Assembly (NCBI GenBank): GCA_021613375.1
Contig: CM038719.1
Coordinates: forward strand, 34,200,747-34,264,746
Direction: 5' to 3'
Length of the DNA stretch: 64,000 nucleotides
Origin: Megaleporinus macrocephalus
Lineage: Eukaryota > Chordata > Actinopteri > Characiformes > Anostomidae
A program made the position numbers and the translations under genes. Every line of letters begins with the position of its first letter. The first letter of the stretch is position 1. Below are positions 1 through 64,000 of the stretch, piece by piece. Below the pieces are notes generated by a model. It did no database searches. It worked only from the letters and a program-made list of their open reading frames with translations, and was not told where the DNA came from.

Positions 1-790
1 ACTGATTTCGCCTACTGAGTAGTAGGCAAGTAGGCGATTTCGGACGCACCCATTGTTTCATGAACTTTTTCTACCGTTCTGCTCTAAATAATTATGGAGC
101 AGGTACCACACGATTTCTTTAACTTCAGATTTTTTTAACTCGAAAGTTGTCTAAATGTTGGTGACATCATGAATAATTCATGAGAAACCACTGGGTGTAA
201 AGTGTTCAAACAGATCAGGTGCTTGCAGATATAAAACCAATTTGAATTTTACTTAAGGCCAGTAAATACACAGGAAAAGCAAAATACCCAAACCAAAGAG
301 AAATCAAAAAAGAAAGCCGATAAACAGTTCATGGTCAAAAGCCGAAGCACAAAAACCAATGCAAACAATATGCAAGGGCGAAAACGAGAAGAACAGTCAA
401 AAACACAAAACAAGCGTTTATTTAGGGCAGGGGTATTTAACTAGAATCAGTAAGGTCTAGTTGGTGGACATTTTTTCAGGCCAAGGTCCAGACCATCATA
501 ACTTCTAACTTTTGTTATGATTTAGTGGCGTATCTGTATCCTAAAGTAGTCTAGTATCAGCAACTGAAAGACCAACACATCACAAATACCGTTCAATATA
601 TTTCAGTACATTTACTGTTTAAATGCTGAACTGAATTAATTATTTATTTATTTTCCTTACTTGAAGTAAACATAAGGGCTGTATTTAAAAAAACCTGTAT
701 TAAAAAAAAAATCTGAATGTTTTTTTTTTTAAGTGAGAAAAAGTAAATAAAATATGTCTTCTTGTAACTCGATTTAACATTTTAACAGTG
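1..790. other. Non-coding, AT-rich left edge
   Basis: No exon with credible splice sites was recognised. The stretch near 428 (CAGGGGTATTTAACTAG) resembles the start of a hAT-type element, but no matching opposite end was established. Confidence 0.3.
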
Positions 791-794
791 TGTC

Positions 795-1216
795 TCTCTC
801 TTGTATTCTTCTCTCAGACTTTCTCTTGTTCAGTGAGAGAAGTGAGCTCTTGGTTGTCCAGCCAGGACTTTAAATCTGGGCTTAATTGGTGTCAGGGCCA
901 TTCTCACACACATAAGAGATATACGCAGCTATTTTTAATTCGCTACAGTCTCAGAACATAGGAAACATGTTGGTTTGGAGCTGTCTGTGGGAAGAATAAA
1001 CATGTCTTGGTCCATTCCCGATTAAAAAGTCGTTTTCCGCTGCCGAGATTCCTTTATTTATCTGCACAGATCTGATTGGCTGAGGAGCGCCTTTGGTGAT
1101 CTACCGTAAAGACAAGAAACGTTCTGTGTATCAAAATAAACACTGTCAATACACTGTTTGGGTCCGCATTGGACAACGTCTGGGTCCGGACCCAGGCCAC
1201 GGTCCGCCTATTACTG
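795..1216 (-). mobile_element. hAT-like repeat fragment, second copy at 51.3 kb
   Basis: Read on the minus strand from 1216, this segment starts CAGTAATAGGCGGACC. It runs parallel to 51305-51545 (plus), including a block around AAACGACTTTT and the CAGCTCCAAACCAACATGT stretch. In the other copy the matching region encodes a BED-zinc-finger-like CxxC peptide; here it is broken by stops. Non-functional repeat remnant; the family name is inference. Confidence 0.45.
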
Positions 1217-1897
1217 ACCTCTGATTTAGGGACTCCACTGAACCAGTGGGAGAAGCTGAACTGACTGAGGAGGAGTCCACGGCAGGAGGTGTAACACTGG
1301 GGAAAGGAATGCTTTGCGGCTAGCGACTTAAAACTCCACAGGACCGTACAGCATGACTTGCATTTTCCAAGCAGCCCTGGATCACATTACTATCGTTTAG
1401 GGAACCACAGATACAAGTCCTGGAATCTTTCACATTTTTATCCAACTTAGGCGCACCCTCGATGGGCATGCTAAGACACTTTAGAGTACCATAACAACAG
1501 TAACTGACTCAAACTGTACAGGATTATGGGGCGTCATGCTCGCTCTCCAACCACATCAGACTGTTTTATTGTAGTCTTCGGTAAACTGGACGTAACAATG
1601 TTTAGTATCAGATCATGGAAGCTCTGTAGATAGACAGAGAAATGTTAGATTAAAACCAAACTCCAAAGTTCAGTATGGCATGACCTGCCACTTCCAAAAA
1701 GATCGCAGTGCTAGTCCTTAAGAAAACTGGTCGATGATGTTAGTGTCATAATCTTGTGATCATCAAGCTTAAAGTGTCAAAGTCGACAAGACCACTACTC
1801 CATGCAATCCCCACTTTGGCACTGACTGTACTTTTTTTATTAATTAAAAAATCAACAATTTCTTAGTACAACACTTAATATCATAGTATATTCTCAG
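1217..1897. other. Non-coding stretch, nothing recognised
   Basis: Unique-looking sequence without long frames. I searched its minus strand for a second sulfotransferase exon to follow the one at 2704 and saw none. Confidence 0.3.
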
Positions 1898-2384
1898 TAG
1901 GGCTGGGTATAGCCATTGACTTCCCGGATCGATTCGATCCCGATTCACAAGGTCCCAATTCAATTCGATTTCCGATTCAATTCAATATCGATTCATTTAA
2001 GGATATTTCAGTTACAATAATATGTTTTGTTTGAATATGAAAAGAGATTTTCAGAGAACTAATGTGGTAAATGTACAAGAAACACTCAACCTACCATTAC
2101 TAAAAACAACCTACCATTACTAAAAACAACCTACCATTACTAATAACATTAGTGTTTATATGTGTATATACCGTCATGGTTTCTGAATCAAAAATGTAGC
2201 CAGACATCTGGTTTCATGTTCTGGGGTGCCTTCACTTATGCTCTAGCCATGCAGATCTCGTTGCGCGAAAAACAATGGCTGATCACGCGAGACTGGGTGC
2301 GGGGGTGGGGGCTGGAATGCTAATTTTAAAGGTCGATCTCGGGTTTATACGAATCGATAAATCGATTTTTTAAACACACCCCTA
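1898..2384. mobile_element. MITE-like element with ATCGATTC-rich ends
   Basis: The left end reads TAGGGCTGGGTATAG followed by GATCGATTCGAT. The right end reads AATCGATAAATCGATT then ACACACCCCTA, roughly its inverse. A short tandem of the motif CTACCATTACTAAAAACAAC (three copies, about 2092-2145) lies inside. No transposase. Consistent with a non-autonomous DNA transposon of the kind common in teleosts; superfamily not assigned. Confidence 0.45.
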
Positions 2385-2703
2385 ATTCTCAGTATTCTAA
2401 TAAATCTTAAACCTTAAATTTGTTATAAAAATAAAGTGTTGTTACGCTGGTCCATTGCTGAACTTACATGAGGGTTTTTTCTTCTTTTTCAATTAGAATC
2501 TTTCCAGCCATGTGCTCTGCACGTGTTCCACCCTCAATCACTTTACATTGCTGCCCATGTAGTTATTGGATAATAACCCATATGGATGTAACAAGTCTGG
2601 GAGTACAATGGGTTAAAAACAAACGCTGTCAAATTATAATGACTCCATGGTTACTGCCTCCCATTCATTGTCAGCATGCTAGGTTGACCAAACGTTCTCT
2701 CAC

Positions 2704-2884
2704 CAGACTTCGGATAGGTCACCAGAAAAATGTCAGTGTCTCGTATCTCGAAGGTCTGAAGGCAGTCGATGTTCTCCTCCTTGAGCATGTGACTTGCAAA
2801 AACATAGCCTTTATATTTGCAAAGGTAGTCGTTGATCTTTTCCATCGTAACAGCCGCAGAGTGCCGTGCCGTCTTACTCCCGCT
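2704..2884 (-). CDS. Cytosolic sulfotransferase (SULT), first coding exon only
   Basis: Cytosolic sulfotransferases move sulfate from PAPS onto small hydroxyl or amine substrates. The exon starts after a minus-strand acceptor (TACTTTACAG) at 2884, carries about 39 bp of 5' UTR, and has its ATG at 2845. It encodes 47 full codons and ends at a canonical donor (TCTG|GTGAGAG) at 2704. The peptide has the family's N-terminal KYKGYxF and IRDTDIFLVTYPKSG; TYPKSG is the 5'-phosphosulfate-binding loop, which in this family is normally split by the exon 1/2 junction exactly here. No later SULT exon was found down to position 1, so the rest lies beyond the left edge or is lost. The subfamily (SULT3/SULT6-like or other) cannot be set from 48 residues. 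Confidence 0.72.
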
Positions 2885-3094
2885 CTGTAAAGTACACGGA
2901 CAAACAGTCAGGCAGTGAGAATGAAGTTCAACTGGACTTTGGAACCAACCTCTACAGCTCCATAGTATCACTCGGTGCTAGTGTACAGCAGTAACGTTCA
3001 GTGACTCAAGCGTTTCAGGTCCTATAGATTCAAAGTACATTAACATGCATTTAGAAAACAAAGTGCAACAACATGACCATTTAATGTATATATT

Positions 3095-4377
3095 AATGAC
3101 ATAAATTACATGATGTATACAGTATTTAAGCCCATTTGAAGGATTGAGTTTGTTCACTTTTTTGCAGTTTTAATGTATATAAAGTAAAAATTCCATGATG
3201 TAAACTGTACGTACTGAATATAAGCTCATATGAAGGTTTGGGTCTGTTCACTCTTCTGCAGTTTTAAGGTATATACATAAAAAATACATGGATATATACT
3301 GTATATAAGCTCATATGAAGGTTTGGACCTGTTTATTCTATTGCAGTTTTAATGTATATAAATTAAAAATGACATGAATATATTTTGTATATAAGCTTAT
3401 ATGAAGGTTTGGGTCTGTGCACTCTGTTGCAGTTTTAATGTACATAAAGTAAAAATTACATAAATACATACTGTATATACACTCATATGAAGGTTTGGGT
3501 TTGTTCACTTTATTGCAGTTTTAATGTATATAAAGTAAAAATTACATGATGTAAACTGTATGTACTGTATATAAGCTCATATGAAGGTGCAGGTCTCTTC
3601 ACTCTGTTGCAGTTTTAATGTATATAATTTAAAAATGACATGAATATATATACTGTATATAAGCTCATTTAAAGGTTTGGGTCTCTCCATTGCAGTTTTA
3701 ATGCATATACATTAAAAATACATAAATATATACTGTATATAAGCTCATATGAAGGTTTGGGTCACTCCATTGCAGTTTTAATGCATATACGTTAAAAATA
3801 CATGAATATATACTGTATATAAGCTCATATGAAGGTTTGGGTCACTCCATTGCAGTTTTAATGCATATACGTTAAAAATACATGAATATATACTGTATAT
3901 AAGCTCATATGAAGGTTTGGGTCTGTTCACTCCATTGCAGTTTTTATGTATATACGTTAAAAATACATGAATATATACTGTATATAAGCTCATATGAAGG
4001 TTTGGGTCTGTTCACTCCATTGCAGTTTTTATGTATATAAATTAAAAATGACATGAACATCTACTGTATATAAGCTCATATGAAGGTTTGGGTCTGTTCA
4101 CTTAATTGTAGTTTTAATGTATATAAATTAAAAATACATGAACATATACTGTATATAGGCTCATATGAAGGTTTGGGTTTGTGCACTTTACTGCAGTTTT
4201 AGTGTATATAAAGTTAAAATGACAATGTAATATGTATGTACCGTATATAAGCGCAAAGGAAGGTTTTGGTCTGTTCACTGTATTAAAGTTTTAATGTACA
4301 TAAAGTAAAAATTACATGAATACATACTGTTTATACACTTGAAGGTTTGGGTTTGTTCACTCTGTTGAAGTTTTATG
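3095..4377. repeat. AT-rich tandem array, about 80-bp unit
   Basis: About 15 copies of a roughly 80-90-bp unit built around ATACTGTATATAAGCTCATA, TGAAGGTTTGGGTCTGTTCA and TTGCAGTTTTAATGTATATA. Two adjacent units near 3781 and 3861 are 80 bp apart and almost identical; outer units are more diverged. One more unit (about 4898-4980) lies beyond a MITE that splits the array. The open frame at 3778-3993 (minus) merely reads through repeat units. Confidence 0.9.
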
Positions 4378-4897
4378 TACACTGCAGCTCAAAAGTTTGG
4401 GATCACAGTGAAATGTCCTTGTCCTTGAGTATCTTCTTCCTTAACACAACAATGGACTGACGGGTCTCTAAAGAAAGTTGTTTCTTTCTGGTCATTTTGA
4501 GTCGGTCAGCAAGCCATCAACTGCTGATGCTTCAGATACTAAACTAACCTAGAATGTTGTTCTCCCTTTTATGCTCACGTATTAGTAGAATGTCTTTCAG
4601 CTGTGCATCACAATTGAGCAAGAGTGTCCTAACTACCAATTAGTCCAATAACATCCTTAACTTGGATTGGCGGCCGTACCAGGAGATTTAGACAGAGGAC
4701 TGAGAATTGCTGATAATAGAACTACATGCTAAATAAGCCTCTATACAAAAATAGACTTTAATACAAACATTTTTATTCTTTAAAATTATCTGATAAACTT
4801 AAATTAATTGAGAAATGGACAATATTGTTTGTTAATTGCATGAAAATAGCCTGAAATGAAATTCTAAAGTGATCCTAAACTTTTGAGCGGTAGTGTA
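4378..4897. mobile_element. Tc1/mariner-type MITE inserted in the tandem array
   Basis: Left end TACACTGCAGCTCAAAAG, right end (minus strand) TACACTACCGCTCAAAAG. About 28 bp of terminal inverted repeat bounded by TA on both sides, the Tc1/mariner target. About 520 bp, no transposase frame. The same tandem repeat flanks it on both sides, so insertion post-dates array formation. Confidence 0.8.
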
Positions 4898-5559
4898 TAT
4901 ATAAAAAAATATATGTATGTAAATAAAAGAATACATGAATACTGTATATAAGCTCATATGTAGGTTTGGGCCTGTTTACTCTATCATGAATATCATGAAT
5001 ATGCATATATCATGAATATGCATCTCAGTTTTTTTTTTTATAATTTGAACACGTCAGTTGTCATTTACATTGTGTTTCATGATTAAGGGACCAATAGAAA
5101 TGCTCAAAAGTAGCTTGGAAATACTTCTGGGTCAACTGACTTGCATTAAAAGAGATGAAGGTTTTTGGTCTCTCCTGTAAAGCTGTCGTTTTGAAGATAC
5201 TTGTGTTTTTCTTTGGACAGCAACGATATACTTTTGAGGTTTGGGTCTGTTTACAGTGCTCATCTGTGTACTTTGATTCAGCATGACAGTAAAAGGTGCT
5301 GTAAAGACTGGCTAATCAGTAAATATGCGTTGTTAGCATTCTGAGATAAACATATTCAATAGGATGGGCAGGGTGGCAGCTTTACTTTATGTACTTCGAT
5401 TAAGGAAGTCATGTAGTTTCTGTTCTGTGGATCAATGTAGGCTAGTTATGAGAGGATCAGTTAAAGTAGGAGAATAGACAGAAGGCGATGGAAGAAGCAA
5501 GAGGATCAGACTGCCACGGTCAGTTTAAACATATCTATATATCAGGTATCATAGGTGCA

Positions 5560-5700
5560 GTTTAATACGCTCTTATTCAGAGTGACTTACGAAAGAGCTT
5601 TGTGTTCAGTCAGAGTATGTATCTCTAGGCAGTACAAACAGGTTCAAGTCCAAATTACCCATGCGTAGCCAGAAACAGGGGCCAGTGCTGATTCCTAAAG
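5560..5700 (+). repeat. Partial copy of a teleost interspersed repeat
   Basis: CTCTTATTCAGAGTGACTTA followed by a segment ending GGGGCCAGTGCTGATTCCTA matches the repeat at 39400-39838. No coding content. Confidence 0.5.
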
Positions 5701-5734
5701 AGAAGAAGGAAAAAAATAATAATAAAATGAAATA

Positions 5735-6030
5735 CTACTAGTAGATAAACTAGAAATTGCATTTCCTTTTTCCATTTCCAGCATGGTGGCGCATAAAAGA
5801 CAAATAGAGGAGTGCGGGTGGGTATGTCTGTGGATTACAGTTTGGGGATCTGTCCTGAGTGAGTACAGGCAGTTTGATGGCTGTAGGTTAAACGAAACCA
5901 TAATGTTTGAGTTCGGCTATAAATTAATGGGATCCTATGGGAGGAATGAGGGATGAATAAATGACAAATAGACGAGTGCAGGTCAGTATGTTTGTGGATT
6001 AGAGTTTGGGGATCTGATCTAAAACAGTAT
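5735..6030 (+). repeat. Copy A of the AACTAGA...CATTTTC dispersed element
   Basis: Starts AAACTAGAAATTGCATTTCC. It holds two roughly 120-bp sub-repeats containing GACAAATAGA(C/G)GAGTG and GGGGATCTG. Related copies are at 27620-28110, 29045-29340 (plus) and 29790-30340 (minus). Confidence 0.65.
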
Positions 6031-6039
6031 TGTAATATT

Positions 6040-7365
6040 TCTTGTATCATGAAAAGTATCACAATGCTATATTGTTGTCATATCGCCTTCCTTTTATACT
6101 GTAGTCCACAATTATCAACAGCAGAGTTTTACTGTTGTGGTTCACTGAGGTGGAACTATTTTATATCCAAAGAATAAGTCCAGTTTTTTTATTTTCTACT
6201 ATTTTGAAAAGAGAGAGCATTACAAACGTGTCGTTAAAGCGCCAGAGAAAGTATAAAACCTGTAACGAGTTCCAGCTGCGGATAAGAACTCAAACTCCCA
6301 GAGTTCCCTCTGATGTTACGTGACCCACTCTGACCTGTTTGTGCCTTCATACGTAGTGAAAGCGCAGACTGTTCATTAATACTGGATAGAAACGCTGATA
6401 TGACAGACCGAACTAAAGAAAAATGTTTCACTACAAACTGCCAGCTGAGCTTAAAACAACTGTGAACGTCTAGATTCAAATATTGTAAACGTGATATTTA
6501 ATAATATTTGCTCGTCTTTTACACGCAGCTCCTCTGCGCTGTTCAGTCAGGCTCGTCACCTTCCGGCTCTCTGATTGGCTGAATCACTCGTTGAGTTTAT
6601 GTGGACACTTATAGTACATTTTACGGTTTGCTTCTATATAGCTTCTTATTTTAATTCCTTCATTCCAATTTAAAATGCCGTAGACGCCAGAATGTAACTG
6701 CTGCACGGTTTAAGGTGGCACAGGATACATGAAGCTAACTGTAGCGTCTTTCTTCAGGTTAAAGCTCAATAACGGCTCCACTAGCTTTAGACTTCCACTC
6801 CAGCTTTGGCGATTAAACGAGCAGACGAGAAACACAACGCTGTTTTACTTTCCTACAATGTTGCTACAACGTTGTCAGAAGGTGCTGCTGTTTACTTTGT
6901 ACGTTGGCACAACATTACTACTGTATAATGCATGCTCTATGCTATTATGGCTTAACAAACTATATAAAAACCCATGAAGATATAAGTGAACTGAAAGATT
7001 CTAGGCGATTGTGACAGCGTACTGGCAACGTTACTGCTATGTTGTCACAACGTTGTCAGACAACGTTGTCCAAACTTTCTGAGGAATTGCATTTCAGCGT
7101 TGTCACAACTTAACTGTGTTGGCAGCTCTTAAAGTAGATGCTGACCAGTGACTCGACCACACGGTGTCATACAAAGCCTTGCAGGGGGAGTCACTTCCAG
7201 ATATAAAAGAAAAATGAAAGAAAGAGCTTGGGCTGGTGGTCTTCCTCCTGTTGCCTCCACCCACTACGCGCCTGTGCAGCTCTTAAAGGGACAGTACACT
7301 TTTTACTGAGAAGGTTCTTGTATGCAGAGCCGCAGATTACAGTTGGTGCATACAGTATTATCAGG
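6040..7365. other. Non-coding stretch with short repeats
   Basis: No credible exon. It holds clustered ACAACGTTGTC/GTTGCTACAACGTT motifs (6855-7110), a 32-bp motif at about 6690 (ATGTAACTGCTGCACGG) found again at 13194 and inverted near 22197, and a CCAAT-type box (CTGATTGGCTG) near 6580. The local short open frames lack homology. Confidence 0.35.
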
Positions 7366-8060
7366 AGCGTAGGGGGGGCACATTTACTAATATGAATCAA
7401 AGCCCACCCTATCCCCTAAAATATTACCTATAAGCTGATTCCACTGTAGGTAAGGTTGTAAATCACTGTATGTATAGTGACATAGAACAACATTTGTGGA
7501 ATTACAGTAAATTACAAATAAATAAACATTATTATCTATTTATTATTAGATAAATCCAATTAAAGATCACTTTACAAACTAAACAAGATACTCCACATTA
7601 CATGGTACTGCTGTCAGAAAACTTAGGCTATACATACGAAGTCTGGATTGTGTACATATATACCCAGAAAATATATAATTTTCTTTGGAGCATAATGCTG
7701 AAATGAAATGACAAAACAATATATATTAAGTTTTCTTGACTAGACAAGACTAACATTAATGTTAGACAGTAAGGCTGTGTCCCAAAAACCACCCTCTGGA
7801 ACATTACATACTGCACTACTGAAAGCACTTCTAATGATTGTGTCCTTTTATTTATTTATTTATTTTATTATATATATATATTTTACGTATGTAGTGTAGT
7901 AGCAGTCTGCAGTTTGGGACGTGGCCAGAGAGTAATGTAGCTTAATGTTTCAGAGAGCTTCCTGACTAAAGTAAATATAAACGTTAGCGAACCCATATCC
8001 TCCTCATCTGTTACCATAACAACACATTATACTAGAGCTGTTTTATTGCAGTATTTATGG
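7366..8060. repeat. Left copy of a segment repeated at 63.47-64.0 kb
   Basis: Matches 63467-64000 in the same orientation: CAAAGCCCACCCTATCCCCT, AGCTGATTCCACTGTAGGTA, GATAAATCCAATTAAAGA, then CAGTTTGGGACGTG and GTTACCATAACAACACATTA. The middle of this copy (7590-7895) is about 150 bp longer. Either segmental duplication or a long interspersed repeat. Confidence 0.85.
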
Positions 8061-8340
8061 TCATTGTTGCTGTTCATTGCTCTCATCACTGACCTCGCAC
8101 TTAAAGCTGGCACAAGTCACAAGCTACACGACGCTCCAGCGAGGCCAGAGCTCAAATCAGTGAAGCTGCTGACTGCAGGACATTTCTGAACAGGCATCTC
8201 AACACAAGACCCAGACAACCTAACAACCAGAGCCAGTTGCTAACAACAAACACAGCACGTGAATTGCGAACGCTGCGAAAACACACTTTTAAATTAAATT
8301 GTTTTTAAACAGTTTCTCTGTTACCCTGTGCTTCAATGCT

Positions 8341-8818
8341 CAGGACTCCAACAGGACCACCACAGAGCAGATCTTATTTGGGTGGTGCATCTCAGCACTT
8401 CATTAACTCTTGACGTGGTGGTGGCGCATTAGTGTGTGTTGTGCTGGTGAGAGTGGACCAGACTCTGCAGTGCTGCTGAAGTGTTTAAATGCCTCAGTGT
8501 CACTGCTGGACTGAGAATAGTCCACCAACCAAACCTACCTGGCCTGTAAGCAGCATCCTGTGACCACTGATGAAGGACTGGAGGATGACCAACACAACTC
8601 AGTGCAGCCTCAGATGAGCTACCGTCTCTGACTTAACATCCACAAGGTGGGACAACAAAGTGGAATGGACAGTGAGTGGACACAGTGTTTAAAAACTCCA
8701 GCAGCACTGCTGTGTCTGATCCACTCGCACCAGCACAACACACCACCACCATGTCAGTGTCACTGCAATGCTAAGAATGACCCAGCACCTAAATAATACC
8801 TGGCCTGGTGGGGGTCCT
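8341..8818. mobile_element. Palindromic repeat element, copy 1 (5' of GIMAP exon)
   Basis: Begins CAGGACTCCAACAGGACC and ends CTGGCCTGGTGGGGGTCC. The two ends form about 75 bp of imperfect terminal inverted repeat, and internal segments also pair (GTGGACCAGACTC against TGTGTCTGATCCACTC). It shares most of its length with 9806-10312 in direct orientation. Non-autonomous DNA-transposon-like; family not assigned. Confidence 0.75.
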
Positions 8819-8871
8819 TTGCACTGATGATCTATCTGCAATGGAAGTTGACTCTCTCTCTTCTCCTACAG

Positions 8872-9692
8872 GCAGTTCACTGTCTCTCTCGTCCAGCCCC
8901 AGCCTGAATTTGGTTCTGATTGGTGAGAGAGAGGCTGGGAAGAGCGCAGTCGGCAATGCCATCCTGGGCAGAAAGGCGTTTGACGAGGTGGGAGTGAGGA
9001 CCAGACTGAGTGTGCGATATGAAGGTGTGGTCAGGGGACAGCGGATGTTGGTGGTGGACACTCCGGGCTGGGAGTGGTTCAACTTGGGCGGCAGTCGGGC
9101 ATCATCTGAGCATGTGAGAAAGCAGATGCTGGCCAGTATGAAGCTGTGCCATCCTGGTGCTCACGCTTTGCTCTTGGTGGTGCCTCTGTCATTCTCCTTT
9201 TCAGGCCGGGAGCGCCGCGTCGTGGAGGAACACGTGGACTTGTTTGGTCCACAAGCTTGGAGTCACACGCTGGTGCTTTTCACCGTGAAAAACACTGAGC
9301 AGCTGCGTTCCTTGAGGCTTCAGGAGGAGGTGGAGGACAACGCGGAGCTGGCGAAGCTGGTGGAGAAATGCGGCGGGCGCTACCACGCCCTCTACAGTCA
9401 AACCAGCAGTGGAGAGGACCTGGTGGCTAAACTTCTGGCTAAAATCCAAGACATGATTTCGGCTAATGGAGAGTCGGTGCTCCTCAGCGAGGAGGTGATG
9501 AAGCTGGCCAGTGAGAGAGAGGAGGAGGAGCAGAGGCGAGAGGAACAGGAGAGGAACGAGAGAAAGGAGCAGGTGAAAAGAGTGAGGGAGGCCCTCAGGA
9601 AAAAAGAGATGGAGGAGATGGTGGTGTCTGAGGATGAAGAAGACGAGGAGATGGAAGGACAGAGGAGAAGAGTCGAGACAGCAAAGAGTTAG
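8872..9692 (+). CDS. GIMAP/AIG1-family GTPase, main (terminal) exon
   Basis: GIMAPs are septin/dynamin-related GTPases of lymphocyte and antimicrobial biology that act on intracellular membranes. Numbering from the Met codon at 8841: P-loop G28-EREA-G33-K34-S35 followed by AVGNAILG, G3 motif D73-TPG, and the family box CHPGAHALLLVVPLSFSF. The usual G4 TxxD motif is not seen: where FTxGD is expected the sequence reads FTVKN. The C-terminus is a highly charged Glu/Arg/Lys coiled-coil-like tail (about residues 210-283). A pyrimidine-rich tract ending TTCTCCTACAG at 8871 is a strong acceptor, so the true coding start is probably in an upstream exon. The Met at 8841 would lie in that polypyrimidine tract and the upstream GTG at 8808 lies in a repeat. 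An ATTAAA follows the stop by about 20 bp. Single copy here, flanked by two copies of one repeat. It could be an intact small GIMAP or a decaying copy. Confidence 0.8.
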
Positions 9693-9805
9693 TAGAAGCT
9701 TTATTACTGTATATTAAATAACATACACTAAGAAATATTCACTTCTCATAATCAACTTTCATGTTTGTGGTCATGTTCCCATATATCCCCTGTTCTACAA
9801 TAGTC

Positions 9806-10312
9806 AAGACCCCCACAGGACCACCACAGAGCAGGCACTATTAGTGAGATGGATCATTCTCAGCACTGCTGTAACACTGACATGGTGCTGGTGTGAGTGG
9901 ATCAGACACAGCAGTGCTGCTGCAGGAGTGTTTAAACACCTCAGTGTCACTGCTGGACTGAGAATAGTCCACCAACCAAAACTATCTAGACAGCAGTGTC
10001 CTGTGGGCAGCACCCTTTGACTATTGATGAAGAACTAGAGGAACACAAACTGTGCAGCAGGAGATGAGCTACTGTCTTTGACTTTACATCTACAAGGTGG
10101 ACTAACAATGTAGGAGTGTCTAATAGAGTGGACAGTGAGTGGACACAGTGTCTAAAATCTCCAACAGCACTGATGTGTCTGATCCACTCGTACCAGCACA
10201 ACACACACTAACCCACCTCCACCACATCAATGTTTCTGCAGTGCTGAGAATGATCCACCACCCACATAATACCTACACTGCTCTGGTGGTCCTGTGGGGG
10301 TCCTGACCACTG
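9806..10312. mobile_element. Palindromic repeat element, copy 2 (3' of GIMAP exon)
   Basis: Starts CAAGACCCCCACAGGACC, ends GGTCCTGTGGGGGTCCTGA. It is parallel to 8341-8818 along nearly its whole length (shared CTGGACTGAGAATAGTCC and GTGTCTGATCCACTCG) and self-complementary about its centre. Sits about 110 bp after the GIMAP stop codon. Confidence 0.8.
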
Positions 10313-10884
10313 AAGAACAAGGTAGTACAGTAAAGTAGTATCCAGTGTGAACATATCCGTGTTGTATGTTTTAAATAGGCGTTGAAGCTCAGGAGCCCTC
10401 GGAGAACTCGAGCAGCAGACCAGACTTTTATGTTTGTTGTAAAACGCAGTGATGCAGAAGAGAAAAAATGAAGGGATGAGGAGGAAATGAAGAAGTGATG
10501 GAGATGAAAGTGATGCGACTGTAGCAAACTGTGCTATCCCATGATTCATCTGGAGCTGCAGAGGCATTCCAAGCTGAGGAAGAAACACAGCGGAAAGCGG
10601 AGAGTGGGCTGTGTGTACGTAGTGAACTGAGGTTATGTATGGATTATGGATGTATGGAGTTCGGATTCAGAATACATGACAAAAAAGCAGATCAGTGCCA
10701 CAAAAAGTATCTAAAACAACGACTGAAGGGGCCTTTAATCAATAGCAGGACGTTTACAGTGGTGGTCTTAAAGGATTAAAGGATGTTAAAGGATGTTGGT
10801 AAGTCGGTGGACGTAGTGCATTTGAAGTTGTGTGGATACTAAACACTTGTGTACTGAAAGAGCTTGACTGCTTTATGGGTCCAG

Positions 10885-11090
10885 TCTAGTACACTTTATT
10901 GGCAACAGTATTCACTCACCCATCCAAATTATTGAATTCAGGTGTTCCAGTCACCACAGGTGTATAAAACCAGCACCTAGTCATGCAGACTGCTTCTATA
11001 AACATTAGTGAAAGAATGTGTCACTCTCAGGAGCTCAGTGAACTCCACTATTGAATTTGATAGGAACTCTTGACATTTGTCAACATTTGC
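10885..11090 (+). mobile_element. Tc1-like element 5' fragment
   Basis: TTGGCAACAGTATTCACTCACCC-type terminus followed by CCAGGTGTATAAAACC-like sequence. The same element family as 19045-19596, truncated after about 200 bp. No usable transposase. Confidence 0.6.
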
Positions 11091-11198
11091 AGTCAGGAAC
11101 ACATTTACAAAAGCTAGTTTTGTTCATAAAGTAATAGAATTAAATAGGATGTTTAATGAACACTTGGAACATTAAATAATGAAATAAGCTGATTTCAG

Positions 11199-11264
<66 letters not shown>
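11199..11264. repeat. (TA)n microsatellite
   Basis: About 33 TA dinucleotides with a short AAAA interruption. The reading frame over it on the minus strand is an artefact. Confidence 0.95.
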
Positions 11265-11265
<1 letters not shown>

Positions 11266-12769
11266 CAAAGCAATACTGTATAATGTAATTCATGCAATAA
11301 CAGGAAATGAATGCGTGTAAAGTTTGAGACATGTTGTGCAGTAGAAGGGGTTTGCTTAGCTCGTTTATCAAAGGGTTAACATTCTTCACTTCAGAAAAAA
11401 AACACTGAGTAGCATTTTTAATCTATAAGGAAACCGCAGAGGTGAGTTCACTATTGTCTAAAAGCCTGAGGCACCTAAGCTGATTGTTTGAAAGCCTTTA
11501 TCTTATCATAAAATAAATTACATGTAAAACCACCAGAGAAATGAACAGATGTAAATAATCATACATACAATACAAAGTAACATATCATCTTCACATTCTC
11601 AAAGAAGTAGATCATGTCTTGAGCTCCAGTTTGAAGAAGAAAGTGTAGTTCCAGATTTCTCCTGGACGCCCCAGACATTGCAAGAATGTATTCAGTTCCT
11701 TCAGCAGCAATCTTGATTTAGTTTAATGAAGTACTGAGCAGTCAAAGCAGGTATTAGATGAGAACTATAAATAATACTGGGTTGTTTTCACAAGGAGAAG
11801 CTTGAAGCACTACTTACTGTATTAATACTGTTTGAGTTTTTTTGAGTTTGAGTTTTGCTAAAAGATTCCTGTCTGGAAAAATAGCTTTTTGAATGAAATA
11901 ATGACCCCAAGTGTCTAAAACCCTTTGCACAGTATTGTACATTCACTGCAGAATTTGTCTGAATGACTTACAGTTATAGAAATAGTTATTATTTTGTTCA
12001 GTGCCATTGTTCAGTTTATTTTCTTCTTGCCTGCATGATTTCCTTCAATTCAAATTCTGGCTAAAATTACATTTCTAACTGTATCTCACAGGAAAATGAG
12101 CTCGATGTTCATCAAAACTATCAGTCCTTCAGATCTGATGTTAAGATACGACCACAGTTGCCACGCTAACTTCTCGTTCTCACACTTCAGTTGCTGCAAC
12201 TGGCGTCTGTGATCTGTAGATGCAACACATTCACCTTCAAGCCTGCTCACAGAGATACATTAGATTCTTTAATAAAGTTTCATAACATTCACATAAGCCA
12301 CTATGACAAGGGACATAGACACACATACATTTTTATAGATGTCATTTGTCTCTGGGATGCATTTGCCAATTCATGCTGATATAAGAGCTGTAGTTGGACT
12401 TTTTCTGGACAGAAGGATGTGTAAAGACACCTTCTCTAGCTTAGTGTAAGCTACAGTTCAGGTGTTTAGGTGTTTCACCCACAACCATAAAATCAGCCAC
12501 ATAGCCACAAACTCTTCATAGACAAACACTGGCAGTAGAACGGGTCGTACTGAAGAGTTCAGTGGTCTTAATCGTGGCTCTGCCATGATCCCACAATGAT
12601 CCCACATTTGCAATAAGCACATTGAGCAACTACTGATTTGACCAACAACAGCCCAACCACGAAGTGTTAGAACATGCAAACTCACATAGCAGGCCACAGA
12701 GTGCTAAAAGCTGTAAACATCATCTATCCTGTATTGCTTTTTTCTCTATGGACTTCTAAACTGCCTCTG
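11265..12769. other. Non-coding stretch, nothing recognised
   Basis: About 1.5 kb without splice-bounded frames or recognisable repeat termini. The short frames at 12191-12379 and 12458-12697 have no homology I can name. Confidence 0.3.
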
Positions 12770-12960
12770 GAAGTTTCATTAAATGGGTTTCTCTGACTGA
12801 GCAGCTGCACACAAGCCTAAGATCACTACGTGCAATGCCAAGTGTCGGGTGGAGTGGTCTAAAGCACCACCACTGGACTCTTCATGCTTTACTATCTGGA
12901 AGTCTGATGGATGAATCTGCATTTGAGGAAAACGTTCCCTACTGTAATGGCCGATGAATA
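12770..12960 (+). mobile_element. Tc1-like transposase internal fragment
   Basis: Contains GAGCAGCTGCACACAAGCC and CAAGTGTCGGGTGGAGTGG, which line up with the internal region of a common fish Tc1 element (the catalytic core region of the transposase). Frames are broken. Same family as the fragments at 10885, 19045 and 61680. Confidence 0.55.
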
Positions 12961-13342
12961 AAGGTTTAGGGCTGTTTTTGGGCTCTTAAGAGCTCAACAT
13001 ACTTCTTGCGAAACAAAGTTTGAAGGGTTAGGGTTAGGCGAAGACGGAAATGAACTTGCAAGCTTGCGTACTTCTGTGGTTGAGTTGTGCCTGTCGTCTA
13101 CATTCCACTTCTGCAGGGACACTTCATGACAAGTTCATGACTACTAGAAGACAAACCTATCACAGGTGTAGTCATGGCAACATGCAAGTCAGGATGTAAC
13201 TGCTGCACCATTTAAGGTGGAATGGGAAAATTCAAACAAGCAAGAAGGCAACATCAGCCTTGTCGTCCCAGGAAATTAAATATAGGATAACGGATATGTT
13301 TGGTATTTATTAATAATTAGTAGTATTGAATAACACAGTAAA

Positions 13343-13640
13343 GGCGGCAGCATGGTGGTGCCTCACAGCAAGACGATCTTGGTTTGATTCCCAGTCTGGG
13401 CCGTTCTGAGTGGAGTTTGCTCGAGTGAGTTTCCTCAGGGTCCTCCGATTGCCTCCCACAGTCCAAACACATGCAAGTTAGGTTGATTGGTCACTCTAAA
13501 TAGCCTGTAGGTGTGAGTGTGTGTTGTCCCAAGCCTGGGTACATGGCGAGGGTTGAGTCAAGAAGGGCATAAAACATTTTGCCAAATCTAGCATGCGAAT
13601 TGACTCGCTGTGGCGACCCCTGTAGAAGGTAAAAAGCCAA
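13343..13640 (+). repeat. SINE-like repeat, GGCAGCATGGTGG family
   Basis: GGCGGCAGCATGGTGG head, B-box-like GGTTTGATTCCCAG, then CCCACAGTCCAAACACATGC. Sister copies: 23046, 24903, 49646, 56935 (plus) and a 3' end at 51553 (minus). The internal A/B-box-like sequence points to a tRNA-derived pol III origin; this copy has lost its A box. Confidence 0.65.
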
Positions 13641-13692
13641 AAGGTGTGTGTGAAGAACACACTTAACACCTTACATTTAGCAAGTATTGACT

Positions 13693-13930
13693 GTGGGCAG
13701 TTGTGGGCTGAAGGTTAGGGATCTGGTCTTGTGACTGGAAGGTTGCCGGTTCGATCCCCTAGACCAACAGACCACAACTCATTTGCAATTGAGTAAGGCA
13801 CCTAACCCCTAACTGCTTCCTGGGTACTGCGGATAGGGCTGCCCACTGTGTTCACTAGTGTGTATATATGGGTGTTTCACTGCACAGATGTGTTAAATGC
13901 AGAGGTCAAATTCCACTGTGTGCAAAAAAA
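13693..13930 (+). repeat. tRNA-derived SINE
   Basis: tRNA-like head with B box GGTTCGATCCCC at about 13749, then GCACCTAACCCCTAACTGCT and tail GTCAAATTCCACTGTGTGCA, the layout of a widespread teleost tRNA SINE. The A box is eroded. A truncated relative lies at 17188-17280. Not a functional tRNA gene: no acceptor-stem pairing was seen. Confidence 0.7.
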
Positions 13931-14020
13931 TTCTAACTCGTGTTTTACCCTGAAACAAGTCTCTGCCCAAGCGTTCTGCGTACTTTTCCTTGAAATCATC
14001 CATCGTTTGTTCAAAAAGGT

Positions 14021-14026
14021 TTTATT
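14021..14026 (-). terminator. Poly(A) signal of distal terminal exon (gene 1)
   Basis: TTTATT on the plus strand gives AATAAA on the minus strand, about 280 bp after the stop of the distal ApoL exon. The duplicate is at 15489-15494. Confidence 0.6.
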
Positions 14027-14300
14027 GATACATATAAATGTTTATGTGACATACAATGTTAATGGCAATTGTCCTTGAACATCATTCGTATTCAGTAGTG
14101 CATTGAACAATAGCTAGAAAATGAATAAAGGGGAGAGAGATTATTAGGAATGTTCAAAATGATCTGCAGTGTGTGATGAACATCATCTGAATTGATATTT
14201 GTTAAGTAAACTGATTCCATTAGAAACTGACTGAGAAGGTAATGAGATTATTCCTTGAACTGTGAAATCAAATGAAAGCTGTTCTGGTGGAATTCCTTCT

Positions 14301-15240
14301 TTAAGGATAAAATGGTTGCTCCAGTATTCGCTGGCTTTTTCTGAACTTCCATATTCCTTTGCACAGACCATCGCTGATCTTTTTCCAATCTTCTAGCTCC
14401 GAGCTCCAGAGACGTGATCGGCATCGGATGAGCTCGGAGACCTGGTTCTTGCTTCCTTTGGCCAGGCTGATGCTATCTTTGCAGATGAACAGAACGTCCA
14501 GACCAATGAAGAGGGCGTTTAGGGTGATGAATCCGGCTCTAGCTGATTTTGAAAGGGCCAGAGGAGTGCCCTTAGCCAGCTGCCCAATGTCAGGCAGGTC
14601 CGCAGCAAGGTTGGGGATGTTGCGAGCTGCTTTAACTTCCTGAAGACCCACGTTCACAGCGGCCCTGGCTACTTCTTCCGTCTTTAGAGTTTTCACCGCT
14701 GAAACTCCGTCTATGAAGGCGTCAATCCCTTTGCCAACCATTCCAGCCCGGGCTATCATTTTCCCGGCTCCGAGTACTGTAGCAATCACTTGGGGGTCTG
14801 CTAAGGGACCTTCACTGCTGGCCACTTGTTCCATGCAGTCTAGAATCTTCTGTACATCCTCCATGAATTTCTGGAAGATGTTGTTGGCGTTTTCCCCATG
14901 ATGTTTGTTCACTGCCATTTCAGTGATGCCTGTGACTAAACTGTTGACCCCGCTGGTGACCCCCAACCCAACCCCGGTGAGTGTGAGGGCCAGGGATACT
15001 CCAGCAGTGACAGGGACCAGAGCCAGGCCTACGATGGACAGGACACCTCCAGCAACGCCTACTGAACTGCCTGCCACAGTGGAGATGTTGGAGCCTTTCT
15101 TCATCTTATCCAGCTGGACTGCAGCCTCTTCCAGATCTGACAGGAACTGGAACATTCTGGAGTGACGCTGATTGAATAAGCCAATGAAGCGCTGTGCATC
15201 CCAGCTAAATAGAAAGGTCAGTCTGAATGACTCGTCCATC
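14301..15240 (-). CDS. ApoL-like gene 1, distal alternative terminal exon
   Basis: Apolipoprotein L domain exon: one base completing a codon, then 312 codons from ATG GAC GAG (15239) to the stop. Acceptor CTTTCCTTTCAG ends at 15241. Residues about 45-110 form a long Gly/Ala/Val/Leu-rich membrane region (starting ISTVAGSSVGVAGG and ending near NSLVTGITEMAV), followed by an amphipathic segment. A second hydrophobic helix (FITLNALFIGLDVLFIC) precedes a charged C-terminus with ELIRCRSRLW. ApoL proteins are membrane-inserting, colicin-like proteins of intracellular membranes; APOL1 forms ion channels. This copy keeps 26 residues (around the KMIARAGMVGKGID stretch) that the proximal copy lacks and so resembles gene 2 more fully. 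It can join the linker exon at 18302 in frame (CG|G = Arg). It may be an alternative last exon or a silent duplicate. Confidence 0.82.
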
Positions 15241-15488
15241 CTGAAAGGAAAGACAATGCAATACCTGAAATACTGAAAATACAGTTCTGAAGAAACATCA
15301 TGCATGTCAAGTACTGCTCAAATATCACTTTAACATTTTATTTATAACCTACTACATAATATAGCTGTCATGAAACCAATCAGCGTTCTGGCTCAGATCT
15401 TCAAAACCTAGCCATCTATTTTCGTATGGACAATACACATGGTTGTTCTACTCCAGCCAAGCAATTCCATCTTTCTGTTCAAAAAGGT

Positions 15489-15494
15489 TTTATT
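15489..15494 (-). terminator. Poly(A) signal of proximal terminal exon (gene 1)
   Basis: AATAAA on the minus strand about 310 bp after the stop of the proximal ApoL exon, in the same context (GGTTTTATTGGTAC) as the distal copy. Confidence 0.6.
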
Positions 15495-15805
15495 GGTACA
15501 CATTAATGTTTACGTGACATACAATGTTAATAAAAATTGTCCTTGAACATTATTCGTATTCATGAGTCAGCAAAGTAGAAAATCATATCAGTAGTGCATT
15601 AAACAATAGCTGGAAAATAAATAAAGAGAGTGAGATTATTAGAAATGTTCAAAATGATCTGCAGTGTGTGATGAACATCATCCGTATTGATATTTGTTAA
15701 GTAAACTGATTCCATCAGAAACTGACTGAGAAGGTAATGAGATTATTCCTTGAACTGTAAAATCATCTTCACTTCAATGAAAGCCGTTCTGGTTGAATTC
15801 TTTCT

Positions 15806-16667
15806 TTAAGGATGAAACGGTTGTTCCAGTATTCGCTGGCTCTTTCTGAACTTCCATATTCCTTTGCACAGACCATCGCTGATCTTTTTCCACGCTTCCA
15901 GCTCTGAGCGCCAGAGACATGATCGGCATCGGATGAGCTCGGAGACCTGGTTCTTGCTTCCTTTGGCCAGGCTGATGCTATCTTTGCAGATGAACAGAAT
16001 GTCCAGACCAATGAAGAGGGCGTTTAGGGTGATGAATCCAGCTCTAGCTGATTTCGAAAGGGCCAGAGGAGCGCCCTTAGCCAGCTGCCCGATGTCAGGC
16101 AGGTCCGCAGCAAGGATGGGGATGTTGCGAGCTGCTTTAACTTCCTGAAGGCCCGCGTTGACAGCGGCTCTGGTTACTTCTTCAGTCTTAAGAGCTCTGA
16201 GCGCTGCAGCAATCACTTGGGGGTCTGCTAAGGGACCTTCACTGCTGGCCACATGTTCCATGAAGTCTAGAATCTTCTGTACATCCTCCATAAATTTCTG
16301 GAAGATGTTGTTGGCGTTTTCCCCATGATGTTTGTTCACTGCCATTTCAGTGATGCCTGTGACTAAGCTGTTGACTCCACTGGTGACCCCCAACCCAACC
16401 CCGGTGAGCGTGAGGGCCAGGGATAGTCCAGCAGTGACAGGGACCAAAGCCAGGCCTACGATTGACAGGACACCTCCAGCAATGCCTACTGAGCTGCCCG
16501 CCACAGTGGAGATGTTGGAGCCCTTCGTCATCTTGTCCAGCTGGACTGCAGCCTCTTCCAGATCTGACAGGAACTGGAACATTCTGGAATGACGCTGATT
16601 GAATAAGCCAATGAAGCGTTGCGCATCCCAGCTAAATAGAAAGGTCAGTCTGAATGACTCGTCCATT
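15806..16667 (-). CDS. ApoL-like gene 1, proximal alternative terminal exon
   Basis: Starts after acceptor CTTTTCAG at 16668 with one base (A) completing an Arg codon, then 286 codons. It has the same ApoL layout as the distal copy: N-terminal MDESFRLTFLFSW, coiled-coil-like DLEEAAVQLDKM, hydrophobic Gly-rich membrane region, then FITLNALFIGLDILFIC and a charged tail. It lacks 26 residues between PQVIA and LKTEEV, leaving the frame intact. In intact relatives that stretch links the two membrane regions, so hairpin spacing may differ. It is the copy next to the linker exons, so it is the default last exon if splicing follows order. Most substitutions against the distal copy are conservative. 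Confidence 0.85.
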
Positions 16668-17187
16668 CTGAAAAGAAAGAGGTGGTTCTGAAATACTGAA
16701 AATACAGTTCTGAAGAAACATCATGCATCATATAACGTCATGTACTGTTCAAATATCACTTTAACATTTTATTTAAACCTTACTACGTAATACAGCTGTC
16801 ATGAAACCAAACAGCATTCCGTCTCAGATCTTCAAAACCTAGGCATCTATTTTGGTATGGACTATACACATGGTGGTTTCACTCCATTCTGAAGTTTGTG
16901 CATGAAGTAAAGTGTCTGTTGAACACTCCTCAAGTTCAGGATGCAGCCCATTAAGCCATATCAAGGTGCTTCTGCAGGTTCCATCCAGGTAACTATTGTT
17001 AACTTGCATTGCATCTGGAATGTGAATGCAGCCAAGCAATTCCATAATCTGTAATGAAAATGTGTGTTCTGCTTTCCAATCTCCCTAAACCTTGGTGGAG
17101 TAAGACATCTAGTCTATTCAAATGTCATTTACATTCGTTGATAAGAGTGGAAGGTGACTGCCAGAGCATGTGTGTGGAGTGGAGACA

Positions 17188-17280
17188 TTGGGCTGGAGGC
17201 TAGGGAACCAGTCTTGTGAGCAGAAGGACACGACTGAAGTGCTCTTGGGCAAAGCGCCTAACCCCCGGCCTCTCTACGGT
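17188..17280 (+). repeat. Truncated tRNA-SINE copy in gene 1 intron
   Basis: GGCTAGGGAACCAGTCTTGT then GGCAAAGCGCCTAACCCC, matching the middle of the SINE at 13693. The B box is lost. Confidence 0.5.
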
Positions 17281-17699
17281 GAGTTGACATACTGGCCATT
17301 TGATTGAAAATTTGTGAATGGCTGTGCAATGGAGAAATAAAAGTTCCATGAAATTAGGACATCACACAATCATAATACGATCATATAGTGAGACCATCAC
17401 CTACTACTGGTGGTCACTCAGTCAGTCAGTGTCAAATAGTGCAGCACAATCTATTCAGCACTGTTTGTGTAGCTAGCACATTGGCTAATCCCATGTTTGT
17501 GTGAGTCACTACTCAACTTCACATGTCCCTCGGTATCCGCCCTCCACCCCCACCACCCCTCTTACTCATTTACAGGTTGTCTTGTTTGAAAGGACGATGT
17601 TCAGTACGCTAAGCGTGATTTAATAGACTGGTCCACTTGTACACAGCTCTTACTACTTAGCCTTACAGCGGTTTGCAGGTATAGTGTAGTAGTGACGCT

Positions 17700-18245
17700 T
17701 CTTAAGGAGATGTGAAAGTGTTGTGAATATTTCTTGTGTCTTTATTTCTATAGGGTCTGTTAAAAGCTTGTTTATACAGACAGGCAAGCAGACTGCTACA
17801 GAGGTTACAAGAAGTTTAAGGTTCAGTGAATCCTGTCAGGAACCCCCAGGGAGGCTGCCCCAAACCCAGGAGATAACCACTTGGCCAGATGGATCACATG
17901 GACCAGATGGAACAGAGCCCAGGATAGACCATGTTTGAGATCCTCTCCAAGAACGTCTCTACTGCGGTATCCTCAAGAATACAGCTCATACTCTGAACTG
18001 GTCTCTCTCTTCATTTTGACAACAAGTTACAACAAAAGGATGAAGTACTGGTGGGTGGTGACTGACCAATTCTGGTGGTCTGCCAGGCCAGGTTTTTGTC
18101 CCAGTCCAGGTCCACCTCATAACACTTCATCGTGACAATTACCAGTACCTCCAACATGACACTGAACCAAACCTGACATTACAGCTTATGACTTTGGGCA
18201 TGACAGGTTTATGGCATGATTATATCAAAGTCATGCAGCAGGATC
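17700..18245. other. Gene 1 intron interior, unassigned
   Basis: Contains two overlapping short open frames on the plus strand (17723-17938, 17881-18135). They have no splice logic and no recognised domain. The phrase CAGGGAGGCTGCCCCAAACC and what follows looks like part of a dispersed repeat, but no second copy is in the window. Confidence 0.25.
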
Positions 18246-18301
18246 AATAAAGCAGAAATCCTTAGAATGTATGAAGTGAACAAGAGAAGAAACGCTCTTA
18301 C

Positions 18302-18400
18302 CGGAATTTGATTAGCTGGCTCAAATGATCATCCAGCTTCTGCAGTGAGTCCTCACTCATGTTCAAACTAAACTTCAATGAATTCTTGTCATTTTTCCAC
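18302..18400 (-). CDS. ApoL-like gene 1, linker exon 3 (99 bp)
   Basis: Acceptor TCATTACAG ends at 18401 and donor CCG|GTAAGAG follows 18302. It encodes 32 full codons plus split codons at both ends (phase 2 in, phase 2 out), ending LDDHLSQLIKFR when joined to the terminal exon. The ending LS(Q/R)(L/I).R immediately before MDES is shared with genes 2 and 3 (LSRIR), which supports the model. Longer than the matching exons of genes 2 (42 bp) and 3 (63 bp). Confidence 0.78.
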
Positions 18401-18566
18401 CTGTAATGAATTATTTGGTTTAATACTATATATGCAAATTCTATGCAAAACAAATTAAAGGGTCACCCGCTAAAGAACATAACTCTGGATGAACAGTGAA
18501 ATAGTGTTAAAGAATGTTATGAATGCTAACTGTTCCAGGAATTTAAATTGTTTAAATAGCACTTAC

Positions 18567-18602
18567 TCATAAATGCCTCCAGAACATGACACACTCATGG
18601 AT
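18567..18602 (-). CDS. ApoL-like gene 1, linker exon 2 (36 bp)
   Basis: Acceptor TTCTTCTCTGCAG ends at 18603 and donor TATGA|GTAAGTG follows 18567. It encodes a split Lys, then SMSVSCSGGIY and a split Glu. Same length and phase (36 bp, 2/2) as linker exon 2 of gene 3. Confidence 0.72.
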   Translation of the reverse strand: MHECVMFWRHL

Positions 18603-19044
18603 CTGCAGAGAAGAAAACAGACATTGACAAAAACATCCACAACTTAACAACTAAAACCAGCTGTTCTACAAAGCAGCAGTCTTGCCAGGTGACTGTAGAG
18701 CATGCAGTTTTATTAGTCTGAGTTATTAAAGTTTAACCTCCACTGTTCATTACTTTTACAGAACCATTTTTTAAAAATGACAATACAAAATTAAACTTTT
18801 CCAGTGTGGTTTTGCAAATGTTTACAATTTTAGTTGTAACACTAACACCCTGAGGCTTCCGTAAACAGCCAGGTTACATTTTCATTGCAAAGATTTGGGA
18901 TTCATAATTTTCTTACATTTCAAATATTAACTGTAATACCTTTATTACTTTTCGGGTCAGATTCCTCGAACATAGTAAGCATATATTGTTGGCAGCACAG
19001 TGCATGCCTCCTTTAGACGTGAAATCACCATATCCTAGTTGATA

Positions 19045-19596
19045 TACACTATCTTGCCAGAAGTGTTCGCTCGTCTGTCTTCACACACATATGAACTTGA
19101 GTGTTGTCCCATTCTTAATCTATAGGGTTTAATATGATGTCGGCCCAAGCTTTGCAGCTATAACAGCTTAAACTCTTCTGGGAGGTCTCTACACACGGTT
19201 TAGGAGTGTGTATATGGGAATGTATGACTGTTCTTCCAGAAGCACATAGGTGAGGTCAGACACTGATGTTGGACGAGAAGGCCGAGAAGTCAAGTTCTTT
19301 CACACCAAACTCGCTCCTCCATGTCTTTATGGACCTTGCTCTGTGCACTGGTGTGCAGTCATGTTGGAACAGGAAGGGGTCGTCCCCAAAGAGAACACAT
19401 CTCCACTTCTCTAGAGTCCGCACAGGTGGCATCCTATTACGGTACCACGCTGGAGTTCACTGAGCTCCTGAGAGCGACCCATTATTTCACTGCATGACTA
19501 GGTGCTTGGTTTTATACACCTGTGACCATAAAGGTGATTGAAACACCTGAATTTAATGATTTGGATGGGTGAGTGAATACCTTTGGCAAAATAGTA
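19045..19596 (-). mobile_element. Internally deleted Tc1-like element in gene 1 intron
   Basis: Left end TACACTATCTTGCCAGAAGT and right end (minus strand) TACTATTTTGCCAAAGG, TA-bounded terminal inverted repeats. The interior on the minus strand retains the transposase 3' part (for example GTTCCAACATGACTGCACAC, which encodes the FQHDCAP-type catalytic motif region), with frameshifts. Fragments of the same family: 10885, 12770, 61680. Confidence 0.75.
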
Positions 19597-20469
19597 TATC
19601 TAGGATATTGTAATGATGACTAAATAATATTAAAAGTTTAATAATCTTATCATACTCTTACAACAAACTCCCATTATGTAGCTTATCATTACAAGAATAC
19701 ATTAATAATCATTTCTGTCAAAGGGCAAGAAAAAAAATTGGTGTAAAATATTTCTCTACTGTGGCTGGCCAAACAATGTTATCCGCTTCTGGCCAAGGCT
19801 GCTACATCTAACTAGACTAACTTAGCTAAATTTTTTTTTTTCATTTAATATTTGAAGTACTTAGCAATTTTTTATAAAAAATGAGATTTTACAAAAATGA
19901 ATACTTAAAATTTTGCTTAGATTTACAGGTGTAATGAGCCTATGTCATAGGCACAAAAATGCTCACAAACAATTATATCTTGGTAATTGAAATCTTCTTA
20001 AACACAGAAATATACAGAATATTTCTCAATTTTAGATTGATGTAGGAATATCGTTTCTAGACATAATTTTTGGACAACTTTTATTTCTAGACATAACAGT
20101 TTTATATATTGAAGCTGTATTGGTAGCAAACTTAACTTATTTCAAGCATTATGCTTAAAAACAAGCCAGTAGAAAGACTTAATTTGGATATTTATCTTTA
20201 GTTTTAAATATGAACAGATTTTTTGGCTTGTGATAATAATGTGATTTCAAAAAATACTTTTTTTCTCAGATTCCAAATATGTTGTGGGAAATTCTTGCAT
20301 GTACTTGTGCACCACTGCCAGAGAGCTTTTCTCCTATATTGTTGATATTGTATCTATTATCTAGGGGTTATCAGTTCCAGTCCTGGATTTCTGGTGTCCA
20401 GTGAAGGTCCTCCAGGTCTGGAATTAATGACCACTGATCTATCATGAAGTAAGCAGATTGAGCACTAAC

Positions 20470-21057
20470 TTTTTCTCCAGTCTCTCGCAGAGCTGTTGTG
20501 TGACGCGGATGTATTTGTCCAGCTGGAAGGCCAGGACCTCCACGTTGCCCAGGCTGGGCAAGAAGAAAGCTCCATTATCTCTCTTGAAGTGAATGAGTTG
20601 CGGGCACACGATTCTGGCTGTCGTGATGACCGATCGTACAGCTGCCGCGCTCACCCCTCTCGGCAGAAAGCTCTCGCCTATGAACACGAACAGCGAGGTG
20701 ACTGCGAGCCTTTCTACCGCGTCCAGGAAGTGCTGAAGTTTCTCCAGACCCTCAAGAGTGTCCTGCAGGACTGCCCCCAGCTCCTTCTCCAGCTCAGCCC
20801 TCTTAGAGTCTGCTGTGACCTGGGTCAGACCGCTCCACACGTACTCCCCAAAAGCCTTGGCCTTGTTCTCCGCCCTCCTCACGTGGTCGAACTGTAGTGA
20901 GATCTGATCTGCTCGGTCTTTGATGTCTCTCATCATTTCTAGCTCCGTTTCTCTCTGAAGGGTCCATTTTTCTTGCTTGTCGCAGAAGCTCCTCACTGTT
21001 TTGATGTGTTCGAGGGTTTCCAAGACGTACTCCTGCAGCCGTTTCTGTAGTCGCTCT
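20470..21057 (-). CDS. ApoL-like gene 1, 5' domain exon
   Basis: 588 bp, 195 full codons, phase 2 at both ends. Acceptor TTTGTCACAG ends at 21058 and donor AAAAA|GTTAGT follows 20470. No ATG serves as a start (the frame opens with TTG), so it is an internal exon; no first exon was found upstream. The protein is mostly helical and charged at the start (RLQEYVLETLEHIKTV, then QRETELEMMRDIKDRADQ). It has an insertion absent from genes 2/3 (about FDHVRRAENKAKAFGEYVW), then the shared core HFLDAVERLAVTSLFVF, IHFKRDNGAFFLP and LAFQLDKYI. The same core is in the corresponding exons at 43867 and 59096. I know of no named domain for it; it travels with the ApoL region in all three genes. Confidence 0.85.
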
Positions 21058-21169
21058 CTGTGACAAACAGTTAAAAGACATTAAATCATTGCAGCTTCTA
21101 AAGCAAGCCAACAACTTTACAGGAGTTTCTGAAACTGGATGAATGAATGATTAAAAGCCACAGAGTATG

Positions 21170-21525
21170 GCTTCTACTAACAATATGGCTACTAACAACC
21201 ACCTGGAAGACCTGGTAGACCACCAAAACTCTCCCTATCAGATTAACAGCACTAAAAGCTTTCATCTTTGAGAGAGAGGAGAGGATCAAGCTCCACTCTT
21301 GCTATAGATCTGAACACATCTACAGGTGATCCTGTCCATCCTTCAACTGTGAGAAGACACCTCAATGCTGTGGGTCTGAAAAGATGTGTAGCTGTTCAAG
21401 AAGCTCCTCACTGAGAAAAGGAGATACAGACACATCAAATAAAGAAGCTGAACAATGGACTGACCACCCCAGAATCCAGACTTCACTGAATGTGTTTGGG
21501 ATTACTTAGACTGTACTGCAGGTAT
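21170..21525 (-). repeat. Dispersed repeat, inverted copy upstream of gene 1
   Basis: Reverse complement of 23220-23570 and partly of 21895-22080. Shared plus-strand landmark in the other copies: GATGTGTC(C/T)GTATCTCCTTT then CTCAG(T/C)GAGGA. Possibly a Tc1-type remnant; no intact frame. Confidence 0.6.
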
Positions 21526-21894
21526 ATACTATTATACTACTACTCTGGAATTAAGTCTGGACCATCAGCATTAAACCATTAGCATTTGAACAGTTAGCAT
21601 TGCAAACCATTAGCAAACTTTTTTACTGGACATACTATGAAAAATTTGACTTCTTCTTTGAGTTCTTCAGTTCATACATTTGGGTATCTGCAGTGTGAAA
21701 CACAGTAACCCAGTCAGAAAACATGGGACTCATCAAGCCGTACAGATTTTGTTCCCCTTCCTTCATCGAATAGAATAATACCACCCCCATCTAAGTAGAT
21801 CTCCCAACAGCGTTGTGTTGGTGTGCAGCCACCTGGTAATGGTAAACTGCCCCTGTGCCCAGACTGGTCACCGGGGTGTAGATTCCAGCAGCCC

Positions 21895-22080
21895 TGCTTC
21901 CTGCTTCATCCAAGTAATCTCAATCACATTCAGTGGTGTTGAGGTTCTGAACTCTGGGGTGGTCAGTCCCTTGTTCTGAGAACAGCAGCAGCTTCTTTGT
22001 TTGATGTGTCCGTATCTCCTTTTCTCAGTGAGGAGCTTCTAGAACAGCTACACATCCTTCTCAGGAACTGCTCTATCGTC
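21895..22080 (+). repeat. Dispersed repeat, direct partial copy
   Basis: Shares GGGGTGGTCAGTCCC.TTGTTC and GTATCTCCTTTTCTCAGTG with 23270-23400. Together with 21170-21525 it forms an inverted pair with a spacer of about 370 bp. Confidence 0.6.
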
Positions 22081-22229
22081 GCCTGAGAGGACAAGGTTTA
22101 TTTTTGATGCCAGCGCTGCAGCTACAGTATGCAAAACCTATATGTGTGTACTGTTTACTTTGTGTTTGACAAAAAGCTGGACGAAACCAAAATTTCCACC
22201 TTAAATGCTGCAGCAGTTACATTCTGTAA

Positions 22230-23040
22230 GATACATACAGTAAGATTATAAAAATTCACTATGCTCTGTGTTTCTTTGGCCGTTTAGCACTAACTAGCAC
22301 TAACAGTAATATATTAATGGAGATGTCATGTTCTAGTAATGTTCCTGGCAGGATCCACAGTAACATTAATGCTAATAATGTGTGTCATAATGTCTATAAG
22401 ATGGACAGGTGAATAGGTGATGAGAGAATGTGTTCTGGATAAGGGGGGTGGGGTCAGCAGTGGCTCAGTATAATTTAAAGGAACCGACATTCAAACCAGC
22501 CGCGCTGTGCAGAGCTGTTTCAACAGGCGAAGAAGAAAGCCATGCTGCTTCAACCTTGTGCAATTTTAACCAATGCATGTCACAGACATTTTATTAAGAC
22601 CCCAGAGAGACTGTGTCAGCTTATGGAATAGGGGTCTGATACCTGCTGAATTTGTGTAAAGGTTTCATTTCAAAGCAGAAGTTGATATGAACCTGCAGTT
22701 CATCCTTCCTTGCCTCCTCTGAGATGCTTTACTCAGCTTTGTCTGCAGCTGTTTGTCTCTTCTCATCTATTGAGAAACTGAATGAAGCTGCGTGAGGCAA
22801 TAATAAGAGCTGGAGAAGTATTCAGTTGCAGAAGTGCTGGCTGAAGGGTATTGGTCAAAACTTCATTGCTCAAGAGTCAGCTTTGGTGTGACCAGAGTTT
22901 AAAGGCATTTGCAGAAAAACATGAGAAGAAATGATCATCTGTGAAGATGTTTATCCAGATCATTGAATAACTAAAGGCAACTGGACTTAATGGTTTAATC
23001 TTTAAAATGCATTGTTTTAAAAAAAAAAGAACAATAATCT
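22230..23040. other. Non-coding stretch upstream of gene 1
   Basis: No first exon for gene 1 could be supported here. A weak candidate (minus strand ATGAACTGCAG|GTTCAT near 22698) has a poor donor and no acceptor. Just before this stretch, near 22197-22230, lies the inverted copy of the motif ATGTAACTGCTGCA. Confidence 0.3.
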
Positions 23041-23045
23041 GGCAT

Positions 23046-23230
23046 AGGGCAGCACAGTGCCATGGTAGAGAGCAATGTCGCCTCATAGCAACAAGGGCCT
23101 GGGGTCAATTCCCTCGCTGGGTGACCAGGGTCCTTTCTGTGTGGAGTTTGCATGCGCTCCCTATGTTGGTGTGCAGCCAGCTGGTGATGCTAAGCTTCCC
23201 CTATGTGTGTGGGATAGACTCCAGCACCCC
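23046..23230 (+). repeat. SINE-like repeat, GGCAGCACAGTGCC copy
   Basis: GGGCAGCACAGTGCCATGG head, TGTCGCCTCATAGCAAC, then GTCCTTTCTGTGTGGAGTTT. Same family as 13343; it abuts the repeat at 23220-23570. Confidence 0.6.
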
Positions 23231-23570
23231 TGCTTCCTGCTTTGTCCAAGTAATCTCAATCACATTCACTGATGTTGAGGTCTGGACTCTGGGATGGTCA
23301 GTCAATTTTTCTGAGAACAGCATCAGCGTCTTTCTTTGATGTGTCTGTATCTCCTTTTCTCAGCGAGGACCTTCTTGAGCTATACATTCTTTTAGACCCA
23401 TAGCACTGAGGTGTCTTCTCACAGTGGAAGACAGAAACATCTGTGGATGTTTTCAGATCGAAGCAAGAGTGGAGCTTGGCGTTCTCTTCTCTCTAAAAGA
23501 TGAAAGTGCTGGAGGTCTACAAAGCCTTCCAGGTGGTCATTAGGAGTAACATTTTCTCTGTAGGTTTTAT
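23220..23570 (+). repeat. Dispersed repeat, fullest direct copy
   Basis: Runs from CCCCTGCTTCCTGCTTTGTC to CCTTCCAGGTGGTCATTAG. Its right half is the reverse complement of 21170-21525. No coding potential. Confidence 0.55.
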
Positions 23571-24902
23571 TTATGGCCAGAGCTCTAATTTTACTGTCTC
23601 TCTATCTCCTTCCTCATCATGCAAGTTATCTTATATCTAATCGCCTTAGAAATATGGCCTGAAAACGTTTACTTCATGCTTGTGTTAAGTGAAAATGAAA
23701 CAAAACACGGTTGTTTAATGTAGATACACAAAGCACTGTAGTGAGACGTGTATGACTTACAGTAATACAGGTGACTCAGTGACTGATAACCAGCTGTGTT
23801 CAACCTACTATTTCAACAACTGTGTGTTTAAACTCTTTTATTTGACTAAGATTAAGCTTCAGCTCGCACGCTATCACTGCTTGTTTGCTTCGGCTTTAAA
23901 GTGAGGAACTATCTGGAAATTACCGGAAAACTGTTGCTTTTGTTTGTTATTCTTATTAGTAGTGGTGATAGAATCAGTACGATATCTCTGAGTAAATCGG
24001 GACACATCATCAGCGAAGTGCCTGGAAGCATCAGGAGATGTACCTACAGAAAAATAATAGTGGCAACCATGACTGTTGATCATGGTTATCTTTCACACAG
24101 TTATCGTCCACATGGTTATCTTCCACATGAGGCTTTTATTATTGGTGTTCTGACGATTGGTCCTACCTTGTGGAAACGTCCTACTGCAGATCTATTGATC
24201 TGTGCTACCTTGGCAGAAAATAATACCATGTTTTGTGTTACTCTTTCTATTTGATAACACTCCCAGCATTAAAACCACTGGTAGGACTATTTGATAGCGT
24301 AAATATGGTCATAAAACAGTACCCCTGCTATTTTTTCAACGATTATGAACTGCCATGAACACTTTTGGAACACTCCAGCAGACAGTAACATTAGGCTACA
24401 TTTAGATAGTAAGCTTAAAGAAAACAATTCACATTAAAAAGATGTTAAAACATTATAAAGAACAAATTAACATGCTGCACTGTAGAAAAATCCAAGGCAA
24501 GGTGGGATAAAATTATAGGCGTACGCGCCAACCATCGAAATCTTGTTGTAATCGTCATGGGGCCAATCGCTTCGTAGGACGAAATGATAGAACACCGGCA
24601 CAGGCCTGTTGACTTAGATTAAGTGCATCTGCAGGTTTCTGTCTGCGAGTAAACTGAGATATGGTGGTCATACAGTTAACAATGCCTGACAGCATTACCA
24701 GAAACTAGAACATATTAGTCAGTATGACTTAAACCGATGTTTCAGGAGGTCCAGACAATGAGACTTTTGATATTGCTTCTTAAAAAACACCAAGACGCCA
24801 ACATTAACCAATCTTTTCTTATGTGCTACTTCTTTTGAGGTCAGAACAGAATCTATAGCCTTTTTTCTTAGAATTAAGAATTACTAACATTTTTCTGGAT
24901 AC
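23571..24902. other. Non-coding stretch, nothing recognised
   Basis: The 117-codon plus-strand frame at 23901-24254 has no recognised domain, no splice context and low-complexity repeats (CATGGTTATCTT twice). I do not call it a gene. Confidence 0.3.
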
Positions 24903-25110
24903 ATTAATAGGGCAGCATGGTGGCACAGTGGATAGCACTGTCGCTGATGGTGTGGGTTCAAAGCTATGCAGTCAGCTGGAGATGCTAAACTGCCCCATAG
25001 GTGAGTGAGTGTGTTTGTTTGTGAACGTGTATGTCTGTGTGTCTGCCGTGTGATGGTCAGGTGACTTCTGCCCAGTAAGGGCTGGGACAGACTCCAGCTG
25101 TGTAGATAAT
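24903..25110 (+). repeat. SINE-like repeat copy
   Basis: GGGCAGCATGGTGGCACAGTGGATAGCACTG-type head with the A-box-like part preserved; ends near GGGCTGGGACAGACTCCAG. Same family as 13343. Confidence 0.65.
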
Positions 25111-26249
25111 TAATAAAATGAAAGCTTTTTAGAACCTTAGAACCTTTCTCAAGAACAAATTTAAAAATAACTTGAGATATTAGTGAATGAGGCCCCATAT
25201 TAGTATTGAGCAAGTAAACTGCAGCCTTAGCAACACTACATGTGTAATACTCAAAGAAGTTCATGAACAAGGTCTTAAAATGTATGTCTACTGATATACA
25301 TACAGAGGCCAAGGGTCAGTTCTACACAGATGCATGCAAATTAAATGCTGTTATATTTGCATGAGAGAATCAGTTTTACAGAAATCATATGTTGCACTGC
25401 CCTCTAGAGGTAGAGATGCATGCAAAATCTGCTCCTCTCATTGCATGGAAACTTTGCACCACACCTGAACTGGTAATCTTTTAATAGATCTCTCAAGCAC
25501 ACAGAGGCTCCGCCTAATCCCACGTTTCCCATGATAAGGCTGTAGCTCAGGTAAAGCAGGAAATGAAGGGAGATCTTGTGATCGAAACGTTATATTCAGC
25601 ACTTCAAATATTGATTTAAAAAAGGGGAAATCTCTGAGACGTCCATGTCGTTACTGCAATGAACACAAAATTGGTACAACATCATGGAAATGTAGTATCG
25701 ATACAAACTCAAGCACTGTGGTTCACAATATCTACTAAATGCCGTGTGTCTGCCTCACAGTCTTCGTTTCCGTCAAGAGTCTACTTTACCAGATAAAAGC
25801 AGATACATATCCTTTCGTTTGGAGATATCTGAAGATATGTTTCATGACGTGCCATACTGCAACGCACTGCATATCACCAATCTCTACAAAGCGTAAGACC
25901 ATCACATCTTGGCTCAAGTACTTTGATCATATAATTTTAGAAAGGCCTACTACCGTTTGTATCAGAGTCAGGCATCTTTACATCGTGCAGGTCTATTGGA
26001 CATTGAGGCACAAACTGATCCCATATCAGCAATTACTCTGAAATGGTTGATAAATAAAGCAATTGCTTGGGCAGAAGCAAACTAACAGAAACAAACCAAG
26101 CCTATAACCACCTTTAGTGGTCAGTGGCCTGTCTTGGCATCCATTTGATGACCAAACGCACTGAGGGTACACAGTCACGGACAGTTTTAACCCTGGTTGG
26201 ATCAAATTTAAACCAAGCTATAATCTTATATTACAAAACCTTCACACTT
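25111..26249. other. Non-coding stretch, nothing recognised
   Basis: The 100-codon frame at 25739-26041 has no homologue I can name and no splice or start context that stands out. Confidence 0.3.
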
Positions 26250-26560
26250 AAAAAATATGGCTCATCAGAGGTTCTTTAGTGAAGGAAATAGTTCATATAG
26301 AACCTTGAGTTTGACATAGAACCACTTGTATGCTGACTGTCCAGCTAACATTGTTAAATGGTTCTTCAGATCAATGGAGAATATGTTGTATATGGTTCTC
26401 GACACTGTAACAATAGGAGAAGCCTTTTTTGTGCTAATTAGATCTCCATACAACACATTCTCCATCAGTCTGAGGAACCATTTCACCATGCATAGAAGAC
26501 TGAGATGGTTCTATATAGAACTTAGAACCATCTTTTTGCCTGTAGGTGGAACAACTGACC
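26250..26560. mobile_element. Palindromic MITE with GGTTCT motifs
   Basis: Strong self-complementarity: TAAATGGTTCTTCAGATC and GGAGAATATGTTGTATATGG pair with CCATACAACACATTCTCC and GAGGAACCATTTCACC. Outer arms carry AGAACC/GGTTCT. The overlapping open frames on both strands (26265-26489 minus, 26326-26607 plus) are a by-product of the palindrome. Confidence 0.7.
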
Positions 26561-26984
26561 TGGTTGTGGTATCCATTGGGTCGGCATTCAAAACTGTAGG
26601 ACACTGAGGTAGGTTCTTCTCGCTTTAGATTTTATTCATCAGACAGGTCTGCTTCACTGTGGAGCAGAAAAGAGGCTGTTGTTCACATGAAGGTGAGGCA
26701 AATAAAGTGACCATCCCTTCTTATAATCCTCACCATGAAGTCCACTCCGAACTTTTTCTATGATAGGCAGTAATGAAAGCTTTGTAACATATGCTATAAA
26801 CGTGAAGGTTCTCAAAGAGAACTTCCAGAAAGCTTTACGATAAAAAAAACACTGACCAGGCTGACCAGTCCGGCGCTGCTCCTCGGTCTAATCAGAATGA
26901 ATCCTGTCTTCAGCTGCAGATAAACTTTACAGCGTACTTTTAAGCTGTTAAATAATTAAGTTTCGCTTTCCTTTCTCTCTGACG

Positions 26985-27180
26985 CCTCAGTTCACGTCTG
27001 ATTGTTGTCGTTCCGACGCCCGCATTCCGACAAGGTCCGCCCCCGCTGCGCTGTGATTGGGTAGTGCTTCATCAATCAAACACGCTTCCGACCGGCGTAG
27101 CCAATCCCAGCGCAGGAGACCGAATAAATTTGCATCTGAAATAGAAAAACCACGGAAACCGTCTTTTTCAGACACAGAAC
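26985..27180. promoter_or_regulatory. Promoter-like CpG/CCAAT/octamer cluster without a gene
   Basis: Within 200 bp: GC box (CCGCCCCC at about 27037), two CCAAT-type boxes in opposite orientations (GTGATTGGGT at about 27053, AGCCAATCCC at about 27099), an octamer ATTTGCAT (about 27128) and local CpG richness unlike its AT-rich surroundings. No coding exon with a donor follows on either strand. It could be the promoter of an untranslated first exon, a noncoding RNA, or a decayed gene start. Confidence 0.35.
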
Positions 27181-27477
27181 ACGAACAACAACAAACAAGA
27201 GCTCCAGTACTGCAGTGATAGTGAGCCAGCTTTCAGGATTTTATATAAAGACCTAGTTTGTCTCATATGGAGCTTGAGTTCTGGTTTAAATTGGCTAAGA
27301 ACGCTGGTACAAAGACAACAACAGTTCGTACTGGTCTTTAATTAACCAGCTTTACTAAGAAATCATTCTCTATTAAACATATTCCTAGTCAAAACTAAAC
27401 TTAACCACTGTTCAATTTAACTTTTAACACCTCACATCAAGTTCCAGGATTTATTTCTCCACCGGTCTCCAACAAAG

Positions 27478-27545
27478 CCCCGCCCCCTACTCCACGTTTG
27501 GCCAATCACAAACATTGACAGGATTATCCGGTCCGCCCATTTAAA
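27478..27545. promoter_or_regulatory. Second GC-box/CCAAT cluster
   Basis: CCCCGCCCCCTACTCC followed by TTTGGCCAATCACAAAC and GGTCCGCCCATTTAAAA within 70 bp. Lies about 350 bp right of the first cluster and just left of the foldback-like repeat. Confidence 0.3.
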
Positions 27546-27619
27546 ACAAACGACCAGCTGAATTAGTGCCTAGTAAAGGTTATGACGATTGACAGATTAA
27601 AAAAAAAAAACATCAATAA

Positions 27620-28110
27620 CTAGATGAAACCATAATGTTTGGGCTCGGCCAATAATGAATGGAACCCTATGGGAGGAACGAGGAATGAATAAACGACAAA
27701 TAGACAAGTGCAGGTCAATATATCTGTGGATTAGAGGTTGTGGGTCTGCCCTAAAAGAGGACATGCAGTTTGGAGGCTGCAGGTTAAATGAAACCATGAT
27801 GTTTGGGTGTGACCAAAAATGAATAGGACTGTATGGAAAAAAGAGGGATAAAAAACCAACAAACAGGTGAGTAGGGGTCGAAACAACACTGTGGTTGTTG
27901 GTCAGGGTCTGCCCTGAATCAGTGTATGTGAATTGGTGTCTGTCAGTCAAGCAGAAGTTCAGTAGATTGGTGTGCACTTTTCCATCCTATTCATTCTCTG
28001 TGGGACAAAAAATCCAGAAAAAATCTGTTGTTTTCCGGAATCTGTGCATCTGATCAAAAAGCTGTATACAAGCCCCAATCACACAGAAAATTACAGAAAG
28101 ATCTGACAGA
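27620..28110 (+). repeat. Left arm of a foldback-like element
   Basis: The reverse complement of most of this arm occurs at 29790-30340 (shared TTCCGGAATCTGTGCATCTG and AAAAGCTGTATACAAGCCC). It contains two or three roughly 120-bp sub-repeats (ATGTTTGGGCTCGGCC; GAGGTTGTGGGTCTGCCC). Confidence 0.8.
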
Positions 28111-29044
28111 AAGCAAAAATTGAGGTCTGGTTTCTCAACGTAAGAGAGAATCATACAATTTAATGTTCACCTCATTAGAAACAGCTGGATGTCCATTAAT
28201 TGTCCAGTTCGCTTACATGTCCATTACAAAGATGTACATTTACATGGTCTCTGGATTCCAGCTTATTGACCAATGTCATCTCTCTTTAATTATTTATTTT
28301 TTTTGTTTTGTTGAGGCAGTGATGCAACACAGTGGCAAACCAAACATCACATTTGATGTCAAATTGTTATATAATAAAATGTTGCAGTCTTCATTTTTAA
28401 CTTTTGTTAATTTTTAAAAGTAAAATATAATAAACAAACTTTCCAGGGTGCCAGTGATTCCAGGAACTAAAATAAAATATAACACAATAAATCTTGAGCT
28501 CTGTGGTGGCTGTAATATATGATGGCACAGAATGGGCTTTATGGGATTCGCTGTTTCACCTCAGTCATTATCCCAGTTTTATGGAGTGTTATATGATATC
28601 ATTGCTGATAACGTTACAGAGAAACAGGCAGGAAAATAAGAGCTTCGGTCTCCGCAAAAGTTTAGCGTGGGCTCACCATATATCATAAAGACAAATTGGA
28701 AAAAGCTAGTGGACGCTGTTGTAAATGTAGACATTTAAATAATAAATAGTTATTATTTTCATTTGAAGCTTAACTAAGGACAATCAAGAAGATGCAGGAC
28801 AAGGAAAAGTTATAAAACCAGAAGGCAAAATACAGCAAACAGTCTGAAAGGCTAAAGATAAAGAAATGGAAGTTATGAATACAGAAAAAAGGTCGGGGTG
28901 TCAAGGAACAGGTGTAACACACCAGGAAGGCCAGTGCCTGAGTTTTGTGAGTCACACAATTACCCAAGGGATTCTGGGAGTTGAAGTCCAGAAGATTGGT
29001 GTGGAGAGTGCACACTACAGAGCCAGAGGGAGGCATAACAATAT
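28111..29044. other. Spacer of the foldback-like element
   Basis: No transposase frame or recognised domain. Several short AT-rich frames without homology. Confidence 0.35.
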
Positions 29045-29340
29045 GAACTAGAGAAGTGCATTTCCTGAAGTAAACACAGGATGGTTGTGCATAATTGACA
29101 AATAGAAAAGTGTGGGTGTGTTTGTGGAGTAGAGGTTGGGGATCTGTATTGAGGGAGTACTGGCAGTTTGGTGGGGCAGTTTGAAGGTGTGAATAAACAA
29201 CAAATAGATCAGTGCAGTTCAGTATGTCTGTGGATTAGAGGTTGGGGATCTGCCTTAACAGATTACATGCATGTAGGTTAAATGACACCATGAGGTTTGG
29301 GTGTGACCGAAAATGAATAGGACTATATGGAGAGAAAAAA
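29045..29340 (+). repeat. Internal direct copy of the same repeat
   Basis: Starts AACTAGAGAAGTGCATTTCC, then GGATGGTTGTGCATAATTGA and GAGGTTGGGGATCTG. Same orientation as 5735 and 27620. Nested in or adjacent to the foldback-like structure. Confidence 0.7.
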
Positions 29341-29789
29341 AAGAATTAATAGGCTGTCATAAAAATGACTGATGGGGAAAATGACTCTCTTTATGACTCT
29401 AGGCCTAATAACAGCTAAATTATGGAATAGATGAACTGAGTTTGTGACTGCTTCTCTGGAAGGGTTGCTTTGCATCTATATAAATTTGAATACATGATGC
29501 AGTTTAAAATGTTATAATTTGCTTATAAAGACATTTACCACATTTGATAAACATTACATGTGTGTTTGGGGTAATTTGGTGAGGTTGCCAGTCTTCTGGC
29601 AAGTAGCAATCCCAGAGTCAAACTAAGGGCTGACATTTATCAATGCCAGCCAATAAATACAGATAGTTTTCCAGCATGTGGTGGGGAAACATACATAAAA
29701 TATGTTTACCTAAATTACTATATTATTATTTGTTATTTGTTTTCTGATATGTTTTTGTCACATATCTCATCCTGCAGTTTTCTAAAAAT

Positions 29790-30340
29790 CAACACAGCAT
29801 CAACTCCAGATTGTCCAGTCTGATTGTGTGATTCGGGCTTGTATACAGCTTTTTGATCAGATGCACGGATTCCGGAAAACAACAGATTTTTTCCTGACTT
29901 TTTTCTATAGAGAATGAATAGAATGGAAAAGTGCATGCCAATCTACTAAGCTTCTACTCAACCGCAAAACACCTTTTCGCATATACTGACTCAGGACGCA
30001 CCCCGACCACAAATTAAGTGTTGGTTCGACCCACACTCATCTGTTTTTTTTTTTCATCCCTCTTTTTTCCCCATAGTCTTATTCATTTTCAAATTCACCC
30101 AAACCTCATGTTCTCATTTAACCTACAGCCTCCATATACTGCATATACTCTTTTAAGGCAGATCCCCAATCTCTAATCCACACACATACATTATTTGTTG
30201 TTTATTCTTCCCCAGTTTTGTGGATTAGCCCCAACGTCTAATCCACAGACAAACCCACCCACCCACTACTCCTCTATTTATTGTTTATGCGCAACCATCC
30301 TGCGTTTCCCATAGAAAATGCAATTTTCTAGTTTTTAATG
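29790..30340 (-). repeat. Right arm of the foldback-like element
   Basis: Inverted copy of 27620-28110, extended by the terminal motif (minus strand AACTAGAAAATTGCATTTTC) that also starts the copies at 5735 and 29045. Confidence 0.8.
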
Positions 30341-30344
30341 TAAT

Positions 30345-33300
30345 TTTTTTTCAAGCTCCCTTAAACTTAACTGTTTTATACTATAAAGTGGTGTTAAATA
30401 TAACAAACCACAGCAAACTAGTATCATGCAACAGATTTCAAAAATGGACTACGTCTCATTCAAAAACTAAAAAACTTGCAATACTAGTTTTATCCACCTA
30501 AGAAACAGCTATATCCAGCTAAGGTGGTCATTTTTGTTATTTTTTGTCATTTATGCTGCTCCAAATCATCCTTGGCTAATCAGCTGCTAGCTAATTATAG
30601 CTAGATTAACTTGTTGGCTGATATAATACAAACATTGTACTATATATGCACACTTGCACAAATGTTTATAATTACACAGAATCATGTGTAGAATTAAGCA
30701 AAGCTTATATTTTTCTCAGTAAAGTGTGACAACATCAGCAAAAACAGCAGTTTTGTGGAGGCTAGCATGAATGCTAACAGTATCAACAGTAGCTTACTTT
30801 GACAGACACACAGTAATAACTATAGCAACAAAATAGTAATCAGTACATTATTATATGATTCTAGTTTACGTTCTGGAGCATGTGTTGGTGATCTTATAGT
30901 GCTTGGTGACTTTATTTTAACCCATAAGTGTAAGGAATTTACTAATTGTTGATTAGCATTAACTGTTAGCAAATACAGGCGAGAGCTCCACTGAGTACCA
31001 CTAGGTAACAAACAGAAAACTGTAATTGATGACCAATGTCACAAAAAAAGTGTTTAAGGTCGTAAACAGGGCTGATGTTTCCAGCTTTTTTTATGGAAGC
31101 ATGAAATTACAGCTGTAGGCTTCACCCAGAAGTGTAGCACAGCATAGCACATAACACAGCTCAACACAAGCTTATTCATGACATGAGCTGCTTTGGGCGA
31201 ACAGCACCACAAGACTGGACAGCCCACCAGCTGGACAATAGAAGGATTTGTTAAACAGTGACCTCAGCTACTGCACTGCTGTGCACATACACAAAAACAT
31301 GCTGAATACTGCAGCAGCAATACTTAGACTCTGACTTTTTCTGTGTATTTTACTTATTAATCATCAGTTTACTTTGTCATAACATATAAGTATAGGCTAT
31401 TTATTGAAGTAATAATGCTAAAACACTTAGGTGACATAATAGCTTTCATGTTAATGAATATCATTGTAGTCCAAAGAAAGAAAAACATGCATCCCAAAAA
31501 AACTTTACAGGGAAGACCATAAACCTTCTCACTTTTATATATAAAATATTTTATATTTTATATTTTGGAAATATTTCCAAGCTATTTTGGAGGATTTCTA
31601 TTTGTCCATTCATCGTGAAATGTTCACACAATATAAAGGACAGCTGTCGTATTCAAATGAGAAAAATAAAAATCAATAGATGTTTCTCTTTGGACAACTA
31701 TAAACTATATTTTCTCTTCTCCATTTATTTACTTAAAATAAACGAATTCATTTATCAATTACTTGACCGGTTATTCACATTGAATATGTAAGCTGTTAAG
31801 TATGATATTGAGTGCAGTTAAATGGCACAGATGTACAATATTTTCTGCATAATTAAATTGGCCAAATATAATAAAAGACATATGATCATTTAAAATATTA
31901 TTATATTACGTTGCGACGTTGCTCATGGGTGACTGCAGATGAAGGACAGGAAGTGATTTTCCTCATATGGAGCTCTATAAAACCTCTTAAAGTACCTAAG
32001 CTTTAAGTCTTTTATGGTTCCTCAAAATCAGTTTAACTGAGAAACCACAAGGAGCTTTTATCAACAAAAGTCGTTGTTCATGAAGAAGAAAAATGCAAAA
32101 AAACACATTCAAAAAATGGCAGCAAATCACCAGTAAACAGTCACAGCACCCACAGGCCAACTGTTCACTATCCCACCCTTCTACCGACCACATGGGGGTG
32201 ATGTCAGATTTTTATTAGCCAGGTTTCACTTTCCATGGGAAAAGTGGCCAATAAAAAGCTGAGGTCACCCCTGTGCAGTCAGTAGGAGTGCATATTATAT
32301 TGTGTACAGTTGATCTGTGGGTGAACACTGGTGATAGATTTACAGGACAGTAAAAGAAAACCAAACAACAGACCAGACAAGATCATCTTATATCTTATAT
32401 AAGTTCTTATATCTGCTGCCTGGATAGAAGCTAATCAGGATGATATCTAACATATACTGTGATTTTCTGTTTGTATCATTCTCTCATAATATTGCTTAAA
32501 CTAGCGCAGTATGGGCTCCTCATCTCCATCTGTTCCATTTTGCTTTCTACCTACTGCCTAAATATTAGGAATCAGTGGAGCTGAAGTTCACAGAAAAAGA
32601 CTGATGTATTCAAGGGCGTAGAATTAGCATGGACTGAAGTGATGTGTCCTCACCAATATCCAGTGATTATTGAATCGTCCCCACCAGTAATTTGATGGCA
32701 GAAAAAAACGTTCTGTCAACGTCTCATTAACATACAGGTGCAGAAAGGGTTAAATCATGGAGTCCTACCTCACAGTAACACATATGGTCAGTGTGATTGG
32801 CTGTGCCGTTTCCTGCTGTCACGTGAGACTCTGTAGCTACGTTTGGTTGTTAGCAGTGCCAAAACTATAAGTAAAACTTTCCAGTCATATGCAAGACTTA
32901 CTGTGCAAGACTCAGGTGCAGCGTGGGAGACACATGGGTGTCAATTTCACTAATACTTTGTACTTTGTGCACAGCATACAGCAGACTAATGTCGTCTGTA
33001 GCTATGAATAACATGCACTATCTTTTATTAATGCTGATGTATTAGAGATGTCAGTTGCACTATAGCTGAAGTAAAGTTAATAAGTCTTTAGATGTAATGT
33101 CAATGCTTATTGGTTTGAAAGAAAATATGTCTTATACATTCATTGACACATTGAGAGAGATTTTTGTTTTGTGGTTGTTACTTTCTGTGGCTTTGTGGAG
33201 ATTATGCAGCTCCATCCTCTTTTATTACTGCTGATGTATGAGACCTTTTTCACTATGGCTGAAGTAAACTGAAGTCTAAACTACGTCTTTGACAGTCATT

Positions 33301-33529
33301 AGTTTAACGTTAATTTAACATTATATAATTCATGAATTAAATTAAGAATCACAGTCAAATGGTTGCTTATAAAATATTTTTGTATGTATTTTCTGTATTC
33401 TGTATTGATGCAGCTTTGCTCTTAGCACCTAAATCACCTGCAATGTCCCTTCCAACAAGATTACAGAACATACAGATATACTAAGAAATCTCTGGTGTAG
33501 CATTAATTTAATCAAGAGTAATCAGAAGT
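30345..33529. other. 3.2-kb non-coding stretch
   Basis: No exon supported. About 31555-31730 shares a diverged repeat with 56165-56345 (TTTCCAAGC.(A/G)TTTTGGA, CATTCATCGTGAAA-like, GATGTTTCTCTTTGGACA-like). The rest looks unique and AT-rich. Confidence 0.35.
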
Positions 33530-33534
33530 GTTAC

Positions 33535-34386
33535 TGTTACATGCCTGAGGTGCATGTACGTTGTGTGTGTATGTGTGTGTTTTCCTCTGCTTGCTGCCGG
33601 TTTTGCTCGAAGTACCTCGCTAGGAAGACACATCATCCAATAGCTACTGTGGAATCCTGGATTTGCTGATTACCTGGAAGAGGCGGGACTTTCGACTTAT
33701 AAGCAAGCATGTAGACAGACAGCAGCACGCATAGCATAAATGAAAGGAATCATGACCCCAAGACGAGACACACACACACGTCAACCTGTAGGAATGCTGG
33801 AAAAGGGCATAAGAGCTGAACTGAACTAAACTAAACTAAACCAAACTGAATTGGACCTGAACTGAATTGAACTGCTCTGATGTGCTGTGCTCTGGACAAA
33901 GGCTTGTATGAATTTGTTACGTGATTGGTTCTGATGGTTAGGTATAGTTACACAATGGCGGCAGAGTGGACAGGTAGGAAAAGATGACTGTACATTATAC
34001 AGTAGGTTTTGGTTTGTATAGAGACATTAGGTTAGGTTACAGATAATTGGTTAGCAAGGTAAGCTTTTTCTTTTGCTTTCTTTTCTTTGGTGCCGTCCTT
34101 GGTCCACCTATTTGCCTGTTTTGAAGTACTTACTTTTTTTCTCTCTTGCCTTCATTTGTTTCTTTAGTTTTTCTTTGAATTAGTATAGATTTAGATTTTG
34201 GATTATTATTATTATTATTATTATTACTACTACTACTAAATTATTGACATACAGTAAAGATTTTAAGAAAAGTTGCCTTGCTTGTTGAGTCCTTTCTGTT
34301 CTTTCAATCAATACACATTTTTACTCATACGTTTGATCCCTTATTAATTTCCTAGATGTTAGGTATATATGTCAGGGAACGTAACA
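33535..34386. mobile_element. Solo LTR, 852 bp, with 5-bp target duplication
   Basis: Begins TGTTACATGCCTGAGG, ends GGGAACGTAACA; the ends are inverted (TGTTAC/GTAACA). The 5-bp direct repeat GTTAC flanks it exactly (33530-33534 and 34387-34391). An ACTTATAAGC TATA-like site at about 33697 suggests plus orientation. No internal retroelement genes adjoin, so this fits LTR-LTR recombination. It contains an (ATT)n run near 34203-34230. Confidence 0.8.
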
Positions 34387-34599
34387 GTTACTTAGAGGAA
34401 TGCAAGGTTTAGTTTTCTGCTCACTACACTTCATGTTTGGGGTGGACTGGTCTTCTTTAATTTACAGGAATTTGATGACTACTGTTGACTGTGCACATTT
34501 TTCTTTGATTTTCTAATGGCACAGGGTTTGACAATATAACAAATGGAAGTAGTCTGTTAGGTAGGTGCTGTCTTGGAGAGATGGATACTTAATGGTTTG

Positions 34600-34841
34600 G
34601 ATACTTGTCTTTCATGGAGAAACACACATGTCATAAGGAGTTTCGGAGACAGTTTAATAAGCACGAGAGCACCGACACTAGGTCGTTCCTAGAAAACAGC
34701 AGTTGGAAAACCTAGGCTACTACCTAGAACAGTCCACCATGCACACATCCTCTTCCACCTTACTACTACTCTCTCTCTAACACATAATCTGGCTCTCCCG
34801 CACACGTGCGCACAGCACCCAGCCTTAAAGTGACCATTACA
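34600..34841 (-). mobile_element. Probable 3' LTR of the degraded gypsy element
   Basis: On the minus strand a purine run CAGGGGGAATA abuts TGTAATGGTCAC at 34841, the arrangement of a polypurine tract next to a 3' LTR. ATTAAA-like signal near the far end. The exact LTR end and its 5' partner were not found. Confidence 0.45.
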
Positions 34842-35299
34842 TATTCCCCCTGAACAGGCTGACCCCAGCCATCTACAAACAATCTGTAAAGGATCAACAA
34901 TTTTCCACACCATACATGGTAATTACAGAGAATAGCACATATACTAGAGTCAGAGTAAAGGAATAAAAAAACAAAAACATATCCTCAATATCCCTTTTTT
35001 TCTTTCTGTTCAAATCCTGAAACCTGTTTTGTTTTTAGGCAACCCTAAATAAAATCATGTAAAAACTTAAAACGCTTTGTTCCCTTTTTCTTTTAGTCAT
35101 TGCAGAACACTTCTAATCAGATTTTAAACATTTGACTTCAAAACTTGTGATTACAAAACGTATATACAGTATGATTTGACAACAGACCTTAACATGGCTC
35201 TAGAAAACAATATGTCCAGTCTGGTCAAATTAAGTTATACCCGATTTGAATGGTCTGTATGGTAGCAGTTTATCTGCTTGCTGTCCAACCGGCTGTCAC

Positions 35300-36960
35300 T
35301 CTTGGATGACGCTGTGGTCTCAGATCATTAGAATGGATCATAGAAATGTCAAGATTCATTACAGACAAATGACTGGCCTTACTAGCACCAGTAGTGCTGT
35401 CATTCCGTGACTTATCACACAGTCAGGATCATCTAACCCCTCCGAAGGCAGTTGGGTTAATAAGTCAATTGGAGTAGACAGTTCTCTTCCGAAAAGCAAT
35501 TTTGCAGGGCTAAACCCTGTGCTTTCATGGGTGGCCATCCAGTGAGCAAAACAAATCTCTGTAGTGTTCGTTTTGGGTGGTAGACAGTAGTGAGCTGGTA
35601 TTCAGTCCCCAATGATTCCACCACACATGAACAGAAATTAGCATACCAGCTGGCTTTCGCTGAGAAGGCTTAGTAAGTTGGCACACTGGACATGAGAGCA
35701 CATGCAATTTCACTTCTTTCCTCATCTGTGGCCAAAAGAAGTGAAGTCTTAATCTGGCTAGGGTCTTTGTGACCCAAGTGACCAGTGGTTGGTTAGTTGT
35801 GGTAATACTTTAGGAGCCACCTTCTAAGGGATTCTGGGGCATACAGTTAAAAGCCACTCAATAGGTGCAATAGGCGCCCTGAAGGAGTTGGACTTGACAT
35901 CACCCATTTCAGACTACTATGGTGATTGAAAATGGTGACCCTCAAGGTGCGGCCTGAAAGGCTCAAGAGCCCAAATAACACCTAAACATCCTTTTCTGTC
36001 GTGAGTAGGACTTCTCAGACTTATGTAGTGTCTGACTGGCATAGGCCACTACAACTGCATAAGTACTGCCGCCAACCCCATGTCACAAGCATCGGTATAA
36101 AGACAAAATGGACGGTCAAAATTAGGGAAGCTCAAAATTGGGGCTAAAGAGAGGCAGCTTCTCAGATAGTCCATTGCCTGCTGACAGTTTGTGTTCCACA
36201 CAAATGGGGTATAGTGCTGGGTCAGGGCAAACAGAGGTTCAGCATGCCAGGCATAGTTGTTAGTAAACCTCCGGTAGTAACTGGTAAGCTCATGACAAAA
36301 TTAACATTTCCCTAATTTTAGGGACAATCCAGCATGCTCAAGCCTCGAGAACACTTCTTGTAAGTCAATGAGATATTGTTCAAAGCTTGGAGAAACAATC
36401 ACAATATTTTCCAGGTAAATGGCACAGCATTTGTAGATGAGGCCTGCCAAGATGGTGTTCATGACCCTCTGGAATGTTGCCAGAGCATTACTATCCAAAG
36501 GGCATGACCTTGAACTGGAAGAGACCACAGTGGGACTATGCAGTCTTTGGTCTAGAGCTGTCCTCCAACCCAACTAGCCAGTATCCAATTATTAATATCA
36601 ATTATTAAATCAATAGTGGATATAATTGCACCAGAGCAAGCAAAAGGTCTCCTTACTTGAAGTGTCGTCGACTAGGTCTAGCATACCAGATTTCTCTGCT
36701 TGGGACATGTATTGAGACTGAAGCATGAATAATCAAATCCATCCCAAGGATAACAGAGAAAGATATACTGTTCAGAATGACGAATCAGTGAAAATAACAT
36801 TGGCCCTGAAACCAAAAAGGCAGCCTCACAATTCCAACTGGAACACAGTAAGCTGAATCTGCCAATCGTAATGGAGACCTACCCATGGCTCACACTTAAT
36901 TTCTCCATTTGAGCTTTGATCGGCATAATCTGCTAATACGGCAGAAAGTGAAGCGGCAGT
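35300..36960 (-). pseudogene. Degraded Ty3/gypsy pol (protease, RT, RNase H, integrase pieces)
   Basis: Reading right to left: protease-like TLDTAAS (about 36950), RT piece ALATFQRVMNTILAGL (36301-36573 frame), RNase H-like LYTDACDMGLAAVLMQ (about 36080), integrase zinc-binding CPVCQLTKPSQRKPAG (about 35660) and integrase end FSPAKLLFGRELSTPIDLL (about 35490). This order (RT-RNase H before integrase) is Ty3/gypsy. Stops, frameshifts and deletions separate the pieces, and the RT catalytic YxDD has changed to YLEN. Non-functional. Confidence 0.8.
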
Positions 36961-37096
36961 GTCCAATGTTGCAGACAAAACGTGATTCTTTAGCTTAACA
37001 CTGACACAAAAGGGGGTGTTCTACGAAACAGTGGAAGATGCATCCACAATATGGGCTAAGTGGGGAACATCAGCAGACAAACCTGGAGCAATGTAG

Positions 37097-37246
37097 TGTT
37101 GTAACTTCGTCTTTTGCCGTCAGAATGAAGAGGGAGACCAGACAGAGTTTCAAGCTTGTTTAATTGCAATTGCGATGCCCTCTTAGCTCTGATCAGGAGC
37201 TGGTCAAAATCTGGTCTGATCTGAACTGGTCTGAAGCTCGTCTTAT
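37097..37246. repeat. LTR-like repeat, copy shared with 56.45 kb
   Basis: Starts TGTTGTAACTTCGTC and contains TGTTTAATTGCAATTGCGAT. Near-identical over about 145 bp to 56445-56590. Read on the minus strand it ends ...GTTACAACA, as an LTR would. Confidence 0.6.
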
Positions 37247-37449
37247 GATCACCTTTTAAAGTACGAACAAATCAAAGATCTACTGGCATAAATGCTGGAC
37301 CAATGCTACTTAAAATAAAAACTCTGCATATAGCCTCCAGTAACATAAAATCAAACTGTTTACTTACTTCATTAATGTTTGAGTGCTGGCCATGGTAACA
37401 CTCGGTGAGATGCCTGCGACTGCACAATGTCTTCTAGTGCTTTGTAGTT

Positions 37450-38560
37450 TGGGGTACAGTTTCATACAGCCAGTCTAACAAAATCTTTTAGACAAGTGCA
37501 ATACTTTGACTTCACCTTATATGCGCATGATGAAAGAGATGCCCAAAAGTCTGTTTCTCTTGACCTGGCTTTCATTTCAATGTCATTTTGTAGGTCAACT
37601 CCATTTGGCAACTGAAATACCAGTTGGAATTTTGCTGACAGATCCTCAATCTCAGTTGTTAGAAAGGGGTTTGAAATGAATGTCACGATGTCTTGTACCT
37701 TGTTAAACTACACAAACCACTTATTGAACTCCTCTTCCAGTGTGTTCAAGTGGATGCAGGAGTTTTCAGGATGGAGAGGTTCTTTGTTTGAGATGGTGTT
37801 AAACATGTTGTCCAGATTTGGAAAGTAAGTTGGCCTCCTGCATTTTAGTTGGGATGTCCAAAATGCAATTTAACTTTAAAGTCATTCAGAGCACTAATCA
37901 TGTGTGACATGTCCCTGTCCTTTCCCTGCAATTCACAATTTAGCTCATTCAGTTTAAATATTAGGTCTATCAAAAAAGTCATGTCAAGTGTGTCATTAAC
38001 CAGCTCCCTGTATTCTTCATTCCTTGACTTAAAAAAAAGTCATAATCTCTAGGAGCAAATCAATGAATCGCTGGAGCAACTTCCCACGAGGTAACCAGCA
38101 TACATCCATATGCAGAATCAGATCTCCATATTCAACGTCAAGCTCGTCAAGTAATGACTTAAACAAGCAATGTTTATGAAGAACTTTAGTTTAGTTGAAT
38201 TGAGTGTACAATTTTGACCACAATTGTCATCATGTGAGAAAGTGCTTGTTGATGAATGACACAATGGTAGCTGACAACTGCAGGGAAAGTTATACCCGAT
38301 TTTTTCATTTGTAAATGTTTTTTTTGTGTTTTGCTAGCACAAAAAGAAGCCTTAGTGACCACTTTCCCATTTTCCAATGGTCTGGTAAAAAAAACGACTG
38401 CTAAGACTTCAGCAAAGTTTTCAACTCTTTCACCTTTTTTAAACGAATAGAACTTCTTGGTGGATAGGTGTCCTTAATCTTCGAGTGCATTGTGGAGTGA
38501 TGACCTCTTTTGGGCAAAGCTACACACAAAGCTAGTTTAAAGGTTTTATGCCGTCACAAC
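37450..38560 (-). pseudogene. Degraded hAT-type (GTF2IRD2/ZBED-like) transposase
   Basis: Minus-strand fragments in order: SYHCVIHQQALS (about 38260), DELDVEYGDLILHMDVCWLP (about 38140), LIFKLNELNCELQGKDRDM (about 37940), and near the C-terminus ETDFWASLSSCAYKVKSKY (about 37540). These match the hAT/GTF2IRD2-like core (HCxIHxxxL; VRWLxRGK-like; FWASL). Multiple stops and frameshifts. It abuts but is distinct from the gypsy remnant on its left. Confidence 0.7.
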
Positions 38561-38574
38561 TATACCAGCCCATG

Positions 38575-38700
38575 TCCTCAAGTTCAGAGTTTATTGTCAT
38601 TTTAACCATCTACACAGTACACAGTGAAACGAAACAACATTCCTCCTGGACCATGTGGTGCACACAAGGAACATAACACAGACTAAACAATGGACAGTGT
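38575..38700 (+). repeat. Short dispersed repeat
   Basis: CAAGTTCAGAGTTTATTGTC followed by CAGTGAAACGAAACAACATT and CTCCTGGACCATGTGG. I recognise this as a common fish interspersed sequence; no second copy in the window and family not named. Confidence 0.35.
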
Positions 38701-39282
38701 AAACAAAACAACATCCTGTACTAAATATTATGGTGATAATCAGTTCAGGACTGATTTGTGTTGTGTAAACCATTTAGTGTGTAGAGGTAGTGTAGAGGAC
38801 AGGCCAAAGAATCTCCAAGGACATTATTTTTGTCTTGTGGTAAGAATGCCTTTTAAACTACAATTGAAGGCCACATACATGATCACAAATTGTATAAGAA
38901 AGTTGTCAGAAGAAAGTAACTGCAGAAAAGAATCAACAAATGCAAGCCATTACTGGCAAACCTCACCAGGAGCATGTTCTACAGGAAAAATGAGACATTT
39001 TTTTGTTCATTTGAATGTTTTCTTTAACTAAAATTAGTTTGGTTTGTTGATGCTAAAGTTAGATAAACTTAAAGTTAGCAGTTACCAGAAATGAGACATG
39101 AATTAAGTTAAACTTATGTGTTATTATTTGTCGCTTTCAATCAAGGATCAATATGCAGGTTGATTATTTAATACACAATGAAAATGCACTATGAAAAAAT
39201 CACGGGCAGAGTAGTTGACGTTGGGTTGACGTAAAAGCCAGGCAGAAGTATCCAGGTGAGCAGACAGAGCGGAGTAGTGAGA

Positions 39283-39400
39283 ACTAAGCAAGTGGGTCAA
39301 CCTGGGGTAGGTGAGGGTAGAAGAGCACCCAATGGGCTTGGCGGGTGTTGAGGTGCTTCGCCGCTTTTATGTACTCCAGGTTCTTGTGATCGGTTACATT
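39283..39400 (-). pseudogene. Ty3/gypsy RNase H scrap (minus)
   Basis: On the minus strand the frame reads [20 protein letters not shown], the classic end of a gypsy RNase H domain. Cut off at both ends by other repeats. Confidence 0.7.
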
Positions 39401-39838
39401 TACATTTACTTTTTTGGCATTTAGCAGACACTCTTATCCAAAGTGCTTACTGTTCGGTCAGTATGTATCTCTATCTAGTACAAACAGGTTTAAGTCCAAA
39501 CTACTCAAACATTGGCATAAACACAGGGCCAGTGCTGATACCTAAAAAAAAGACAGGTCAATGCAATACCTAGCAAGACTGGAACACCTACAGAGAATAA
39601 ATACAAGACTACATACAGTACAATGTGCAATACTTAGCCAGAGTTCCTAGAAGATAAAGTACAATTAGAGTTTATACCAATGCTTTAGTAGATTAGTGCT
39701 TTACAAAGAGATAGGTCTTCAGTCTGTGTTTGAAGACCACGGGAGAGTTCTCTGTTCGGACAGCCAATGGAAGTTCGTTCCACCATCTCAGGGCCGATCC
39801 TACGAAGTGCCACCTGGGTCTTACGGAGGCCCACTACC
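39400..39838 (+). repeat. Teleost interspersed repeat (TTACATTTACATTTAC type)
   Basis: Begins GGTTACATTTACATTTAC then AGCAGACACTCTTATCC, continues through AAGAGATAGGTCTTCAGTCT and AGTTCGTTCCACCATCTCAG. Partial sister copy at 5560-5700. It lies between two gypsy scraps of opposite orientation. Confidence 0.6.
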
Positions 39839-39839
39839 T

Positions 39840-40060
39840 GGGGTACAGGATTGGAGAAAATGATTGAGGCCGTCTTAAATTGCCCACAGCCCAAGACAAA
39901 GAAACAGGTGCGTGCTTTCTTGGTATTGGCCGGATATTACCTGTGGTTTAACCGTAACTTCTCCTCTGTAACCTCCCTCCTGTCAGATCTTACCAGGAAG
40001 GGCCAACTAGACACCGTGACCTGGACCCCAGTGGCCAAAGCAGCCTTTGAACTCTTACAG
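39840..40060 (+). pseudogene. Ty3/gypsy RT/RNase H scrap (plus)
   Basis: Frame reads NCPQPKTKKQVRAFLVLAGY then NFSSVTSLLSDLTRKGQ and WTPVAKAAFELLQTSLL, the RT thumb/RNase H connection of gypsy elements. The open frame 39767-40450 is a chimera of the preceding repeat, this scrap and non-homologous sequence, not a host gene. Confidence 0.75.
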
Positions 40061-40449
40061 ACCAGCCTCCTGGCATTGGGAGGGGGTGGGGTCTTCACCC
40101 CACTGTATAACGGACCCTACCTTTTTCTTGAAGGTGTAGGGACCCTGTTAGGTCACCAGAAATTTACAGGGAGCTGTGGGAACCGGGACCAGGATATGAT
40201 CCCCTGGGGGGAACTCTCTGGGTTGAGCCAGGTGGTTGTAGGCCTGTTGTTGGGCTCGCTGGGCCTCCTCCATATGTTTGCGCATGATGGGGGACACAGC
40301 ATCTATGTTGTTGCGCCTGCTCGGGTCTGGGGAAAGGGGGAGTGGTTTCGACCCTCCTGGAGGCCAGTAGATCCTCAGTTAGGGCTAAAGCCCTGTGCAT
40401 GCCATGAATGTAAGTGTAACTTTGCTACGGATCTGATGTATATATTGTA

Positions 40450-42050
40450 GAATTATTAGTGAAGTGGTCCAAAGAGGCATTTCAGGTTTTAGATTTAGAT
40501 AAACACCAGTAAATTGCAGAAAGGCTTTAAAAACAGAGTTAAACAATTTCATAGTAATAAACTATTCATCATGCATATAATTACCATAAAGCTATAGTAT
40601 ATAAGGCAAGTTCTAAATCACTGCTTAAAAACAAATGCTTATTGTGTTTTTAATTATATATAAATAGAACACATAATAATTCTAAACTCTGAGAACAAAA
40701 TGTAGAGCATCAAAAAAGTCTAGCAATCATAGGCCAAAGCTCAGAAAGTTAGCTATACAAATGACAGACTCATATTACACTAAGACAGGTATGTGCTGGA
40801 AATCTGCAAGAAATGTAATACAGAGCAGTCATGAATAATAAGGGGGCGGATCCAAAGTGAACCTGCTTTTCAGTAGGTGTGGGGGGAAGGCCCTAAAGAC
40901 AGATATTAATAGCAATGAAAATGCAACTTGACATTGTTCAATTTTACATCAGGGAAAAAGGTGGTCTTCACTTTGATACAACAGTGTACTCTTTTTGTAT
41001 GCAGTTGCAAAATGGGACGAGAGTAAGTACACAGACTTTTTCTTTAAAGTATGTCATTGCTGTCCAGAAAAAAAACACATCACAAACTGGTAACTTTACA
41101 GGAGAAGGGAAAACATTTCTAACTTTCTGTGTATGGTAATGTAAAGAGATTTTATTAGGAGCAATTCTTTTGGTCCAATCCTCATGAAATTTTCATGCAG
41201 AGGACAACTGCTGAGTTCCAATTTTGCAGGAAACTAAAATGGCAAAAAAGAGTTTTTTGGACAGCAAGGACATTTTGACATAAATGAACATTTATTCATA
41301 ATACACACAAACATTCAGTTTGTGTGTATTAATGTTAACAGTAAGGATAATAATATATAATATATAATAATCATATACTATATAATAAAAGTCAAATAAT
41401 GTCAAATAAATCTTAATTAATATCTTAATTTTAATTAAAGATATTCCCTGCATAATAAGGATCCAATATGCCAAAAGCATCTTAAAATAAAAAAATGTCT
41501 GGGACAATTTTTTTTTGAGGGATATGTGTTTAGGAGGTTGCCAGCGGTTTTGTACATATTATATTTATGTATTTGAACAATATTTTAAAATGTAAAAAAA
41601 GGTGCAACAGATTATATATAAGATTTGATATTCAGTCTACAATACTATATTTACAAAGAAAATACATTTTTAAAAAATCTTCCAAAAATATTTGCCATCA
41701 GTTAATCTGTTAGGATTATATTTAATAGTTAGTAAAACTGTACCAAATGGCATCTTCAATCTGTGGGCACTTTTATTTGACTTTATTGGTCCAATAGTAG
41801 TAAGTTTTGGAATGTTGTAGTTAAATTTATTTCTAAACTATAAGGTATTATGTCACCAATATCACTATGCAGCATTACAGACAGTATGAACAAGATATTT
41901 CATGTTTTGTCTGATCAGCTTCATAACTTGAGTAAAAGTACACCCAATTCAGCAAGCAATATAGGGCTAGTAATTACTTCAAATAAATAAATAATGATAT
42001 TATTTGAAACAGGTTATGCTAACAGGTAATTGCAGTCATGATTGGGTACA
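40450..42050. other. Non-coding stretch upstream of gene 2
   Basis: AT-rich. The only item of note is a candidate short first exon at 41005-41022, listed separately. The reading frame at 40915-41139 has no recognised domain. Confidence 0.3.
41005..41022 (+). CDS. Candidate first coding exon of ApoL-like gene 2
   Basis: Acceptor-like TGTATGCAG, then TTGCAAA, ATG GGA CGA GA and donor GTAAGTAC. It ends in phase 2, so it would join 43867 in frame as M-G-R-E-E-E-Q. The layout (CAG|TTG..ATG..|GTRAGT) resembles the candidate at 52092 for gene 3. No signal peptide would result. Short matches like this occur by chance. Confidence 0.25.
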
Positions 42051-42053
42051 AAG

Positions 42054-43683
42054 ACAGTTTGTGAAAAGTATTTGCCCTCTTAGCTACTAATTCAACCAGT
42101 TAACTAAATTCAATTGACTATAGAGTTTAATTTCACTGGCCAGATGAAAATGTTTCCTTCTTGATCTATTGAATGTAAACATCACTTAAATAGTACCTGT
42201 CTGGCAGCTAGAAGTTCTCAAAAAGCAGGAGATATTGTTGTGTTCTAAACTGGTTCAAATACAGATGTGAAACAATATGATTGAAATCTGGAAAGATTGA
42301 ACCACAGTGAGAGCTATTATCTACAGTGCCTTGCAAAAGTAACCCCCCCCCCCCCCTGAACTTTTCAACATTTTGCCATATTTCAGGCTTCAAACATAAA
42401 GATATGAAATTGTATGTTTTTGTGAAGAATCAACAACAAGTGGGACACAATCGTGAAGTGGAACGAAATTTAAATTTAAAATTGATAGGAAGATGGATGG
42501 AGCCAAATACAGGACCATTCTGGAAGAAAACCTGTTGGAGTCGACAAAAGACCTGAGGCTGGGACGGAGATTTATCTTCCAACAAGACAATGATCCAAAA
42601 CATAAAGCAAAATCTACAATGGGATGGTTCACAAATAAACGTATCTAGGTGTTAGAATGGCCAAGTCAAAGTCCAGACCTGAATCCGATTTGAGAATCTG
42701 TGGAAAGAGCTGAAAACTTCTGTTCACAAACCCTCTCCATCCAACCTCACTAAGCTCTAGCTGTTTTGCAAGGAAGAATGCGCAAAAATTTCCCTCTCTT
42801 GATGTGCTAAACCGATAGAGACATACCCCAAACCACTCGCAGCTGTATACACAGCAAAAGGTGGCACTACAAAGTATTAATGCAAGGGGGCCAAATAATT
42901 TTGCACGCCCCACTTTTCAGTTTTATTATTTTTTTATCTAAAAAAAGTTTTAAAAAATCTCTAAAACTTCAATCCACTTCATGATTGTGTCCCACTTGTT
43001 GTTGATTCTTTACAAAAAATGACAATTTCATATCTTTATGTTTGAAGCCTGAAAGTGGCAAAAGGTTGAAAAGTTGGAGGGGGCCGAATACTTTTGCAAG
43101 GCACTGTACAAATGATCCACAAAAATATGAAGCAGGGGTTCCTTTCTAGTAGTTACCACAGTTTCATCAAAAGCACACCAACAACTCATCACAAAAGAAT
43201 CAAGATGAACATCTTAAGAAGGTAAAGCCTCACTTGCCTCTGTTAAAGAACAGGATCTCACTATAAGAATAAGAGAAGAATAAAATAATACAAAGGCTTG
43301 TCTCCCATTAAAGAAAAAGCATCTAGATAACCCCCACGACTTCTGGATTAATGTTCTGTGAAATTAAAGGTGTTAACCAAGTTCCACCTTTGACTCCTTT
43401 AAGTTATGATTCAGACATGACAAGTTATTGAAAACATATCATTGCAATCAAATTTCCCAGTTTCACCTCTAATGTGCCAAGAGTGTTACTTTTTCACATG
43501 GGTGATCTGGGTTTTGAATATCTTTTTAAAAAGTACTGGTTATTCAAATGGTGCATTTTGTGTTACTTATGTTTTTTAATCCTTTATTAAAATGAGCTTG
43601 ATGACCTGAAAGATTTAAATAAGACCAGTGAGTAAAAATAGAACAAATCAAGTGAGGGACAAATATATTTTTACAGCATTGTT
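42054..43683 (+). mobile_element. Outer Tc1-like element, split by another Tc1
   Basis: Left end GTGAAAAGTATTTGCCCTC, right end AGGGACAAATATATTTTTAC, roughly inverted termini. The interior retains transposase stretches with broken frames (ACCACAGTGAGAGCTATTAT on the left of the inner element; AAAAGCACACCAACAACTCA and CCCCCACGACTTCTGGATTA on the right). Confidence 0.65.
42322..43108 (+). mobile_element. Inner Tc1-like element with transposase remnant
   Basis: Ends TACAGTGCCTTGCAAAAGTA and (minus strand) TACAGTGCCTTGCAAAAGTA: perfect terminal 20-mers bounded by TA, within a longer inverted repeat of about 100 bp. The interior encodes the C-terminal half of a Tc1 transposase: RRFIFQQDNDPKHKAK, then WPSQSPDLNPIENLWKELK after a stop (in a shifted frame). 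The N-terminal DNA-binding half is deleted. It contains a C14 run at 42343. Confidence 0.85.
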
Positions 43684-43866
43684 TGAACTGTAAGGAATGG
43701 AGAGTAAATGTTAAAGTTTAAATACAACGTTCATGAACAAAATCTTTAGTTTTAAAAAGTGAGAATGACTCTGTCACTCTGTGGGAATATATTGCAATAT
43801 TCAAGCTGGTCAGTTCATATAGCTGCTTAAGGAAATTCCCCTTCTTTTTCCTTTTTTTTTACACAG

Positions 43867-44355
43867 AGAGGAACAACTGCAAGAGTACATCTCTGAGACC
43901 CTCAGATACATCCAAATAGTAAAGAACTTCTGTGATTCTGAACAAGAGTGGACCCATCAGAGAAATGCAGAGTTAAAGAAGATGAGAGACATCAAAATTT
44001 GTGCAGACAAATTCTTTGGTCGTTTCAGAAAGAAGAAGCTGGAGAAGAAGCTGGGGGCAGTGCTGGAAAAGACTCTGGTGGGCCTGAAGGAACTTCAGCA
44101 CTTCCTGGATGCAGTAGAAAAGCTAGCAGTCACCTCGTCGTTTGTGTTCATAGATGAGATCGTCCTGCTAAAGGGGGTGAACAATGAGGATGTACAATCA
44201 GTGATCTTAACTGCCAGAATCATGTCCCCACTCCTCATCCACTTCAAGAGAGATGATGGAGCTTTCTTCTTACCTTGGCTGAGTAATGTGGAAGTCCTGG
44301 CCTTTCAGCTGGATAAATACATCCATATCACCCAAGACCTCTGCAAGATGATTAA
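43867..44355 (+). CDS. ApoL-like gene 2, 5' domain exon
   Basis: Acceptor (pyrimidine tract then TTTACACAG) ends at 43866 and donor ATTAA|GTACAT follows 44355. 162 full codons, phase 2 in and out. The frame runs through the first base without a needed ATG, so translation starts upstream. Layout: helical charged start (EEQLQEYISETLRYIQIV, then QRNAELKKMRDI), basic stretch GRFRKKKLEKKLG, then the shared core HFLDAVEKLAVTSSFVFIDE, IHFKRDDGAFFLP and LAFQLDKYIHI. About 33 residues shorter than gene 1 because the middle insertion is absent. The donor is weaker than the others (GTACATAAGT); frame continuity to the next exon supports it. Confidence 0.85.
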
Positions 44356-44469
44356 GTACATAAGTACATAAGTTATACTACATACAGTTACTATATTGTA
44401 CAATATTTGTCTGAGTACTGTAATTATACTAATGGATTCAGAAAAAAATGTTTTTTTTCTTCTCTACAG

Positions 44470-44520
44470 ATTCAAGAGTGCTTTGAAGAACATAGACATA
44501 CAGGAGAAAGTTTCATCAAT
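44470..44520 (+). CDS. ApoL-like gene 2, linker exon 2 (51 bp)
   Basis: Acceptor TCTTCTCTACAG ends at 44469 and donor CAAT|GTAGGT follows 44520. Encodes a split Lys, then FKSALKNIDIQEKVSS and a split Ile; phase 2 in and out, as for the corresponding exons in genes 1 and 3 (both 36 bp). Confidence 0.75.
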
Positions 44521-44631
44521 GTAGGTTTTACAACTGTTTTGTATTTGCTGTTTGTTCTTTAAAATTATCTAATTATTATTGATTCAGATTTTTTTACATG
44601 TGGTAGCACTGATATCCTGTTTTATCATAAG

Positions 44632-44673
44632 TAGACCTTTGAAAGACAGGATTGACCACCTGAGCAGAATCAG
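44632..44673 (+). CDS. ApoL-like gene 2, linker exon 3 (42 bp)
   Basis: Acceptor TTTATCATAAG ends at 44631 and donor AATCAG|GTAAGAG follows 44673. Encodes RPLKDRIDHLSRI with split codons at each end. The sequence CTGAGCAGAATCAG|GTAAGAGCAT is identical to the end of the matching exon in gene 3 (62451), strong support for both. Confidence 0.8.
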
Positions 44674-45486
44674 GTAAGAGCATTTCATCTGTTTTACCAA
44701 TTTTTCATTTCAAGTTATGTTCCCTAACTAAAGAGCAGAGCTGGTCCTGACCTCCATGTAGCCCTAAGAAAATTACCAAGGGGCCCTCCTATCTGATTCA
44801 TGGGCCATGAGGTCAACAACCCCTGGAGCTGGAATCAATGGAGTCCACTCTCCGACACTTTCATTTAACGAAGACAGCCTCAGAGCCTGCATGGGACACA
44901 GCAGAAGTTAAACCATCTCAAGTGTAGTTACAATATAATTGTTATACTTGTATATTTATGTATTTATCAAGCAGTTGCAGAAACATTCATATGTCATCCA
45001 GCATTAAAGAGTTTTATGGATGTGGAAATCAATGCTACATACACAAATGCCCCCGAATACCATCCTGAATATTGGCTTTTAAACTGTGTGCTGATCACAA
45101 GTCAGATGGTTCCTCTCCTTTTTAGCCCAGAGGTCCATGACTTTAAAAATAATTTAAATTTTGGATCGTCTGACCTCTTTTACTGACCTGCTGCCAATTA
45201 AGTTAATTAGTTGTGAGATGTACCAACTTTTTTGGAACATGTTGCTGGCATTAAATTCAACAAACAATTAAATTTCCCAGTTTAAACATTTAATAGGTTT
45301 TGTAATTAATATATAGGGTTTAAATGATTGGCACTTAATTGCGTTCCTTTGTTTCTTACATTTTCCACACAGCCCCAATTTAAGATTTATAAGGAATATA
45401 TAAGGTTTATGAGTTTGTGAAGTGTTGGTCCTATTGCATGGTTTTACTTTTACACAGTTTTTTAAATGTAACCCTTTTTCTTTCAG

Positions 45487-46411
45487 AATGGACGAGTCTT
45501 TCAGGATGTCATTCTTATTCAGGGGAAAAGTTCAGCACTTCATTGAGACATACAGTGAATGTCGTTCCAGTATGTTGCAGTTCCTGTCAGATCTGGAGGA
45601 GACGGCAGTTGAGTTGGACAAGATGAAAAAGGGTTCCAGTATCTCCACTGTAGCTGGCAGTTCAGTGGGTGCTGTAGGAGGTGTCTTTTCCATCGTAGGC
45701 CTGGCTCTGGCCCCCTTTACTGCAGGAGTATCCCTGGGCCTTACACTTACTGGGGTTGGGTTGGGTGTCACCAGCGCGGTAAACAGCTTAGTTACAGGTG
45801 CCACTGAATTGGGGGTAAACAAACTTCACGGGGATAAAGCCAATAAAATCTTCCAGAGATTCATGGAACACATCCAGAAAGTCCAAGATTGTCTAGAACA
45901 GGTAGCTAATCAGAGTCCATTGCTCCACCAGGATAAGGGTGAAATCGTATTCAGTGCTGGAAGAGTGGTAACCAGTGCTGCAACAACAATCAAAGGTGTT
46001 GATACAATAGTTGATGGAGCTTCAGCTGTGAAAGCTCTCAAAAGTGCAGCCAGTGTGGGCGTTCAGGAAGCTAAAGCAGCTCGAAACATCCCCAGCCTTG
46101 CTGCAGACCTGCCTGACATCGGGCGGCTGGCTAAGGGCACTCCTCTGGCCCTTTCAAAAGCAGCTAGAGCAGGGTTCATCACTCTAAATGCCCTCTTTAT
46201 TGGTCTGGATCTTGCATTCATCTGCAAAGAAAGTGTGAGTCTGGCTAAAGGGAAAAAAAGTGAAGCATCTCAGCTCATTCGTTACAGATCAGCTCTGTGG
46301 CGCTCAGAATTAGAGGCATGGGATGAGATCCTTGACTGCCTGTCTAAGGGGAGCAAGACATTCGAGGATGACCTTGCAATTCTAGAGCAATCATTAATAT
46401 TTCTGGAATGA
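45487..46411 (+). CDS. ApoL-like gene 2, terminal exon (ApoL membrane domain)
   Basis: Acceptor CCTTTTTCTTTCAG ends at 45486; one base completes Arg, then 307 codons from ATG GAC GAG to the stop. Reading upstream of MDESF enters the intron, so that Met is internal to the protein. The ApoL region: charged helix DLEETAVELDKMKKG, long Gly/Ala-rich hydrophobic region from ISTVAGSSVGAVGG to VNSLVTGATELGV (about residues 45-110), amphipathic middle, second hydrophobic helix FITLNALFIGLDLAFIC, charged tail with QLIRYRSALWRSELEAW. The whole predicted protein from exon 43867 is about 501 residues plus any N-terminal exon. About 70 percent of residues appear shared with the gene 1 copies by eye. Likely an intracellular membrane-acting ApoL relative; the exact function in fish is unknown. 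Confidence 0.88.
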
Positions 46412-46453
46412 TCTATTTTTAATGTAAAAAAGAGTGTTTTTAAGAGTGTTTTA

Positions 46454-46459
46454 AATAAA
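46454..46459 (+). terminator. Poly(A) signal of gene 2
   Basis: AATAAA 43 bp after the stop codon; another AATAAA follows near 46741. Confidence 0.5.
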
Positions 46460-46989
46460 AAAAATTCAGAATCCAGATTAATGCCCTGCCAGAACATTTC
46501 GAATCCCACTTATAGATTGTTCTTCTCATTCAGCTGTTGTCTAGGCATATCATGCTAATACTGCTATACTACAATCTCCTTCATAATGGGTGTTGTACTG
46601 TTGTTTATTTTCCTCTTGACCTAGATGTCTGTAGATGTGTTCCTTTCTTTTTTGTTGAATGACACTCTGTTGTTCACTTTATTATTCTAATATTTGTATT
46701 TTAACCAAGATATTAGTACATTTTTAAAACAATCTTCCCAAATAAACGACTTTGAATGGTTATTTTTGTAATAAATTCATAAACTTGCACCAACTAGTTT
46801 CACTGACGGGTTTAATGAGGAAGCACATTCAACTAGAGCTATGGTCACTATTTTACTTATTGTAAACTGTAAATTGAATCTCACACTGACTGTATGCAAG
46901 TTATAGAGCCAAAGTTATAATTAACAAAAATATTTTGTCTGTTCTTCTAAAATCTGATTCAAATAAACTTGAATCCCTTTACACAAAAT

Positions 46990-48832
46990 AAGGACTGGGG
47001 AATAGTGTTGGTATAGTAGACTGGGGAATAGGATTGGTATAGTACACTGGGGAATAGGATTGGTATAGTACACTGGGGAATAGGATTGGTATAGTAGACT
47101 GGGGAATAGGATTGGTATAGTACACTGGGAAATAGGATTGGTATAGTAGACTGGGGAATAGGATTGGTATAGTACACTGGGAAATAGGATTGGTATAGTA
47201 CACTGGGGAATAATGTTGGTATAGTACACTGGGGAATAGGATTGGTATAGTAGACTGGGGAATAGGATTGGTATAGTACACTGGGGAATAGGATTGGTAT
47301 AGTACACTGGGGAATAGTGTTGGTATAGTACACTGAGGAATAGTGTTGGCATAGTACACTGGGGAATAGGATTGGTATAGTACACTGGGGATAGGGTTGG
47401 TATAGTACACTGGGGAATAGGATTGGTATAGTACACTGGGAATAGTGTTGGTATAGTACACTGGGAATAGGATTGGTATAGTACACTGGGGAATAGTGTT
47501 GGTATAGTACACTGGGGAATAGGATTGGTATAGTACACTGAGGAATAGTGTTGGTATAGTACACTGGGGAATAGTGTTGGTACAGTACACTGGGAAATAA
47601 TATTGGTATAGTACACTGGGGAATAGGACTGGTATAGTACACTGGGGAATAGGATTGGTATAGTACACTGAGGAATAGTGTTGGTATAGTACACTGGGGA
47701 ATAGTGTTGGTATAGTACACTGGGGAATAGGATTGGTATAGTACATTGAGGAATAGTGTTGGTATAGTACACTGGGGAATAGGATTGGTATAGTACACTG
47801 GGGAATAGGATTGGTATAGTACACTGGGGAATAGTGTTGTTACACTAAACTGAGAAATAATGTTGGTATAGTATACTGAGGAATAGTGTTGGTATAGTAC
47901 ACTGGGGAATAGTGTTGGTATAGTACACTGGGGAATAGGATTGGTATAGTACACTGGGGAATAGGATTAGTATAGTACACTGAGGAATAGTGTTGGTATA
48001 GTACACTGGGGAATAGGATTGGTATAGTACATTGAGGAATAGTGTTGGTATAGTACACTGGGGAATAGTGTTGGTATAGTACACTGGGGAATAGGATTGG
48101 TATAGTACACTGGGGAATAGGATTGGTATAGTACACTGGGGAATAATGTTGGTATAGTACACTGGGTAATAGGATTGGTATAGTACACTGGGGAATAGGA
48201 TTGGTATAGTACATTGAGGAATAGTGTTGGTATAGTACACTGGGGAATAGGATTGGTATAGTACACTGGGGAATAGGATTGGTATACTACACTGGGGAAT
48301 AGTGTTGGTATAGTACACTGGGTAATAGGATTGGTATAGTACACTGGGGAATAGGATTGGTATAGTACATTGAGGAATAGTTTTGGTATAGTACACTGGG
48401 GAATAGTGTTGGTATAGTACACTGGGGAATAGGATTGGTATAGTACACTGGGGAATAGGATTGGTATAGTACACTGAGGAATAGTGTTGGTATAGTACAC
48501 TGGGGAATAGTGTTGGTATAGTACACTGGGGAATAGTGTTGGTATAGTACACTGGGTAATAGGATTGGTATAGTACACTGGGGAATAGGATTGGTATAGT
48601 ACATTGAGGAATAGTTTTGGTATAGTACACTGGGGAATAGTGTTGGTATAGTACACTGGGGAATAGGATTGGTATAGTACACTGGGGAATAGGATTGGTA
48701 TAGTACACTGAGGAATAGTGTTGGTATAGTACACTGGGGAATAGTGTTGGTATAGTACACTGGGGAATAGTGTTGGTATAGTACACTGGGGAATAGTGTT
48801 GGTATAGTACACTGGGGAATAGGATGTAGTAA
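46990..48832. repeat. 26-bp minisatellite, about 70 copies
   Basis: Unit GGTATAGTACACTGGGGAAT + AGGATT or AGTGTT. Blocks of nine units recur: GGGTAATAGG landmarks at 48320 and 48554 are 234 bp apart, and one at 48164 is 156 bp (six units) before the first. Because 26 is not a multiple of 3 and no unit makes a minus-strand stop, all three minus frames stay open for hundreds of codons with a 26-residue period. Those frames are repeat artefacts, not genes. Lies 0.6 kb after gene 2. Confidence 0.97.
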
Positions 48833-48839
48833 AGCAAAG

Positions 48840-49642
48840 TGATATACATTGCTGTTACTGTGGTTAGTTCTATTTACTCTTTTACAGCGTAGGTCAATTT
48901 GACTGACATGCAAACCAAATTCCAACCTTGTTCTGTTGTACATGTAAGGGCAAACAAATGTTGTGGCACAAAGATAAAAAAAGAACACACTGCACAGTGA
49001 TGTACAGTGGACGATGATCACCCAAGCAAGCTCAGTTGTCTGTTGCTGTGGTATGATTATATTAAATGCTGAATTGAAGTCTATGAACAGCATTTCCACA
49101 TAACTTTCCTCTCTGTCTGGTGGGTCAGTGACAGTGTTAGACTGTTGGGACAATGCACATACTGAAATCTATCCAATGTGGAGACAACTCTTCATGACAG
49201 GTCTTAAGGCAGTATAATGGTAATAACGGTAGGACGCAGTAAATTTTTTCGGCACAGGGATGACAGTAGTTGTTTAGAAGCACTCTGAGACAAGAACAAG
49301 ATCTTGTTTGTTCTGCCCATCGCCGGAGGTATGTTGTCCTGGGTATTAAAATGTGTGATATCTGTAGAAAGTGTGTTAGATTAATTTTATAAGTTATTTA
49401 GTCCCATGTATTATAAATATGATATAAAGCACTACTGTAATGGACACATTTTTTGTTTTGGTATCTGAAGTCAGAGCTTTTTTCCCCACAGACAGCGTGA
49501 GTTGAACTGATACAGGCGAATCAGAGAATAGATGAGGAGCTGTATGCACCATGCGGCAAAATATAGTGAAATGAGAGATTAAAATAAAAAAGAACAGAGA
49601 GCCAAACATAGCACAAAGCACAAATTCAACACACTAATTAAA
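48840..49642. other. Non-coding stretch with a possible LINE scrap
   Basis: On the minus strand at 49060-49110 the peptide MLFIDFNSAFNIIIP resembles the RT palm motif FxDFSxAFNTI of non-LTR retrotransposons. Only about 20 residues, so a weak call. Nothing else recognised. Confidence 0.35.
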
Positions 49643-49645
49643 CAT

Positions 49646-49870
49646 CCGGCAGCACGGTGGTGTAGTGGTTAGCACTGTCGCCTCACAGCAAGACGATCCG
49701 GCTCGTGCTGTGTGGAGTGTGTATGTTCTCCCCGTGCTTGAGTGGGTTTCCTCCAGCTACTCTGGTTTCCCCCCACAGTCCAAACACATGCATGTTCAGT
49801 TGATCGGTCACAATTGCCCGTAGGTGTGAGTGTGTGAGTGAGTGTGTCCATGGTGTACCCCGCCTCTCGA
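49646..49870 (+). repeat. SINE-like repeat, best-preserved head
   Basis: CGGCAGCACGGTGGTGTAGT, GGTTAGCACTGTCGCCTCAC, then CAAACACATGCATGTTCAG. Same family as 13343 and 56935. Confidence 0.7.
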
Positions 49871-50815
49871 TGACACTGTGATGACTCGCTCCCCTTTTCC
49901 GATGACCCTTTGGACTCCGATTGCCATGATCCTCTCGGCCAACACGTCAACGCCACATGTTCGCCTTCAACCACACAAGGACTTTGTGTGCAATCACTTG
50001 ATACACTTTAACGATGAGCCATTTCTTCTGTGGAATCAGGTAACATTAGATATGGTTTTAAGCCAGTTCTTCACTGCTTACTTCCTCGGTGCTTCACTTC
50101 ATGCCTTCAGATTTTCCCTGAAAATGTTGAAAACATGATGTGAGACTTCACTTGAATTCCGCAACTTACATAACCCAGCGCAGTGCTCTGTAAGCTGTAC
50201 TGAAATTCAAATTTCTCTATATTTAAAAGACTTTAGCTCCATACATGATTAGGTGGAATCTGATTTAGAAAAGGCATATTGACATATTATGGATACATAA
50301 CTGATACAGCTGTTCAAAACATCAAAGAGTTTGAGAAAGAACCACACAGAGGAACAAGACTAAAGAAAAAAAAAAATTTTAAAAGGCATAAAGTGAGCTT
50401 AAGCACTACAAAAAAATTATGCCCTTTTTTACTCAATAATAATAAAGTTTAATCAAAACTCAATGAATTATTTACTGTAATTCATTTAGAATCATTACAA
50501 TAGCCAATCTAAGTAAATGTTAGTTAAAAGGCTGCTAGTATCCTTGTCTTTGAACAAGACAAGTTGTCTTTGACAACCCCCCACCCCCCACCCCACCGAT
50601 GCAATATGATTCATCCCGTTTGAATCAGGAAGAGAGGGTCAATGTTTGTATGAAGGTCTCTGTCTGTATGGCAGAGCTGCTGGCCACCAACCCATCAACT
50701 GCAGGGCTCACCCGCATAAGTCACAGGCGCTGACCCCTGGATAGGGTGTGAAGGCTAAAGTGGTGAGTGTTCTCACTCAGGGTTGGTTACAAAATAAATA
50801 TTTCTGTCTTATAGA

Positions 50816-51300
50816 GTGTACTGTCACCATCTGTCCTCTGTATCTCTAGCACTGATTGACTCCGGAGCCGAGGAGAATTCCATCCATCGGGATATCGTCC
50901 AGGAGATAAACATTCCCATTTCAAAAGCCCTTGAGGATCACAATGGTGGATGGAGAGCCTGCTGGACAGAAGACGGTTACACAGATTCCATCTGGTTGGA
51001 TTCTAGTAGCATCCAATCCAAATTTATTAGAATATTTATTTTGGACAATTCTGAGACTTCGGTCATCCTAGGACTACATTGGCTAAGAAAACATAACCCA
51101 TAGATCTCCTGGGCTGATCAGGAGATCACAGCATGGTCTAGTCTGTTGAGAATCCAATCAGAGAGGATTCTAGTGGCATATCAGAAGAGTATTGTGAGCT
51201 GTTAGAAGTGTTTCTGTCTTTCTGTGGCCTGTCCGTTTTCCAATCATTCATTAATGACATTTTGAGAGATATGATTGGTACCTTTGTAATCACCTACCAG
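50816..51300 (+). pseudogene. Ty3/gypsy fragment: protease, then RT after deletion
   Basis: Protease-like LIDSGAEENSI (catalytic DSG) at about 50850 and the domain's closing VILGLHWLRKHNP at about 51080. Soon after, RT sequence FQSFINDILRDMIGTFVIT (about 51239-51294), so the region between protease and RT fingers is deleted. The RT stops where the hAT-like repeat begins at 51305. A different insertion from the one at 35-37 kb. Confidence 0.75.
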
Positions 51301-51304
51301 AGGT

Positions 51305-51545
51305 CACTAATAGGCGGGCCGTGGTCCGGCTTCGGACCCAAACGTTGTCCGGTGCGGACTCAAACTGATAAACTATTGAGAAGGATTTAATGTTGACAGT
51401 GTTTATTTTGAGCGGCCGAAAACTCAATGGCGAAAAACGACTTTTCAACCAGGAATGGACGGAGGTATGTTTATACTTTCCACAGGCAGCTCCAAACCAA
51501 CATGTCTCATATGTTCGGAGACCGTGGCACTAATTAAAAGCGGCC
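51305..51545 (+). mobile_element. hAT-like repeat with BED-finger scrap
   Basis: Starts CACTAATAGGCGGGCCGTGG and contains a frame with SSKPTCLICSETVALIK, the CxxC half of a BED-type zinc finger as found in hAT/ZBED transposases. Its His half is missing. Parallel to 795-1216 (minus). It interrupts a gypsy RT. Confidence 0.6.
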
Positions 51546-51552
51546 ACGTATC

Positions 51553-51660
51553 TCTTATCCATCCATCCATCCATTATCTTCTGCATTATCCCACTAGTCG
51601 GGGTCATGGGGGGCTGGAGCCAGTCCCAGCATCATCAGGCGAAGACAAGAATAGCAGAAA
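51553..51660 (-). repeat. 3' end of a SINE-like repeat
   Basis: ATCC tetranucleotide run then TCTTCTGCATTATCCCACTA and GGGGGCTGGAGCCAGTCCC, the reverse complement of the tail of the copy at 56935-57240. Sits directly after the hAT-like repeat. Confidence 0.6.
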
Positions 51661-52091
51661 GGTGGATGACCAGAGGTTTCTAGATGATGAGAGAGTCCAC
51701 TGTGATGCTGTGGCTCTTGATTAGACTTGACGGGGGAAGTACAGAAGGTTGACCCGACTTGGCTGACTTGAGTCCAGCTGATCCTGGCTTGAACAAAGAG
51801 GACACAGGAGGCCTGGTGCGTACACAAGTGTATACGTTTAATACCGTGCACTGAGGGAAGAGCGAGGGGGATATTTAAATGGAGAGTGCCATTAAAAAAT
51901 TATCATTAATTATCATTATTCTAAGATTATCATTTAAAAACCATTGAAGCTTTCAAATAAGAAAACTATTTGTTATGTAAATTGAAGAAGTATTAAAGAT
52001 GTGGCACTATTTTTAGGCCACTTTCCAATTTTAACAAATGTTTAAAATTGATTGATGTTTTGGCCTTTTCTTCTTCTTCTTCTTCCTTCAG

Positions 52092-52108
52092 TTGAAGCTT
52101 ATGATCAG
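52092..52108 (+). CDS. Candidate first coding exon of ApoL-like gene 3
   Basis: Strong acceptor tract (TTCTTCTTCTTCCTTCAG), then TTGAAGCTT ATG ATC AG and donor GTGAGTCTG. Phase 2, so it would join 59096 as M-I-R-Q-Q-L-Q. It needs a 7-kb intron. A second short splice-bounded segment (55449-55474, CCAG|AATACATC...CCAG|GTGAGTAAG) has no ATG and could only be an alternative noncoding exon. Both unproven. Confidence 0.25.
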
Positions 52109-52109
52109 G

Positions 52110-54139
52110 TGAGTCTGATTTGCTCATCAAAGGCTTTTGACCTTGAACTTGTAGATTACAGCTCAAGTAAAGCGGGAGATATCAAACACTAAGTGAAACT
52201 ATTTCTAAAAGTATTTTTGATTCTGTTTTTTTACTTATATTGATGAGAAAAGAATAAAAATACCAAAACACACTATATTTGTCCTGGCTATTGCATTTTC
52301 TTTCTGTTTAAGAAGGGTTTGGAAAGGAGAGGACTTTAGAGCTAGCTGATTTGCTGAGTCTCATTCACACAAATAGGTAGAACAGGATACATGAAACAGG
52401 ATTGTTTGGCAATAAGTTTGCATAAGCATGGCTGTGGTCCTAGAAAACAAATGAAAATGGAACTACACCCAATCTGTCAAGACAAGTTTGAATGAACAGA
52501 CCTTGTGATCTGTTGATATCAAGCCTGTGTAAACATCTTTACCTATTAAGTGAGAACAAGCAGCTTAGGACACTGCAGCCACCTAACAGCTTTCAGATTA
52601 TAAGTGTCCTGTTATGTTGTCTTGGGGTGGTGGAGCATGTGCCCCTTTAATGACTAACAATTTAATGCAAGAGTAGTGCTAGAATCATGTTGATCAAATG
52701 TTAACAAAGCATTGCTGGCCAGAAAACACCAGATCTCCAAAACTTTCTAGGAGGGGACAAAAACATGCTTTACTATTAGTGTAAAATCATTGGAACCAGA
52801 TTTTATAAGCTCATTTGGAGCATTTAATCAATGCAGGCACACGGAATCAGGAGGTAAAAAACTTTTAGTCTTTAATAGGGCAAAACCATAATATGAGTCT
52901 AAACCAACAGATCAAAATACCAGAAGGGAATATTAAAAGATGAAAATGGAGAACAGGCAGAAAAGTCAAAACCAGGAAGTCGAATAGAAAAAAAAACAAG
53001 TGCAAAACAAGGTGACAAAGCAGTTTATATACAAACATCTGCCGGTGGCTTCTGGGAACCATAGTTCTCAGGCTGAGTGGACTCACCAGCGGAGGCGCAA
53101 GGTGTGACATAGGGTAGCCGCCATGCTAAGCCGGCTAATATAATAATGTCAAACACATAACTATAGTGGAATTTGAGTTTCTAACTTGTGATTATTAAAA
53201 GTCAGAAAACATTTTCTTTTTTACAAAGTCAAGAAATACAGCTTAAAAGACTGTTTAGCTTTGCCCTCTGTTCGGAAACTGTTGTAGGTGTTATGCGTGT
53301 GACGTAGGTGGTGGACAACGACGCTAGAAGATGCACTTACGATACTGCACAATGACAAAAAGGTGTTGTTGTTGTTTTTGACTGCAAGAATTGGATGTAC
53401 AGTGGACCCCCGAGCAGAAACGACCAAAAGACCCCAAAATATCCAGAAAGTGGACTAAATTTACAACTTTAAACGGGCACACTTTCATGCCTGAAGATTA
53501 TCACAACTATAGCATGTAGGCTTACATGACGACTGGATCTGTTCCAACAATATGGGCGTGTAAGGAAACCAGCGAAAGGGCTTCAAGAGCCTCCGTGTAT
53601 GTGGAGGTAAACCAGGTAAGCGCAGTAACTTCCTGTTTTAACTGAGGTTAGCTAACATTAGCTTCACTTGCTAAGTTCAGTGGCTCAAGTTATGCTAAGC
53701 TAGCGTAGTTGAATTATGAAGATTTTTGGAGTCGTATGAGCGCGAGTTCCACTTTGATCAGGGCATGTTTAAATGCCATTTCTTTGACAGAGCACTTTTA
53801 AGCCATGCCCTATTTTCTTAACCTATAGAGATATTGAACCATGGAGTAAGGTGGTATTTACTGAATCGTCCAATCAGTATTAATTTGAAATGTTTATTAG
53901 CATAATGTATTAATAGCTTTGGCATTGCTGGCTGTGTAGTCACTCCATTAACTATATGAAGTAAATTAGCTGATGAAGCTCAAGCACTGACATACCAATC
54001 CTCAAGCACTGTTGTTCCTGCTTCAAATACAAATCCTGTATTTACAAAAGAGGGAACGATAAAACAAGCGGATTCCAAAATCTAAACTGTTACCTGACCA
54101 TCAAATGAGTTTAGTTTACTAGTTTAGTTTAGTTTAGTA
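52110..54139. other. Non-coding stretch, nothing recognised
   Basis: AT-rich. Minus-strand frames 52865-53110 and 53221-53427 have no homology I can name. Confidence 0.3.
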
Positions 54140-54745
54140 GTTTACTGTAATTGACTGACCATGTTGGAGAAGTTTACTGTGATTAACTGACAGTGTAGGA
54201 GGAGTTTACTGTGGTTAACTGACAGTGTAGGAGGAGTTTACTGTGGTTAACTGACAGTGTAGGAGGAGTTTACTGTGATTGACAGTGTAGAAGGAGTTTA
54301 CTGTGATTGACTGACTGACAGTGTAGGAGGAGTTTACTAGTATTGACTGACAGTGAAGGAGGAGTTTACTGTGATTGACTGACAGTGTGGGAGGAGTTTA
54401 CTGTGATTGACTGACAGTGTGAGAGGAGTTTACTGTGATTGACTGACTGACAGTGTAGGAGGAGTTTACTGTGATTGACTGACTGACAGTGTAGGAGGAG
54501 TTTACTGTGATTGACTGACAGTGTAGGTGGAGTTTATTGTGATTGACAGTGTAGGAGGAGTTTATTGTGATTGACTGACAGTGTAGGAGGAGTTTACTGT
54601 GATTGACTGACCGACAGTGTAGGAGGAGTTTACTGTGATTGATTGACAGTGTAGGAGGAGTTTACTGTGATTGACTGACAGTGTAGGAGGAGTTTACTGT
54701 GATTAATTGACAGTGTAGGAGGGGTTTACTGTGATTGGTCCTTCT
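54140..54745. repeat. 32-bp minisatellite, about 18 copies
   Basis: Unit GTTTACTGTGATTGACTGAC + AGTGTAGGAGGA. Length variants of 28 and 36 bp arise by loss or gain of GACT. Preceded by a short AGTTTAGTTT run. Confidence 0.95.
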
Positions 54746-54749
54746 CCTA

Positions 54750-56164
54750 TGATGAGTTTGGCTGTTGATCTATAATAGGGCTGTGTATATGAAGGTTCTC
54801 TGTGCTGTTTCTAATCCTGATGGTTTGTTAACTATGAGTTAAAGCCTGTTAGCTCTCTGCCAAACTGGTTGTTGAATAAACTTGATTATTAGCTCATGTT
54901 TACTTTGCTTTTGGAGCTATGCCTTTAAGCACAGCCAGCTCCATTAATATTCCTTAATTCATTAATTCATGACAGCTCTACTCAGTATTTTGGCACTATT
55001 GCATTAAGTTAAAGCAAGATGGAGACCATAGGAAGCCACAGTAGATCATATATGGCCTATATATATATAGAGAGAGAAAAGCAACCCATCATTTAGATAA
55101 ACAGACCCTCAGTGCTCAAATCTAAATTCACACGTACTGATTCACCCAGCCACATACTGTTAGAAGTGCAGACCAAGCAGGCTTTTCAGGCATTACAGCT
55201 TCTATGGTTTGAGGCTGTAGGAGTATTTGAGTAGGGGCAGATCCAAAATGGTTAGTAGGTGTTACAGGCATTGTACTTGTTCATAATTCTTTTTGTAGAC
55301 ATAGATATCAAATGGAACCACATTATATGATAATTATATTGTAGTATATGTAGTAATATACAGCAATAACATTGTATATATTTATATGTTTTCCTGCAAA
55401 GAAGGTAACAGCACTGCTTGCTTTCTTCTTCAATCTTTTCAAATCCAGAATACATCGGGACATCAGCTTACCAGGTGAGTAAGTCAGTAGATTTATAGCA
55501 GTAGATTGATAGTTCATAGTTGATAGCTTTTAACCACCATCATTAATGTCCATAAACTGCATAAGTAACACTTTTCTGATACAAAATATAGAAAAGCCTT
55601 ACTGCTTTAGAAATCTTTGTTTTGATTAATAGGAACAGGGCATTAGAAGAATGGAAATAGAAACATTAATGAAGGCTAATTGAACCAGCCTTCATCCATC
55701 ATAAAGACTACTTTGTCTTAGATGTCAATATGATACAACACCCTCATCAAAACATGTGATATTACACTGTGTCAAGGCACGTTTTCATGTTGACCTAGTA
55801 GCTTACTGTACATCAAAGTTGGCAAGTGCAGCCTTTATAAGAAATGACACGTATCGGAATAAGCCTTTTTAACTGTATGTTGTCTTGGAGGGCTTATGTA
55901 GGTGTTATGCAGCTTCATGAACATTACAATACAATGCTCCTGTAATAAAGCTTCCACATGTTATGACATCATAGACAGACTAATGAAAATAACTGGGATA
56001 AAACGTTGGATGAAGTACTTTTTGCATCAGTGTTCTTTGACTGATGTTTTGTTATCTTATATGATGCTTTAAAGATACATGCTTACTTATCGTCGCTGTC
56101 CAATCTCCAAAATTGCAACTTTACAAGAGTGAATAAAAACCTACTTTACTTTCAACGGACGTCA
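54750..56164. other. Non-coding stretch, nothing recognised
   Basis: No coding exon. The short splice-bounded segment 55449-55474 is discussed with the gene 3 first-exon candidate. Confidence 0.3.
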
Positions 56165-56345
56165 ATGGAACCAGAATTTTTTCCAAGCTGTTTTGGAACA
56201 CTTGTATTGGTGCATTCGTCATGAAACTGTCACACGATGTAAACGACCATTGGCGTGTTAAAATGATGTAGAAAACTCAAAATCGACAAAAATGGAGATA
56301 CATCTTTTTATTGGACAGCGATGATCTATTCAGCTTAAAACCATA
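56165..56345 (+). repeat. Diverged dispersed repeat shared with 31.6 kb
   Basis: TTTCCAAGCTGTTTTGGAAC, GCATTCGTCATGAAACTG, AAAATGGAGATACATC and TTTTATTGGACAGCGATGA. It aligns by eye with 31555-31730 and weakly with 41163-41290. Confidence 0.45.
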
Positions 56346-56444
56346 ATGAGTGTACCATGTAAGATGAACAGATTGTCACTATTAGAATGGCAATTTTTGT
56401 AAATATTTTACTTAAACCGTGCTGCATAAAATATTGATAACAAC

Positions 56445-56590
56445 TGTTGTAACTTCGTTTTTCGCCGTCAGAATGAAGAGGGAGACCAGACAGAGTTTCA
56501 AGTTTGTTTAATTGCAATTGCGATACCCTCTTAGCTCTGATCAGGAGCTGGTCAAAATCTGGTCTGAATCTGGTCTGAAGCTGGTCTTTT
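56445..56590. repeat. LTR-like repeat, copy shared with 37.1 kb
   Basis: TGTTGTAACTTCG start and TTGTTTAATTGCAATTGCGA core, near-identical to 37097-37246. It continues right into GC-rich sequence (to about 56800) with a TTTAAA-like box read on the minus strand, as expected if this is a minus-oriented solo LTR. No exact target duplication found. Confidence 0.5.
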
Positions 56591-56934
56591 GAGGGCCCTG
56601 CCTTCCACTGCCCTCAGGTCACATGGCCATGTCGTAAACTCCTTGCGGTTCCGGGCCGTCTCGGGCCTTGCCTGGGTGGAGGGGGTCATGAGCCCTGGGG
56701 TGTCACAGGGTCGGGCTCTCGAGCTTTAAATTGCCCGTCATAAAGGACTCCTCTGCTGGCCGGGGACAATCACCCCCAGGATGCTCCCGCAGTCTTCTGG
56801 CCATCTGTTTTCAACAAATGCCACAGTGCGGTCCTCCCAGAATACAATCCAAATAAATTAATACAAGCTTAAAGTTATATAAAGAAAGAAATCTAACACA
56901 ACATCATAAACATGTCATGGCAGATGTCACATGG

Positions 56935-57240
56935 AGGTATAGTGGTTAGCACTGTCGCCTTACAGGAAGATGATCCAGGTTGGATTCCCGGTCTGGGCCG
57001 TTCTGTATGAAGTGTGCATGTTCTCCCCGTGCTTGAGTGGGTTTCCTCTGGGTACTCAGGTTTTCTTCCACAGTCCAAACACATGCATGTTAGGTAGATC
57101 GGTCTCTCTAAATTGCCCATAGGTGTGAATTGGCCATGCAATAGACTGGCGACCTGTCCATGGTGTACTCTGCCTTTACCTGATGATGCTGGGATTGGCT
57201 CCAGCCCCCCCAACTAGCGGGATAAAGCGGAAGATGATGG
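56935..57240 (+). repeat. SINE-like repeat, near full length
   Basis: GGTTAGCACTGTCGCC head (A-box region), GGTTGGATTCCCGGTC (B-box region), CACAGTCCAAACACATGC body, tail GATGCTGGGATTGGCTCCAG. The fullest copy of the family in the window. Confidence 0.7.
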
Positions 57241-57329
57241 CTGGATAGTTGTAACCCATTGTTTCCAACCTCACGTTATCCTTTAGGCTTAAAAGAATGT
57301 TTTTGTTACTGTCCCTCCAAGACAGATAA

Positions 57330-57790
57330 GACTTGAGACTTGCCTGTAATGACTTAGGGCTTAAACTGAGACTTGCCTGTACTGACTTAGGGCTCGAACT
57401 GAGATTTGCCTGTACTGACTTAGGGCTCAAACTGAGATTTGCCTGTACTGACTTAGGGCTCCAACTGAGATTTGCCTGTACTGACTTAGGGCTCAAACTG
57501 AGATTTGCCTATACTGACTTAGGGCTCAAACTGAGATTTGCCTGTACTGACTTAGGGCTCGAACTGAGATTTGCCTGTACTGACTTAGGGCTCAAACTGA
57601 GATTTGCCTGTACTGACTTAGGGCTCGAACTGAGATTTGCCTGTACTGACTTAGGGCTTAAACTGAGACTTGCCTGTACTGACTTAGGGCTCGAACTGAG
57701 ATTTGCCTGTACTGACTTAGGGCTCAAACAAAGACTTGCCTGTACTGACTTAGGGCTCAAACTGAGACTTGTATGTATTGAATCAGGAGT
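57330..57790. repeat. 33-bp minisatellite, about 14 copies
   Basis: Unit GAGATTTGCCTGTACTGACT + TAGGGCTCAAACT. As 33 is a multiple of 3, both strands show 11-residue periodic frames (LRFACTDLGLK on plus; SPKSVQANLSL on minus). The last three units decay. Repeat artefact rather than a gene. Confidence 0.95.
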
Positions 57791-58483
57791 CAACTTGAGA
57801 CTTGCCTTTACTGGCTCAGGAATAAATTTTTTAGACTGTACTGACTGTACTAACTCTGGACACAACTTGAGACCTACGTGTACTGACTTGGGACTCGAGT
57901 TGAGGCTTGTCTGTCATGTCTAATGTCTCAACTTATTGAATGTCTTTGCTTTCAGATAAAGTCATTGTTGATTAAGGTTTCACAATCATAACACAGTTCC
58001 ATGTAAACATCTGTAATCTGAGGGAGCTTCTTCCCCTTTCCATATTTAAACAGGCTCAAGATAAAGCTCTGACCATGAGCGGAACTATGATGAACTTGTC
58101 TGAATGTCCCACAGCTGTGACTCAAAAGGGGATCCACATTAGGTTGGTAGTTTAAGCTTAAAAATAAATGTAAGTGTATTTAAAAAAAATTATTAACCTC
58201 TTACTGTATATGCCCAGTGGCTGACTGTATAGAAATTGATTCAATGGATATGATTAAGTAAGTCTCTGTAAAAGATAAACTAAGACCCTCTTTCAGTGTA
58301 TAATGTGATTCTGTGTTGAGCTGCTAGTAAGCAATGAGGGGTGTAAGGTGCGATTAATATCTCTTCGTAAAGGTGGCCATGTCGAGATAAAGTTCTTCAT
58401 ATCAAACCATCCTGAATAACTGGGACACAATAAATAAATAAATAGCATTTACACACTTAAAAGTCTTTCTTTAAAAGATACAG

Positions 58484-58925
58484 GGGTAAGTCAAAAGTCT
58501 CAGGACACACTTCTTTATTTCAGAAATGAAAGGGAAATCATTATCAACACAGAAAGTCGCAACAACAGCCCCACTGAACATGTTAAGTGTCCTGTCCATG
58601 ATGCTGATCACAGATCTGAAGGTAGAGTTCAGCACCAGGGACATGGTGTTCAGTGTGTTAGTTGTTGCAACTTTCTGTGTTGATAACGTTTGAAACACAA
58701 GAGATACTGCAAATCTGATGTCATCAATTGATTTCTGAGACAATTCTGGCCTTCGTTGATCTGTTACATGACAACCTTCCAATTGGGAAAACGTGCTTTC
58801 GATCCAATATGGCGGCTTTCAAGATGGTGGACATGTTTGGGACATTCATTACTCGCTGGGTTATTCAGATATGTCATTTTCCCTTTCGTTTCTAAAATAA
58901 AGGGTGTCCTGAGACTTTTGACTCT
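58484..58925. mobile_element. MITE with long terminal inverted repeats, 5' of gene 3
   Basis: GTCAAAAGTCTCAGGACAC at the left and GTGTCCTGAGACTTTTGAC at the right, extending about 50 bp inward (TTTATTTCAGAAATGAAAGG against CCTTTCGTTTCTAAAATAAA). An inner inverted pair (TTATCAACACAGAAAGT / ACTTTCTGTGTTGATAA) sits inside. Confidence 0.8.
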
Positions 58926-59095
58926 TGCTTGCTCAAAAGTCTTGATCACTTTCGGTTTTATAAGTTATAGCCTTTTTCCAATATATTCACTGCTAAAGCC
59001 AAAATAATTTGTTTAATTGAGAGACCCTCTGAACAACTTCATTGTTTTTGTTTAAAATGTGCTCATTTTGAAATTGATGTCTCTTTTTGATTTAG

Positions 59096-59563
59096 ACAGC
59101 AACTACAGGAACAACCGGGACAGTACATCTCTGACACCTTCACCTACATCCAAACAGTGAAGGACTTCTGTGACCGAGAAACAGAATGGACAAGTCAGAG
59201 AGAGTCTGAGATAAAGGAAATGACAGAATGTTGCAGAAACAAGGAACCAAAGAACAGTCAGGGTGATATTCTGAGTAACACTCTGAAGGGGCTGGAGGAG
59301 CTTCATATCTTCCTGGACGCAGTGGAAAAGCTAGCAGTCACTTCGCTGTTTGTGTTTATGGTTGAGAGCTTCCCATTGGAGGGGGTGAACACAGAGGCCG
59401 TGCAATCGGTGATCTCAGCAGTCAGAAGTGTGTCCCCACTCCTCATCCCCTTCAAGAGAGAGGACAGAGCTTTCTTCTCACCTGAACCTGACAATGTGGA
59501 CCTGCTAGTCCATCAGCTGCACAAATACATCTGCATTACAAAACAGCTGTGCAAGAAAATAAG
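59096..59563 (+). CDS. ApoL-like gene 3, 5' domain exon
   Basis: Acceptor TTTTTGATTTAG ends at 59095 and donor ATAAG|GTAAGTA follows 59563. 155 full codons, phase 2 both ends. Aligns with the domain exons of genes 1 and 2: start QQLQEQPGQYISDTFTYIQT, QRESEIKEMTE, then LHIFLDAVEKLAVTSLFVFM, IPFKREDRAFFSPE and LVHQLHKYICI. The most diverged of the three: the basic KLEKKLGAVL part is replaced by NKEPKNSQGDILSN, and the LPxLxNVEVLAFQLDKY motif has changed to PEPDNVDLLVHQLHKY. A 24-bp minisatellite begins about 20 bp after the donor. Confidence 0.85.
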
Positions 59564-59581
59564 GTAAGTAATAAAATAAAA

Positions 59582-60445
59582 TCACTACAAAACCAATCAA
59601 ACGTTTTAGTGCACTACCAGTCAAACGTTTTAGATCACCACCAGCCAAACGTTTTAGATCACTACCAGCCAAACGTTTTAGATACACTACCAGTCAAACG
59701 TTTTAGTACACTACCAGTCAAACGTTTTAGTACACTACCAGCCAAACGTTTTAGATCACTACCAGTCAAACGTTTTAGTACACTACCAGCCAAACGTTTT
59801 AGTACACTACCAGCCAAACGTTTTAGATCACTACCAGTCAAACGTTTTAGTACACTACCAGCCAAACGTTTTAGTACACTACCAGTCAAACGTTTTAGAT
59901 CACTACCAGTCAAACGTTTTAGTACACTACCAGCCAAACGTTTTAGTACACTACCAGCCAAACGTTTTAGATCACTACCAGTCAAACGTTTTAGTACACT
60001 ACCAGTCAAACGTTTTAGATCACTACCAGCCAAACGTTTTAGATACACTACCAGCCAAACGTTTTAGTACACTACCAGCCAAACGTTTTAGATCACTACC
60101 AGCCAAACGTTTTAGATCACTACCAGTCAAACGTTTTAGATCACTACCAGCCAAACGTTTTAGACCACTACCAGTCAAACGTTTTAGTACACTACCAATC
60201 AAACTTTTTAGTACACTACCAGCCAAACGTTTTAGAACACTACCAGCCAAACGTTTTAGATCACTACCAATCAAACGTTTTAGATCACTACCAGTCAAAC
60301 GTTTTAGTACACTACCAGTCAAACGTTTTAGATCACTACCAGTCAAACGTTTTAGTACACTACCAGTCAAACGTTTTAGTACACTACCAGTCAAATGTTT
60401 TAGATCACTACCAGTCAAACGTTTTAGTACACTACCAGATTTAGA
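59582..60445. repeat. 24-bp minisatellite in gene 3 intron, about 36 copies
   Basis: Unit TACACTACCAGTCAAACGTT + TTAG, with TAC/GATC and GTC/GCC variants. A three-unit (72-bp) higher-order block recurs from about 59764. Both strands show 8-residue periodic frames (artefact). The unit closely resembles the terminal inverted repeat of the Tc1-type MITE at 4378 (minus-strand right end TACACTACCGCTCAAAAG). Confidence 0.96.
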
Positions 60446-60449
60446 TCCC

Positions 60450-61244
60450 TACTGGTCAAATTAAATAACAGTCCAATACACTACATTTGTTGCGACAGGA
60501 TCACCTTCAACTGTTATTATTATTTATTGCAAGTTATTCACCAAATCTATAGCTGTGTGTCCGTGCGGGACATTTGTTGTCTCATTTTGTGCTAATCAAG
60601 TCATTTTCAGTGGAAGACATTCTGGACTGTAGGCAGATCAGTCTAACACTCGCACTCTCTGATTAAGGAGCGATGCTGTGGTAACATGGGCAGAACATTA
60701 CTCTGCATAGTCATTACATTGTAAACAAGACAGCAGGGAGCTGTGGCCCAAATCTGACCTTTTTCTTCAAATGTGACACAGATGTGTTATCTGTGTGGCA
60801 GTGTGGCTATCAAATCACATACTGATGTTTTCAGTTAGGATTTGACGCACTTGCATTTGTGATACTGGAATCTAATACGTATGCACTTTTACCTTCTGTG
60901 TGAACATAGCCTAAAAGGCAGCGCCCAAGTGTGTTCAGCCATAAAGATGCTGTAGCAGACGTGTAAGTTGGCCATTAATACCATAGCTGCGTTTGGAACT
61001 GCCCCCTATTACAGAGTGCACTATACATCTTATACAATTTTATTTGTTGTTAGAAATCTCAGTGTGGTATTACAGTCTCTATATAGTTCACTATAAATCA
61101 CAAATAGTACATTTGTCAAGTAAATGTCATTTCTCTTTAAATAAATAACAATGCTCATATTTGTGACTTGACAGTGTTGACTTATTAAGTTACTTCACGT
61201 GTATATAGTACATACAAATACAAAGCTAATAAGAAAATTAGAAT
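60450..61244. other. Gene 3 intron, unassigned
   Basis: No repeat termini or exons recognised between the minisatellite and the solo LTR. Confidence 0.3.
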
Positions 61245-61249
61245 GTCAA

Positions 61250-61599
61250 TGTCACGCCCAGCTCGTCCTCCCCTGTCTGAGTCTTTGTTTACATCCTGTC
61301 ATGTCCGCATGGTGTTTGTTTTGATCACGTGCTCCTTGTCTCCGCCCTAGCCCCGCCTGTGTCAGCTGTTTATCATTTTCTATTAGTCTCGTCAGCTGTT
61401 TGCACTTCATTTCCTTGTTATATATACCCTCTGTTTTCCCCTGGCCTTTGTCTGACATTTGTGGTGTACGTGGATGTGTTGTGTTGCATTGTGGTTTGTT
61501 GTTTTCAGCTCGTGTTCTGTGTTTTGTTAAGGATTATATTAAATCAGTTCATCCTTATCTGCGTGTGTCTCCGCCTCCTCTGTCTCCCACAATGTTACA
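61250..61599 (+). mobile_element. Solo LTR, 350 bp, with 5-bp target duplication
   Basis: Begins TGTCACGCCCAGCTCG, ends CCCACAATGTTACA, and is flanked exactly by GTCAA (61245-61249 and 61600-61604). TATA-like TTATATATA at about 61418; the downstream part has ATTAAAT and CCGCCTCC. Inserted in the gene 3 intron in sense orientation. Confidence 0.85.
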
Positions 61600-61679
61600 G
61601 TCAACCAGTAAAAGAAACTTGCACATGACTCTCAGTTTTGTTGTGGTTCCTAAATGCTTTCACTTTTTAGTAATACTAC

Positions 61680-61905
61680 TCACCGTCAGTGGTCAAATGT
61701 CTAGGATGGAAGAAATTTCATTAACTGGCATCCTACTATAGTACCACGCTGGTCTTCAGTAAGCTCTTTAAAACAACCTATTCTTACACTAATGTCTATG
61801 AAGGCAGACTGCATGGTTAGGTGCTTAATTATATACAGGACTGTCATTGGACTGAATGAAACACATGAATTAAATGATTAAGACGTATGTCCCAATAATT
61901 TAGTC
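61680..61905 (-). mobile_element. Tc1-like end fragment in gene 3 intron
   Basis: ACTGGCATCCTACTATAGTA, then GCATGGTTAGGTGCTTAATT and ACACATGAATTAAATGATTA. Same end of the same Tc1 family as 19420-19596, truncated. Confidence 0.55.
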
Positions 61906-62254
61906 CATATGCATGATGAACCTGCAATTGCTAATATGGTTAAAATGGGCCTCTTACAGCTGCTATCTTAAGTGTATGCACTAGTCTGCAGCTCCATGAC
62001 CCTAAACAATGGCCTCTAGCTGGGACATAGATACATTTTAACTTCAAATAGGCTTAGAGCAACGATTCTTGTAGTTTCAGTACAATCTTTAGGGTTACAC
62101 ACCTTAGCAACCCCTTAGTGACACTATATCAACTACATAAGATACTATACAATTGCCAAGCAATACCTTATCAATCCCCTATAGTCAAACAGTCTTCAGA
62201 GACACCACAGCAACCATCCAGTGACATCTGAGCTATCTGTTTCATTGTCTACAG

Positions 62255-62290
62255 GTCCAGTAAGATCCTGGAAGTTACAGGAATTCATCA
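62255..62290 (+). CDS. ApoL-like gene 3, linker exon 2 (36 bp)
   Basis: Acceptor CATTGTCTACAG ends at 62254 and donor CATCA|GTAAGTA follows 62290. Encodes a split Arg, then SSKILEVTGIH with a split His. Same length and phases as linker exon 2 of gene 1. Confidence 0.72.
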
Positions 62291-62388
62291 GTAAGTATCA
62301 TCAATACAAACAGATTCTTCTTTTTTGTCTTTGCCATATTTCTAAGTGTGAACTGAGGTTTGAAATTAATTTATCTGTGTGTAAACAG

Positions 62389-62451
62389 CCACACGACACT
62401 GCTCAGTTTGAACACAAGCCATGACGACTTGAACCAGCTGAGCAGAATCAG
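62389..62451 (+). CDS. ApoL-like gene 3, linker exon 3 (63 bp)
   Basis: Acceptor TGTGTAAACAG ends at 62388 and donor AATCAG|GTAAGAG follows 62451. Encodes HTTLLSLNTSHDDLNQLSRI plus split codons. The last 14 bases and donor are identical to gene 2. Confidence 0.8.
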
Positions 62452-62562
62452 GTAAGAGCATCTCATCTCATCAAGCATTAGTAAAACTCACCTATTAGAT
62501 AGTTTAGATTTTACATTCTGTCCTACTGACCCGGAGTTTAAATCTTATTTCCTTTCTTTCAG

Positions 62563-63352
62563 AATGGATGAGTCCTTCCGACTGACGTACTTATTCGATG
62601 CAGAGGAGTTTGTTAATGAATATGAAATATATAAGGCTGAAATGTCCAAGTCTCTCTCGGGTCTAGAGAAGAATGCGGTTTGTCTGAACAGGATGAAGGA
62701 CGCATACAGCATCTGCACTATAATAGATAGTCTTGCTGGTATTATAGGTGCTTCCCTCTCCATAGCAGGTCTTGTAGGGACATCCCTGACCCTCGCATGG
62801 TGGGGGGGTGTGCTGGGCCTTGTGAGTACGATCATTAGTTTGCTCACTGGCTTCGCAGACTTTACGGTCAATAGGTATTGTGTGAATGAAGCCAAATCCA
62901 CCATCGACAGCTTCATGAGGAACATGCAGAAGGTTGTAGACTGTCTTGAGCAGGCAGCTAGTAGTCAACGTCGTGCTCCACACCTGGATGAGGCTGGTGC
63001 TGAACTTGGAGCTATGAAAGCGATGAAGTATTTTAAGAGATTATCCAAAGGTTTTGACGCCATCATGGATGGAACTGCGGTCCTTGAACCAGTGGACTTT
63101 TCCAGACTAAGCGCACCTATGACACTTGCAGTAAATGGCGCGGCCCTTTTTGCAGATCTTTTGTTCTTCTTCGTAGAACTTTGGAGCATATACAGAAGAA
63201 AGAAGAGTAACGTGTCTCAGCTCATCTGCTCCAGAACAGCTCTGTGGCGTTCAGAGATGGAGACCTGGAAAAGAATGAATGAACGTCTGTGCACAGATAA
63301 AGTGGTGTTCCAGAGGAACAAGGACAAACTAGAGGCAGAGATAAGAAAATAA
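62563..63352 (+). CDS. ApoL-like gene 3, terminal exon (divergent ApoL domain)
   Basis: Acceptor TTCCTTTCTTTCAG ends at 62562; one base completes Arg, then 262 codons from ATG GAT GAG to the stop. It keeps MDESFRLTYLF, a first hydrophobic region (about residues 50-105: ICTIIDSLAGIIGASLSIAG and VLGLVSTIISLLTGFADF), the DxFMRNMQKVVDCLEQ segment, a second hydrophobic stretch (MTLAVNGAALFADLLFFFV) and the QLICSRTALWRSEMETW ending. About 45 residues shorter than gene 2: the linker between the two membrane regions, including the LAADLPDIGxLAKG motif shared by genes 1 and 2, is lost or replaced. Frame open throughout. Predicted protein about 451 residues from exon 59096. A neofunctionalised or relaxed paralogue. 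Confidence 0.85.
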
Positions 63353-63466
63353 TAGAGTGGTTCCCTCCCAGCACAGACTTTACAGTGATGGCACAGTGGT
63401 GTAAAAGGAGCTTTATTGTGGTTCAGTTGGAGCTTCATTTGAAGTTTTTTGCACTTATATAAGCAG

Positions 63467-64000
63467 GGGCGTAGGAGCTAATATGAATCAAAGCCCACCC
63501 TATCCCCTAGATATTACCTATAAGCTGATTCCACTGTAGGTAAGGTAGTAAATCAATGTATAGTGACGTAGAACAACATCTGTGGAATTACAGTAAATTA
63601 CAAATAAATAAACTAAATACAACAATATCTGTTTGTCTGTTTATTATTAGATAAATCCAATTAAAGACCACTTTTTAAACTAAACAAGCTGCTGTCTCTT
63701 CGTTGTTATAATAATTGGTTTAACCATAAACTCTCTATAGTTTAACATTTCCAGCTTGTCAGAGACAAACTAACGTTAAAAGAAAAAAAAATGTTATAAT
63801 ATAATCTTTAGAGGTGCAGGGACTCGCTAGCTACGCCCCTGTTCTGCAGTTTGGGACGTGACCAGAGAGTAATGTAACTTGACGTTTCAGAGTGCTTTCT
63901 GACTAAAGTTAATATAAATGTTAGCTATCCCAAACCTTCCTAGTCTGTTACCATAACAACACATTATACTAAAGCTGTTTTATTGCAGTATATTTTGCTG
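63467..64000. repeat. Right copy of the segment at 7.37-8.06 kb
   Basis: Same landmarks in the same order and orientation as the left copy, from CAAAGCCCACCCTATCCCCT (63491) to GTTACCATAACAACACATTA (63946), and still matching when the window ends. It starts about 115 bp after the gene 3 stop, so the first AATAAA after gene 3 (about 63603) lies inside it. Confidence 0.85.

Follow-up and report, generated by a model that had tools for sequence, protein, structure and literature searches.

In the 64,000-nucleotide stretch of Megaleporinus macrocephalus DNA that was analyzed (hereafter the window), we found an ApoL gene on the minus strand in which a single set of 5' exons is followed by two head-to-tail terminal-exon blocks. 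With a probability of roughly 0.7, they serve as alternative last exons, each with a poly(A) site of its own, by which one gene would give rise to either a short or a long protein. This reading draws on the anatomy of the gene, the reading frame, the coding constraint and named isoforms in two other fish. The idea of one gene with two possible C-termini had been put forward in a preliminary description of the sequence; that idea and the anatomy described there are supported, and coding constraint and precedent isoforms have now been added, while the actual use of both ends, i.e. that both mRNAs are made here, is something we infer.

The duplicated block consists of an intron tail, an acceptor, the ApoL terminal exon, the 3'UTR and an AATAAA motif. 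It spans positions 14008-17043 (minus strand), and its copies, at approximately 14008-15475 and 15476-17043, match in six two-copy families at 89-100%, which bears out the head-to-tail duplication of a whole terminal-exon block in the preliminary description. The same goes for the two open frames (Table 1) and for the in-frame joining of both acceptors to one linker exon: the exon 4 donor at 18302 leads to either the proximal acceptor at 16667 (CAG/AATGGACGAG) or the distal acceptor at 15240 (CAG/GATGGACGAG), with a split codon CG/A or CG/G that encodes Arg both ways. Homologous tandem terminal exons are thereby found behind one common donor in the same phase, each with its own acceptor and, judging from motifs, its own poly(A) signal, and one set of N-terminal exons serves both copies. 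Two extra minus-strand AATAAA motifs, at 16773 and 15342, both lie inside the intron tails.

Table 1. Parts of the ApoL gene with two terminal exons, in window positions; a slash marks the exon boundary.
Feature	Position	Strand	Remarks
Exon 1, coding part, MDTTT(R)	26560..26576	-	predicted; donor CAG/GTCAGT
Exon 2, N-terminal domain	20470..21057	-	acceptor CACAG/AGAGCG, donor AAAAA/GTTAGT
Exon 3, linker SMSVSCSGGIYE	18567..18602	-	splice sites and orthologue match
Exon 4, linker; donor common to both terminal exons	18302..18400	-	donor CCG/GTAAGA
Proximal intron tail	16668..17045	-	homologue of 15241-15470 except for ~142 bp at 16887-17028
Proximal terminal exon, coding part and stop; short form without 26 residues	15806..16667	-	286 codons; frame with stop at 15806-16666
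Proximal 3'UTR	15476..15805	-	AATAAA at 15494, motif only
Distal intron tail	15241..15475	-	
Distal terminal exon, coding part and stop; long form	14301..15240	-	312 codons; frame with stop at 14301-15239
Distal 3'UTR	14008..14300	-	AATAAA at 14026, motif only

For exon 1, a search by pattern for a phase-2 exon yielded three candidates, of which the one chosen was the best; its N-terminus, MDTTTR, resembles those of the Colossoma (MDSTTG) and Pygocentrus (MDPTTR) proteins. Over 195 residues, exon 2 is 87.2% identical to its counterpart in Colossoma and 87.7% to that in Prochilodus. Both terminal exons match the Pfam ApoL domain (PF05461), with E-values of 7.1e-36 (distal) and 5.3e-37 (proximal) and scores of 124.6 and 128.3 bits at a curated cut-off of 25.9. 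The predicted products are 533 aa (proximal, short) and 559 aa (distal, long) in length. Long-form proteins from Pygocentrus, Acnodon, Astyanax, Hoplias and Salminus are likewise 559 aa long, and the length of the distal terminal exon is that of most relatives. The ~142 bp of the proximal intron tail noted in Table 1 are without counterpart upstream of the distal exon.

The stretch that begins in intron 4 and ends shortly beyond the poly(A) signal is present twice, head to tail. If the two ends are used as alternatives, the choice would run as follows. The short protein would be produced by splicing to the proximal acceptor with cleavage downstream of the AATAAA at 15494, and the long one if the proximal exon is skipped, the distal acceptor is used instead and the transcript is cleaved downstream of the AATAAA at 14026. 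The N-terminal domain would be common to both proteins. Their membrane-acting ApoL domains would differ, the main difference being 26 residues, located between the insertion hairpin and the putative pore-lining segment, that the short form lacks. As regards RNA structures of the kind connected to mutually exclusive exons in insects, the inverted repeats in 13900-18420 were short (16 pairs of 14-22 nt, several being the same pair recounted through the duplication), and no docking site is proposed; Rfam gave 0 matches at gathering scores.

The 78-nt (26-codon) deletion in the proximal copy corresponds to approximately residues 159-184 of the distal exon, with edges that are ambiguous by a few residues. 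As had been described from the sequence, it is in frame and situated between the membrane regions, here the hydrophobic stretches 52-98 and 233-260 (distal residues). The deleted segment itself is mildly hydrophobic, with a mean KD of 0.51 and a net charge of +2. In human APOL1, according to PMC8358165, the membrane-insertion domain is built from the first two transmembrane segments and the pore-lining region corresponds to the fourth, while an extra segment at 257-273 is predicted in APOL1 and not in other APOLs. By position, the two hydrophobic stretches would fit an insertion hairpin followed by a pore-lining segment as described for APOL1-6 in the same paper, but structure models of the two terminal exons are poor there (mean pLDDT 50.3 and 57.5, with low values in the first membrane region as well as in the deleted segment), and a PDB sequence search returned 0 solved structures. 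Given its position relative to the human APOL1 layout, the deletion probably brings the two membrane units closer together along the chain, and the short and long proteins may differ in membrane insertion or gating.

Shortening of this region was found in other fish as well. The serrasalmid short forms Colossoma P0002, Metynnis P0003 and Acnodon P0004 also lack 26 residues there, and deletions of other lengths were seen in Hoplias P0024, Trichomycterus P0033, Ictalurus furcatus P0083, Clarias P0108/P0109, Brachyhypopomus P0076 and Synaphobranchus P0075. In total, at least 17 residues were missing from the 60-residue region in 10 out of 213 proteins with readable flanks, the protein surveys being made up of the best 120 of 462, 845 and 694 hits; another 7 of the 220 proteins were dropped for a gapped flank, including P0079, which has a larger gap and belongs to no listed class. 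The equal length could point to common ancestry of the deletion with that of the serrasalmid short forms. With the window copies pairing in the tree and the alignment ambiguous at the edges, a deletion independent of the serrasalmid one is at least as likely.

This tree was based on the terminal-exon proteins of the two window copies and 14 relatives (Astyanax P0001, which has no linker, was excluded from the trees). The copies pair with 98% ultrafast bootstrap support, separate from Prochilodus and all other relatives, while in the N-terminal tree the window gene groups with Prochilodus (77%). In the terminal exon, the copies are 95.0% identical to each other, as compared to 91.1% (distal) and 89.0% (proximal) with Prochilodus. 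Joined in the tree and with this mutual identity, the copy pair is by these sequences either younger than the split from Prochilodus or homogenised since. Where the copies meet, the first copy's 3' flank (...TTGAACAGAAAGATGGA) is followed directly by intron sequence, ATGGAATTGCTTGGCTG, at 15454-15470, which recurs at 17029-17045; the corresponding flank of the distal copy is ...TTGAACAAACGATGGATG. ATGGA is common to the two edges, which suggests joining at microhomology.

The sequence alone is compatible with a block duplication and also with a deletion fusing two tandem genes; a deletion would leave the same junction as a duplication. In the latter case, two complete ApoL genes, one short and one long, would have stood in tandem, the downstream one would have lost its promoter and 5' exons, and the terminal exons of the two former genes would later have become alternatives of one gene. 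Short and long forms do coexist within one species in Acnodon, Hoplias and Trichomycterus, where the annotation gives each form an N-terminal domain of its own; separate genes are accordingly an alternative outcome, which counts against the reading of one gene with two ends. Furthermore, the Acnodon locus tags AOLI_G00176040/050 are consecutive, and the genes therefore probably neighbors, and the proximal copy and the three serrasalmid short forms miss the same number of residues. Against a fusion, the copies pair with each other in the tree and not with the serrasalmid short and long forms, and they are more alike than either is to Prochilodus; we regard this origin as rather unlikely, if the most serious of the alternatives.

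The two copies differ by substitution in 47 of 865 coding columns (5.4%; these columns also cover 3 nt of the 3'UTR plus the base of the split codon), 24 of 211 intron-tail columns (11.4%) and 21 of 289 3'UTR columns (7.3%), in addition to the 78-nt gap. Across the codon positions, the coding differences are distributed 12/6/29, and the equal divergence that the preliminary description had associated with a silent duplicate was consequently not seen. In a pairwise count, 28.5 synonymous changes over 205 sites (13.9%) and 18.5 nonsynonymous changes over 656 sites resulted in a dN of 0.029, a dS of 0.154 and a dN/dS of 0.19 (bootstrap 0.09-0.35; Fisher p 3.6e-8); the stop codon was counted as an extra column (3 nonsynonymous sites, no difference), with negligible effect. 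Indels numbered 5 in 486 counted flank columns, none of them a multiple of three, against 1, in frame, in 865 coding columns (Poisson p 0.0014; the 142-bp intron-tail gap is outside the flank count). Survival of both frames had been taken as a sign of either use or recent origin. Recent origin alone fits poorly, as simulated neutral copies, starting from the distal frame with a branch length of half the pairwise dS, kept an open frame in 1.7% of runs with substitutions only and in 0.05% with indels.

Codon models were used to test each copy. With free branch lengths (three sequences, 279 codons, the paralogue at 45 kb as outgroup), omega was 0.22 for the proximal and 0.27 for the distal copy, and omega=1 was rejected for the proximal copy (p 0.009); for the distal copy, with its small number of changes, it was not (p 0.44). 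Since copies from one duplication have the same age, an equal-age constraint was also applied in three runs: one with each of two outgroup paralogues (279 and 236 codons), and a third that used the first of them again minus the deletion-adjacent codons (271 codons). Here, omega=1 was rejected for the proximal (p 0.0021, 0.0006 and 0.0005) as well as the distal copy (p 5.7e-6, 9.5e-6 and 0.0023). Both copies thus look to be maintained by purifying selection, for the distal one significantly only under equal age. Of 18 replacements, polarised by Prochilodus, 12 were assigned to the proximal copy, 3 to the distal and 3 to neither (p 0.035), and by the majority of 15 relatives the numbers were 10 and 5 (p 0.30), which suggests that the proximal copy may evolve faster.

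These data also bear on the possibility that one of the copies, the distal being the likeliest, goes untranslated, its frame being open only because it is young or has undergone gene conversion from the used copy. The free-branch result for the distal copy would agree with this, the proximal poly(A) site could block distal use, and the coding differences form a cluster next to the deletion, with 11 of them within 60 nt (permutation p 0.015), as if the remainder had been homogenised. We read this cluster as alignment ambiguity or relaxed constraint next to the deletion, with conversion also possible. However, the longest stretch of identical coding sequence measures 80 nt, which is within expectation (permutation p 0.39), and the synonymous divergence is similar to that of the intron tails, so wholesale conversion is not seen. 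Moreover, even the upper bound of dN/dS is below the value of about one half or more that would be expected with one neutral copy, and the equal-age model rejects neutrality for both. An untranslated duplicate is therefore improbable.

Another alternative is that the distal exon is an independent gene, with its own ATG (MDESF...) and a promoter in the short spacer. An ATG is present one base past the acceptor in each terminal exon, including those of the other two ApoL genes in the window, and some short homologues start there, e.g. P0060 (314 aa, MDESF). The spacer is nevertheless a copy of the intron tail with a conserved acceptor, and a tblastn search of the window identified no N-terminal exon between or after the two copies, making such a gene very unlikely. 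With the gene's own pieces as queries (E up to 1e-3), tblastn located 3 N-terminal and 4 ApoL terminal exons across the window, meaning that only one of the three ApoL genes has two terminal exons. The other two, at ~43.8-46.4 kb and 59.1-63.4 kb on the plus strand, have one terminal exon each, with N-terminal exons at 43868-44356 and 59094-59561. Lastly, an assembly artefact in which two haplotypes or two loci were wrongly joined is hardly credible, as the window contains 0 Ns, the copies differ in coding, intron and 3'UTR sequence by more than would be expected of alleles, and the constraint is patterned by codon position.

Isoforms resembling the two predicted products were found in two other fish, all by automatic annotation. 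A strict survey (upstream identity of at least 99.5%) of 226 proteins, with 15538 pairs having enough overlap to be compared, resulted in 2 pairs with different terminal exons, both from Tachysurus fulvidraco; such pairs are rare in the survey, a point against the reading as alternative last exons. In these pairs, P0145/P0147 and P0169/P0175, the upstream parts are identical over all compared positions. The former are isoforms X1/X3 of LOC113636481, with terminal exons that are 91% identical. A looser survey added isoforms X1/X2 of Engraulis encrasicolus (P0187/P0196), where the upstream parts are the same except for one missing residue and the terminal exons are 90% identical, including an 11-residue gap in the same region. 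In Silurus asotus P0123, likewise an automatic model, one N-terminal domain is followed by two ApoL terminal segments. Three further candidate pairs were rejected as isoforms, namely Labeo P0079/P0159 (N-terminal part 100% identical over 154 residues, but a different linker), Hemibagrus P0144/P0215 (only 97.4% in the N-terminal part) and Salmo P0194/P0203 (93.3% in the N-terminal and 100% in the C-terminal part). It is possible, if on balance doubtful, that fish ApoL genes are modular cassettes in which one N-terminal domain repeatedly gains two or more alternative membrane domains by last-exon duplication, and that one copy of each pair repeatedly loses part of the segment between hairpin and pore-lining helix, which would give long and short effectors of channel type from one promoter.

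Among the catfish models, Tachysurus P0169 (“isoform X2”) combines the P0175 N-terminal domain with the exact P0145 terminal exon, hinting at mixing of neighboring cassettes, by splicing or conversion. Five catfish and conger models (P0125, P0129, P0167, P0170 and P0177) have two N-terminal domains before one ApoL domain which, if the models are right, would be the mirror image of a duplicated terminal exon.

Tandem-duplicated alternative last exons are already known as a kind. In the oyster Crassostrea, terminal exon 10 of AOX is tandemly duplicated and both variants are used (PMC5589949). As in the ApoL gene, the last exon and part of the 3'UTR are duplicated, there are two variants and the first copy is the more diverged. 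In AOX, however, the duplicated piece accounts for 41 residues and both copies sit on a single transcript, whereas in the fish gene the entire ApoL domain is encoded by each copy, with a separate AATAAA; use has been demonstrated in AOX, while the ApoL gene is known here from its sequence. PGRP-LC of Drosophila and Anopheles, which has an invariant part and alternatively spliced, duplicated C-terminal domains, is similar in being an immune gene with repeated exon duplication and an optional 25-residue cassette, but it belongs to another protein family and the Anopheles variable parts have two exons each (PMC2715215). Among human substitutions of tandem duplicated exons, 77 of 236 events swap the C-terminus (PMC9741552). 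According to the same paper, more than 90% of these C-terminal events have orthologous events in bony fish, unlike the ApoL pair, which looks lineage-young. A further likeness is with isoforms X1/X3 of Tachysurus fulvidraco LOC113636481 and X1/X2 of Engraulis encrasicolus apolipoprotein L4, which belong to the same family and have the same upstream exons and an alternative ApoL terminal part that starts in the same exon, although these are from other fish orders and the duplications were probably independent. No report of duplicated last exons in ApoL was found among the papers listed in the literature searches, with subscription journals mostly outside their coverage; the available parts of the zebrafish apol1 paper PMC4492502 and of PMC12248677 contain no mention of one.

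ApoL proteins are membrane-inserting effectors of innate immunity in humans (PMC8358165). If both ends are used, the gene would provide a natural pair with one promoter and one N-terminal domain, and a membrane domain with or without 26 residues. This would let the role of that segment be asked, and would raise the question whether immune genes diversify by swapping last exons and not whole genes. The similar catfish and anchovy isoforms make the question of two endings approachable through public RNA data.

Some other features of the window were observed. The third ApoL gene (62456-63352 and 59091-59567, plus strand) is much diverged, with a terminal exon 32% identical to the distal copy and a weak Pfam match of 27.2 bits. 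Between its N-terminal and terminal exons, at 59492-60464 (plus strand), sits a minisatellite-like array in which two frames are open (HYQPNVLV.../LPAKRFRS...). A long array of degenerate repeats is found at 46921-48873, just past the second ApoL gene, with several overlapping minus-strand frames open (YSPVYYTNTIPQCT...), and a further repeat frame at 57330-57923. A frame at 39734-40450 (plus strand) resembles, by eye, a decayed fragment of a retroelement polymerase. Near the ApoL gene with two terminal exons, at 8793-9692 (plus strand), an open frame has a strong match to the AIG1/GIMAP GTPase domain (PF04548, E 1.2e-34).
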